Below, in pieces: positions 1 to 43,845 of a DNA stretch of 43,845 bases. The notes beneath the pieces are model-generated. The model searched no databases. It was given only the letters and a program-made list of their open reading frames with translations, and was not told the DNA's origin. The DNA lies in assembly GCA_016650045.1 (NCBI GenBank), contig JAENWK010000009.1, positions 1 to 43,845 of the forward strand, given 5' to 3'. How positions within the stretch are numbered: the stretch's first letter is position 1; every line of letters begins with the position of its first letter. Origin of the DNA: Eubacteriaceae bacterium (lineage in GTDB: Bacteria > Bacillota > Clostridia > Eubacteriales > Eubacteriaceae). A program made the position numbers and the translations under genes.

Positions 1-30
1 GCTAAAGCTATGGCGGCACGCGGAAGGGTT
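1..30. repeat. Edge fragment of a dispersed intergenic repeat
   Basis: The first 30 bases (gctaaagct, then a few differences, then cacgcgga) resemble the reverse complement of part of the imperfect-palindrome element at 41809-41877, which reads gctaaagcttcagcg followed by acacgcgga in that orientation. About 22 of the first 28 positions agree. The window edge cuts the copy, so its full extent is unknown. The rest of 31-219, upstream of rpe, shows no gene. Confidence 0.4.
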
Positions 31-219
31 AGGGTAAAAATAATTGAATTTTCGGCCCTTTGCTCTTTCCCCATCCCTAAAGGGTGACAAAGTGCCGAAA
101 ATTAGATATTTCAATCATAATAGCCAGTTTAAACTAGAGCCAAAAAATACAATAATTTTCTTAAAACGTCAAATCTTTAGTCACCGGGTTTAAAAACGAA
201 AATTAAAACCTAAAATCCA

Positions 220-870
220 ATGTCACACCTTGTAGCACCATCCATTCTTGCGGGCGATTTTGCCAACCTTAGGAAGGACGTCGAAATGCTCAATAGGAGC
301 GAAGCCGATTGGATCCATGTCGATATTATGGATGGTGTTTTTGTTCCAAATATTTCCTTTGGTTTCCCAGTGCTTGCGGCCATAAACCGCTATGCGTCAA
401 AACCGCTGGACGTGCACTTGATGATCATAAAACCGGATAGGTATATCAGTCGGTTTAAGGAGGCGGGAGCCAATCATTTAATAGTCCACATAGAAGCCTG
501 TACCCATTTGCACCGCACCATCCAGGCCATTAAGCATGAAGGGATGCAAGCGGGCGTGGCACTCAACCCGCATACGGCCGTAAACAATCTGGAAGCTATT
601 ATATGCGATATTGACCAAGTACTTATAATGTCTGTCAATCCCGGTTTTGGAGGGCAAAAATTTATAGAACACACCTATCGAAAAATTGAGCAGACGCGTA
701 ATTTAATTGTGAAAAGTGGTTCAAAAGCAATGATAGGAGTAGATGGAGGTGTTGATCTTTCTAACGCTTCAAAACTAATTGAACTGGGTGCCGATGTTTT
801 GGTTGCTGGGAGTTCAGTTTTTGGATCATCTAATCCAATAAATACTATTGCCACATTAAAAGCATTATAA
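220..870 (+). CDS. rpe: Ribulose-phosphate 3-epimerase
   Basis: This cytosolic TIM-barrel enzyme interconverts ribulose 5-phosphate and xylulose 5-phosphate in the pentose phosphate pathway. The 216-residue product has the usual family length and all the main signatures: APSILAGDFANL at the N-terminus, HVDIMDGVFVPNISFG around residues 33-48 with the metal-binding His and catalytic Asp, LDVHLMI, a His in IVHIEA, the phosphate loop NPGFGGQKFI near residue 140, the second Asp in GVDGGV, and the C-terminal VAGSSVFG. The ATG at 220 fits the family N-terminus, with only a few codons before the first strand. It stands alone, about 24 kb from the other pentose phosphate genes in this window. The call is very secure. 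Confidence 0.97.
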   Translation: MSHLVAPSILAGDFANLRKDVEMLNRSEADWIHVDIMDGVFVPNISFGFPVLAAINRYASKPLDVHLMIIKPDRYISRFKEAGANHLIVHIEACTHLHRTIQAIKHEGMQAGVALNPHTAVNNLEAIICDIDQVLIMSVNPGFGGQKFIEHTYRKIEQTRNLIVKSGSKAMIGVDGGVDLSNASKLIELGADVLVAGSSVFGSSNPINTIATLKAL

Positions 871-1224
871 GGTTTCTACGAAACGTATCGAAAGTTACTT
901 TTAGATCATTTTAAAAATAATCGTCCGTAAAATCCCCAACGGCCTAAAAATATGACATAATACCTGCCGGCAGGACTCAAGTCTATTTTAGGTTTCTAAA
1001 CGGATAAGCATATTTTAAAATATTCTTCAGATGGGAATTTTATCAAAATTATAAGATAAATTTGTTAATCTTCTCGAAATTAAAGCTTTAATTTAGTAAC
1101 CCTCAATTTCCGACAGAATAATATCTAATTAGCCTTTTCAGATAGTTAAGGTGAATTGCAATTCAATACAAACTGCATGGCATAATAAATCATCGGCAAA
1201 TAGTGAAGGTGGAAAAAATCCAAA
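871..1224. other. Gene-free spacer between rpe and the ackA remnant
   Basis: I see no gene in this A+T-rich spacer. It contains a 12-bp perfect palindrome, cctgccggcagg, at 963-974, which shares its core with the longer inverted repeat at 26898-26936. Next comes one copy (984-1022) of a diverged sequence also present at 2467-2504. Confidence 0.5.
984..1022. repeat. Diverged direct repeat, copy 1 (partner 2467-2504)
   Basis: Both copies follow the pattern tattttaggt, short variable bases, taaacgga, variable bases, catatt, then A/T. About 30 of 38 positions agree by eye. In each case the copy lies just downstream of a palindrome: 963-974 here, and 2412-2461 for the partner. The repeat may be a remnant of one duplicated intergenic element. 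Function is unknown. Confidence 0.45.
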
Positions 1225-1604
1225 ATGAAAGAAAGCTATTGCATACTAACCATCAACGGCGGTTCGTCCAGCATCAAATTTTCTTTGTACAGGGACAAAG
1301 AATCCCTTGAACTGTTTTGCTATCAAACCAAAAATGGATCGGGTTTTTTGCTGCAGTGCTTGGCGGTTTAGATACGTTGGTATTTTCCGGCGGTATTGGA
1401 GCACATTCCCCTGAAGTGAGAAATAAAATATGTGACGGTCTTGGTTTTCTGGGAATAGAATTGGATGAAATAAAAAAAATGAATAATGAGGGCATTATTT
1501 CAACAGAAGCAAGCAAGGTAAATGTATGCGTTATTACAACCAATGAAGAAGTTATGATAGCAAGGCAGGTTAATAATGTTTTGAATAAATCAACTAAAAA
1601 ATAG
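1225..1604 (+). pseudogene. ackA: Acetate kinase remnant with large internal deletion and frameshift
   Basis: Acetate kinase interconverts acetyl phosphate and acetate with ATP and is normally about 400 residues. Here the ATG at 1225 opens a frame with the phosphate-1 signature ILTINGGSSSIKFSLY, which runs only to a stop at 1369-1371 (48 codons). In a second frame, from about 1317 to 1604, lies the family's C-terminus: AAVLGGLDTLVFSGGIG, then SPEVRNKICDGLGFLGIELD and the terminal VNVCVITTNEEVMIARQ. Only about 30 N-terminal and 90 C-terminal residues remain, in different frames, so the middle (roughly 270 residues) is missing. No intact copy and no phosphate acetyltransferase or phosphoketolase gene is visible in this window. 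I infer an inactivated gene. A functional C-terminal peptide started at the TTG at 1317 is unlikely. Confidence 0.9.
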
Positions 1605-1745
1605 TGAAAAAGAAACAAAAGTCAATAATCAAAAGATGTCCGAATCAAATATATAGCATCAATAATGGTATAATACTTAAGGGCATTTAAGTATGTACCT
1701 TTTTGTCAGCAAATTTTAATCAAAATAATTTAAAAAAAAACAATC

Positions 1746-2186
1746 ATGAAAACACTACAAACATTGACATTGGCAATCGTATTAGTAACGCTATTCGCAT
1801 CCTGCCAGTCCACATCAGCTCAAAAGCAAGACCTTTCAAACAAGGAAACAAGAAAAGAAATCATGGCCACAATTGCCAATGATAGCATCATGTCAAATGA
1901 AATGATAACTGCAATGATGGATGGCAAAAATGGGATGATGATGCGGAACCGCCAAATGATGGGTATGGAAAATCGCAGTTCAATGATGAATATGCTGAAA
2001 GATAACCCTGACATGATGCAAAATATGATGTCCGCAATGATGGAAACATCTAAAGGTGATACCATTATGATGTCCGGAATGATTAGAACTATGATGGAAA
2101 ACCCGCAAATGATGCAGATGATGCAAAATAGGACTGGTAATAAGATGATGAACGGCATGAACCATATGGGCGGGAAAGGCAATTGA
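1746..2186 (+). CDS. Methionine-rich lipoprotein
   Basis: The 146-residue protein begins with a lipoprotein signal: a charged start, a hydrophobic stretch LAIVLVTLFA and a lipobox with Cys20 (FASC). It is therefore probably exported and lipid-anchored. The mature part holds about 33 methionines in some 126 residues, many as MM pairs (MMQMM, MMNMLK, MMM), and no further cysteine. Such Met clusters are typical of periplasmic proteins that bind Cu(I) or Ag(I) through thioethers, so metal buffering is my inference and is not shown. It is followed closely by a 39-residue membrane peptide (2232-2351), and a SHOCT-type membrane protein with a similar N-terminus lies at 4725-4940. Similar companions are often found near copper-handling genes, but no copper ATPase or efflux gene is visible here. 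Confidence 0.75.
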   Translation: MKTLQTLTLAIVLVTLFASCQSTSAQKQDLSNKETRKEIMATIANDSIMSNEMITAMMDGKNGMMMRNRQMMGMENRSSMMNMLKDNPDMMQNMMSAMMETSKGDTIMMSGMIRTMMENPQMMQMMQNRTGNKMMNGMNHMGGKGN

Positions 2187-2231
2187 TCGCATAATTTAAA
2201 TAAAGTTTTTAAATTTTAAAAAATAGAAATC

Positions 2232-2351
2232 ATGATGCACAATAATGGAGATAATTATTTATGGGGAATGCATATGGGTTGGTGGTTTTTTATAATTGTA
2301 GTTGTTATAGTATTAGCAGTTTGGTTAAGCCGGAACCGGAAAAGAAAATGA
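2232..2351 (+). CDS. 39-residue single-pass membrane peptide
   Basis: The reading frame starts MMHNNGDNYLWGMHMGWW, continues with a hydrophobic helix of about 15 residues (FFIIVVVIVLAVWL) and ends with the basic tail SRNRKRK. This predicts one membrane span with the C-terminus in the cytoplasm. The N-terminus strongly resembles that of the 71-residue protein at 4725-4940 (MMNNGYGFMGMHFIWW), but the SHOCT tail of that protein is absent. The start lies 45 bases after the Met-rich lipoprotein gene, so the two are probably co-transcribed. The His and Met residues near the predicted membrane surface could bind metal, which is inference. The similarity to 4725-4940 is the main argument that it is real. 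Confidence 0.6.
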   Translation: MMHNNGDNYLWGMHMGWWFFIIVVVIVLAVWLSRNRKRK

Positions 2352-2411
2352 GTGGGGCATTTAAAAAAATGCTTATCCATATAACACCAATTGATTAAGT
2401 ATGAACCAAAA

Positions 2412-2461
2412 TTGTCATGTCGAGCGCATCCGATAGCTATCGGATGCGCTCGACATGACAA
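2412..2461. repeat. 50-bp perfect palindrome
   Basis: The two 25-base arms are exact reverse complements with no spacer. The centre is gatagctatc and the ends are ttgtcatgtcgagcg and cgctcgacatgacaa. In RNA it would form a very stable hairpin and in DNA a possible cruciform. The outer tgtcatg-tcgagcg part resembles the dispersed sequence tgtcatgctgagcgcagtcg at 38396-38415, so it probably belongs to the same intergenic repeat family. It lies 60 bases after the 39-residue peptide gene and could end that transcript, though no clear T-run follows on the + strand (aaaac follows). Confidence 0.85.
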
Positions 2462-2466
2462 AAACT

Positions 2467-2504
2467 TATTTTAGGTATTTAAACGGACAATCATATTAAA
2501 AAAT
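2467..2504. repeat. Diverged direct repeat, copy 2 (partner 984-1022)
   Basis: The copy begins tattttaggt, then taaacgga and catatt, matching 984-1022 at about 30 of 38 positions. It starts 5 bases after the 50-bp palindrome. Apart from this copy, the small ORF at 2604-2780 and the repeat at 2785-2852, the stretch 2462-3100 shows nothing I can name. Confidence 0.45.
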
Positions 2505-2603
2505 AGGAAAGCGCAATCATTGTTATAGATACAAAAGTATGTGATTTCAGAGGGTTAACTGATAGAGTTAAATGACAGATGCAAAATAGTTAAACAAAAG
2601 TTT

Positions 2604-2780
2604 ATGAAAACCAGCAATATCAATGTACACGTAAAAAAGTTAAACCGTCAACATCAGTATTACAAAAGCCTAAAGACAACCGGTAAGGACGGAACGAAGG
2701 ATCATAAATCAAAGCCTTATCCGCTTGAATTGGATCGAACTAATTTTAATCTGGATTTGCATATTATATGTTGCACCTGA
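2604..2780 (+). CDS. Possible 58-residue basic protein, unrecognised
   Basis: An ATG-started frame of 58 codons encodes a Lys- and His-rich product beginning MKTSNINVHVKKLNRQHQYY and ending HIICCT with two adjacent cysteines. It has no signal peptide or membrane segment and I do not recognise the family. The leader (aaacaaaagttt before the ATG) looks like other starts in this window, and Lys-rich composition is common for small flavobacterial proteins. It sits in an otherwise empty stretch next to repeats, so it could be a chance frame or the 5' piece of a lost gene. Confidence 0.25.
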   Translation: MKTSNINVHVKKLNRQHQYYKSLKTTGKDGTKDHKSKPYPLELDRTNFNLDLHIICCT

Positions 2781-2784
2781 TCAA

Positions 2785-2852
2785 GTGGGAATAATGTAAG
2801 TTATAGATTGGATTGTATAAATCTTTCAGAAAATGGAATTCTACCTTTATAA
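2785..2852. repeat. Diverged intergenic repeat upstream of the aldolase gene (partner 24307-24374)
   Basis: The block begins gtgggaataatgtaa and contains taaatctttc and taccttta. Compared with 24307-24374, about three quarters of 68 positions agree with no gaps needed. Here it lies about 250 bases before the aldolase start. The partner lies upstream of the dehydrogenase remnant and transketolase. Two copies before sugar-phosphate genes suggest a regulatory element or a leftover of duplicated promoter DNA, which is inference. Confidence 0.5.
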
Positions 2853-3100
2853 TAGCAGGATTTGATTGAATCTGAACTCGTTATTGTAATTAGGTACGTC
2901 AATTTCTTTATATCTGCATTTCTATTTATAAACCTTCAGGAACATACTGATGATGCAATGATTCCTTCCTTTTCCATAAGCAAAGAATAAAAATTATGGA
3001 TTTGAGGATTCATTCGCATTGTTGATTAAGTGTTCAGTCCTGAAGTGTGACGGTATGGTTCAACATAAAGGAGAAACTACAAGAATCTGAAAAATATAAA

Positions 3101-4120
3101 ATGAAGAAACAACAATTAAAAGAAACGATCGAACAAATCTTTGCCAACGGGAAAGGAATTCTCGCAATGGATGAAAGCACTCCCACTTGCGACAAACGTT
3201 TTGCCGCGGTAGGAATACCCCTAACAGTGGAGATGCGACAAAAATATCGCGAGCTGATTGTTACAACCCCGGGTTTGAATGAAAGCATTGGTGGCGCCAT
3301 TTTGAGTAATGAAACCATCAGAGAGCAAACAAAAGAGGGTGTGCCGATGGCGAATGTATTGATGAAGGCGGGAATTATCCCGGGAATAAAAGTAGATATG
3401 GGTGCCAAACCCCTTGCTGGTTTTCCCAATGAAAAAATTACAGAGGGACTGGACGGTTTGCGCGAGCGTTTATCAGAGTACAAAACGATGGGTGCCCGTT
3501 TTGCCAAATGGCGCGCAGTAATAACAATTGGCGACAACATTCCTACCACCGCCTGTATTAAGGCCAATGCTTATGCTTTGGCAAGATATGCTGCCCTGTG
3601 CCAGGAAGCCGGTATTGTGCCCATTGTGGAGCCGGAAGTCTTGATGACCGGAAATCATTCTATGCAAGGATGTTATGACGTGACTGAGCAGGTGTTGAAA
3701 ACGCTTTTTTTCCACTTATATCAGTATAGGATTGATTTGGAAGGAATCATCCTAAAACCCAATATGGTGATTGGAGGAACAGAAAGTGGAGTGGGAAACA
3801 GTATTGATGAGGTAGCCGAAGCGACCGTGAATTGTTTGCTTGCATCGGTTCCCGCAGCTGTGCCCGCCATTGCATTTTTATCTGGTGGACAATCGCCTCA
3901 AGAAGCATCGGAACACCTGAATGCCATCAATAAAAATTTTAAGGCCCATCTCCCCTGGATAGTTGCTTTTTCTTTTGCAAGAGCCATTCAACAACCTTGC
4001 TTGGATGCTTGGAAAGGAAAAGACTCAAATCTAGAAGTAGCACAAAAACTGCTATATAACCGTGCAAAGCTCAGTGCTGCGGCGCGTCGTGGGGAATATA
4101 AACCAGAAATGGAAGGATAG
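3101..4120 (+). CDS. Fructose-bisphosphate aldolase, class I
   Basis: This enzyme cleaves fructose 1,6-bisphosphate to dihydroxyacetone phosphate and glyceraldehyde 3-phosphate through a Schiff base, in glycolysis and gluconeogenesis. Counting from the ATG at 3101 (339 residues), the sequence shows GKGILAMDEST with Asp24, a Lys in IKVDMG, KWR with Lys136, EPEVL, the Schiff-base Lys219 in ILKPNMV, and LSGGQS for phosphate binding. This is the vertebrate-type class I fold. The frame also opens at a GTG at 3047, but those 18 extra residues (beginning VWFNIKEKL) do not fit the family N-terminus, so I prefer 3101. It stands alone on the + strand. The diverged repeat at 2785-2852 lies upstream. Confidence 0.95.
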   Translation: MKKQQLKETIEQIFANGKGILAMDESTPTCDKRFAAVGIPLTVEMRQKYRELIVTTPGLNESIGGAILSNETIREQTKEGVPMANVLMKAGIIPGIKVDMGAKPLAGFPNEKITEGLDGLRERLSEYKTMGARFAKWRAVITIGDNIPTTACIKANAYALARYAALCQEAGIVPIVEPEVLMTGNHSMQGCYDVTEQVLKTLFFHLYQYRIDLEGIILKPNMVIGGTESGVGNSIDEVAEATVNCLLASVPAAVPAIAFLSGGQSPQEASEHLNAINKNFKAHLPWIVAFSFARAIQQPCLDAWKGKDSNLEVAQKLLYNRAKLSAAARRGEYKPEMEG

Positions 4121-4222
4121 AAGCTCAGTAAGTGATCTAAGATTCACTTGATATTTATTAAATAAAAAAAGAACCTGTGATGAAAAAATTGAAAAGTCGG
4201 ATGTTCTTTTAAAACAAAAAAG

Positions 4223-4603
4223 ATGAAAAAAAAAGACGGGAAAATCGATAAGCCCATACCAGTACAAAGCAAAGAAAATACTCCAGCCCAAGATAGGGAT
4301 GAAGCAGGGAATAATGCTTTTCCCGGCTATCCCCATTATCCTGCATCCGATGATATTTATAACACAGAAAAAGAAGTGGAATTGAATCCTGAGGACCTCA
4401 GTAAAACCAAAGGTCAAGAAGATAGACCAGGAAAGCGAAATGAAAAGGATTTCTGCGAGGATATGACAGGTGAAGATCTTGACGTACCAGGTTCCAAGGC
4501 TGACGAGACTGAAGGAAATTCCGGAAGTGAGGATGAAGAAAATAATTATTACAGCCTAGGGGGAGACGATCACAACGATCTTGAGGAAGACGAGGGGGAA
4601 TGA
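4223..4603 (+). CDS. Acidic, probably disordered small protein
   Basis: The 126-residue product is strongly hydrophilic. It has a Lys-rich beginning, a central segment NNAFPGYPHYPASDDIYN, and a very acidic tail (GSEDEENNYYSLGGDDHND, then LEEDEGE). There is no signal peptide, no membrane span and only one Cys. Low hydrophobicity and many charged, Pro, Gly and Asn residues suggest an unfolded cytosolic protein. The Tyr/Pro segment and the YYSLGGD motif look conserved rather than random, and I have an impression of similar short proteins in other flavobacteria, without a function. It lies between the aldolase and SHOCT genes with about 100 bases of spacer on each side, so it may have its own promoter. 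Confidence 0.6.
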   Translation: MKKKDGKIDKPIPVQSKENTPAQDRDEAGNNAFPGYPHYPASDDIYNTEKEVELNPEDLSKTKGQEDRPGKRNEKDFCEDMTGEDLDVPGSKADETEGNSGSEDEENNYYSLGGDDHNDLEEDEGE

Positions 4604-4724
4604 AACATAAGTATATCAGAATTATTTATTGACTAATCCCTCAAAGCCTGAGATAATATCAATAAAACTTTTATGACAAAACGAATAATTTTTAAAACAA
4701 TTCACTAATTAAAAACAAAAAGTT

Positions 4725-4940
4725 ATGATGAACAACGGTTATGGTTTTATGGGAATGCATTTTATATGGTGGATCATCTGGATGGTTTTATTATTCTGGA
4801 TATTCTTTACCCCTTGGAATATTCCTGGGGATCGAAGAAAAAGAGACTCTCCGCTTGACATTTTAAAAAAGCGTCTCGCATCTGGGGAAATTACAAAAGA
4901 ACAATATTTGGAACTTAAGAAACTTATGGAAACGAGTTAA
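4725..4940 (+). CDS. Small membrane protein with C-terminal SHOCT domain
   Basis: This 71-residue protein has an N-terminal MMNNGYGFMGMHFIWW, one aromatic-rich membrane span (residues about 14-29, IWWIIWMVLLFWIFF), a short basic linker and a SHOCT module (SPLDILKKRLASGEITKEQY). SHOCT segments are short helical hairpins found at protein ends, thought to mediate oligomerisation. The Met/His-containing N-terminus matches that of the 39-residue peptide at 2232-2351, so the two look paralogous with and without the tail. Such proteins often accompany metal-resistance genes in Bacteroidota. Here the next gene downstream is the molybdoenzyme fusion, 147 bases away. Confidence 0.8.
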   Translation: MMNNGYGFMGMHFIWWIIWMVLLFWIFFTPWNIPGDRRKRDSPLDILKKRLASGEITKEQYLELKKLMETS

Positions 4941-5087
4941 TTAAAACCAGGCTCACTTAAAGTTGTCCAAAGGATTTCTTCATTTAATTTACACCAGGAA
5001 TAAATTAACTTGATGGGTCTTAAAGGGAAAGAGGAGCGTCCCAAGCATTGATGATTTGAGCTAAAATCCGCATTATATTTCTAAAGA

Positions 5088-6758
5088 ATGATACCACATT
5101 TTACAGCAGCTGAAAAAGCATTTACCTACCCTACAGATCGGCGTGCCTATTTAGGCATGAAGCCGTATATGAAGGTGACACTTTTGGTACTTGTGGTTGG
5201 TATATTAGGGGTAGCATGGCTGCAATATCTGTTTTTTGGTTTGCCAGCTGATCCGTCTTCCGCTTTTTTGCCTTTACAGACCACGGGACCATCGGGTTTT
5301 CCTGTTTGGGTAAACTTAAGCCATTGGATCAATTTCTTTTTTCTGGTCTTGATTATAAGAAGTGGTCTTTCTATATTATTTGATCACCCCCGTTTGTATT
5401 GGAATAATAATAGCAAACCAGAAAAACAATGGATAAGATTTACTCCCATTAAGATTCCAAAAGATAAATTTTGGACAGCTAAAGAAGATTCCCGTTATCT
5501 AAGTCCTATTATAGGCTTACCGGGATATAGGCATACAATAGGCATTGCGAGAATATGGCATTTTCTTACCGTTCCTTTTTTTCTTTTAAATGGCGCTATT
5601 TTTATTTTCCTTTTGTTTTATACCAACCAATGGGAACGATTAGTGCCGGTATCATGGCAGATTGTACCTGATGCATGGAATGTTTTGGTTCATTATACCA
5701 CCTTCAATTTTCCTGTTGAACCCAATGGCTTTTATCATTTTAATGCTTTGCAACAACTCGCTTATTTTGGAGTGGTATTTATTTTGGGACCGCTTGCAAT
5801 GCTGACAGGCATCGCTATGTCGCCTGCCGTAGATAACCGCTTCCACTGGTATCCGAAATTGTTCGGCAATAGACAAAGTGCGCGTTCCATTCACTTTTTG
5901 GTGATGATTGCCTTTTGCATTTTTATCCTTATCCATGTCAGTCTGATAGCGGCCACAGGATTGGTGAGGAATATGAACCACATCGTCTTGGGAACTGATA
6001 ATACGGAAAGCTATACCGGGCTTTATATAGGTATAGCAATTGTTTTGGCAACGGTTGCCTTTGCCTTTCTTGCCCACTGGATTTCCTGGAACAAACAGCG
6101 TTCTCTTCAATATCTGCAAAAATCGGTTAATGAAAGACTTTGGAGATTCACCATAAACCGTTTTAAGGCTAAAACTGCCTATCAAAAAAAGAATATTACT
6201 TCCTACTTCTGGTTGAATGGGAGAATGCCAGAATCGGCAAAGTGGAAAAATATGGCTAAAAGTAATTTTGCGGATTATAAGCTTAAGATAGGAGGGATGG
6301 TAGAAAATCCTGTTGAATTATCGCTCGAAGAATTAAAGGAAATAGGCATGGAACAAAACATTAGCATGCATCATTGTATCCAAGGTTGGTCCGGCATTGC
6401 GGAGTGGGGTGGATTGCCGATGAGCAAAATTATTGAATTGGTGAAACCTGATCCTTCCGCAACAACGGTTGCCTTCTTTTCCTATGGAGAAGGTTTATAC
6501 GGTGGTACCTATTACGATACGCATACGCTCGAGAACTGCTTGAAAACCGATTCCATACTGGCCTGGGAAATGAATTACGAACCACTTTCACTTGGCCATG
6601 GTGCTCCGCTGAGGTTGCGCGTAGAAAACCAGCTGGGCTATAAGATGGTGAAATGGATAGAACGCATTAAATTTGTGCAATCCCCTAAAGATTTGGGCAA
6701 AGGCTTTGGTGGTAAAAATGAAGATGACGAATATTTTGATTTATTGGCAGACACATAG
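5088..6758 (+). CDS. Cytochrome b / molybdopterin-dependent oxidoreductase fusion
   Basis: The 556-residue protein joins an N-terminal diheme cytochrome b-like membrane domain (residues about 28-335) to a C-terminal sulfite-oxidase/MsrP-type molybdopterin domain (about 395-545). Six membrane spans can be seen near 30-50, 77-98, 157-179, 222-244, 268-290 and 311-332. His79, His158, His269 and His283 are candidate heme ligands. The catalytic domain has HHCIQGWSGIAEWGG with Cys430 as the likely Mo ligand, followed by SYGEGLYGGTYYDTHTL and GAPLRLRVENQLGYKMVKW. No Tat or Sec signal precedes it. Basic residues cluster in the N-terminus, in loops 2-3 and 4-5 and after span 6, which puts both ends in the cytoplasm. 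The substrate is unknown; electron exchange between quinone and the Mo site is inferred. No cofactor-synthesis gene is nearby. Confidence 0.85.
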   Translation: MIPHFTAAEKAFTYPTDRRAYLGMKPYMKVTLLVLVVGILGVAWLQYLFFGLPADPSSAFLPLQTTGPSGFPVWVNLSHWINFFFLVLIIRSGLSILFDHPRLYWNNNSKPEKQWIRFTPIKIPKDKFWTAKEDSRYLSPIIGLPGYRHTIGIARIWHFLTVPFFLLNGAIFIFLLFYTNQWERLVPVSWQIVPDAWNVLVHYTTFNFPVEPNGFYHFNALQQLAYFGVVFILGPLAMLTGIAMSPAVDNRFHWYPKLFGNRQSARSIHFLVMIAFCIFILIHVSLIAATGLVRNMNHIVLGTDNTESYTGLYIGIAIVLATVAFAFLAHWISWNKQRSLQYLQKSVNERLWRFTINRFKAKTAYQKKNITSYFWLNGRMPESAKWKNMAKSNFADYKLKIGGMVENPVELSLEELKEIGMEQNISMHHCIQGWSGIAEWGGLPMSKIIELVKPDPSATTVAFFSYGEGLYGGTYYDTHTLENCLKTDSILAWEMNYEPLSLGHGAPLRLRVENQLGYKMVKWIERIKFVQSPKDLGKGFGGKNEDDEYFDLLADT

Positions 6759-6813
6759 AAGCACTAAGCGATAGTTTTTACTTCAGAAAATACAATCGTA
6801 AAAAAGTAACGGA

Positions 6814-7149
6814 ATGGAAAATAAAACATCAAACGAGACCGTGGGTATAATGACTACCCTTTCTGAGGTTACGAATTTACTCCAGGAAAAAGGGTATTCG
6901 GCAGATTTTAATCTAAGACCCAACTACCTTGAGTGCGGGGGCAATTCTCTAAAACTATTCCCTGGCGAATTCATTGTAGATAAGCATTATCGTTTTGAAG
7001 GCGCTTCAAACCCCGATGATGAGGCAATTGTATTTGCCATTTCATCCCCAAAATATAATTTAAAAGGCGTATTGATAAATGGATACGGAATTTCCAGCGA
7101 AAGTATTACAGATGAAATGATAAGGGCGTTGGATGAAAAGAAAGACTAA
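6814..7149 (+). CDS. Conserved small protein of unknown function
   Basis: The 111-residue product contains TTLSEVTNLLQEKGYSADFN, LECGGNSLKLFPGEF, HYRFEGASNPDDEAIVFAIS and LKGVLINGYGI. This pattern matches short Bacteroidota proteins that databases often mislabel as phosphoribosylpyrophosphate synthetase. The protein is far too short for that enzyme and lacks its PRPP loop, so I give no enzyme name. The segment DPDDEAI, followed by a strand and a turn, suggests a compact alpha/beta fold. No signal peptide is visible, so it is probably cytosolic. A second in-frame ATG at 6850 would give the more typical N-terminus MTTLSEV, so the first 12 residues are uncertain. It lies 55 bases after the molybdoenzyme gene and 79 before dps. 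Confidence 0.7.
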   Translation: MENKTSNETVGIMTTLSEVTNLLQEKGYSADFNLRPNYLECGGNSLKLFPGEFIVDKHYRFEGASNPDDEAIVFAISSPKYNLKGVLINGYGISSESITDEMIRALDEKKD

Positions 7150-7228
7150 TAACAGAGATAGAAGATTACCCAAATATCGCGCTGAGCGAAGTACATAAAA
7201 TAGAATATTAATTTTAAAATAAAAAAAA

Positions 7229-7705
7229 ATGCAAAAAGCCAACATCGGAATTTCCGATAAAAATAGACAAGCAATTGCTGACCAGTTATCAAAAATACTG
7301 GCAGATGAATTTCTGCTTTATTCCAAAACACTCAATGCACATTGGAATATTGAGGGACCTGATTTTCATGCGGTACACGTGTATTTGGAGACACTCTATA
7401 ATCAACAACAGGAAATTGTTGATACCGTGGCCGAAAGAATACGTGCCGTAGGACATTATGTGCCGGCACAACTTGAAAAATACCTTGAACTCACCCATCT
7501 TTCCGAAAAAAGTACAGATAAAAACGATAGCCAAACTCTTTTTGCCGGGTTATTGGAGGACCACGAAAGTATTATTATCTATTTAAGGGAAAATATAAAA
7601 CCCCTGGCAGATAAATTAAAGGCAGAAGGCATCAGTGACTACATTACCGGTTTGATGGAATACCATGAAAAAACTGCCTGGATGCTCAGGGCCCATTTGA
7701 GCTAA
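7229..7705 (+). CDS. dps: Dps family ferroxidase / DNA-protection protein
   Basis: Dps proteins form 12-subunit shells that oxidise Fe(II) with peroxide, store iron and shield DNA during starvation and oxidative stress. The 158-residue length is typical. The inter-subunit ferroxidase site is intact: His38 and His50 in NAHWNIEGPDFHAVHVYLE, then Asp65 and Glu69 in EIVDTVAERIR. The spacing (12, 15, 4) equals that of characterised Dps sites. The four-helix bundle continues to EYHEKTAWMLRAHL at the C-terminus. There is no Lys-rich DNA-binding tail, so the N-terminus (MQKANIGISDKNRQ) would have to provide any DNA contact. It sits among other stress-type genes with about 80 bases of A-rich leader; regulation cannot be read from the sequence. 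Confidence 0.95.
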   Translation: MQKANIGISDKNRQAIADQLSKILADEFLLYSKTLNAHWNIEGPDFHAVHVYLETLYNQQQEIVDTVAERIRAVGHYVPAQLEKYLELTHLSEKSTDKNDSQTLFAGLLEDHESIIIYLRENIKPLADKLKAEGISDYITGLMEYHEKTAWMLRAHLS

Positions 7706-7840
7706 GAAAGGATTAATCGTTACCGTGAAAATATCCTTTTTAACAGGGATACGGATTTATCGTTGCACTTAATTTTTTTAGAGCAAAGACAAAAAATAAA
7801 CGATTTTTTAAACATTTAAAACAAACTAAGATTCATTGTT

Positions 7841-8557
7841 ATGGCAAAAGTCAATATTAAACTCAAAAGTAGAAAGGAAGTAGCATCCGAAACTATGTTA
7901 TTTCATTTTTCCAAACCAGCAGGGTTTACATTTAAACCTGGTCAATTTGCTGATTACACACAGATTAATCCATCGGAAACAGATGCCGAGGGCGATACAC
8001 GGGGATTCTCTCTAGGCGCCCCTTATGAAGAGGATATTATATTTACTACGAGGATGCGTGATACCGCTTTCAAAAATAACATGAAAAAAATGCCGATTGG
8101 CACAGAAGTGATTTTTGATGGAGCTTATGGATCTTTTACCCTTCAGAACAACACTAAGATTCCCGCTGTTTTTCTTTGTGGCGGCATTGGCATCACTCCC
8201 GTAAGAAGCATTGTTTTGCAAGCGACCCACGATAAAACCGCGCACAAAATTTTTCTTTTTTACGCTAATAAAACACCTAAAGATGCCGCTTTCCTTGATG
8301 AGTTTACAGCCGCTGAGAAAGCAAATCCCAACTTCAAGCTAATTGCATCAATGACTCATATTGATGATTCTAAGGGCTGGAAAGGCGAAACAGGTTTTTT
8401 CACAAAGGAAATGCTCAAAAAATACATTGGCGATCTCTCGTTACCGATTTACTATATCTCTGGCCCCGCATCAATGGTGACTTCCATAAGGAAAACACTT
8501 AATGAAGCAGGTATAGATGATGATAATATCCGCACTGAGGAATTTTCAGGGTATTGA
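7841..8557 (+). CDS. FAD/NAD(P)-binding oxidoreductase, ferredoxin reductase-like
   Basis: The 238-residue cytosolic protein has the two-domain ferredoxin-NADP reductase layout. The N-terminal FAD barrel carries FKPGQFADY and RGFSLGAP (Arg54, Ser57, equivalent to the RxYS flavin motif). A nucleotide-binding domain follows with FLCGGIGITPVRS (residues 111-123), FYANKTPKDAAF and YYISGPASMV, and the C-terminus is the aromatic ending FSGY. There is no 2Fe-2S or globin domain attached, so it needs a separate electron partner. It could reduce ferredoxin, flavin or a neighbouring redox protein such as the molybdoenzyme at 5088-6758, but nothing in the sequence decides this. Spacers of 135 and 92 bases separate it from dps and the cupin gene. 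Confidence 0.85.
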   Translation: MAKVNIKLKSRKEVASETMLFHFSKPAGFTFKPGQFADYTQINPSETDAEGDTRGFSLGAPYEEDIIFTTRMRDTAFKNNMKKMPIGTEVIFDGAYGSFTLQNNTKIPAVFLCGGIGITPVRSIVLQATHDKTAHKIFLFYANKTPKDAAFLDEFTAAEKANPNFKLIASMTHIDDSKGWKGETGFFTKEMLKKYIGDLSLPIYYISGPASMVTSIRKTLNEAGIDDDNIRTEEFSGY

Positions 8558-8649
8558 TAAAAATAGGGTAGGATGCAAAACGGAGGATATTCATAAGGAA
8601 AAACACTCACCTAATTGAGTAAATAAGTATCGAAATAAAACACATAACC

Positions 8650-9051
8650 ATGGATATAAAAAACAATGATTCCACAGAGTTAAGGCCTGAAGGGGCCCGA
8701 TTGATGGATGCTCCATTGGTAAGCATCGATATTCCTGAATTTATAAGGCAATTGAAAGCTGAGTCCACCTGGCAAACCAGCGACCGCAATGCCATTACAG
8801 TTTTTAAAACAAATGGAATGCGTATTGTTCTTATTGCACTGCATGAAAATACTGTATTAAAAGAACATTCTGCGGACGGCATTATAAGTGTGCAGGTACT
8901 TGAAGGGGAAATAAATTTCAGTACAGACAAACAAACAAAGCTATTAAGACAGAACGAGATGATCGCTTTACATGAAGGCTTGCCCCACAGTATAGAGGCA
9001 ATAAAAGAATCCGTGTTTTTATTAACGCTAACCACATCCCTAACGGCATAA
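8650..9051 (+). CDS. Small single-domain cupin protein
   Basis: The 133-residue product fits a small beta-barrel cupin. The first conserved motif region is LKEHSADGIISVQVLEGEIN (about residues 70-90) and the second is MIALHEGLPHSIEAIKESVF (about 104-123). The first motif has one His where many metal-binding cupins have two plus a Glu, so metal binding may be weak. Such proteins often act as small-ligand sensors or isomerases, and the substrate here is unknown. No signal peptide is present. The gene follows the flavin reductase by 92 bases. In-frame ATG at 8650 follows cacataacc and is the first Met of the frame. Confidence 0.75.
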   Translation: MDIKNNDSTELRPEGARLMDAPLVSIDIPEFIRQLKAESTWQTSDRNAITVFKTNGMRIVLIALHENTVLKEHSADGIISVQVLEGEINFSTDKQTKLLRQNEMIALHEGLPHSIEAIKESVFLLTLTTSLTA

Positions 9052-9214
9052 ACTTCGTTTCCGGCACTGTAAATCCATTGTTCGCAAAAACTAAAATAAT
9101 AACGAATCCATAGACATAGAGCTTCGGTATCTGACAAAATAATATTTCTTTTAAAATGGATAAAGGACCGAATGATACATTTGGAATTTTAACACCGAGA
9201 AACGGAAATAACAT

Positions 9215-9427
9215 TTGATAAAAAAAGGTGCCATTACAATACCGTTCGGATTATTGGGGTATGGTATTCCCATAGGCGTATACCCCGTCTGTACTATATA
9301 TTTGTCACGAGCCATTGACCTATCTTTTCTTATGGGGATTTCTACCGTTTTAAATTTTTTAGCAATAGTGGTATGGGCAATAGTTTTTATATGTGATATT
9401 GCTTTTAAAAGCATAATAAAACATTAA
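9215..9427 (+). CDS. Doubtful small membrane protein (two spans)
   Basis: This frame encodes about 70 residues with two likely membrane helices (FGLLGYGIPIGVYPVCTIYL and, after a short polar turn, LNFLAIVVWAIVFICDIAF) and a basic tail. It has no ATG near its start; the earliest option is the TTG at 9215. A 20-codon ATG frame (9156-9218, beginning MDKGPNDTFGIL) ends with a TGA inside this TTG (tttga overlap), which would allow translational coupling. Alternatively the two pieces are one gene broken by a frameshift. I do not recognise the family. It is the last + strand frame before the convergent nuo operon, and the 53-base gap to nuoN contains only a weak gagttc/gaactc inverted repeat. Confidence 0.35.
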   Translation: MIKKGAITIPFGLLGYGIPIGVYPVCTIYLSRAIDLSFLMGISTVLNFLAIVVWAIVFICDIAFKSIIKH

Positions 9428-9480
9428 ATCTCCAGAGTTCAGTTGCACCTGGTCTTCTCACAGAGAACTCCAATTTATTT

Positions 9481-10941
9481 TCAATGAAAGCCGCTGATTA
9501 AGTCCAGAAGCCAACTTGGATATGTTCCCAACCAGATCACGAATATTGTTAGGAGCATTATTGCCAGACCGCCCGCAAGAATAGAGGAAGTCTTGGCGTC
9601 GTCTTTCTTGACAGGATGGGCCACGGGAACTACATCCTTTTCCTGGTGCATCATCACAACAATCAGTCGCAAATAGTAGTATAAACCTATTGTGCTGCCT
9701 AGCACCAGGGCAATAACAAGTAACCATTGGGCTTGCCCCACCCCGGCTGTCAAAACAAAGAACTTACCTGTAAAGCCGGCAGTGAGTGGTATTCCGGCCA
9801 GGGAAAGCAAACTCACTGTAAATGCAATCGCCAAAATAGGTCTTTTCCAGAACAGCCCTTGGTAGTCCTCAATATCAATAGCTTCTTCCTGCGATTTGGA
9901 AACTAGGGTGATCAGCCCAAAAGCAGCTAGGATAGTTATCACATAAATCGTCAGATAAAACGTAGCTGCCGGTGGCCCCATTTCTTGCCCGGCTATTATA
10001 GCTACCATTAAATAGCCGAAATGAGCAATGGAGGAATAGGCCAGCATACGTTTTACATTATTTTGAAACAGAGCCAATATATTGCCGATCAACATAGAGA
10101 GAACAGACATAATCGTGAACACCCATACAATATTTCCAAATCGATAGAGATCAGCCATTATGAAAAACCGCAGCAACAGTGCTACTATGGAACCCTTAGC
10201 TACCGTAGCGATAAAAGCACTTATCGGGGAGGAAGCACCTTCATAGATGTCAGGTGTCCACATATGAAAGGGAACAGCCGCCAACTCAAATCCGATGCCT
10301 ACTATCATGAGCGCAAAGCCGGCAAGAAGCATCAGCTGTGAAGTGCCATTTATAGCAGGAGTGATTGTTGCCAAGTCGTGGAAGGCCATAGTGCCGGTAG
10401 CGGCATAAACTAAGGCCATTCCCAACAATAAAAAGGATGCTGCGAGTGCTGCGAGGATAAGATATTTCAGTCCGGCTTCAATGGCTTTTGGTCTCTCCCT
10501 GTAATAAGCTATCAGGCTATATAAAGAGATACTCATGATTTCCAGACTCACAAAAAATGTAATAAAATGGGTGCTAAAAACCAGCATTGCCGATCCTAAA
10601 GCAGCCAGCATCAATAAGGGATAGAACTCTTCTTTTCTTTTTTCAGGATAAAAATCCCGCAAACTGAGGTAGCCGAATATAGCCACCACAAAAGTTGCCA
10701 ACAAGATCAAGGCCAGATAATAATAACCGAAGGCATCAACGACGAAAAGTTCGTCGATAGCATGGGATTGTGCAGGCCAGTTAACAAATACGGCTATCAG
10801 CGAAGCTGTCAAAATGAGCAACGTTGAGACAAATGTCAATACATGACGGCGACTTATAGCGATTAAAAGCAGAGTAAGTAGGATTCCTCCGCCCAGAATC
10901 ACTACAGGTAGCAAACCGGTTATATCTTGTGTTGATATCAT
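9481..10941 (-). CDS. nuoN: NADH-quinone oxidoreductase subunit N
   Basis: NuoN is one of the three antiporter-like membrane subunits of complex I that carry proton translocation. The 486-residue sequence is almost entirely hydrophobic helices. It has the family landmarks SLEIMSISLYSLIAYYRERP with the conserved Glu, KYLILAALAASFLLLG, GFELAAVPFHMWTPDIYEGA with the strictly conserved helix-break region, and FQNNVKRMLAYSSIAHFGYL. The length equals that of E. coli NuoN. It is the last gene of the operon. Its ATG overlaps the nuoM stop by one base (TAATG), which indicates translational coupling. Confidence 0.97.
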   Translation of the reverse strand: MISTQDITGLLPVVILGGGILLTLLLIAISRRHVLTFVSTLLILTASLIAVFVNWPAQSHAIDELFVVDAFGYYYLALILLATFVVAIFGYLSLRDFYPEKRKEEFYPLLMLAALGSAMLVFSTHFITFFVSLEIMSISLYSLIAYYRERPKAIEAGLKYLILAALAASFLLLGMALVYAATGTMAFHDLATITPAINGTSQLMLLAGFALMIVGIGFELAAVPFHMWTPDIYEGASSPISAFIATVAKGSIVALLLRFFIMADLYRFGNIVWVFTIMSVLSMLIGNILALFQNNVKRMLAYSSIAHFGYLMVAIIAGQEMGPPAATFYLTIYVITILAAFGLITLVSKSQEEAIDIEDYQGLFWKRPILAIAFTVSLLSLAGIPLTAGFTGKFFVLTAGVGQAQWLLVIALVLGSTIGLYYYLRLIVVMMHQEKDVVPVAHPVKKDDAKTSSILAGGLAIMLLTIFVIWLGTYPSWLLDLISGFH

Positions 10942-12554
10942 TATTCAGTTTGTATTAAATTAATTTTTTGAACCTGATCTACTTTTTTTATTGTCACATA
11001 CTTAACATCCACGGGGTTTGCTATATTGAAAATATCAGCTCTATCTACACTCTCCATTTCTTCCTCTTGATCTGGCTTCGGAATTCTCACTTTTTCAATA
11101 ACTTTTTGTACCGGAGTTTGGGATACACGAAATACCGATGCAGGGTACCATCCTAACCAGATAATCACTCCGGTGAGGGAAAGCATGACGATCATTTCAC
11201 GTACATCGAAGTCCGGAATCTTCCAGACTTTATGCTCTTTTCCGTAAAACACTTTTTGCATAATACGAAGTGCATAAGCAGTAGCTGTAATAAGAATCAC
11301 TGTAGCTATGACGGTCAGCACTTTAAAATCTCCCTGATAAGATCCGATCAAGATCAGGATTTCGGCGATAAAATTCCCAAGCCCCGGCAAGCCCATGGAT
11401 GCCATCACAAATACCAAACCCATAGTGCCCATTCGGGGAACCTGCCGCCAGAGCCCTCCCATTTGATGCAAATCTCTTGTGTGGATACGATCGTACACAG
11501 CCCCGGCTATAATGAACAGGGCTCCGGTACTGATAGCATGAACAATCATCTGCATTACTACTCCCTGCATGGCCATTTCATTGAAAGAATACACCCCCAA
11601 TAAAATGAATCCCATGTGACTGACACTGATATAAGCCACCAGTCGCTTAAAATCGGTTTGGGCGAAGGCGAGTTTGGCGCCATATAGAATGCTGACAACT
11701 CCTAATAATACTGCCAAAGGTGCAAGCCGGTGGGAAGCCTCGGGAAACAATGGCAACGCAAACCTTATCAAACCATAAGCTCCTGTTTTTAGCAATAGCC
11801 CCGCCAGAATCACACTACCTGCAGTAGGTGCCTGGGTATGTGCATCGGGCAACCAGCTATGTAGCGGGACGGTAGACAATTTAACGCAAAAAGCAACAAC
11901 GAAACCGAGCATTAATATAAAGCCTATCTGCGGTGCCATTGTGGTACCCACTAATTGTTCGTAATCAAAGGTGTAAACACCGGTATTTTGTCCGTGGACA
12001 AAGTATAATCCCAGAATAGAAAGGAGCATAAGCAGACCACTGGCTTGTGTGAACAGGAAAAACTTTTTCCCCGCGTAAATGCGATCTTCATGACCCCATA
12101 TACTGATGAGAAAATACATGGGAACCAGCATCAATTCCCAAGAGAAATAAAATAAAAATAGATCTAGCGAAAGAAAGACCCCTGTAATTCCCGCCAATTC
12201 AAAGAGTAGATTAAAATGAAAAAAGCCTACCCTACTGTTTATTTCCTTCCATGAAACCAATACGCAAATCACCCCCAAAAATGAGGTAAGCAGTAACATA
12301 AGCAAGCTCAACCCATCCATAGCGAGTTTAAACTGGATACCGAAAGTCGGAATCCATTTTGCGGTGTAGCTAATAATCCATTCCTGATTACCAACACCCG
12401 GATCATGTCCATGCCATAACCACAGCGTGATTCCGAAATAGGTAATTGTTCCCGCGAGGCTTATCAGCCTGGGAAGGAAAGTATTCCACCGGCTTGCCAG
12501 CCAAGCCAACAAACCAGTTCCCATTAATAATATGATGATCCAGACGAGTATCAT
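10941..12554 (-). CDS. nuoM: NADH-quinone oxidoreductase subunit M
   Basis: NuoM is the second antiporter-like subunit of the complex I membrane arm. The protein has 537 residues counted from the ATG at 12554, which overlaps the nuoL stop as ATGA. The open frame extends 20 codons further upstream into nuoL, but that extension (MVRNGCSGR...) is nuoL DNA in another frame and is rejected. Landmarks include FYFSWELMLVPMYFLISIWG with the conserved Glu, KLSTVPLHSWLPDAHTQAPT with the conserved Lys and His, and KRLVAYISVSHMGFILLG. The last 60 or so residues (from about VIEKVRIPKPDQEEEMES) form a charged tail longer than in many NuoM proteins. Confidence 0.97.
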   Translation of the reverse strand: MILVWIIILLMGTGLLAWLASRWNTFLPRLISLAGTITYFGITLWLWHGHDPGVGNQEWIISYTAKWIPTFGIQFKLAMDGLSLLMLLLTSFLGVICVLVSWKEINSRVGFFHFNLLFELAGITGVFLSLDLFLFYFSWELMLVPMYFLISIWGHEDRIYAGKKFFLFTQASGLLMLLSILGLYFVHGQNTGVYTFDYEQLVGTTMAPQIGFILMLGFVVAFCVKLSTVPLHSWLPDAHTQAPTAGSVILAGLLLKTGAYGLIRFALPLFPEASHRLAPLAVLLGVVSILYGAKLAFAQTDFKRLVAYISVSHMGFILLGVYSFNEMAMQGVVMQMIVHAISTGALFIIAGAVYDRIHTRDLHQMGGLWRQVPRMGTMGLVFVMASMGLPGLGNFIAEILILIGSYQGDFKVLTVIATVILITATAYALRIMQKVFYGKEHKVWKIPDFDVREMIVMLSLTGVIIWLGWYPASVFRVSQTPVQKVIEKVRIPKPDQEEEMESVDRADIFNIANPVDVKYVTIKKVDQVQKINLIQTE

Positions 12555-14422
12555 GGGAAAAAGATTACGGTTAAAATAATTATCGCTCCTGCCACTACAA
12601 CCATTGCGTACCAACGTAACTGGCCATTTTGAGTAGCACTGAATAAGGCGTTTAACTGCCTGGTGATATATGCCAGACCGGCATAGAATTGATCTATAAA
12701 ATCCTTTTTATTGATCCTTGACAAAAACACCATTGGCTCTACAATAACCTTATCATAAAGCAAATCGAAATCCCACCCTTTAAAGAAAAATCGTTGAACT
12801 GCGTTTCGTTGGGGCTCAGCAGCGGGGAATGGTTTGTTGAAATAGAGTCTGTAAGCCAGAAAAACTGCTGCAATTGCAACTACAGCCGATATAATTTGAA
12901 AGATCAGTTCCGTAGAAGGTTGCAATACAGAAAGTGTGGTTGTCGGTAATGTCTTTTCAACAAAATCGGAAATTAAGGTCAGATGTCCCATATCTTCGGG
13001 CAGCTCGATAAAGCCCCCCGCAAAGGAAAAAACGGCCAGTATGATTAGTGGAATGGTTATAATCCACCCTGGACGGCGAGTGGGTTCGGCATGGGATTTT
13101 CCGAAAAACGTTAGAAATACCATCCGAAACGTATAAAGTGCGGTAATAAAGGCTCCCACTAGTGCAGCCAGCCATAGTTCCACCGATCCTCTGTCACCGG
13201 CATAGGCCAGCCATATAATTTTGTCTTTACTATAATACCCAGCGGTTATCAAGGGCAAGGCAGAGAGCGATGCGGAAGCGATCAGGAAAGTCCAGAAGGT
13301 GATGGGTAGCTTTTTCCATAAACCTCCCATTTTAAACATGTTATGTTCATCCCGCATCACCCATATTACCGCACCTGCTCCGAGGAACAACAGCGCTTTA
13401 AAAAAAGCGTGGATCACAAAGTGAAACAAAGCAGCAGACCAGGCACCTATTCCCAGTGCCAGAAACATATAACCGATCTGTGATATCGTAGAATACGCCA
13501 AAACCTTTTTAATATCATGCTGATACAATGCTGACATGCCTGCAATGATCAGAGTGGCAGCTCCAATAATAGCTACTGTATGTTGAGCCGTGGGAGCGAT
13601 TTCAAATAAAACATGGGTTCTGGCAATGAGGTAAACCCCGGCTGTGACCATAGTGGCGGCATGGAGCAGTGCTGAAACCGGCGAAGGTGCAGCCATGGCG
13701 TCGGGCAACCAAGTTTGAAGAGGAAGTTGTGCCGATTTACCTACTGCTCCTCCCAATAGGAGAAGAGCCGTTGCCACGGCTATGCCCGATCCTACTGTCC
13801 ACGTACTGGGTGCAGCCGTCAGTATGTCTTGGATATTCAGCGTGTTGAAGGTCATAAACAGAATATAGAAACTAACAGCGAGAGCAGCATCTCCAATCCT
13901 GGTCACGATAAAAGCCTTCCTTGCGGCATAGCCATTTTTTGGATCCTTATACCAATAGCCAATCAACAGGTAACTGCATAAGCCTACCCCTTCCCACCCC
14001 AAATAAAGTAGGAGCAAATTATCCGCCAAAACGAGTATTAGCATTAAGCCAACAAACAGGTTCATAAAGACAAAAAAGCGTACGAAGCCTTTGTCTTCCC
14101 ACATAAATTCTGCCGAATATAGGTGGATTAAAGCGCCCACAAACGTGATGACAAAGATAAAAATAAGCGAGACTGTATCTAGATGGAATGCGATATTGGG
14201 AGACAAGCCATATACATCAAACCATTGCCAGACCACCTGGATAAAGGGGGTGGTGTTTCCCAAAAACTCAAATCCCACAAGTAAGGTAAGAATAGCAGAA
14301 AGGCTGACGGAACCTACTCCAACAATCGCATTAAAGGTACGGGGCAATTTTCTGCCCGCAAACGCCAGAATAAGTGCGCCTGCAAAAGGTAATGCAACAA
14401 TTAACCAGAGAAGTTCTTTCAT
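12551..14422 (-). CDS. nuoL: NADH-quinone oxidoreductase subunit L
   Basis: NuoL is the distal antiporter-like subunit of complex I, carrying the long lateral helix at its C-terminus. The 623-residue length is typical. Recognisable segments are LLYLGWEGVGLCSYLLIGYW with the conserved Glu, KSAQLPLQTWLPDAMAAPSP, VSALLHAATMVTAGVYLI with the conserved His, and KKVLAYSTISQIGYMFLALG. After the antiporter fold come the GYYSKDKI helix region and a long amphipathic C-terminal part ending in a final membrane anchor (VVVAGAIIILTVIFF). It follows nuoK by 15 bases and overlaps nuoM by ATGA. Confidence 0.97.
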   Translation of the reverse strand: MKELLWLIVALPFAGALILAFAGRKLPRTFNAIVGVGSVSLSAILTLLVGFEFLGNTTPFIQVVWQWFDVYGLSPNIAFHLDTVSLIFIFVITFVGALIHLYSAEFMWEDKGFVRFFVFMNLFVGLMLILVLADNLLLLYLGWEGVGLCSYLLIGYWYKDPKNGYAARKAFIVTRIGDAALAVSFYILFMTFNTLNIQDILTAAPSTWTVGSGIAVATALLLLGGAVGKSAQLPLQTWLPDAMAAPSPVSALLHAATMVTAGVYLIARTHVLFEIAPTAQHTVAIIGAATLIIAGMSALYQHDIKKVLAYSTISQIGYMFLALGIGAWSAALFHFVIHAFFKALLFLGAGAVIWVMRDEHNMFKMGGLWKKLPITFWTFLIASASLSALPLITAGYYSKDKIIWLAYAGDRGSVELWLAALVGAFITALYTFRMVFLTFFGKSHAEPTRRPGWIITIPLIILAVFSFAGGFIELPEDMGHLTLISDFVEKTLPTTTLSVLQPSTELIFQIISAVVAIAAVFLAYRLYFNKPFPAAEPQRNAVQRFFFKGWDFDLLYDKVIVEPMVFLSRINKKDFIDQFYAGLAYITRQLNALFSATQNGQLRWYAMVVVAGAIIILTVIFFP

Positions 14423-14437
14423 ATTAGTGCATTTTTT

Positions 14438-14743
14438 TTATCCTTTCATTTTATTGGCTTTGCTCACATCCAGTGAACCTGTTCGCTTAAAGAGTTGTAT
14501 AATCAATGCCAGCCCCACAGAAACCTCGGCTGCGGCCATCGCCAGTATAAGGATGAACATAACTTGCCCCTCCGCCTGTCCCCAAGCCGCCCCAGCTACC
14601 ACAAATGCGAGTCCCGTTGCATTGAGCATGATCTCTATGCACAGCAGCATGAAAATAATATTCCGACGTATCAGCAAACCAACCAATCCGATGCAGAATA
14701 ATATCACTGCCAGTAAAAGACCATATTCCATGGATATATTCAT
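14438..14743 (-). CDS. nuoK: NADH-quinone oxidoreductase subunit K
   Basis: NuoK is a three-helix membrane subunit of complex I. The 101-residue protein has the family's three hydrophobic segments: LLLAVILFCIGLVGLLIRRN, IIFMLLCIEIMLNATGLAFV with the conserved membrane Glu in CIEIMLNA, and MFILILAMAAAEVSVGLALI with the second conserved Glu. Both buried glutamates needed for proton transfer are present. The C-terminus (FKRTGSLDVSKANKMKG) is basic and cytosolic. Its ATG overlaps the nuoJ stop as ATGA. The gene shares transcription with the rest of the nuo operon. Confidence 0.97.
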   Translation of the reverse strand: MNISMEYGLLLAVILFCIGLVGLLIRRNIIFMLLCIEIMLNATGLAFVVAGAAWGQAEGQVMFILILAMAAAEVSVGLALIIQLFKRTGSLDVSKANKMKG

Positions 14744-15273
14744 GAATTTTCGTTTTTATTGTTTAAATACCGGTGGAAAATTTTCTTTTCTTTTTGCCCA
14801 AGATGGTAGGCTCCCACGATTCCTGCCGTTAGTAAAAATCCGGCCAGATCAACGACCAGTGCATATTTGGCAAACATTAATTTACCCACCATCGCAGGAG
14901 ATATGCTCTGATGTGGCAATGGATGATATCCCTCACTGAACAACACATAAACCATCTCCGCTCCCAGAATCAATGCGATAATGGAGGGACCGATCCATAT
15001 CTTTGGGTTTAGGAAATCGTATTCTTTTTTGGAGTTGGAGGTATCTATATCTAGCATCATGATCACAAAAACAAACAATACCATAATGGCACCCGCAAAA
15101 ATAATCACCTCAAGAGCAGCAATAAACGGCGCGCCCAGAATGAAGAAAATCAACGAAACCGATAACAGCGAAACAATGAGATACAATAAGGCATGTATCG
15201 CATTTTTCGAAGCAATGACTATTACCGTGGAGAGAATGGCCAGGATACCTGCTATGTAAAAAAGTATTTCCAT
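14740..15273 (-). CDS. nuoJ: NADH-quinone oxidoreductase subunit J
   Basis: NuoJ is a five-helix membrane subunit of complex I located near the quinone site. The 177-residue protein begins MEILFYIAGILAILSTVIVI and contains the well conserved ALLYLIVSLLSVSLIFFILG and AALEVIIFAGAIMVLFVFVI, the latter with the Glu and pi-bulge region typical of the subunit. A charged loop with SNSKKEYDFLNPK follows, then the last two helices. The tail YLNNKNENS is hydrophilic. It follows nuoI by 14 bases and overlaps nuoK, as in most bacterial nuo operons. Confidence 0.96.
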   Translation of the reverse strand: MEILFYIAGILAILSTVIVIASKNAIHALLYLIVSLLSVSLIFFILGAPFIAALEVIIFAGAIMVLFVFVIMMLDIDTSNSKKEYDFLNPKIWIGPSIIALILGAEMVYVLFSEGYHPLPHQSISPAMVGKLMFAKYALVVDLAGFLLTAGIVGAYHLGQKEKKIFHRYLNNKNENS

Positions 15274-15287
15274 CGCGCTGTTGTTTT

Positions 15288-15803
15288 TTATGGCATAAGA
15301 GTTCGCACATCTACAGGCTTATCTTCATTTTCACCTTCCCCTTTTCCTTTTACCCCTACGTCAACTCCAGCCTCTCTATAGTAATTATAGCCGTGATATT
15401 TTCCCTGCCCCGCAATTAGCAAATCTTCTTTTTCATAGACTAGATTCTGACGGTCGTATTCGCCCATTTCAAAATCAGGGATCAATTGTATGGCATACGT
15501 GGGACAAGCATCCTCACAGTATCCACAAAAGATGCATCGGGAGAAATTGATGCGAAAGAACTCGGGGTACCTCCGTCCGTTTTCATCTTCTGTAGCCTGA
15601 AGGGCGATGCAATCTACCGGGCAGGCAGCCGCGCATAAGTAACAGCCCACGCAGCGCTCCATGCCATCAGGATCACGCGAAAGTATGATCCTGCCGCGCC
15701 AACGAGGTGGCAAAGGAGCTTTTTCCTCGGGATATTCTATCGTAACCCGTTTATGGAACATATGTAAAAACGTGAGCCAAAGAGATCTTATAATGCTGAA
15801 CAT
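15288..15803 (-). CDS. nuoI: NADH-quinone oxidoreductase subunit I, two [4Fe-4S] clusters
   Basis: NuoI passes electrons through clusters N6a and N6b toward N2 in the peripheral arm of complex I. The 171-residue protein shows both ferredoxin motifs: [15 protein letters not shown] (residues about 52-66) and [15 protein letters not shown] (about 91-105), each with the full set of four cysteines for paired clusters. The N-terminus ([16 protein letters not shown]) is a short amphipathic helix that docks on the membrane. The C-terminal tail, rich in Lys, Gly and Glu, extends somewhat past the cluster domain. It lies between nuoH (34 bases) and nuoJ (14 bases). Confidence 0.97.
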
Positions 15804-15837
15804 GATGTTAGTTTTTTATAGGATTTATAATTCATTA

Positions 15838-16794
15838 TTACGTAAAATACAATACAAGTGCCCCAGTCACCAATAAATTCAAAAGTGAAAGTGGCAAAAG
15901 GATCTTCCAGCCAAAAGACATTAACTGATCATATCGTGGACGTGGCAATGAAGCACGTAGCAGGATAAAAAACAGGATGAAAGCAAACATTTTGATTAAA
16001 AACCAAACTACCGGTGGCAGGAAACCAAACCCCAGCCATCCACCAAAAAACAGCGTAGTGATAAGTGCCGAAATCAACGTAATTCCCAAATATTCTCCTA
16101 CAAAGAACATCCCGAATTTCATTCCTGAATATTCAGAATGATATCCTGCTATCAATTCGCTCTCCGCCTCTGGTATATCAAAGGGGAGTCGGTGCGTCTC
16201 TGCTATCCCGGCGATGAAGAATATCACAAATCCCAAAAACTGAGGAATGAAAAACCATACGTTTTTCTGTGCTAGTACAATATCGGTCATATTGAACGAT
16301 CCAGCCATAATCACGACCCCCATAACAGAGAGTCCCATAAAAACTTCGTAAGAGATCATTTGTGCTGCTCCGCGGACAGCGCCTAAAAGGGAATATTTGT
16401 TATTGGATGCCCAACCACCCAGCACCACACTATAAGCACCCAATGAAGACATGGCTAGGAAAAAAAGCAACCCAATATTGATGTCTGCCACCAAAATTCC
16501 GGGGGCAAATGGAATGATCACGAAACTGAGCAAGATCGTTACCATCACAATTGCAGGAGCTAGAATAAATACACTTTTATCGGCAAACGGTGGAATCCAG
16601 TCTTCTTTAAAAAACATCTTGATCATGTCTGCCACAACTTGAAGAATCCCAAAAGGACCTACCCGATTTGGCCCATACCGATCCTGCCAAGCAGCCAACA
16701 TCCTTCGTTCTACCCAGATCAGACCCGCAGCAATGGTTAAGAGTGCCAGCAGGATTCCAATCGCTATAAGCGTTAATTTTAAGGTTTCATTCAT
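15838..16794 (-). CDS. nuoH: NADH-quinone oxidoreductase subunit H
   Basis: NuoH is the membrane subunit that forms most of the quinone-binding cavity of complex I, where redox energy is coupled to proton pumping. The 318-residue protein has the signatures [20 protein letters not shown] in the first cytosolic loop and [20 protein letters not shown] with the acidic residues of the E-channel, then [19 protein letters not shown]. Later come [20 protein letters not shown] and a final hydrophobic helix. Eight hydrophobic segments fit the known topology. Its ATG lies inside the last codons of nuoG (8-base overlap), so translation is probably coupled. Confidence 0.97.
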
Positions 16795-19492
16795 GGCTGA
16801 TGAGTTTTATAGTTGCAGTGAAAGGAAATTCGGTTCCCGCCGTTTCCGTCAAACCCTTTGGCAAGCCCAGGATTCCGGGAGAGATACCTTTATGGAGCTT
16901 TACCGCAAACCGTTTTTTTTCTCCATTGACAGAAACTTCGATCATGTCATCTTCCCTGATGTCGTTTTTCAATGCATCATCGTCATTAAGAGCGATGTAT
17001 GCTTCGGGGACTCTTTCTTTCACAGCTGGGCTTTGGGCACTTAATTCATCCGATCCATAAATATGATAAAGAGGCAGCCCACAGTATTCATCCTGTTTTG
17101 GTGAAAATTGGAGAGGTATATGATCTGAAAAATCCAGATCGGTAGTTTCCTTGGGTTCAAATAACCGAATGCCCGGATTTCCTCCAAGCAGTTCTCCACC
17201 GACTTCAATCTGGTATTTGTTAATGGCTTGCACGGAATTCCACCCGGGGGTCCAATAAAAGGGCGTAATAGCAGAAGGAGGTACTCCCGTAAAACCTTCC
17301 ATCGTATAGGAAAGTGCGGAATTCCGGTCTTCAGGCGGTTTAGGTTCGCTCACATTCTTATCGGCATCCTCGGCAGTTCTTCCGCTATATCTATGCGTTT
17401 CGCGGGGAATCTTTTGTGTTTCCTCTCTAAATTCTGCCGAAGGTGCAGCATCCTGCACCCGCTCCAATTCCGGAAACTCGCGAACCATGGAACTTACAAT
17501 TTCATCAAAACTTGCCGAACCCCATTTATCCATCATGATTTCCTGAATCCATTCCCAGCTGCTTCTGATATCATTATCAGGTTGATGAGCCTTGTAGAAC
17601 CGTTGAGCCCTGCCTTCGTTGCTTACAACAGTACCATCAGCTTCGGCAAAAGTCCCGACCGGCAAGACATAGTTAGCTTGATGTGTTGTGGTATTTTCCA
17701 GGTAATGGAGGCTTATGATATTTTTTTGATACTTCAAAAAAGCATCTATACTGCTTTTATCTTTTCGCTGATACAGGTCATTTTCCAGAATTATGGTCGC
17801 ATCGGCTGAATCCGTTTTATCAAATGCATCCTCTAGAAACTGTTCGGAAAGCATTGACAAACCAATTGAATTTACTTCAGGGACTACGTATACCAGTCCG
17901 GGATCTTTTCCTTTTTCTTTCAGTGCATTAGCCACCGCCGCGGCAGATTGGACAATGGCTTCACTGTACAAACTTGTACCCGCAACGATTAAAGGTTTTT
18001 TTGCTGCTAACATCGCTTTTGCAATCGAAGAACTCAAGGGTTGATTCGCGTTATCCATAGCCTCAACCTTAGTCTCATCTTTAAAGTTACCCTCAATCTC
18101 TGCCATAACCTCATATGCCAGGCGAGCAATATTATCCGGATGCGCATAATACGATTGTGTTGCTATTTCATCCAGCTTCGTCGCATGGAAAGTGGCTATA
18201 TAGACCGACCCTGTTGCATTTTGCACAACTACGCGTGTCGCTGCATCGTTCCAATCCGGGATTTTCAAGTCTTTTGCCACTTCTCCCGGCTGGTTCTTTG
18301 CGGCCTGCCTTAGGTACAGCGCAAGCATGGGTGCAGTGTTGGTGACGTCCTCTCCCAAGATAAACACGGCATCATACCCTTTCACCTCGCTGAGCGAAGG
18401 TGTTCTGACCGTTCCTTTCTTCAATATTTTAATGACCTGCCGGATTAGCTTCCCTTCATTTGCAGGAATACCGGCATAAAAATTTTCACTTCCCACCCAT
18501 TGACGCAATAAAAAATTGGATTCGAGAGAAGCTTTTGGGGAACCGATACCTATTAATTTTTTAGCACCGCTGGTTATTTCGCTAATCTCCCTGACCGCTT
18601 GTTCCCTGGGCATGGGTGAAGATTCTCCATTTTCTATTTTGAGAGGGATGCAAATCCGGTTTTCACTATTCACATATTCATAGCCAAACCGGCCACGATC
18701 GCATATAAAATAACCATTTACATCGCCGTTGTATCGACTCCTGATCCTTCTGAGACTACCATAACGTTCTCCCGCAATGATGTTGCACCCTAGGGAACAA
18801 TTATGACATATGGAGGGACCATTGGACAGATCCCATTTCCGGGTAAAGTGTTTTTTAAATGTTTTATCAGTAAAAACTCCTGTAGGACATACTTCCACTA
18901 AATTTCCACTAAATTCATTTTCTAGAATACCCGGTTCATGCCGGCCGAAATACACACTGTCATGCGATGCGAATACATCAAAATCTTTTCCTCCGGCGTA
19001 GTCATTATAGAACCTCGTGCAACGATAACACTGGATACACCGGTTCATCTCATGGTTAATAAAAGGTCCGAGGTACTGATTGGTATGGGTTCTTTTATTA
19101 AAACGATACCTTCTGTAATTATGTCCGGTCATGACTGTCATGTCCTGTAGGTGACATTCGCCACCTTCGTCGCATACAGGACAATCATGCGGATGATTGA
19201 TCATAAGCGCTTCAATATTATGAGCACGAAAATCGTGTGCTTGTGGAGCTTGGAGTGAGATACGCATCCCCTCTTTCACAGGCTCCAGGCAAGCCATAAC
19301 CAATTTTCCTTTTTCGTCATCATCATCTTTATATTTAATGATGGCACATTGCCGGCAAGCTGCGACTGATCCCAATTCTGGGTGCCAGCAAAAATAAGGG
19401 AGATCCATTTCGAGCGACAAACAGGCTTCCAGTAGGTTAGTTTCCTGATCTACCTCATAAATTTTATCATCGATGGTTATTTTTACTTTCAT
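16787..19492 (-). CDS. nuoG: NADH-quinone oxidoreductase subunit G (iron-sulfur / molybdopterin-fold subunit)
   Basis: NuoG carries several Fe-S clusters in the peripheral arm. Counted from the ATG at 19492 (overlapping the nuoF stop as ATGA), it has 901 residues, close to E. coli NuoG. The five extra upstream codons (MPLEI) are rejected. The N-terminal 2Fe-2S domain has [15 protein letters not shown], and the His-Cys cluster has [19 protein letters not shown] 4Fe-4S set follows in CIQCYRC and CPTG. Then comes CHNCSLGC with a fourth Cys 27 residues later (FIC), which is the CxxCxxxCx27C pattern that binds cluster N7 in E. coli and Thermus. The rest is a formate-dehydrogenase-like fold without a Mo ligand, ending in a C-terminal barrel domain. 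Confidence 0.96.
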
Positions 19493-20766
19493 GATTTCCA
19501 AGGGCATTTCTGTTCGTGAATATGTTTTTCAAAATCATATCTAAAATATTTTAAAGCGCTTTGCAAGGGTTCCATAGCGCCCGGGGCAAGTGCACAAAAG
19601 GTATTTCCCGGTGCCATATATTTAGTATGGAATTCAAGGGTCTCAAGGTCTTTCATTTTACCGCGACCGGCATCTATGGCGTCGAGGAGCTTAGCGGTCC
19701 ACGGCAGCCCTTCTCTGCAAGGGGTACACCAGCCACAGGATTCATGGGCGAAAAAATGTTCCAGACTGCGTAACATTCCGATTGGGCAGGTTTTATCGTC
19801 CAAGACAATGATTGTCCCGGTACCCATTCTGCTTCCCACTTTTTGGACACTTTCAAAGTCCATGGGTGTGTCCAGATGTTCGTCTGTAAGGAAATCGGTT
19901 GATCCCCCACCGGGAAGAACTCCTTTGAACGAATATCCGTCTTGCATTCCACCTGCATGTACTTCCAAAATTTCCCGCAGGGTGGTTCCTAACGGCAATT
20001 CCCACAAACCGGGATTCTTGACACGGCCACTTGCTCCGTAAAGTTTGGTGCCTCCCTCTCCTTCTGATTTGCTTAATTTCATAAACCAATCGGCACCCTT
20101 GGCAAGGATATGGGGAACATTGCAAATGGTCTCCACATTGTTCACAATAGTGGGTTTCCCAAACAGGCCACTGACCACTGGATAAGGCGGCTTGGCTCTG
20201 GGGATGGCTCGTTTTCCTTCCAGGGCATTGAGCAGCGCGGTTTCTTCACCGCACATATATCTCCCTACACTAATATGCAGTGACATTTCCAAATCAAAAC
20301 CACTCCCCAAGATGTTTTTTCCCAGATACCCCACTTCATAGGCTTCTTGCAGGGCTTGTGTAATGGCTTTGGCTGCTTTGTGATAAGCCCAGCGCAAGAA
20401 AATGAAACTGAAGTTGGCCTCAATGGCAAAGGCTCCTATGATGGCTCCTTCGATGATTTGATGTGGATTTGTTTCGAGCAATAACCGGTCTTTGAAGCTA
20501 CCTGGCTCCATTTCGTCTGCATTGACCACAAAGTATTTGGGGTAATGAGCATCTTTACCCATCGGTATCATACTCCACTTTTTACCGGTAGGAAAACCCG
20601 CGCCACCGCGTCCCTTGAGCCCAGAATCTCCTACTAATTTGGTAATCGCTAGCGGGTCCATTGAAAGTGCTTTACGCAAACCCTGGTATCCACCTGTTTC
20701 CTCATATTCTGTTAGAGTGAGCCATGTACCATCGGTTTTAATATGTTCGGTCAGTGGTTTTTCCAT
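19489..20766 (-). CDS. nuoF: NADH-quinone oxidoreductase subunit F (NADH and FMN binding)
   Basis: NuoF oxidises NADH, holds FMN and binds the [4Fe-4S] cluster N3 at the tip of complex I. The 425-residue protein shows GLKGRGGAGFPTGKKW (residues about 49-64, FMN/NADH site), VVNADEMEPGSFKDR, GRYMCGEETALLNALEGKRA, the start of the SLBB-like segment (KGVLPGGGSTDF), and the cluster motif ESCGWCTPCREG with its fourth ligand in FCALAPGA. MEPG occurs where many homologs have SEPG. It follows nuoE by 31 bases and overlaps nuoG by ATGA. Confidence 0.97.
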   Translation of the reverse strand: MEKPLTEHIKTDGTWLTLTEYEETGGYQGLRKALSMDPLAITKLVGDSGLKGRGGAGFPTGKKWSMIPMGKDAHYPKYFVVNADEMEPGSFKDRLLLETNPHQIIEGAIIGAFAIEANFSFIFLRWAYHKAAKAITQALQEAYEVGYLGKNILGSGFDLEMSLHISVGRYMCGEETALLNALEGKRAIPRAKPPYPVVSGLFGKPTIVNNVETICNVPHILAKGADWFMKLSKSEGEGGTKLYGASGRVKNPGLWELPLGTTLREILEVHAGGMQDGYSFKGVLPGGGSTDFLTDEHLDTPMDFESVQKVGSRMGTGTIIVLDDKTCPIGMLRSLEHFFAHESCGWCTPCREGLPWTAKLLDAIDAGRGKMKDLETLEFHTKYMAPGNTFCALAPGAMEPLQSALKYFRYDFEKHIHEQKCPWKS

Positions 20767-20797
20767 TTTATTTAAATTTCAACTTTGAATAAATTGA

Positions 20798-21277
20798 TCA
20801 CTCATAATTATTTAATATTTTCTCCAGTTTATCAGTTGTCAGATTCTGGTGCAAATCATCATCAATCATCAGAACAGGTGCATGGTCACAATCACCTAGA
20901 CAGGAAACGGATAACAGAGTAAAACGATCATCTGCCGTAGTTTCGCCGTATTCAATACCCAGTTTATGACGTAAAAAGGCTATGATTTCATCGTATCCCA
21001 TGATGTAGCAACTCACACTATTACACACGTGTATCACATGTCTTCCCACCGGCTTCCGGTATATCAAATTGTAATAGGTAGCGACGCTGTCCACGGCATC
21101 TACTGACATTTCCAGTATAGCTGCAAGTTCTTTTAACGCCTCATCAGAAACCCAACGGTGGTATTTTTGAACGATCTTAAGCCCTTCAATACAAGCTGCG
21201 CTTTTCAGGGGAAAATGTTTAAAGGAATCCTTGATTTCCGATATTTCCTTTTCCGATAAAATTTGTTCCTGCGTCAT
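20798..21277 (-). CDS. nuoE: NADH-quinone oxidoreductase subunit E (2Fe-2S)
   Basis: NuoE is the thioredoxin-fold subunit that holds the [2Fe-2S] cluster N1a next to NuoF. The 159-residue length is typical. A helical N-terminal part (about residues 1-75, with AALKELAAILEMSV-like helices) precedes the ferredoxin-like domain. The four ligands are visible as CNSVSC (C-x4-C) near residue 92 and SCLGDC (C-x3-C) near residue 131. The C-terminus DKLEKILNNYE is a normal helical end. The gene lies 32 bases downstream of nuoCD. Confidence 0.97.
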   Translation of the reverse strand: MTQEQILSEKEISEIKDSFKHFPLKSAACIEGLKIVQKYHRWVSDEALKELAAILEMSVDAVDSVATYYNLIYRKPVGRHVIHVCNSVSCYIMGYDEIIAFLRHKLGIEYGETTADDRFTLLSVSCLGDCDHAPVLMIDDDLHQNLTTDKLEKILNNYE

Positions 21278-21309
21278 TTTTATTCATTTTTAATTAAATA
21301 ATTTCATCC

Positions 21310-23049
21310 TCATCGATCAATATCCGCAAGCACATAATCCACGCTTCCCAGTATAGCCATTAAATCAGGGATGGAGTAGCCCTTGCTGATTAACGGCACT
21401 AGTTGCATATGCGGGAAAGAAGGGGTGCGGATCCGCGTTCTATATGAGGAGGTACTGTTATCGGCAATAAGGTAGTATCCATTGTGGCCCTTGGTGGCTT
21501 CCACCCCACAAAAGGCTTCGCCATGGGGTATCGCCGGTCCCCATGTGGTTTGCACAAAATGATTGATAAGCGTTTCAATATCTTTCATGGTATTTTTTTT
21601 TCGGGGTGGAGTGGTTAGCCGATTATCAGACTTATAGGGACCTTCTGGCATATTGTGAAGACATTGTTCAATGATCCGCAGACTTTGCCTTATCTCTTCT
21701 ACACGCACCAAAGATCTGTCATAGCAGTCTCCGTTTTTGCCGGTAGGAATGTCAAATTCAAACTGTTCATATCCAGAATACGGTTGCGCCTTCCTGAAAT
21801 CCCAATCAAATCCGGTGGCCCTCAGGCCTGGGCCTGTAATGCCCCATTCTATTGCTTCTTCAGTCGAATACACCCCAATGCCCACCGTTCGAGCCTTGAA
21901 GATGCTGTTTCGCATAATCATCTTGTCGTATTCTTTCAGCTTATTCTTAAAATAGTCGATGAATCCCCGGATCAGTTTTTCCCAGCCCTGAGGAAGGTCT
22001 TGTGCTACTCCTCCAATACGGAACCAGTTGGGATGCATTCTGGCCCCGCAAATCGCCTCTACAACTTCCAGGACTTTCTCCCGATCATTAAACATTAAAA
22101 ACACAGGGGTCATCATGCCTAGGTCCTGTGCGAAAGTACCGTACCAAACAAGGTGACTCGAAATTCTAAAGAGCTCACTCAACATGATCCTGATCACTTT
22201 TGACCGGTCAGGAATCTCAATGTCGCCAAGCTTTTCCACAGCCATTACATACGGGAAATTATTCATTACGCCAGCCAGATAGTCCACTCGGTCGGTATAG
22301 GGTATGTATGTATGCCAAGACTGACGCTCTCCCATTTTCTCTGCACCGCGGTGGTGAAATCCTATATCGGGGACCACATTCACGATATTCTCACCATCCA
22401 GTTGCAAAACAAGTCGTAAGATGCCATGTATGCCGGGGTGTTGAGGTCCCAGATTTAGGAACATAAGTTCGTCTCCTCCCAGGTTTTTATCAAGCCCCCA
22501 TTCTTCAGGCTTGAACCGGAGCGCCTCCTGTTCTCTTTCTTGTTTGCTATCGGGTAGTTGAAAGGGTCCCATTTCCGTGGCTCTTGCGGGATGGCATTTC
22601 TGCAAAGGATGACCCTCCCAGCTCTGCGGCATCAATATCCTTCTTAGATCAGGGTGTCCAGTAAATTTTACGCCAAAAAGATCATATACTTCTCTTTCAT
22701 ACCAGTTAGCCGAAAGCCATACGGAGGTTACAGATTGGAGGGAAGGTTCGTCAGAGATGAGCGGCACTTTCAGACGCAGGAAGGCATTCCTTCCGAAGGA
22801 AAGCAGTTGATAAACAATAGTAAACCGGCTCTTGGGTTGTCCCTCACGGAACTTTCTAGCTTGCTCATCGATCGCTGTTAGATCATACAGCATCTTGAAA
22901 GGTAAATCCACATCATTTTTCAGAAAATGTAGCACGTCAATGATATGGTCTCCATGAACCCAAAGGGTGGGAAATTCATCTTTGGTTTTCTGGGCACATA
23001 TAATTACCTCTCCAAACTTATCTTTTAATATGGAAGTTATTCCCTTCAT
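21310..23049 (-). CDS. nuoCD: NADH-quinone oxidoreductase subunit C/D fusion
   Basis: The 579-residue protein joins NuoC (residues about 1-180) to NuoD (about 190-579), the 30-kDa and 49-kDa subunits that build the quinone cavity of complex I. The C part has [20 protein letters not shown] and the HPDLRRIL motif. The D part has [20 protein letters not shown] with the quinone-site His, [25 protein letters not shown] and the C-terminal [19 protein letters not shown]. No stop or frame break lies between the parts, so the fusion is natural, as in E. coli. Many other bacteria, including many Bacteroidota, keep nuoC and nuoD separate. It lies between nuoB (57 bases) and nuoE (32 bases). Confidence 0.97.
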
Positions 23050-23106
23050 TTTTTGTCTATGCCATGTTATTGGTATTTCTAATCCATGATGTAGGAATAC
23101 CCTTAT

Positions 23107-23745
23107 TTAAAGTTTATCAGGATCTCTTATTTCGGTCATTTTTAGTCTTTCAGGCCCTTGTAAATCTTTCATGGAAACCTTATTGGGTTTTATAATTTCC
23201 TGCGATCCTACCTTCCAGCTCAGTGGTCTCTTTTCTTTGCCAACCTGATCTCTTAACAATAAAATAGCTTCAAGGAATGCATCGGGTCTGGGCGGACAGC
23301 CCGGTACATATACATCCACAGGCAAGAACTTATCTACGCCCTGTACCACGCTGTATATATCGTACATACCGCCCGAATTTGCACAGGAACCCATAGAGAT
23401 CACCCATCGGGGTGCCATCATCTGTTCGTACAAACGTTTTATGACGGGTGCCATTTTGATAAATACCGTGCCGGCTACAACCATCATATCGGCTTCACGC
23501 GGCGTCCCTCGGATGACTTCAGCACCAAATCGGGCAATATCATATTTACTTGTGATACTGGTGGCCATCTCCACATAGCAACAGGAGAGACCAAAATTGA
23601 AAGGCCAAATCGAGTTTTTCCGACTCCAGGCTACCATGCTATCCATGTTGGTCAAAAGAATGTTTTTTTGAATCGTTTCTTCAAAAGAACTATTCCCATC
23701 TATAACCGCTGTTGGGTTGGTCACATTACTGGTCCACCATTTCAT
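23107..23745 (-). CDS. nuoB: NADH-quinone oxidoreductase subunit B (cluster N2)
   Basis: NuoB holds [4Fe-4S] cluster N2, the direct electron donor to quinone. The ligands are all visible: the tandem pair in [11 protein letters not shown], Cys in [13 protein letters not shown], and Cys in [15 protein letters not shown]. The 212-residue length is slightly above the core family, due to a longer N-terminal region (about 45 residues before [10 protein letters not shown]) and a charged C-terminal tail ([17 protein letters not shown]). The gene overlaps the nuoA stop by ATGA at its start. It is soluble and sits at the junction of the peripheral and membrane arms. Confidence 0.97.
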
Positions 23746-24170
23746 CTTTGATCGGTTTTTATTTTTTTATGATATGCTTTAAGAATAGCCTTAGTGTTGG
23801 GGCCAAAGTCTAGTGCTCCTATTTTCCAGAGATAGAAAAGCAGAATCATCAGTTCACTTATAAATATGAGCACGACAATATATCCCTGCCATCCAGTTTC
23901 CTTTAGGGAGATGGCCCAGGCGAAGATAAAAACAGCTTCCAAGTCGAAAACCACAAAAAACATCGCAATAATGTAGAAATGTATAGGGAAATGCAATCGA
24001 GCAGATCCCGTGGGTTTGATTCCCGATTCAAAAGGTTTAGATGTCGCGTTTTCGCTATGCCGTTCTCCTATAAAATGAGAAATCAATATCATTCCACTTA
24101 CCACTAAAACTACGGCGACTCCATAAACCAGTGGAGGCCATAGTAAAGTAATGTCAGTGGAATATTCCAT
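23742..24170 (-). CDS. nuoA: NADH-quinone oxidoreductase subunit A
   Basis: NuoA is a three-helix membrane subunit at the start of the operon. The 142-residue protein shows the first helix ([20 protein letters not shown]), the conserved cytosolic loop with [20 protein letters not shown], then [20 protein letters not shown] with the conserved Asp-Leu-Glu, and the third helix near [20 protein letters not shown]. The C-terminal tail is basic. It is the first gene transcribed in this - strand operon; the promoter must lie in the 24171-24448 spacer. Confidence 0.96.
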
Positions 24171-24211
24171 TTTAATCGAAGATTAATTTTTATGTCTGAT
24201 TTTAATAACAA

Positions 24212-24283
24212 TAAAGATAAGTATATACACACCTTATGTTTATTACAAAGTGTATGGCAAAAGTTACAGAATTCACAGATTTA
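24212..24283 (-). promoter_or_regulatory. nuoA: Weak promoter-like and motif region upstream of nuoA
   Basis: On the - strand a TTTG (24246-24249) is followed 20 bases later by TATACTTA (24218-24225), a partial fit to the Bacteroidota -33 TTTG / -7 TAnnTTTG promoter with two mismatches in the -7 box. Just upstream, 24259-24283 (aaaagttaca, variable bases, acagattta on the + strand) closely resembles 38296-38320 upstream of manA. Neither is strong on its own. Position before a 13-gene operon is the main support. Confidence 0.25.
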
Positions 24284-24306
24284 GCTACTGTTAGACTGTC
24301 CTTTGG

Positions 24307-24374
24307 GTGGGAATAATGTAAATTATGAATCAGCTTTTGTAAATCTTTCGGAAAACTAAAACTTACCTTTAATG
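24307..24374. repeat. Diverged intergenic repeat, second copy (partner 2785-2852)
   Basis: The block begins gtgggaataatgtaa, exactly as at 2785, and shares taaatctttc and taccttta at the same offsets. Overall about three quarters of the positions agree. It lies between nuoA and the dehydrogenase remnant, pointing in the same direction relative to transketolase as its partner points to the aldolase gene. Confidence 0.5.
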
Positions 24375-24517
24375 CTGTTAAAGAATAAAATTCAATGGCC
24401 CATTAAGGGGCCGAATAGTAAAAAATTTGTGCGTTTTCGTTTAAAAGCATGAGATTTCGATCTATAACTACCTTGTATCGGTATTCGCTTTTAAATAACA
24501 GGACCACAAAACAGAAA

Positions 24518-24703
24518 ATGTCTAAAAATCCAAAAATACTAATCTTAGGCGCAGGGTTTGGCGGTATGAAATTGGTCATAGCACTTCACAAAAAATTAGC
24601 AGAAGTGCTTCTTGTTGATCGAAGCGACTATCCCAACTTTCGACCTTTGAAATTGCCCCGTCTTCCGAGCCCGCCTAGATTTTTGTACACATTTTCTCCC
24701 TAG
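24518..24703 (+). pseudogene. 5' remnant of an NADH dehydrogenase-like flavoprotein gene
   Basis: From the ATG at 24518 the frame encodes a clear Rossmann start, KILILGAGFGGMKLVIALHK, followed by VLLVDRSDYPNFRPL. This matches the first 45 or so residues of type II NADH dehydrogenases and related FAD/NAD(P) disulfide-type reductases, which need about 400 residues. After this the reading turns into unrelated LPRLPSPPRFLYTFSP and stops. The frame is open back to 24449 but those 23 residues look non-coding. No continuation is visible in other frames; 24704-24871 has only a 23-codon frame (24796-24867) of unknown origin before transketolase. The gene is therefore truncated and almost certainly inactive. 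It sits right beside the complex I operon. Confidence 0.8.
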
Positions 24704-24871
24704 CCCTAGTGGATTCTGTGATAAAGCAAGCATCTATGCAAAATAGAAGAACAGATTGAATAGTGAGTTATTTCAGTTATGGGCAACCCTTGGGAATGAT
24801 ATTAAAAGCGGCTGAAGAAGCACCCGAGATACCAATGAAAGAAATTAGAGAAAAAGAAGAAGTATAAAAAC

Positions 24872-26878
24872 ATGGAAACAAAAAACATAACTCAGGAAGG
24901 CATTGATACGGTAAGGGTTTTATCGGCAGATGCCGTTCAAAAAGCAAATTCCGGGCATCCCGGCACACCCATGGCGCTCGCACCTTTAGGTCACGTCTTG
25001 TGGTCGGAAGTAATGCACTACAATCCCAAAAACCCCGAATGGGCCAATCGGGATCGGTTTATCCTTTCCTGCGGGCATGCCTGCATGTTGCAATACAGTT
25101 TTCTGTATCTCACGGGATACAAGCTAACAATGAATGACATTAAAAATTTCAGGCAGTTGCACAGTATAACCGCCGGTCATCCCGAATATGGCCTAATGCC
25201 CGGCATAGAGGTCACTACTGGGGAATTGGGCCAAGGTTTTGCCAATGGAGTGGGAATGGCAATAGCTCAAAAATATATAGCGGCGCGCTACAATCAGCCC
25301 GATTTTAAAATATTCGATTATAAAATTTATGGCATTTGCAGCGATGGCGATCTTATGGAAGGCGTTTCGGCGGAAGCCGCTTCTCTTGCCGGCCACCTCA
25401 AGTTGGGAAATATGATTTATTTCTATGACGATAACCATATTACCATAGAAGGGGATACAGATTTGGCATTTAATGAAGATGTTGGTAAACGTTTTGAAGC
25501 TTATGGCTGGCATGTACAAAATGTTTCGGATGTCAATGATTTGGAAGCAATTTCAAAAGCAATCAAAAACGCCCAAAAAGAAATTGATCGTCCATCGCTG
25601 ATAAAAGTCCGAAGCATTATTGGTTACGGAAGTCCCAATAAACAAGGTACCGCTGCGGCACATGGATCAGCACTTGGCAATGATGAAGTACGTCTAGTTA
25701 AAGAAAACTTCGGATTCGATCCAGACAAAAATTTCGTTGTTCCCGCTGAGGTTTTGGATTTTTACCGAAATGCCGGGAAAAAATCCGCAGAAAATGAAAA
25801 AGCTTGGAATGAGGTTTACAAAAATTACAAAAAACGACATCCCGATCTTGCCAAAGAATACGAAACCATAAGCGCCGGAAAACTACCCGACGGGTGGGAG
25901 AAAAAGCTGCCTGTATTTGAACCAGGCGATAAAATGGCCACTCGCAAAGCTTCAGGGAAAACCTTGAATGCCATTGCGGAATATTTTCCTCAATTGATTG
26001 GAGGCTCTGCTGATTTAGCGCCATCTACCGATACAAATCTTGATGATTTTCAATCCTTTTCACCAAAACACCGCGGTGGCCGTAACTTCCATTTTGGAAT
26101 TCGAGAACATGCGATGGGTGCAGTGATTAATGGTATGGCGCTGAGCAAATATCTAATCCCCTACGGGGCTACATTTTTGATTTTCTCAGATTATATGCGC
26201 CCACCCTTAAGGCTGGCTGCCATTATGAAAATCCGCCCGATTATGGTTTTCACCCACGACAGTATCGGTCTGGGCGAAGACGGCACCACCCATCAGCCGG
26301 TGGAACAATTAATTGGTTTGCGCACCGTGCCAAACATGACCGTAATTCGCCCTGCAGATGCCAATGAAACAGCTCAGGCCTGGCGCGTCGCCATCAAACA
26401 TACCGATGGGCCGGCAGCTATTGTTTTAACCCGACAGGGCATTCCGATTATCGACCAGAAAAAATACGCCAAAGCGGAAAACCTTGCGAAAGGTGCTTAT
26501 ATTCTTTCTGACTCCGATGGCGATCCTGATATTATCCTGATTGCCACCGGTTCTGAAGTGCATTTGATTTTGGAAGCTCAAGAAGTGTTGAAGAAAAGTA
26601 AAATTCAGGCGCGTGTGGTAAGTATGCCATGTTGGAGTCTATTTGATAAACAAACAACAGCTTACCGCGAAAAAGTTTTGCCAAAAGGCATTCGAAAACG
26701 ACTTGCAGTTGAAGCTGGATCGCCCGTGGGATGGCTGAAATATGTAACAGATGAAGGAGACGTAATTGGTATCGACAAGTTTGGCGAATCGGCACCGGGA
26801 GATGAGGTAATGAAGGAATACGGTTTTTCCGTAGAAAATGTAGTTAAAAGAGCGAAGTCGCTGCTTTCTAAAAAATAG
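24872..26878 (+). CDS. tkt: Transketolase
   Basis: Transketolase moves two-carbon units between sugar phosphates with thiamine diphosphate, linking the pentose phosphate pathway to glycolysis. The 668-residue protein is full length. Visible motifs are SGHPGTPM (residues 27-34), GELGQGFANGVGMA, the ThDP/metal segment CSDGDLMEGVSAEA (156-169) with YDDNHITIEG after it, GSADLAPST, FGIREHAMGAV with the catalytic Glu of the pyrimidine domain, and THDSIGLGEDGTTHQPVEQL. It is the first gene of the + strand sugar-phosphate block, preceded by a 4-base spacer from a short unexplained frame. The start MetGluThrLys fits the family. Confidence 0.97.
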   Translation: METKNITQEGIDTVRVLSADAVQKANSGHPGTPMALAPLGHVLWSEVMHYNPKNPEWANRDRFILSCGHACMLQYSFLYLTGYKLTMNDIKNFRQLHSITAGHPEYGLMPGIEVTTGELGQGFANGVGMAIAQKYIAARYNQPDFKIFDYKIYGICSDGDLMEGVSAEAASLAGHLKLGNMIYFYDDNHITIEGDTDLAFNEDVGKRFEAYGWHVQNVSDVNDLEAISKAIKNAQKEIDRPSLIKVRSIIGYGSPNKQGTAAAHGSALGNDEVRLVKENFGFDPDKNFVVPAEVLDFYRNAGKKSAENEKAWNEVYKNYKKRHPDLAKEYETISAGKLPDGWEKKLPVFEPGDKMATRKASGKTLNAIAEYFPQLIGGSADLAPSTDTNLDDFQSFSPKHRGGRNFHFGIREHAMGAVINGMALSKYLIPYGATFLIFSDYMRPPLRLAAIMKIRPIMVFTHDSIGLGEDGTTHQPVEQLIGLRTVPNMTVIRPADANETAQAWRVAIKHTDGPAAIVLTRQGIPIIDQKKYAKAENLAKGAYILSDSDGDPDIILIATGSEVHLILEAQEVLKKSKIQARVVSMPCWSLFDKQTTAYREKVLPKGIRKRLAVEAGSPVGWLKYVTDEGDVIGIDKFGESAPGDEVMKEYGFSVENVVKRAKSLLSKK

Positions 26879-26897
26879 TAAGCTTTTCTCTGTGCCC

Positions 26898-26936
26898 CCT
26901 GCCTGCCTTCCTACGGCGGGTAAACCGGCAGGCAGG
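26898..26936. repeat. Inverted repeat after transketolase (possible terminator)
   Basis: Arms cctgcctgcc (26898-26907) and ggcaggcagg (26927-26936) are perfect reverse complements around a 19-base loop. The transcript could form a 10-bp G+C-rich hairpin 19 bases after the tkt stop. The flanking words tctctgtg on the left and tgtctctgtggt on the right belong to a phrase common in flavobacterial spacers, and the core also occurs as the short palindrome at 963-974. No T-run follows, so termination would be weak; it may simply be a dispersed repeat. Confidence 0.6.
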
Positions 26937-26983
26937 TCTGTGTCTCTGTGGTAAAACAAACACCCGAATAAATTGAAAATACA

Positions 26984-27448
26984 ATGTCCAAAGAACCCTT
27001 AAAAAAAATCGGAATCTGCGCAGATCACGGCGGATTTGAACTCAAAGAAAAGATAAAATCTTTTTTGACGGAAAACCAATTTGAACCCGTGGATTTTGGG
27101 GCGAAGGTATTGGACGAAACCGATGATTTCCCCGACTTCGTTATTCCATTGGCAAAGGCAGTCGCGGCAGGTAAAGTATTCCGCGGTATCGCTATATGTG
27201 GCAGTGGAGTAGGTGCCTGCGTTGCTGCCAACAAAGTTAAGGGTGTTAGATCGGCTTTGATCAACGATTATTTTTCGGCGCATCAGGGCGTGGAAGACGA
27301 TGATATGAACCTGATTTGCCTCGGGGGGCGTGTTACGGGATATGCAGCTGCTGAAGAGTATGTTCAGGTTTTTTTGAACGCCAAGTTTATCGGGGTGGAA
27401 AGACACATTCGGCGATTGCGGAAAATTCAGGAATTGGAATTTGAGTAG
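26984..27448 (+). CDS. rpiB: Ribose-5-phosphate isomerase B (RpiB/LacAB family)
   Basis: RpiB interconverts ribose 5-phosphate and ribulose 5-phosphate. The 154-residue protein has ICADHGGFELKEKI (residues 11-24), the catalytic Cys72 in ICGSGVGACVAANKVKGVRS, NDYFSAHQGVEDDDMNLICL with the active-site His, and GGRVTGYAAAEEYVQVFL. These fit RpiB; related LacA/LacB and allose-phosphate isomerases share the fold, but location between tkt and tal favours the ribose enzyme. Its length is the family norm. The ATG follows acaATG with no clear Shine-Dalgarno sequence. The gene is 105 bases after tkt, with a repeat between. Confidence 0.93.
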   Translation: MSKEPLKKIGICADHGGFELKEKIKSFLTENQFEPVDFGAKVLDETDDFPDFVIPLAKAVAAGKVFRGIAICGSGVGACVAANKVKGVRSALINDYFSAHQGVEDDDMNLICLGGRVTGYAAAEEYVQVFLNAKFIGVERHIRRLRKIQELEFE

Positions 27449-27807
27449 AGACGGGAGACGGGAGACAAGAGAAGAGCTTTGAGAGGCAGTATCCAGTGGC
27501 AGTATCCAGTGGCAGTTGGCAGTAGTGTTCAGTGTTCAGTGGTTAAAAGGATTAATGACCATGTTTTGATAATGTAAATTAATTAAAAACCGGTCAACAC
27601 TAATCAGGAAAGTTCAAAGAGAAGAAAAGAAAAAGAGAAGAAAAGAAAAAGAGAAGAAAATGTAAAAGACTAGAAGCAGTCAATACCGAGAGAAGTAATT
27701 CGTATATAATTTTTTTAGTCCTACGTCTTACGTCTTATTGTCCTAAGTCATTCTCCTATCCTACGTCATTTTACTGATAAGCTTAAAACAAATTAATAAC
27801 ACACATT
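27449..27807. repeat. Repeat-rich spacer between rpiB and tal
   Basis: No gene is visible. The spacer holds several simple repeats: gacgggagacgggagac-like sequence after the rpiB stop, a 13-base unit ggcagtatccagt twice in tandem (27485-27510) with further cagt variants to about 27541, a 16-base purine unit gagaagaaaagaaaaa repeated about 2.6 times (27616-27660), and the tcctacgtcttacgtctta-type sequence at 27718-27775 that recurs at 33355-33388. These are typical slippage-prone spacers. Confidence 0.75.
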
Positions 27808-28899
27808 ATGAACCCACTAAACAAAATACGAAATCACGGGCAGAGCATCTGGCTGGATTTGCTCGATCGAGAAATCATGGAAACCGGAAAATTGAAAAGT
27901 CTAATAGACGAAGATGATTTGCGGGGTCTTACTTCCAATCCTTCAATTTTTGAGAAGGCTATTACAGGCAGTTCGGATTACGATGAGGATATAGCGAAAT
28001 TGGCAGAGAAGACAGATGATAATGCCGTTATCTTTTTCGACATGGCAATATCCGATATTCAAAGAGCGGCTGATATTTTTAAACCGGTATTCGACAAGAC
28101 CAACGGAAAAGACGGCTTTGTAAGTCTCGAGGTTTCGCCCTATTTGGCCCGCGATACGGATGGAACCATTGAACAGGTTCGTGACCTATGGAAAAGGGTG
28201 GACAGAAAAAATGTAATGATCAAAATCCCCGGAACCAAACAAGGTCTCCCAGCGATCCGTGAATGTTTAAGAGAGGGTATTAATGTTAATATTACACTCC
28301 TTTTTGGGCTGCCACGCTATCGTGAAATAACTGAAGCCTTTATGGGTGGACTTGAAGACAGATTGAAGCAAGGAAATTCCATAGAGAATGTATCTTCAGT
28401 GGCGAGCTTTTTCCTTAGCCGAATTGATGTTTTGGTGGATCCGATGCTCGATGAAAAAGGAGCGAAAACACTAAGGGGCAAAATTGCAATCGCCTCAGCC
28501 AAACTAGCCTATCAAATTTATTTGGATATGATTTCCAGTGACCGTTTTAAAAAGCTGGAGGCAAAAGGGGCACAACGCCAAAGGGTACTTTGGGCAAGTA
28601 CAAGTACTAAAGATCCATCGTTTAGCGATGTGCTATATGTAGAAACCTTGATTGGAAAAGATACAATAAATACCTTGCCAATGAAAACCATCGATGCCTT
28701 TCGCGATCACGGAAAAGTGACGGATTCCCTCACAGAGGGGATTGAGGATGCGGAGGCAACTTTAAAAGAATTAAAGAATAAGGGGATCAGCATAGACAAG
28801 ATTACCCAAAAGCTGGAAGATGAGGGAATAGAAAAATTCAATAAGGCCTTCGATAAACTGCTTAAGAGCATCGATGGTCAGAAAGGAAAAAATGGTTAA
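27808..28899 (+). CDS. tal: Transaldolase
   Basis: Transaldolase transfers dihydroxyacetone units from sedoheptulose 7-phosphate to glyceraldehyde 3-phosphate through a Schiff base. The 363-residue protein contains GLTSNPSIFEKAI (residues 40-52), VSLEVSPYLARDT, the reactive Lys139 in VMIKIPGTKQGLPAI, NVNITLLFGLPRYREI and VASFFLSRIDVLVDP. The length and the DVLYVETLIGKDTINTLP segment place it with the longer transaldolases of about 360-380 residues, the type also found fused to Pgi in some bacteria. Here pgi is a separate gene 4.5 kb downstream. The next gene starts immediately after, or just inside, the tal stop, suggesting coupling. Confidence 0.96.
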   Translation: MNPLNKIRNHGQSIWLDLLDREIMETGKLKSLIDEDDLRGLTSNPSIFEKAITGSSDYDEDIAKLAEKTDDNAVIFFDMAISDIQRAADIFKPVFDKTNGKDGFVSLEVSPYLARDTDGTIEQVRDLWKRVDRKNVMIKIPGTKQGLPAIRECLREGINVNITLLFGLPRYREITEAFMGGLEDRLKQGNSIENVSSVASFFLSRIDVLVDPMLDEKGAKTLRGKIAIASAKLAYQIYLDMISSDRFKKLEAKGAQRQRVLWASTSTKDPSFSDVLYVETLIGKDTINTLPMKTIDAFRDHGKVTDSLTEGIEDAEATLKELKNKGISIDKITQKLEDEGIEKFNKAFDKLLKSIDGQKGKNG

Positions 28900-28903
28900 G
28901 GAA

Positions 28904-29527
28904 ATGATGGAGTTGGATATTTCTAAAATAAAAGTCGTCTTTTTGGATATTGGGGGTGTACTCCTCACTAATGCCTGGGACCATGAATCACGCCAAAAGG
29001 CGGCTGAGGTATTTGGGTTTGACTATGAGGAAATGAACATGCTGCACAATTTCATCTACAACGTTTTTGAGATTGGCAGTATCTCGCTCAACGAATACCT
29101 CAACACCTCCGTATTTCATCGTCCCCGCGATTTTACGAAAGAGGAATTCAAGGATTTTATGTACGCACAATCCGTCGAATTGCCAAAGATGTTGCCCTGG
29201 GTAAAGAAATGGAAAAAGCAGATGGACCTGCCTGTATTTGCACTCAGCAACGAAAATAGGGAACTAAACGATTATCGAATTGACAAGTTTAATCTACACG
29301 AAGTATTCGACGGATTTTTCTCATCTTGTTATCTCGGTTTCCGCAAACCCGATCCGCGTATTTTTCAAACTGCATTGCAAATTGCACGGATAGCACCTTC
29401 CGAATGCATTTATTTTGACGATAGGCCTCTTTTGGTTAATGTTGCTAAAAAGCTGGGAATGAACGCTATTCATCATCAAAAATTTGAAACATCAAAAAAA
29501 ATTCTCGAAAATCTAATACGAAAATAA
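28904..29527 (+). CDS. HAD-superfamily hydrolase inside the pentose phosphate operon
   Basis: The product is about 207 residues from the ATG at 28904. Earlier in-frame ATGs at 28874 and 28892 would overlap tal and add only basic residues. Motif I is VFLDIGGVLL, with the nucleophilic Asp and Gly in place of the usual second Asp, as in many HAD-IA phosphatases of the YihX type. A helical cap follows, then motif II ALSNEN, motif III with Lys in FRKPDPRIFQ, and motif IV IYFDDRPL. It is therefore probably a phosphatase for a small phosphate ester. Tight placement between tal (4 bases) and gnd (7 bases) suggests a substrate in the same pathway, which could be a sugar phosphate or a damaged by-product. 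The substrate itself cannot be read from the sequence. Confidence 0.85.
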   Translation: MMELDISKIKVVFLDIGGVLLTNAWDHESRQKAAEVFGFDYEEMNMLHNFIYNVFEIGSISLNEYLNTSVFHRPRDFTKEEFKDFMYAQSVELPKMLPWVKKWKKQMDLPVFALSNENRELNDYRIDKFNLHEVFDGFFSSCYLGFRKPDPRIFQTALQIARIAPSECIYFDDRPLLVNVAKKLGMNAIHHQKFETSKKILENLIRK

Positions 29528-29534
29528 CATCATT

Positions 29535-30965
29535 ATGAACACGCAAAATGGAAATCGAAGGGCCTTTGGAATGATCGGCCTCGGCACTATGGGTTCCAAC
29601 CTTTTACAAAATATCGCAGACCACGGATACAGCTGTGCCGGCTTCGACATAGATTCCAAGAAGGTGGCTACCCTTAATCAGTTAAACCGCGACGGTATAA
29701 AGGGTTTTTCAGATATGAATGATTTCGTAAAAAGCCTAAACAGTCCAAGAATAGTGATGATGCTGGTTCCTGCCGGCAAAATTGTGGATGGCGTAATAGA
29801 GGAATTGATTGCAGTCCTTGAGAAAGGAGACATCATCATCGATGGCGGGAATTCACATTTTATCGATACTGACCGACGTTTTTTAGATTTAGAGAAAAAA
29901 GGATATCATTTCATCGGGATGGGCGTATCCGGTGGGGAGGAAGGTGCCCGAAGAGGCCCGAGCATGATGCCGGGGGGAGATAGAGAAGCCTACAACGCAG
30001 TGAAACCCATATTAAAAAAGATTGCGGCCCATGTAAATGGAGAACCTACTGTTGCGTATATGGGTGAACGTTCTGCCGGTCATTTTGTAAAAATGGTGCA
30101 CAACGGTATCGAATATGCCTTGATGCAATTGCTATCGGAAACCTATGAGGTTTTAAAAAATGGTCTAAAACTTAAAGACAACGAAATTCACGAAGTATTT
30201 AAAAAATGGAACGAAGGCAGGTTGAAATCTTATTTGCTGGAAATTACCCGAGATATTTTTGCATACAAAAATAAGGGAGCAAAATACCTTTTGCTCAACG
30301 ATATTAAAGACGAAGCAAAAGCCAAAGGAACTGGAAAATGGACTTCCCAAGCTGCAATGGATCTAAATCTTCCTATTCCCATTATCGATATTGCCGTATC
30401 CATGCGCGACCTGTCAAAATACAAAACCTTGCGCACTAGGGCTTCGCAAATCTATTCCAATCCAAAAGATGCAAAATACAGTGATTCTAGCGAAAAATAT
30501 ATAGCCACTATGGAAGAGGCATTTTATTTCGCAATGGCATCTGCCTATGCCCAGGGAATGCATTTGCTTTACCGTGCCAATGAAGAATACAAATACGAAC
30601 TAAACCTGGGAGTGATCGCGAAAATTTGGCGCGGTGGCTGCATTATCCGTTCCGAATTTTTGGAAGATATCTATGCGGCCTATAAAAGGGATGCGAAATT
30701 GAAGCATTTGTTTTTGGATCACGGCATTGAAAATAGTCTTGTTAAAAGTATCCCCGGCATCCGAACTGTCGTTTCAGACGCTGCGCGTGGTGGTATAGCC
30801 GTTCCTGCATTTTCGGCTGCATTGGGCTATTTTGATAATTTCAGAAGTGAAAATATGCCGGCAAACCTCATTCAGGCACAACGGGATTATTTCGGCTCGC
30901 ATACTTACGAACTCATAGGAAAAGAAGGGGTTTTTCATACAGAATGGGAAGAACCCAACAATTAA
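29535..30965 (+). CDS. gnd: 6-phosphogluconate dehydrogenase, decarboxylating
   Basis: Gnd oxidises 6-phosphogluconate to ribulose 5-phosphate and CO2 with NAD(P)+. The 476-residue protein is full length. It has the nucleotide-binding GLGTMGSNL (residues 15-23), IDGGNSHFIDTDRR, the substrate loop GMGVSGGEEGARRGPS (128-143), and the catalytic Lys186 and Glu193 in GHFVKMVHNGIEY. The conserved C-terminal RAQRDYFGSHTYE region lies near the end, followed by EGVFHTEWE. The gene begins 7 bases after the HAD gene, so both are in one transcript, and zwf follows 45 bases later. Confidence 0.97.
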   Translation: MNTQNGNRRAFGMIGLGTMGSNLLQNIADHGYSCAGFDIDSKKVATLNQLNRDGIKGFSDMNDFVKSLNSPRIVMMLVPAGKIVDGVIEELIAVLEKGDIIIDGGNSHFIDTDRRFLDLEKKGYHFIGMGVSGGEEGARRGPSMMPGGDREAYNAVKPILKKIAAHVNGEPTVAYMGERSAGHFVKMVHNGIEYALMQLLSETYEVLKNGLKLKDNEIHEVFKKWNEGRLKSYLLEITRDIFAYKNKGAKYLLLNDIKDEAKAKGTGKWTSQAAMDLNLPIPIIDIAVSMRDLSKYKTLRTRASQIYSNPKDAKYSDSSEKYIATMEEAFYFAMASAYAQGMHLLYRANEEYKYELNLGVIAKIWRGGCIIRSEFLEDIYAAYKRDAKLKHLFLDHGIENSLVKSIPGIRTVVSDAARGGIAVPAFSAALGYFDNFRSENMPANLIQAQRDYFGSHTYELIGKEGVFHTEWEEPNN

Positions 30966-31010
30966 ACCGCCCGTTTTAGCAACGGGAGGCTTCTCTAAAA
31001 TTAAAAAGTT

Positions 31011-32534
31011 ATGGCAAAGACATCAAATAAAGAATCAAGTCCGACCATTTTCATCATTTTCGGTGGAACTGGGGATCTTAGCAAAAGAAAAATCATACCT
31101 GCGCTTTACAATCTGTTTCTTGAAAATCGTTTACCCGAAAAATTTGCTATCATCGGCACTGGACGCAGCAAATTCACTGATTCGAAATACCGAATTTCTC
31201 TATTGGAAGCCGTTGACGAATTTTCGCGTAGGGGTAAGGCTAAAAGAGAGGATTGGTCAAAGTTTGCATCAAATATTTCCTATCAGATCGCGAATATAAA
31301 AGACGCTTCTGAGTATAAAGAGTTTGGTTCAAGAATCGATACCCTTAAGGAAGAATGGAAACAAGCCGCATCCATAATTTATTACTGTGCAGTTTCGCCC
31401 GAGTTTTTTTGCACCATTGCCGAGAATATATCTGCAAGTAAATTAGAGAATAACCCAGAAACCACACGTATAATAATCGAGAAACCTTTTGGTCGCGACC
31501 TCAACTCGGCAAAAGAACTAAACAGTAAGTTGCTCACTATTTTTAATGAAAAACAGATTTATAGGATAGACCATTATCTGGGGAAAGAGGTAGTGCAAAA
31601 TATTATGGCTTTCCGTTTCGCCAATGCCATTATGGAACCTCTTTGGAACCGCAACCATATTGAACACGTACAGATTTCGGTTACCGAACAAATAGGAATA
31701 GAGGATCGTGGCGATTATTTTGAAAATGCCGGTATCCTTCGAGACATGATCCAAAACCACTTGTTGCAATTGCTTTGCACCATTGCCATGGAACCACCAA
31801 TTAATTTTGATGCCGATGTGGTACGCGATCGAAAAGTTGAGGTACTGCACGCCATGCGAAAAATTGCTCCGGGCAAGGTCGATACTATGGCAGCAAGAGG
31901 GCAATACGGCCCTGGCTGGGTAGAAGGAAAAGAAGTGCCAGGCTATAGGGAAGAGAAGGAAGTAGATCCCAACTCCAATACCGAAACCTATGCCGCATTA
32001 AAATTTTATGTTGATAACTGGCGGTGGCAGGGAGTTCCATTTTATTTGCGCACCGGAAAGCGGCTCTTCAAATCGGCTTCCCTTATTACTATCCAATTCC
32101 GGGAAGTTCCCCACAATATGTTCCACCGCGAAGAGGGAAATATCCCTAAACAGAATAGACTCGTTATAAGTATTCAACCCGATATGGGAATCCGGTTTCA
32201 ACTGGAGAGCAAAACACCGGGCCTGGAAATGAGTTTGAATACGGTGGATATGGTTTTCGATTATTCTGGAAAAACAAGAGTAGATTCGCCAGAGGCTTAT
32301 GAAACGCTTTTACTGGATATCATTTCAGGAGATCAAACCCTGTTTATGCGTGCAGATCAAGTGGAGGCAGCGTGGGAACTTATAATGCCTGTGCTCGATG
32401 CTTGGGAAAACAATAAAAATTCTAACTTTCCAAATTATCCGGCAGATTCCTGGGGCCCCGAAAATGCGGAAGCGCTCATTGCAAAAGATGGCTATCACTG
32501 GTTCAGCCTTCCGGAATTAAACAAAAAGGACTAA
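31011..32534 (+). CDS. zwf: Glucose-6-phosphate 1-dehydrogenase
   Basis: Zwf makes 6-phosphogluconolactone and NAD(P)H from glucose 6-phosphate and commits carbon to the oxidative pentose phosphate pathway. The 507-residue protein shows the dinucleotide loop IFGGTGDLSKRKIIPALYNL (residues 16-35), IIEKPFGRDL, the catalytic-site peptide RIDHYLGKEVVQN (185-197), and later NWRWQGVPFYLRTGKRL. These are the standard family signatures and the length is normal. The gnd-zwf spacer (30966-31010) includes a gcccg-ttttagcaacggg hairpin-like sequence. The stop overlaps the pgl start (TAATG). Confidence 0.97.
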   Translation: MAKTSNKESSPTIFIIFGGTGDLSKRKIIPALYNLFLENRLPEKFAIIGTGRSKFTDSKYRISLLEAVDEFSRRGKAKREDWSKFASNISYQIANIKDASEYKEFGSRIDTLKEEWKQAASIIYYCAVSPEFFCTIAENISASKLENNPETTRIIIEKPFGRDLNSAKELNSKLLTIFNEKQIYRIDHYLGKEVVQNIMAFRFANAIMEPLWNRNHIEHVQISVTEQIGIEDRGDYFENAGILRDMIQNHLLQLLCTIAMEPPINFDADVVRDRKVEVLHAMRKIAPGKVDTMAARGQYGPGWVEGKEVPGYREEKEVDPNSNTETYAALKFYVDNWRWQGVPFYLRTGKRLFKSASLITIQFREVPHNMFHREEGNIPKQNRLVISIQPDMGIRFQLESKTPGLEMSLNTVDMVFDYSGKTRVDSPEAYETLLLDIISGDQTLFMRADQVEAAWELIMPVLDAWENNKNSNFPNYPADSWGPENAEALIAKDGYHWFSLPELNKKD

Positions 32535-33259
32535 TGGTGGACATCAAAATATACGATGACTCCGACGAGTTAATAAATGCTCTGGCAAACGCCATTCGCG
32601 ATGTTTCGAAAGAGGCCATTGACGCGCAGGGGCAATTCAACTTTGTGCTTTCGGGTGGAAGTTCCCCTAGAAAACTTTATGAATTACTCTCTTCTGAAAC
32701 GTATAAAAATCAGATAGACTGGGAGAAAACTTGGTTTTTCTTTGGGGATGAACGCTTTGTTCCCGAAAACGACCCCCAACGAAATTCCTTAATGGCGAAA
32801 GAGGTTTTATTTGAACCTTTAAATATTGCTGAATCCCGTATTTTTAATATCGATACCAGCGGTACTCCGGAGGAGGCAGCTCAAAGATATGCAGATTCAA
32901 TAGCCGCACATTTTCAGCACAAACCAATTGAATTCGATTTTATACTTTTGGGTCTTGGCGATAATGCACATACCGCTTCACTTTTTCCAAATACTTCGGT
33001 ATTAAAAGAAACTGAAGCCACGATTAAATCGGTGTTTGTAAAAGAAGTGGATATGTACAGAATTACAATGACGGCACCGCTTATCAATCAAGCGAAAAAA
33101 ATCGCCTTTTTGGTTTTTGGAAAAGAAAAATCGGAGGCAGTGTACCAGGTCTTGAAAGATAAAACAGCTTCGGTAACGCAATATCCGGCGCGTTTGATCA
33201 ACTCAAATGAGAAAAAAGTCGTGTGGTATTTAGATACCGCCGCAGCTTCACGTTTATAA
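32534..33259 (+). CDS. pgl: 6-phosphogluconolactonase (DevB/NagB fold)
   Basis: Pgl hydrolyses 6-phosphogluconolactone to 6-phosphogluconate between Zwf and Gnd. The 241-residue protein has the NagB-like N-terminal FNFVLSGGSSPRKLYELLS (residues about 36-54), then FFFGDERFVPENDPQRNS (about 72-89), and FDFILLGLGDNAHTASLFPN with the catalytic His (about 134-153). This separates it from glucosamine-6-phosphate deaminase. The start codon overlaps the zwf stop by one base, so translation is coupled. The family, order and length agree. Confidence 0.95.
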   Translation: MVDIKIYDDSDELINALANAIRDVSKEAIDAQGQFNFVLSGGSSPRKLYELLSSETYKNQIDWEKTWFFFGDERFVPENDPQRNSLMAKEVLFEPLNIAESRIFNIDTSGTPEEAAQRYADSIAAHFQHKPIEFDFILLGLGDNAHTASLFPNTSVLKETEATIKSVFVKEVDMYRITMTAPLINQAKKIAFLVFGKEKSEAVYQVLKDKTASVTQYPARLINSNEKKVVWYLDTAAASRL

Positions 33260-33422
33260 AAGAAATGAAATAATTGACCATATAAAAGAAATTTGACATA
33301 AGACAAAAGGACGTATGACATAGGACTTATTCCTTTTTAAAACTGCTAAGATTTAGTCCTATGTCCTACGTCTTACAGTCCTACGTCCCTTTAAGTATAA
33401 CTCAAAAAAGAAATAATTAAAC
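33260..33422. repeat. Spacer with inverted repeat between pgl and pgi
   Basis: A 17-base arm acgtatgacataggact (33311-33327) pairs with agtcctatgtcctacgt (33355-33371) with a single mismatch around a 27-base loop. The right arm continues cttacagtcctacgtcc, the same kind of sequence as 27718-27775. The structure may reduce read-through from pgl into pgi, but it has no clear T-run and looks like a dispersed spacer element. Confidence 0.6.
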
Positions 33423-35075
33423 ATGTTCCCAAAAATAAATCCAATACAAACACCAGCCTGGAAAGCGTTGATCGAGCATCAGACCGATATGAAAAAGGTG
33501 CAGATGAAAGACCTCTTTGCCCAGGATCCAAAACGGTTTGAAAAGATGTCTGTTCAGTTTAACGATATCCTCTTCGATTATTCCAAAAACATAATCACCG
33601 ATAAAACCCTTGAAAAGCTTCTGCAACTGACGGAGGATTGCAAGGTAAAAACTGCGATGGAAGCGATGTTTGCCGGTGAAAAAATCAATCAAACCGAGGA
33701 CCGCGCCGTCATGCATACGGCTTTGCGAAACTTTTCGGATAAACCGATTATCGTAGATGGCAAAGACATTATGCAGGAAGTCCGGGAAACACGTAAAAAA
33801 ATGAAATCCTTTTGCGGAAAAATCCACAGCGGAGAGTGGAAAGGCTATACCGGAAAAAAAATCACGGACATCGTAAACATAGGTATCGGTGGGAGCGACC
33901 TCGGGCCAGTAATGGCCACCGAAGCCCTGCGGCCGTATTGGATTGATGGAATTCAGGCCCATTTCGTTTCCAATGTTGATGGCACCCAGATTGTAGAAAC
34001 GCTGAAAAACCTAAACCCCGAGGAAACCCTTTTCACCATCGCATCAAAAACTTTTACCACCCAGGAAACTATGACCAATGCCCACACTGCGCGGGACTGG
34101 TTTTTGTTTTCAGCTAAGGACGAAAAATATGTCGCCAAGCATTTTGTGGCACTTTCAACTAACGAAGAAGGGGTGAAAGATTTCGGAATTGCGCCCGAAA
34201 ACATGTTCACTTTTTGGGATTGGGTAGGAGGTCGCTACAGTCTTTGGAGCAGTATCGGACTTTCAATTGCACTGACAATTGGCTACGACAATTTCGAAAA
34301 GTTGCTCAAGGGGGCCGAGTCAACCGATCACCATTTCAGAACCACCGACTTTAAGGAAAATATTCCTGTGATTATGGCATTAGTGGGAATATGGTACACC
34401 AATTTTTTTGGTTCCGAAACAGAAGCTATTTTTCCTTACGATCAGTATATGCACCGCTTTCCGGCCTATTTTCAACAGGGGAATATGGAGAGCAACGGCA
34501 AGCATACCGACAGAAACGGAAATGACGTAACTTATAGCACGGGCCCCGTAGTTTGGGGCGAACCGGGCACCAACGGCCAGCACGCATTTTATCAGCTTAT
34601 CCATCAGGGCACACATTTAATTCCCTGCGATTTCATTGCGCCTTCCATCAGTCACAATCCTATTGGAAATCACCATTCTATATTGCTCTCTAATTTCTTC
34701 GCCCAAACGGAAGCCTTGATGAATGGGAAAAACGCCGATCAAGTTGCGGCTGAACTCAAGGAGGAGAATATGGATAAATCAAGAATGGAAAAATTGATTC
34801 CCTTTAAGGTTTTTGAAGGCAATAAGCCTACAAATTCGTTCCTGCTTAAAGAGATAACACCATTTTCATTAGGGTCGCTAATAGCGCTTTACGAACATAA
34901 AATATTTGTTCAGGGAGTAATTTGGAATATCTTCAGTTTTGATCAATGGGGGGTAGAACTCGGGAAACAATTGGCTAAAAATGTATTGCCCCAACTGGAT
35001 AATAATAACAAAGTTGAATCGCATGACGCCTCGACCAATGGATTGATAAATGCATATAAAAGGTGGAGAAGTTAA
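33423..35075 (+). CDS. pgi: Glucose-6-phosphate isomerase
   Basis: Pgi interconverts glucose 6-phosphate and fructose 6-phosphate. The 550-residue protein shows the family signatures [18 protein letters not shown] (residues 152-169), [34 protein letters not shown], and [20 protein letters not shown] with the catalytic Glu, then the C-terminal [15 protein letters not shown] with the active-site Lys. It is the last + strand gene of this block. A perfect hairpin follows about 35 bases after the stop and separates it from the convergent GH130 gene. Confidence 0.97.
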
Positions 35076-35109
35076 GGATTCTAGGAGTTAGAAATTTTGG
35101 GTTCCTTGG

Positions 35110-35142
35110 AGACCTAACAGGTCTTTGAGACCTGTTAGGTCT
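35110..35142. terminator. Hairpin between convergent pgi and GH130 genes
   Basis: Arms agacctaacaggtct (35110-35124) and agacctgttaggtct (35128-35142) are perfect reverse complements with a 3-base loop. A very stable stem forms on either strand. Its place between two convergent genes (ends at 35075 and 35184) suits a bidirectional terminator, although no long T-run follows. The sequence also matches a dispersed hairpin type common in flavobacterial spacers. Confidence 0.7.
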
Positions 35143-35183
35143 GGAGCCAGTTTAGAAAAGATATAAATGTTCTCTTTTGAACA

Positions 35184-36269
35184 TCATTTCAATTCCTTAG
35201 GCAAATGGTCAGGTATCTCCATTTTCGCCACACCTATTCTATCGTCGGCCATTCCGTAATACACGTCAATTCTGTTGGGTTGGCCAATATCATCGCGTCT
35301 ATCCGTTCCGGTCGGGAATACTACATCGCCCACTATGCCAATTGTTTCATTGGGTAATTCGGGTGCCAAAATAGGCTCGGGGGAACGGTACAGTATTTTT
35401 TGGGGTGCTTTTTCCGATAAAATCATTGCCCCGGCTGAATAGGTATATTTAGGCTGATCTGCAGTGGAATCGTCATGTTTTCGCACTCCGTGATAGACCA
35501 ACAACCAACCGTACTTCGTTAAAATTGGCGGTGCACCGGATCCAATTTTTAGGTTTTCCCAAGGATAAACCGGATGTGCCAGACAGTGATGGGATGTGAA
35601 TTTTGCATTTTTCAGAGATGTCTCTTTTCCATTTTTCAAGTTGAAATAAGATATCCAGATACTTTCTTTGTGTTCATCACTCTCGTGGGTATCATCGTTT
35701 TCAACAATCTCTTCCGGTCGGGTACCCGGAAACAGAGGACGATTCAACATAGCCATAGAGATGTGGTTATGCGGACTTGGAAGGTCTGTTGGAAAAAAGC
35801 TAGCATCCTTGTTGTCAATTCCGTTAAAATCAATGTCTTCGTACGGTAGAAACTGCACCAGTCCCAAACGCTCCCAATTAAAAAGATCTTTAGACCTCGC
35901 CATGGCAATACGAGGCCCTTTTGATCCATAAGCCGTATAGGTCATTATATAGTGTTCTACTGCTTTCACATAGGTTATCCTCGGGTCTTCACAGCCGCCA
36001 CCGCCATTTGGGCGTTTCTCATAGTCGGCTTCGGGTTCCAGCACTACGCCAAGGCGTTCCACTCCCACGGGGTCTCCAGCCGCATCGAATTTCACTTTTG
36101 CTATCCCTATCCGCGAATAGTTGTTTTTTGCAACCATACGCGGAAAAATATACAGATTTCCGTCCGGTCCACGGGTTACTGCTGGATTGAGAACCCCTTC
36201 AACTTCAAGTTCGTTCCCTTCTTCGGGTTTCATTATGGTACAAATGCGGTGTAATTGGAATGGTGTCAT
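35184..36269 (-). CDS. GH130 family mannoside phosphorylase/hydrolase
   Basis: GH130 enzymes act on beta-mannosides; many are phosphorylases that release mannose 1-phosphate, and some are hydrolases. From the ATG at 36269 the protein has 361 residues. The open frame extends 12 codons upstream to 36305, but MTPFQLHRI is the better start and lies 1 base after the upstream gene's stop. Motifs fit the five-bladed propeller: NPAVTRGPDGNLYIFPRMV, the active-site GGGGCEDPRITYV with the catalytic Asp, YTAYGSKGPRIAMA, GSGAPPILTKYGWLLVYHGV and GIVGDVVFPTG. No signal peptide is present, so it is cytosolic, which suits a phosphorylase. The substrate is not decided by sequence. Confidence 0.87.
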   Translation of the reverse strand: MTPFQLHRICTIMKPEEGNELEVEGVLNPAVTRGPDGNLYIFPRMVAKNNYSRIGIAKVKFDAAGDPVGVERLGVVLEPEADYEKRPNGGGGCEDPRITYVKAVEHYIMTYTAYGSKGPRIAMARSKDLFNWERLGLVQFLPYEDIDFNGIDNKDASFFPTDLPSPHNHISMAMLNRPLFPGTRPEEIVENDDTHESDEHKESIWISYFNLKNGKETSLKNAKFTSHHCLAHPVYPWENLKIGSGAPPILTKYGWLLVYHGVRKHDDSTADQPKYTYSAGAMILSEKAPQKILYRSPEPILAPELPNETIGIVGDVVFPTGTDRRDDIGQPNRIDVYYGMADDRIGVAKMEIPDHLPKELK

Positions 36270-36270
36270 A

Positions 36271-37032
36271 TTATTTTTTTTCACGTTTATCAATGGAACA
36301 AGCAATTACAGTCTCGATTATTCTTTTGGTCTCTTCGGGGTCCCTAACCTGAATACAATCCGCACCGGTTTTTCTGGCTGGGTGATCGTTGCCACCTTTG
36401 AACAGGGCATCCCCTATAAATAGCATATTGGGAATTCCTATACCGAGTATCTCCTTGAGTTTGTTTATCCCATACGCCTTATCAATTCCAGGTTTTGTGA
36501 TGTCAATTGAAGTGGTTCCCCCCATTCCCACAGAAAATCCCTTCAGCGATTTTTCGAGCGGTTTCTTGATCTTTTTGCGTTTTGCAAAATCGGGATCCCA
36601 ACCTTTTTTTTCGTCCAGGGGTGCCTTCTGGCCCAAGGCCGAAAAAGTAATCTGACTGCCGCGATCCTCAATCTGTTTGCCCCAGGTTTTCTTGATGTCG
36701 AAACCTGCTTCTTCGACTGCACTGTGAAGGCTGTCGAGGATTTTTTTCCGCTCCCCATCGGTAAAATTCTCTGCGTACAACTGTTTCCACTCTTTTTTGA
36801 ATTGGTAAAACTTTGTCCCGCAAGTTGGCAGGATAGACAGTTTTTTTACCAATGCCTTTTTAGGTAAATGCTCCAATACCTGTTTCTCAAATTGAGGCCA
36901 ATCGCCCCCAGATATAATAGAGACTTGGGCCACTTCCAATAAATTGCTCAAAAGACCGGCCATTTCTTTGTCGATAGGCAACTTGCTCTTGGCGAGAGTG
37001 CCGTCCAGATCGAATATAATTAGTTTTTTCAT
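36271..37032 (-). CDS. HAD-IIB protein resembling phosphomannomutase
   Basis: The 253-residue protein starts with IIFDLDGTLAKS (nucleophile Asp8 and second Asp10), then SIISGGDWPQFEKQV (about residues 38-52), a C2-type cap (about 85-185), and the C-terminal site FIGDALFKGGNDHPARKTGA (205-224). The GGNDH ending and the SGGxxxxFEKQ segment resemble alpha-phosphomannomutases of the eukaryotic PMM1/PMM2 type more than typical Cof or sucrose-phosphate phosphatases. PMM would convert mannose 1-phosphate to mannose 6-phosphate. A phosphatase role remains possible. The gene lies between manA (5 bases) and the GH130 gene (1 base), which supports a mannose-phosphate substrate. Confidence 0.8.
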   Translation of the reverse strand: MKKLIIFDLDGTLAKSKLPIDKEMAGLLSNLLEVAQVSIISGGDWPQFEKQVLEHLPKKALVKKLSILPTCGTKFYQFKKEWKQLYAENFTDGERKKILDSLHSAVEEAGFDIKKTWGKQIEDRGSQITFSALGQKAPLDEKKGWDPDFAKRKKIKKPLEKSLKGFSVGMGGTTSIDITKPGIDKAYGINKLKEILGIGIPNMLFIGDALFKGGNDHPARKTGADCIQVRDPEETKRIIETVIACSIDKREKK

Positions 37033-37037
37033 GATAG

Positions 37038-38033
37038 TTATTTCATTTCCCTGTCCGGGATTGCCATTTGAAGTAGTGTAATTTGTGGCTCGGGCTGAAG
37101 GTCAAGTTGCCCAATTATTGCTGGCAATAGCATTACTTCACCCTTGCCAATTGAATATTCCGTGTTGTTATACCTCATCGAGCCTTTTCCTTCTGTGCAT
37201 ACTAAAATGACGGGCTCATCTTTAAGACCGACCTTAAATGCCGATTTGTATTTTAATCGCCAAAGTATAAAGTGCTCGTTGTCGAAAAGCTTTTCAACAT
37301 TTTTATTCTTTGCATCTGGAATAGGGGTTACCGGACCGATGTCCACCTGGTCAAAATCAATACAGGCAATGGCTTTCTCCACTTGAAGCTCGCGGGGTTT
37401 TCCGGTTTTCGGATCTTTCCTATCCCAATCATAAAGACGAAAAGTGACATCACTGTTTTCCTGAACCTCAAAAACCACGGTGCCCCCCAGGGTGTGGACC
37501 GTTCCCGAATGGATAAAAACCGCATCCTCCTTTTTGGGTACAAAACTGTGGAGCCGGTCGGCTACAGATTTGTTTTCAATGGATTTGAGCAAGTTCTCTT
37601 TGGTCGTTCCCTTTTTTAAACCTGCGTAAATAAGGCTGTCATCACTGGTTTCCAATACCACCCAGGCTTCGGTTTTTCCAGTATCACCCTTTGGGATATA
37701 CTCTTTTTGTTGGTCTGACGGATGTACTTGTACCGACAAAACTTCCTTACAATCCAGAAATTTCAACAATAGGGGAAAGTGCTCGAAGTGGTTGCCAATT
37801 TTGCCCATAATCTCATAGCGAAAGTCTTCCATCAATTTCGTGATGGTCACTCCTTTCAGCTCACCTTCAGAAACCTCGCTGGCGTGGTCCTTCCGATCGC
37901 TCAACAACCAAGCTTCCCCTATAGGATCATCTTTGGGTAATGGCTTTGAAAGTAAATGTTCCAATTTCCTGCCGCCCCATATTCTATATTGATAGATTGG
38001 GTCGAATTTTAAAGGATAGATTTTATCTTTCAT
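37038..38033 (-). CDS. manA: Mannose-6-phosphate isomerase, type I short form
   Basis: ManA is a zinc enzyme that interconverts mannose 6-phosphate and fructose 6-phosphate. The 331-residue protein matches the short bacterial type I form. It begins with FDPIYQYRIWGGRKLEHLL, then GEAWLLSDR, the metal site VQVHPSD (Gln102, His104), GKTEAWVVL with Glu122, and IHSGTVHTLGGTVVFEVQEN with His180 and the conserved Gln-Glu-Asn. All expected zinc ligands are present. It is the first gene of a three-gene - strand unit with spacings of 5 and 1 bases downstream. The upstream spacer 38034-38419 should contain the promoter. Confidence 0.95.
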   Translation of the reverse strand: MKDKIYPLKFDPIYQYRIWGGRKLEHLLSKPLPKDDPIGEAWLLSDRKDHASEVSEGELKGVTITKLMEDFRYEIMGKIGNHFEHFPLLLKFLDCKEVLSVQVHPSDQQKEYIPKGDTGKTEAWVVLETSDDSLIYAGLKKGTTKENLLKSIENKSVADRLHSFVPKKEDAVFIHSGTVHTLGGTVVFEVQENSDVTFRLYDWDRKDPKTGKPRELQVEKAIACIDFDQVDIGPVTPIPDAKNKNVEKLFDNEHFILWRLKYKSAFKVGLKDEPVILVCTEGKGSMRYNNTEYSIGKGEVMLLPAIIGQLDLQPEPQITLLQMAIPDREMK

Positions 38034-38419
38034 CTTGTTTTATATTAAAATATCTAAAAATTCAGTTTTTTGTTTCCTTAAATCTCCAAGGAATGCATTC
38101 GCTAATATTAACTGTACTACCCACCTGGATTTTTGGGGATTTTCCTCGCAGGATACTTATGGAGATTTCTGTCTATAAAACCCAAACCCAACTTTCAATT
38201 TTCACAGCACAACTGAAAGAAGACTGGGGTTTGACAATTAAAAAGTTGAATAAAGGTAGGCTGCAATCATTGGAATTCAGTTACATATTTGCGATAAAAG
38301 TTACATCTATTACAGATTTATTGCGTTAAAGAATTTAAAAGAATGCCTAAATCAAATCCCAAATTTCAAATCCCAAATTTCAAATCCATAATCTGTCATG
38401 CTGAGCGCAGTCGAAGCAC
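38034..38419. other. Spacer upstream of manA with motif and repeats
   Basis: No credible gene lies here. The block 38296-38320 (aaaagttaca, variable bases, acagattta) resembles 24259-24283 near nuoA and tkt. A 17-base unit of the form caaatcccaaatttcaa is repeated about twice at 38349-38390. The sequence at 38396-38415 (tgtcatgctgagcgcagtcg, continuing aagca) is a dispersed flavobacterial spacer repeat, related to the palindrome at 2412-2461 and to 43821-43840. Confidence 0.55.
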
Positions 38420-39031
38420 CTAATCCCTAACTATCGTCCTAAAAGTCAAGTTGACCCTCGGGGAATGCACTTTCTTGGTCGGCGGCAATCTGTGCAACCA
38501 ATGGGTTTGGGTAGCGCCTTTCATAATCAAAAGGCTGCCGTGTTCCAGATTTAAGGCAACCGTTTCCTCAGTAACTTTATGTTTAAACCCAAACTTTCGT
38601 TCCGCTCCAAAACTTAGGGAGGCTATGGCACCGTTCTTTTTAAGGTCCTTTTCACCGTCGCTGTGCCAGGCCATGCCTTCATCCCCGGAGTGGTAGAGAT
38701 TGAGGAGGCAACTGTTAAAAGTTTCTCCGCATTTTTCCTCAATATGTTGTTTAAGTTGCAGTAATTCCGGCGTCCACAAATGGGCCTTTTTGGTGACTTT
38801 GGAATAAGTGTATTCAAACTCACGGTCGCCGTACCAGGCTACTTTGCGTTTGGTAACTATCTTTTTGCCAAAGATGATGGCTTCGTCGTTTTTCCAGCGG
38901 ATTGTGTTGAGCAGAATTTCGTAATAACGGTTGGCTTCTTCTTCGGAAAACACTTTTCCAAAGTAATTCACCGTGCCGTCTTTGGGCAGTAGGTTTCGGT
39001 CGCTATCCACTTCAAAATTGAATAAATCCAT
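38420..39031 (-). CDS. AlkB-like 2-oxoglutarate/Fe(II) dioxygenase
   Basis: AlkB-type enzymes remove methyl groups from damaged DNA or RNA bases. From the ATG at 39031 the protein has 203 residues, normal for bacterial short AlkB-like forms. The open frame reaches 39136, but those 35 extra codons overlap the upstream gene out of frame and are rejected. The Fe ligands are visible as His123 and Asp125 in MAWHSDGEKDL and His180 in HWLHRLP. The 2-oxoglutarate-binding arginines are Arg192 and Arg198 in SPRVNLTFRTI. The start overlaps the stop of the upstream gene as TAATG, so the two are co-translated. The exact nucleic acid substrate is unknown. Confidence 0.92.
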   Translation of the reverse strand: MDLFNFEVDSDRNLLPKDGTVNYFGKVFSEEEANRYYEILLNTIRWKNDEAIIFGKKIVTKRKVAWYGDREFEYTYSKVTKKAHLWTPELLQLKQHIEEKCGETFNSCLLNLYHSGDEGMAWHSDGEKDLKKNGAIASLSFGAERKFGFKHKVTEETVALNLEHGSLLIMKGATQTHWLHRLPPTKKVHSPRVNLTFRTIVRD

Positions 39032-39609
39032 TACAGCACTTTTGGAAACAAGGCTGCGGTTTTGGCGTAATAAAGGCGATAGGCTTCCCCAAAATTCTCC
39101 AGCATCCATTTTTCTTCTTTCTTCAGTTTGTACCAAAACGATACGAACACTATGGCAAGGGCAAAAAACCCGCGATAGTCGCCAACAATCAGCACATTGC
39201 CCACAAACATCATTAAAATGCCCGTATAAATAGGATGCCGAATTTGGGAATAAGGACCACTGGTAATGAGTTGGTGGTCCTTTTTAAGCTGTACGCTAAG
39301 GCTCCAATTGCGCCCCAAGGTGAAGCGTGCCCAAATGGCTATTACAACGCCGAGGATACAGATAGTCAAGGCGATCATTCCCACCAGATTGGTGTGCTCC
39401 ACAAAGTTTTCGCGAAGCCAAGTGTGCCCAAACCATTCACCGGGCCCGAGCAAGTAAACGGTGATTAAAAGGGGAAGCACATATAAAACAAAGCGTTTGG
39501 GAAAGGATTCCTTTTGCGCAGTCGATTTTGCGCCAATAGCCCCGGAAACCCAGACTACTAACACAATAATCCAACAAATTTTTAAGCCTAATCTTATGCG
39601 TTCATCCAT
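39031..39609 (-). CDS. Isoprenylcysteine-methyltransferase-type membrane protein
   Basis: The 192-residue protein has about five membrane helices and the SAM-binding hairpin of the ICMT/PEMT superfamily: LITSGPYSQIRHPIYTGILM (residues about 114-133), with RHPxYxG conserved, and downstream FWYKLKKEEKWMLENFGEAY with the conserved Glu. Bacterial relatives methylate small molecules or lipids, and their natural substrates are mostly unknown since bacteria lack prenylated CAAX proteins. The stop overlaps the AlkB gene start, making a two-gene unit of methylation-linked but mechanistically opposite functions. Whether that pairing is meaningful is unclear. Confidence 0.85.
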   Translation of the reverse strand: MDERIRLGLKICWIIVLVVWVSGAIGAKSTAQKESFPKRFVLYVLPLLITVYLLGPGEWFGHTWLRENFVEHTNLVGMIALTICILGVVIAIWARFTLGRNWSLSVQLKKDHQLITSGPYSQIRHPIYTGILMMFVGNVLIVGDYRGFFALAIVFVSFWYKLKKEEKWMLENFGEAYRLYYAKTAALFPKVL

Positions 39610-39659
39610 GGTATTTTGAATTTTGATAGCTGTTGATTCTTCAATAAAGTGACTTTCTT

Positions 39660-40787
39660 TTAAAACCCAATGTTAAAATCGAGCCGTATGCGGTTGCCGT
39701 TTTCCTTGGCAATTCCGTAAGGCACCAATTGTTCCACGGTAAAGAACCGCAGTCTTAAGTCCATATTTTCGGCAAGGGCATAGCCAGCCATTACTTCCAG
39801 CCCTTTAAAATTTGTAAGCCTGGCGTCCTGAGAGCCTGCATTGGAGTAATCCCAACGCGCCCAATCGTTTTGGGCCAGATAGTCCACCGCGGCAAAACGC
39901 TCCAAATAACTGTAAACCAACTGCAGCTTCCAGTCGCCTTTCTCGTCCAGTTTTCCGATGCTGGCATTGGCCACATAGCCCGTTTTTTGGTCCTGTAAAA
40001 ACTTCGGAATGGAGTCATTGCCGTTGTAATCCTTTACGTTTTGGTAATAGTCAAATCCAACGGTTACTTTTGGGGCTTTAAGTATGTCTATTTTCGTCCC
40101 GAGATGGACTACGGAATAGTCAATGCTGAAAGTATCGCCCCCATCGGGAATGTTCGGCATATTTTTAAAGTAATAGAAAGCGGGGAAAAACTTCACCCTG
40201 TTTTGCCAATGGGAAGTAACCAGCTGTATCCCCTCAAAATAGCTGTCTTTTTCCAAAGAAGTGCCGCTGGTGGCGAAAATGAAATGCCCGGTGTTCACTT
40301 TTAGCGATTGCATGAATTCGTTTTCAAAATTGAATTTCCCCGAAAGGGAAACACCTTCGGGAGAAACATTGTCGCTCCAAAAGAGTTCGTTCTGTTTTTC
40401 AAAAGAGAAAGAGTTTTTCCCCACCCAGGCGCTCAGCCAATTGTAGTTGAAGTTGGCGTAAAGCTTATCAAAAGCAATGGGCGCACTGCTAAACTGGTCG
40501 CCCAAAGTTAAATGTGCATCCTGTTGTTTGTTGGCCTGCCCCGTGCGGATGCGCATCCCGAAGGACACCCAATCCTTAAAGAGGTAGGTTGCGCCCAGCC
40601 GCGCGCGGTATCGCAAACGGGTCCGGTCATCGCGTTCGGTGCCGTCTGATTTATGGGAATCCCAGTCTTGTTCCACCCTAAATCTGAAATCGGCAGTGAA
40701 CTTTAGTTTCTTTTGGATGCTGTCTGTTTGGGCAGTTAAATAAAAAGGGAACAACAGGAAAAATAGGAGGTAGGTAGTTTTCTTCAA
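39660..40787 (-). CDS. Putative outer membrane porin, beta-barrel
   Basis: The 375-residue protein starts with a Sec signal peptide (MKKTTYLLFFLLFPFYLTAQ, cleavage likely after TAQ). The mature part alternates aromatic and polar residues in barrel-like strands such as TADFRFRVEQDW, RLRYRARLGATYLF, NFNYNWLSAWVGK and VTVGFDYYQNVK, and ends with the terminal strand IRLDFNIGF with C-terminal Phe, the usual outer membrane assembly signal. It resembles the putative-porin/alginate-export style barrels annotated in Bacteroidota. Substrate specificity cannot be told. It is preceded by 333 bases of repeat-rich spacer and followed by 50 bases before the ICMT-like gene. Confidence 0.85.
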   Translation of the reverse strand: MKKTTYLLFFLLFPFYLTAQTDSIQKKLKFTADFRFRVEQDWDSHKSDGTERDDRTRLRYRARLGATYLFKDWVSFGMRIRTGQANKQQDAHLTLGDQFSSAPIAFDKLYANFNYNWLSAWVGKNSFSFEKQNELFWSDNVSPEGVSLSGKFNFENEFMQSLKVNTGHFIFATSGTSLEKDSYFEGIQLVTSHWQNRVKFFPAFYYFKNMPNIPDGGDTFSIDYSVVHLGTKIDILKAPKVTVGFDYYQNVKDYNGNDSIPKFLQDQKTGYVANASIGKLDEKGDWKLQLVYSYLERFAAVDYLAQNDWARWDYSNAGSQDARLTNFKGLEVMAGYALAENMDLRLRFFTVEQLVPYGIAKENGNRIRLDFNIGF

Positions 40788-41120
40788 AATTGTAAAAATT
40801 GGTTGGTTGGTTTTTTTGAAATTTAATTGAAATCAAATATGTCACACTGACATTCATTATTTTACTATTTAATCACTTCCGAAGCGATTAAATTACTGTT
40901 TTTGTTTTGAAAAATAATAATTCCCAGCCGTATTTTATTTTTGACGGTTTGGAATATTACGCAAATAATAATGTATCTTAGTTGTTCATTTTTATGGGAT
41001 TGGTCGAATAGAGAATAAAGAATAAAGAATAAAGAATAAAGAATAGAGAATAAAGAATCATTGGATTTACGATCTCGAAATAACGAATAACGAATAACAA
41101 TTAACAATTAACAAATAACT
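40788..41120. repeat. Spacer with heptamer tandem repeat
   Basis: Between the divergent porin and lemA genes, seven copies of gaataaa or gaataga run from 41006 to about 41058. They are followed by a tract of ataacgaataacgaataac and ttaacaattaac variants up to the lemA start. The rest (40788-41005) is A+T-rich with no gene. The tandem array may vary in copy number and alters the distance between lemA and any upstream promoter. Confidence 0.8.
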
Positions 41121-41681
41121 ATGACAATCATACTACTTCTTATCGCCATCATTGTGGTGGTTGCCTTTTTGCTCGTCATTGTCTTCAACCGTTTTGCGAA
41201 AAACAGAAATGTGGTGAAGGACGCTTGGAGCAATATAGACGTTGCCCTTAAGCGCCGTTACGATTTGATCCCGAACCTTGTGGAAACCGTGAAAGGCTAT
41301 GCCGCGCACGAAAAGACCACTTTTGAAAGCGTCATCAACGCCCGAAATGCCGCTATGGCCGTACCTTCTGACGACATAAACGCAAAGATAAAAGCTGAAA
41401 ACCAGTTGCAACAAACCCTGCGGAGCATTTTTGCTTTGAGCGAGGCCTACCCAGATTTAAAGGCGAATGCCAGCTTTTTGGACCTTCAGCAAAAACTGAA
41501 CGAAATTGAGGAAAACCTGGAACGCAGTCGCCGTTATTACAACGGAACCGTCCGCGAAAACAATACCTATGGCGAAAGTATGCCGGGCGTGTTGTTTGCG
41601 GGTATGTTCGGGTATAAACATTTCGACTATTTTGAAGTGGAGGCTGCCGAGCGTGAGAACGTGAAGGTGAGTTTTGAGTGA
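41121..41681 (+). CDS. lemA: LemA family protein
   Basis: LemA proteins have one N-terminal membrane helix and a long helical bundle facing the outside of the cytoplasmic membrane; their biochemical role is not established. The 186-residue protein begins with a hydrophobic helix (IILLLIAIIVVVAFLLVIVF), then NRFAKNRNVVKDAWSNIDVA, LKRRYDLIPNLVETVKGYA with the conserved RxDLIPNLV motif, SVINARNAAM, LEENLERSRRYYNGTVREN-like helices and FGYKHFDYFEVEA at the end. It lies 223 bases before a DUF2207 gene, a common pairing in bacteria. Confidence 0.95.
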   Translation: MTIILLLIAIIVVVAFLLVIVFNRFAKNRNVVKDAWSNIDVALKRRYDLIPNLVETVKGYAAHEKTTFESVINARNAAMAVPSDDINAKIKAENQLQQTLRSIFALSEAYPDLKANASFLDLQQKLNEIEENLERSRRYYNGTVRENNTYGESMPGVLFAGMFGYKHFDYFEVEAAERENVKVSFE

Positions 41682-41904
41682 AACGGTTTTCAGTTATCGG
41701 TTATCGGTTAACGGTTATCTGTTATGGGTTATTGAGTTACTGAGTTATTGAGTTACTGAATCATTGACAACTGACAACTGACAACCCACAACCCACAACC
41801 GACAACACTTGTCCACCGTCCGCGTGTCGCTGAAGCTTTAGCGGAGGCACAAGCTTTTTCAGCGAAGGTGGAGACAACCGACAACCGACCACAAACATTC
41901 TGTC
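41682..41904. repeat. Spacer with nested short repeats and an imperfect palindrome
   Basis: First come ttatcggttatcggtt and ttgagttactgagttattgag tandem variants, then gacaactgacaactgacaac and acccacaacccacaacc. The element 41809-41877 follows: ends ttgtccacc and ggtggagacaa pair imperfectly, and its centre holds cgctgaagctttagcg, a near palindrome. Part of the same element appears at the left edge (1-30). No gene is present. Confidence 0.7.
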
Positions 41905-43653
41905 ATGACAACGAAAACCAACATCAACCCCAAAATCCCTCCCTATCGGTTTAACAAAAAACTGATGCTCCTTTTTTTCGGACTCTTGTTTTTTCTGAAA
42001 GGGGCTGCGCAGGGTTTTGAAGTGGACCACAGTCAGGTTGATATTTACATCAGCGAGGAGGGTTATTTTGATGTGGTTGAAAATTACGACCTGAACTTTA
42101 CGGAAGCAAAACACGGAATTTACAGGGATATTCAAGTCAATTACGATTTGCTTACCGCCGAAGGAAAAACCGAAAAGCGCAGGATCAAGATCAGAAATAT
42201 CGAGGTGCCCAATCATAAGTTTGAGGCCGATTTGGATTTTGTGCAAAAACTGAGCGACAACCTGCAGATTAAAATTGGCGATAAGGATGTAACGCTTATC
42301 GGGCCGCAGCATTACGAAATAAAATACAGGGTTTACAACGCTTTCCTTTTTGAAGATCCACTGATTCAGTTTTACTGGAACATTAAACCCAGCGGCTGGT
42401 ACGCTTCTTTTCAACAACTGAATTTCACCATCCATCTTCCAAAAAATGTGGATCCCGATTTGGAAGATATCTTTGTGTATTCAGGTTTTACGGAGGAAAC
42501 CACTATCAATAAGGAGTTTGATGTGCGTTATGCTGACGGGGTTTTCACAGCTAAAAGCCATCCCGATTTTCTGTCCGTGCCGGGGCAGAGCGTTACCGTA
42601 TTGCTCAATCTTCCAAAGGGTTCCGTAAAGGAAATTAAACCCTGGTGGCCCTTTTGGACCGATTATGGGTGGACGCTCATTCTTGGCGCCATGCTGTTCA
42701 TATTTTATAGGATTTGGAACAAATACGGGAAAGACGACAGGGTAGTGGCTACCACCAGCTATTTTCCGCCGAGCGGAGTGGACCCCGCGATGGCAGGCTT
42801 TTTAATAGACGACAGCGCAGATACGCCAGACCTCATCTCCTTGATACCCTATTGGGGCTCGCGCGGCATCATTAAAATGGAACAAATACCCAAGGAAGGA
42901 TGGCTGTCAAAAGACGACACCAAACTTACGCGATTACGGCCGTTGCCCGATGGCACGCCCATTTATGAAGAATCCATTTTTAGGGGCCTCTTCGGAATAG
43001 ACTACGGGGAAGGCGAAAAAGAGGTTCTGGTCAGCAGTTTGAAAGATACTTTTTACACCACCATGAGCAGCGCCAAATTGCTCCTTAAGGACAAAGCCCA
43101 GATATATTACGAAGCCCGGGCCAGGAAAATGCAGACCCGAACCATAGTGGGCGTTTTGCTCCTCGGCGCATTGCTGTTTGCATTCTTTTTGCTCTCTTGG
43201 GGACTTTGGGCCGCATTGGCAGTAATTCCGGTCGGTATTTTCCTGTTGTTTATGTCGGTTTATATGATAAAGAAGAATGCCAAAGGCAACGAGGTTTTCT
43301 CGGAACTGAAAGGGTTTAAAAACTTTATAAGAATTGCGGAGGAAAACAAACTGAAAATGCTTTTGCAGGACAGTCCCACTTATTTTGAAACCACTATGGG
43401 CTACGCCCTCGCTTTTGGACTTTTTGACCAATGGGCGAAGAAGTTTGAGGCCCTCAATTTGCAACCGCCCAGTTGGTACACCTCTTCCGCAGGCGTAGGG
43501 GCGTTTACTATGCACAATTTCTCCAATTCGTTTGCGAGCTCCATGGCTTCGGCACAGTCCACTATGGTCAGTTCCCCTTCCAGTAGTGGTTCCTCGGGCG
43601 GCGGCGGTTCCTCAGGCGGCGGTTTCGGCGGCGGCGGTGGCGGCAGTTGGTGA
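41905..43653 (+). CDS. DUF2207 membrane protein with Gly-rich C-terminus
   Basis: The 582-residue protein begins with a basic stretch and a signal-type helix (LMLLFFGLLFFLKGAAQ, cleavage likely near residue 36). A beta-rich extracytoplasmic domain follows (residues about 37-245) with YDLNFTEAKHGIYRDIQVNY, the characteristic DUF2207 start. A membrane helix lies near 253-270, then a cytosolic domain with GSRGIIKMEQIPKEGWL, then a pair of helices near 412-457 and a final domain containing ALAFGLFDQWAKKFEAL. The tail is Ser/Gly-rich and ends in GGGFGGGGGGSW, the usual ending of this family. Together with LemA it makes a frequently paired, poorly understood envelope module. The first in-frame ATG is at 41905; a start at 41965 is possible. 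Confidence 0.92.
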   Translation: MTTKTNINPKIPPYRFNKKLMLLFFGLLFFLKGAAQGFEVDHSQVDIYISEEGYFDVVENYDLNFTEAKHGIYRDIQVNYDLLTAEGKTEKRRIKIRNIEVPNHKFEADLDFVQKLSDNLQIKIGDKDVTLIGPQHYEIKYRVYNAFLFEDPLIQFYWNIKPSGWYASFQQLNFTIHLPKNVDPDLEDIFVYSGFTEETTINKEFDVRYADGVFTAKSHPDFLSVPGQSVTVLLNLPKGSVKEIKPWWPFWTDYGWTLILGAMLFIFYRIWNKYGKDDRVVATTSYFPPSGVDPAMAGFLIDDSADTPDLISLIPYWGSRGIIKMEQIPKEGWLSKDDTKLTRLRPLPDGTPIYEESIFRGLFGIDYGEGEKEVLVSSLKDTFYTTMSSAKLLLKDKAQIYYEARARKMQTRTIVGVLLLGALLFAFFLLSWGLWAALAVIPVGIFLLFMSVYMIKKNAKGNEVFSELKGFKNFIRIAEENKLKMLLQDSPTYFETTMGYALAFGLFDQWAKKFEALNLQPPSWYTSSAGVGAFTMHNFSNSFASSMASAQSTMVSSPSSSGSSGGGGSSGGGFGGGGGGSW

Positions 43654-43686
43654 TGCGAAGACCTATCTTTATTGAGATTGTAGAAA

Positions 43687-43812
43687 ACGAAAACGAAATC
43701 GAGAACGAAATCGAGAACGAAATCGAGAACGAAATCGAAATCGAAATCGAGAACGAAATCGAGAACGAAATCGAAATCGAAATCGAAATCGAAATCGAAA
43801 TCGAAATCGAAA
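43687..43812. repeat. Hexanucleotide tandem repeat tract
   Basis: About 21 units of gaaatc, gagaac or gaaaac run without interruption for some 126 bases after the DUF2207 stop. Because the unit is six bases long the tract stays open in one frame and would encode Glu-Ile and Glu-Asn dipeptide repeats, but I treat it as a microsatellite. The tract is followed by tgtcatgcttagcttagttt (43821-43840), a worn copy of the spacer repeat at 38396-38415. Confidence 0.9.
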
Positions 43813-43845
43813 TAACAAATCTGTCATGCTTAGCTTAGTTTAACC

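Follow-up and report, generated by a model that had tools for sequence, protein, structure and literature searches.

Results

Three adjacent genes in the window, by which we mean the whole 43,845-nucleotide stretch of DNA analysed, probably encode a cytosolic three-step route from a beta-mannoside to fructose 6-phosphate (F6P) that would spend no ATP on the mannose released. A GH130 enzyme would split the mannoside, most likely beta-1,2-mannobiose or an oligomannan, with inorganic phosphate to give alpha-mannose 1-phosphate (M1P); a HAD-IIB phosphohexomutase related to PgmH and PMM would turn M1P into mannose 6-phosphate (M6P); and ManA would convert M6P to F6P, joining the pgi, aldolase and pentose phosphate genes nearby. 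The phosphorolytic route itself is already known, and here it is very probably built with an unusual sugar-phosphate mutase. The initial annotation had proposed the same chain of steps; its phosphorylase-type GH130, mutase, isomerase and gene linkage stand, whereas the chemistry of the individual steps, including the substrates, the linkage, the direction of flux, the cytosolic location and the use of M1P by the mutase, is what we infer from them.

Gene order, recurrence and neighbourhood

The features concerned are as follows.

33423..35075, plus strand: pgi, glucose-6-phosphate isomerase (PF00342 801.7 bits; NF001211 above cut-off)
35090..35180, no strand assigned: stretch with a strong stem-loop, lying where GH130 and pgi converge (-31.6 kcal/mol on folding, z -6.4)
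35184..36269, minus strand: predicted GH130 mannoside phosphorylase, 361 aa from ATG (PF04041, motifs, fold)
36271..37032, minus strand: HAD-IIB alpha-phosphohexomutase of the PMM/PgmH kind, predicted to convert M1P to M6P and probably also glucose 1-phosphate (G1P) to G6P, 253 aa (PF03332, TIGR01484, 4bnd)
37038..38033, minus strand: manA, type I mannose-6-phosphate isomerase (PMI), M6P to F6P, 331 aa (TIGR00218, PF20511)

The close packing noted in the initial annotation holds at these exact coordinates: on the minus strand, manA is followed after 5 bases by the HAD-IIB gene and this, after a single base, by the GH130 gene. The open reading frame called for GH130 reaches back to a TTG at 36305 and overlaps the HAD gene. 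The genes, their order, their families, the residues described below and the co-occurrence were all observed directly. The same manA–HAD–GH130 order was found again on another contig of the same bin (C103), in Gelidibacter salicanalis and Kaistella jeonii, and in three other genomes (G852, G322 and G439), and because it repeats in this way, the triad goes beyond chance. G558 has the order too, but with a GH130 from another subfamily, and in a Mucilaginibacter MAG only the HAD and GH130 genes are adjacent.

Surveys of co-occurrence, likewise, bore out a conserved linkage of the three genes. Among 395 Bacteroidota genomes, the GH130 orthologue was found in three and the mutase in four, and every genome with the orthologue (3/3) carried both, an outcome with a chance of about 4e-7 if the genomes are independent. 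Across 30 loci of the mutase family, two of which were already known beforehand, GH130 adjoins the mutase in 16, drawn from two GH130 subfamilies (8 + 8), manA is present in nine, and RmlA, a user of G1P, lies beside the mutase in three. Against the proposed route, the other 14 loci are without GH130 within 1.5 kb on each side; in the sole one of these genomes searched whole (G720), the HAD and GH130 genes lie about 220 kb apart. On the mutase tree the neighbour labels cluster, and the window-type GH130 label needs five changes, near copies included. The link between GH130 and the mutase is real, and through its recurrence a bacterial HAD mutase family about which little is known becomes associated with what is probably mannoside phosphorolysis.

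On the other side of the GH130 gene, pgi, whose product or substrate F6P is common to ManA, converges on it and lies 108 bases from its stop codon. A convergent pgi adjoins GH130 again in C103 and Gelidibacter, and in Kaistella a glucokinase gene stands between the two. The intervening stem-loop has 15 unbroken pairs and no clear T run; it is a possible terminator shared by both genes and was not called by the terminator scan. A combined sigma-70 and terminator scan gave no more matches than in shuffles, and a Bacteroidota promoter pattern gave five against 2.5 expected, none upstream of manA. Upstream of manA, at a distance of 1.6 kb, lies a putative porin gene. The contig that makes up the window probably comes from a flavobacterium and was placed in a bin to which it is unrelated; since it looks foreign there, the bin's "relatives" were dropped as a background for comparison.

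A GH130 of probable phosphorylase type

The GH130 protein matches PF04041 at 130.4 bits (cut-off 26), and among NCBIfam equivalogs none exceeded its cut-off, the best reaching 132.5 of 450. Its predicted model (pLDDT 88.2, pTM 0.91) is a five-bladed propeller to which GH130 structures align over 281-302 residues at an rmsd of 1.6-3.1 (top 21 entries), and the six best structural entries (Z 37.6-39.0) represent three enzymes, beta-1,2-mannoside phosphorylases. The predicted catalytic acid, D95 of an EDPR motif, is invariant in 12/12 aligned rows, as is K154, the equivalent of BT3780 K199, a lysine tied to activity on beta-1,2 linkages in a study that also gives other GH130 residue roles, including those of the BT3780 base glutamates (PMC4599007). 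These glutamates, E227 and E268 within WGE and LTE motifs, are absent from the window protein, which has R177 and G243 instead, and both motifs are present in control GH130s from G720 and G558 (L081, L076). We matched them by motif, since MAFFT misplaces the hydrolase rows near R177 and gaps blur that stretch. R177, K241 and H260 form the predicted phosphate site; by motif against the 9fj8, 7fip, 1vkd, 5b0p and 9eqq rows, phosphorylases carry R, K or R, and H there (R/R/H in Teth514_1788, Lin0857 and Uhgb_MS; R/K/H in Teth514_1789 and TM1225).

As the phosphorylase basic residues are present, the base glutamates are missing and the six best structures are beta-1,2-mannoside phosphorylases, the enzyme is likely to phosphorolyse a beta-1,2-mannoside, and residues and fold together support the earlier suggestion of a phosphorylase. 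The G558-type GH130 found in the same slot has Y where the window protein has K241, and this, like the failure to reach any NCBIfam cut-off, counts against the proposed route. For two GH130 subfamilies the linkage offers a function that can be tested: the window type, which matches no NCBIfam equivalog, and the G558 type, which is without a usual phosphate residue.

The predicted mutase and ManA

The HAD protein matches both the PMM family PF03332 (45.7 bits, cut-off 22.4) and the HAD-IIB model TIGR01484 (70, cut-off 41.8), and D8, D10, G11 and T12 of its DxDGT nucleophile motif are invariant in 10/10 rows. All 17 of its sequence matches to solved chains are mutases, as are the first 24 fold matches of its predicted model (pLDDT 89.1), after which come IMP nucleotidases. 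The best solved relative is 4bnd, an atypical alpha-phosphoglucomutase of L. lactis, by sequence (E 3.8e-44) and by fold (E 1.1e-28, TM 0.86; PMM2 next). Q135, also invariant in 10/10 rows and shared with 4bnd, aligns with the PIGR arginine of mouse PMM2 (R141 in human), and having no such arginine, the protein falls outside the eukaryotic-type phosphomannomutases. PF03332 itself matches only 1/14 control genomes, that of L. lactis. The annotated PMM-like protein is thus best read as a mutase of the PMM/PgmH kind and not a plain phosphatase, but it is closer to an alpha-phosphoglucomutase than to PMM proper, and specificity for mannose is not borne out, given a nearest solved relative that acts on glucose phosphate and the RmlA genes beside 3/30 homologues. 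Our best guess is a dual PMM/PGM, as homologues stand by GH130 in 16/30 loci but also by RmlA in those three. Ordinary PF02878 phosphohexomutases number two or three in each of the five genomes searched (5/5), which makes the HAD protein an extra enzyme and rules it out as a replacement for a missing one. In a literature search largely outside subscription journals, no paper was found on this mutase type or on the manA–HAD–GH130 cluster, nor any naming GH130 together with Pedobacter.

ManA is assigned as a type I PMI (TIGR00218 136.6 bits, cut-off 116.2; PF20511 52.1, cut-off 22). In two triad genomes no other protein matched as a type I PMI, so ManA is not dedicated to the mannoside route.

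Alternative explanations

The mutase could be mainly an alpha-phosphoglucomutase in the PgmH role that stands by chance between manA and GH130, with the ordinary phosphohexomutases handling M1P; 4bnd, RmlA and the PF02878 enzymes all speak for this, but it would leave unexplained both the adjoining of two GH130 subfamilies and the 3/3 co-occurrence, and we regard it as unlikely. Most HAD-IIB members are phosphatases, and together with a PF08282 match of 35.4 bits this favours reading the HAD protein as a sugar-phosphate phosphatase; the higher score of PF03332, and the mutases that make up all its sequence matches to solved chains and its first 24 fold matches, make that reading very improbable. 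Scarcely more credible is a GH130 hydrolase that frees mannose for a kinase to phosphorylate. The GGCEDPR motif around the acid does look like that of hydrolases, and the BT3780 model is the second best in NCBIfam (95.9 of 550, far below cut-off), but both catalytic-base glutamates are replaced and phosphate residues present, on which grounds we rejected it, and the protein has no export signal by eye and a mutase gene next door.

A different question is which way the preferred route runs. The annotation spoke of a route from mannosides; an external source is unproven, as no sugar transporter, SusC/D or glycanase was seen among the scanned neighbours of the window, the genes here and at other loci being pgi, fba, pentose phosphate, phosphoketolase or PPi-PFK genes. 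The same enzymes could work in reverse or in a cycle on a cytosolic beta-1,2-mannan reserve like the mannogen of Leishmania, F6P passing through M6P to M1P and GH130 lengthening the chain by reverse phosphorolysis at low phosphate; PMC4264767 reports that the Teth514 enzymes make 1,2-beta-oligomannan from M1P. The window's neighbours fit this reading, and so does a GH130 type of about 500 aa, present in 56/395 Bacteroidota but in 4/4 mutase genomes of that sample, although the test was picked after the data were seen, and the type lies beside a GT4-type gene in three of six genomes viewed but not, by eye, in the other three. No mannan has been observed, and the parts identified include neither a primer nor a step that would donate the first mannosyl group. 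We hold this reversed or cyclic use to be doubtful, and more speculative still is the broader idea that some Bacteroidota keep such a reserve as a bacterial counterpart of mannogen, filled and emptied by manA–mutase–GH130, coupled to the F6P pool, with the 500-aa GH130 and its GT4 neighbours helping to make the chain. The gene unit raises the question of whether the beta-mannan handled by some Bacteroidota is internal rather than imported.

Comparison with known systems

The Leishmania GT108 MPT enzymes share the propeller fold of the window GH130 (6q50, Z 23.7) at 17% identity, and their beta-1,2-mannose chemistry is described in PMC8950772, which also names a beta-1,3 phosphorylase from Zobellia. 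They are not the closest relatives, however, as 21 GH130-type entries come first in the fold search and 6q50 stands at rank 34; GT108 includes GDP-mannose-using members, and a reserve polymer in the window is a candidate reading only. The nearest enzymes in sequence and fold are the beta-1,2-mannoside phosphorylases Teth514_1788 and Teth514_1789 (9gph, 9fj8, 7fip), with 37-38% identity over the aligned core to a window protein about 50-60 residues longer. Both share K154, R177 and H260 with it, and K241 is common only to Teth514_1789, Teth514_1788 having R. Their genes lie in a cluster with an ABC transporter and GDP-mannose genes, according to PMC4264767.

The window HAD protein shares PF03332 with PMM1, PMM2 and P. 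falciparum HAD5, the last with both PMM and PGM activity (PMC8808168), but identity to eukaryotic phosphomannomutases is 22-27%, with Q135 in place of the PMM2 arginine. The match to 4bnd is full-length at 36-37% identity with the same Q. That enzyme, PgmH, is titled an atypical alpha-phosphoglucomutase, and the window protein is instead linked to GH130 and manA.

In systems of the BT1033 type, the genes are presumably located with genes for glycan uptake or degradation; the window enzymes, unlike these, form one compact unit near pgi and pentose phosphate genes. Phosphorolytic GH130 catabolism of mannosides, as in B. thetaiotaomicron BT1033, carries M1P through PMM and PMI to F6P (PMC4264767), and the window would perform the same three chemical steps, with a mutase that is a HAD protein, where the source passages on the known system do not describe one.

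Organization and origin of the gene cluster

The tight packing of three genes claimed by the initial annotation was borne out: manA, a gene for a probable HAD-IIB mutase (of the PMM/PgmH kind, PF03332) and a GH130 gene follow one another on the minus strand with spacings of 5 and 1 bases, and family models confirm type I ManA, PMM/HAD-IIB and GH130.

Features of the cluster
35090–35180, strong stem-loop in the gap where GH130 and pgi converge; inverted repeat of 15 uninterrupted pairs, z −6.4
35184–36269, minus strand, GH130 gene
36271–37032, minus strand, HAD-IIB mutase gene
37038–38033, minus strand, manA
38394–38416, 23-mer TGTCATGCTGAGCGCAGTCGAAG, one exact copy upstream of manA, beside short GATTTGAAATTTGG repeats

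The GH130 frame has a possible TTG start at 36305, inside the HAD gene; the N-termini of homologues agree with the ATG at 36269. The stem-loop is a plausible shared terminator of GH130 and pgi, though it has no clear T run and the terminator scan made no call there. The 23-mer we take to be a dispersed repeat of Bacteroidota.

Judged from its sequence, the contig is probably foreign to the assembly that holds it (bin G000), the assigned bin not being its true source. No match to the GH130 was found in the bin's 18 congeners, and the PGI matches in 16 of them (the other two gave none) reach about 27–31% identity in frames of 446–462 aa; the bin itself carries a PGI of this short kind, of about 450 aa and with about 30% identity to that of the window, on contig C153. 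Because the window's 550-aa PGI is 86–89% identical to the PGIs of Gelidibacter salicanalis, Kaistella jeonii and contig C103, we treat the window as a putative flavobacterial contig; a contig foreign to the bin would make counts among the bin's "relatives" uninformative. Contig C103 of the same bin holds a second copy of the block (L011, 962–14250), manA-HAD-GH130 / pgi-pgl-zwf-gnd-tal-rpiB-tkt-fba (rpiB named by likeness, pgl, zwf, gnd, tal, tkt and fba by Pfam), with identities to the window of 81% for GH130, 84% for HAD, 82% for ManA and 89% for PGI, and it reflects either a duplication or the presence of another strain or species. The triad is also seen in two bins of the same phylum, adjoining a PPi-PFK gene in G322 (L063, contig C7) and a phosphoketolase gene in G439 (L064, contig C79), by either bin contamination or horizontal transfer.

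Linkage of the mutase with GH130 and manA

As recruitment with a GH130 query biases towards linkage, the window, C103, Gelidibacter, Mucilaginibacter, G322 and G439 were left out of the fractions that follow. Three of 395 Bacteroidota genomes have the GH130 orthologue (E ≤ 1e-50) and four have the mutase (E ≤ 1e-20), among them all three with GH130; the chance of this is about 4e-7 assuming independent genomes, which these strictly are not. Without Kaistella (G458), the centre of the sample and first found via the GH130 query, the counts are 2 and 3 of 394. The two genes adjoin in genome G852 and in Kaistella and lie about 220 kb apart in genome G720; in the fourth mutase genome, G558, the order is fba-manA-HAD and then a GH130 that belongs to a different subfamily (35–40% identity). 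In a second survey, covering the family of G720, the mutase was found in 35 of 296 genomes.

The initial annotation had proposed surveying how often the three genes co-occur. Of 30 mutase loci listed with 1.5 kb on each side (two, G720 and G558, known beforehand), 16 have a GH130 nearby, eight of the window type and eight of the G558 type, and nine have manA, which in one more is broken by a contig end; class I aldolase is near in ten, RmlA in three (all over the TIGR01207 cut-off), and none of the tested genes in nine. At L107, L114 and L125, a PgmH-type mutase gene lies immediately downstream of rmlA, an adjacency that suggests a role in glucose 1-phosphate metabolism. In a tree of 38 mutases, all eight with G558-type neighbours fall on one side of a branch (support 90/92), and the three RmlA neighbours form one clade (100/97) within a seven-row group that also includes a GH130 neighbour; we take these mutases for a single enzyme type, which may act on both sugars. 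In genome G1108, an intact mutase gene is accompanied by a second, broken one interrupted by three stops (C2, 115300–115725).

Predicted activities

The PMM-like character ascribed to the HAD-IIB protein held at the level of the family model, but its nearest solved relative is not a PMM: Lactococcus lactis α-phosphoglucomutase (4bnd) matches at E 3.8e-44 and PMM2 at 1.2e-16, and the fold is also nearest to 4bnd (37% identity, TM 0.86). At the place of the PMM2 PIGR arginine stands Q135, which is Q in 4bnd too and invariant in 10 of 10 homologues. The protein is likely a mutase, with a sequence that leaves the choice of sugar undecided; Plasmodium HAD5 of the same family has both PMM and PGM activity (PMC8808168). 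Among 14 control genomes, PF03332 matched only in L. lactis.

For the GH130 protein, phosphorylase and hydrolase have to be weighed. Cuskin et al. (PMC4599007) report that the three basic residues that bind phosphate are missing from GH130 hydrolases, which rely on E227 and E268 (BT3780), and that a lysine (K199 in BT3780) is the mark of β-1,2 activity. Besides the acid D95, the window protein carries K154, R177, K241 and H260. At the latter four positions, aligned rows show K,R,R,H for Teth514_1788, Lin0857 and Uhgb_MS and K,R,K,H for the β-1,2-mannobiose phosphorylase Teth514_1789; TM1225, a β-1,4 enzyme (PMC8950772), shows R,R,K,H. Two control GH130s (G720 and G558), with export signals by eye, both carry YWGE and LTE, the former scoring 592 bits against BT3780. 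The predicted model (pLDDT 88.2, pTM 0.91) has as its best fold match Teth514_1788 bound to mannose and phosphate, and in a further structural alignment the first six entries all belong to three β-1,2-mannoside phosphorylases (Z 37.6–39.0), ahead of the BT3780 group (33.7–34.5) and Leishmania MPT-4 (23.7), gaps that give a ranking and not proof of function. Against a phosphorylase, the GGCEDPR motif is the same as in hydrolases, and the G558-type GH130, a related subfamily in the same slot, has Y for K241.

This GH130 subfamily, with Y replacing the usual basic K/R phosphate residue, is represented at L070 (6521–7528) and L012 (602–1636), with a mutual identity of 56%; its G558 type fills the position behind the mutase in 8 of the 30 loci. 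Many genomes of the bin's phylum also have open frames of about 1,200 aa that contain matches to the C-terminal part of the window GH130; these may encode a fusion or a very long protein that includes GH130.

Source of the mannoside and relation to known routes

The scanned window neighbours (complex I, pentose phosphate genes, aldolase, AlkB-like and ICMT-like proteins, and a putative porin (PF16930) encoded two genes upstream of manA) include no sugar transporter, SusC/D or glycanase. Besides those in G322 and G439, neighbours of the triad or mutase include a glucokinase gene in Kaistella, fba in G558, and pgi, fba and phosphoketolase genes in G852. Such surroundings fit an internal mannoside source as well as an uptake system encoded elsewhere. 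A second GH130, with a frame of about 490–520 aa, was present in all five genomes searched, and this type occurs in 56 of 395 Bacteroidota and in 4 of 4 mutase genomes (chance 3.7e-4, in a test picked after the fact); a long GT4-type gene adjoins it in C195, Kaistella and G558, and by eye none lies beside it in G852, G720 or a Mucilaginibacter MAG. Because this GH130 accompanies the mutase, partly beside GT4-type genes, we considered a cytosolic β-1,2-mannan reserve (cf. Leishmania mannogen) served by the triad and coupled to the fructose 6-phosphate pool, a reading that we regard as unlikely. At L013 (contig C195 of the bin, 292–7525), a 496-aa GH130 lies near two GT4-type genes and a gene that is NagB-like by eye, and the locus also encodes a 388-aa protein resembling GH100 and debranching enzymes.

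Each of the genomes searched, five in all (Kaistella, the Mucilaginibacter MAG, G720, G852 and G558), also has two or three ordinary phosphohexomutases. Kaistella and G852 have no type I PMI match other than the triad ManA, G558 has one more, and G720 and the Mucilaginibacter MAG have a single ManA away from the mutase locus; for this reason, ManA must serve general metabolism as well.

Of the papers found, only PMC4264767 has GH130, phosphomannomutase and mannose-6-phosphate isomerase together, and it already describes GH130 phosphorolysis followed by conversion of mannose 1-phosphate to mannose 6-phosphate and fructose 6-phosphate, with the energy advantage. No paper treating the three genes as a unit, or placing a HAD mutase in such a unit, was found in a search that most subscription journals lie outside. 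With the pathway in print and no such paper found, the triad is, within the literature searched, a previously undescribed variant of the known phosphorolytic mannoside route.
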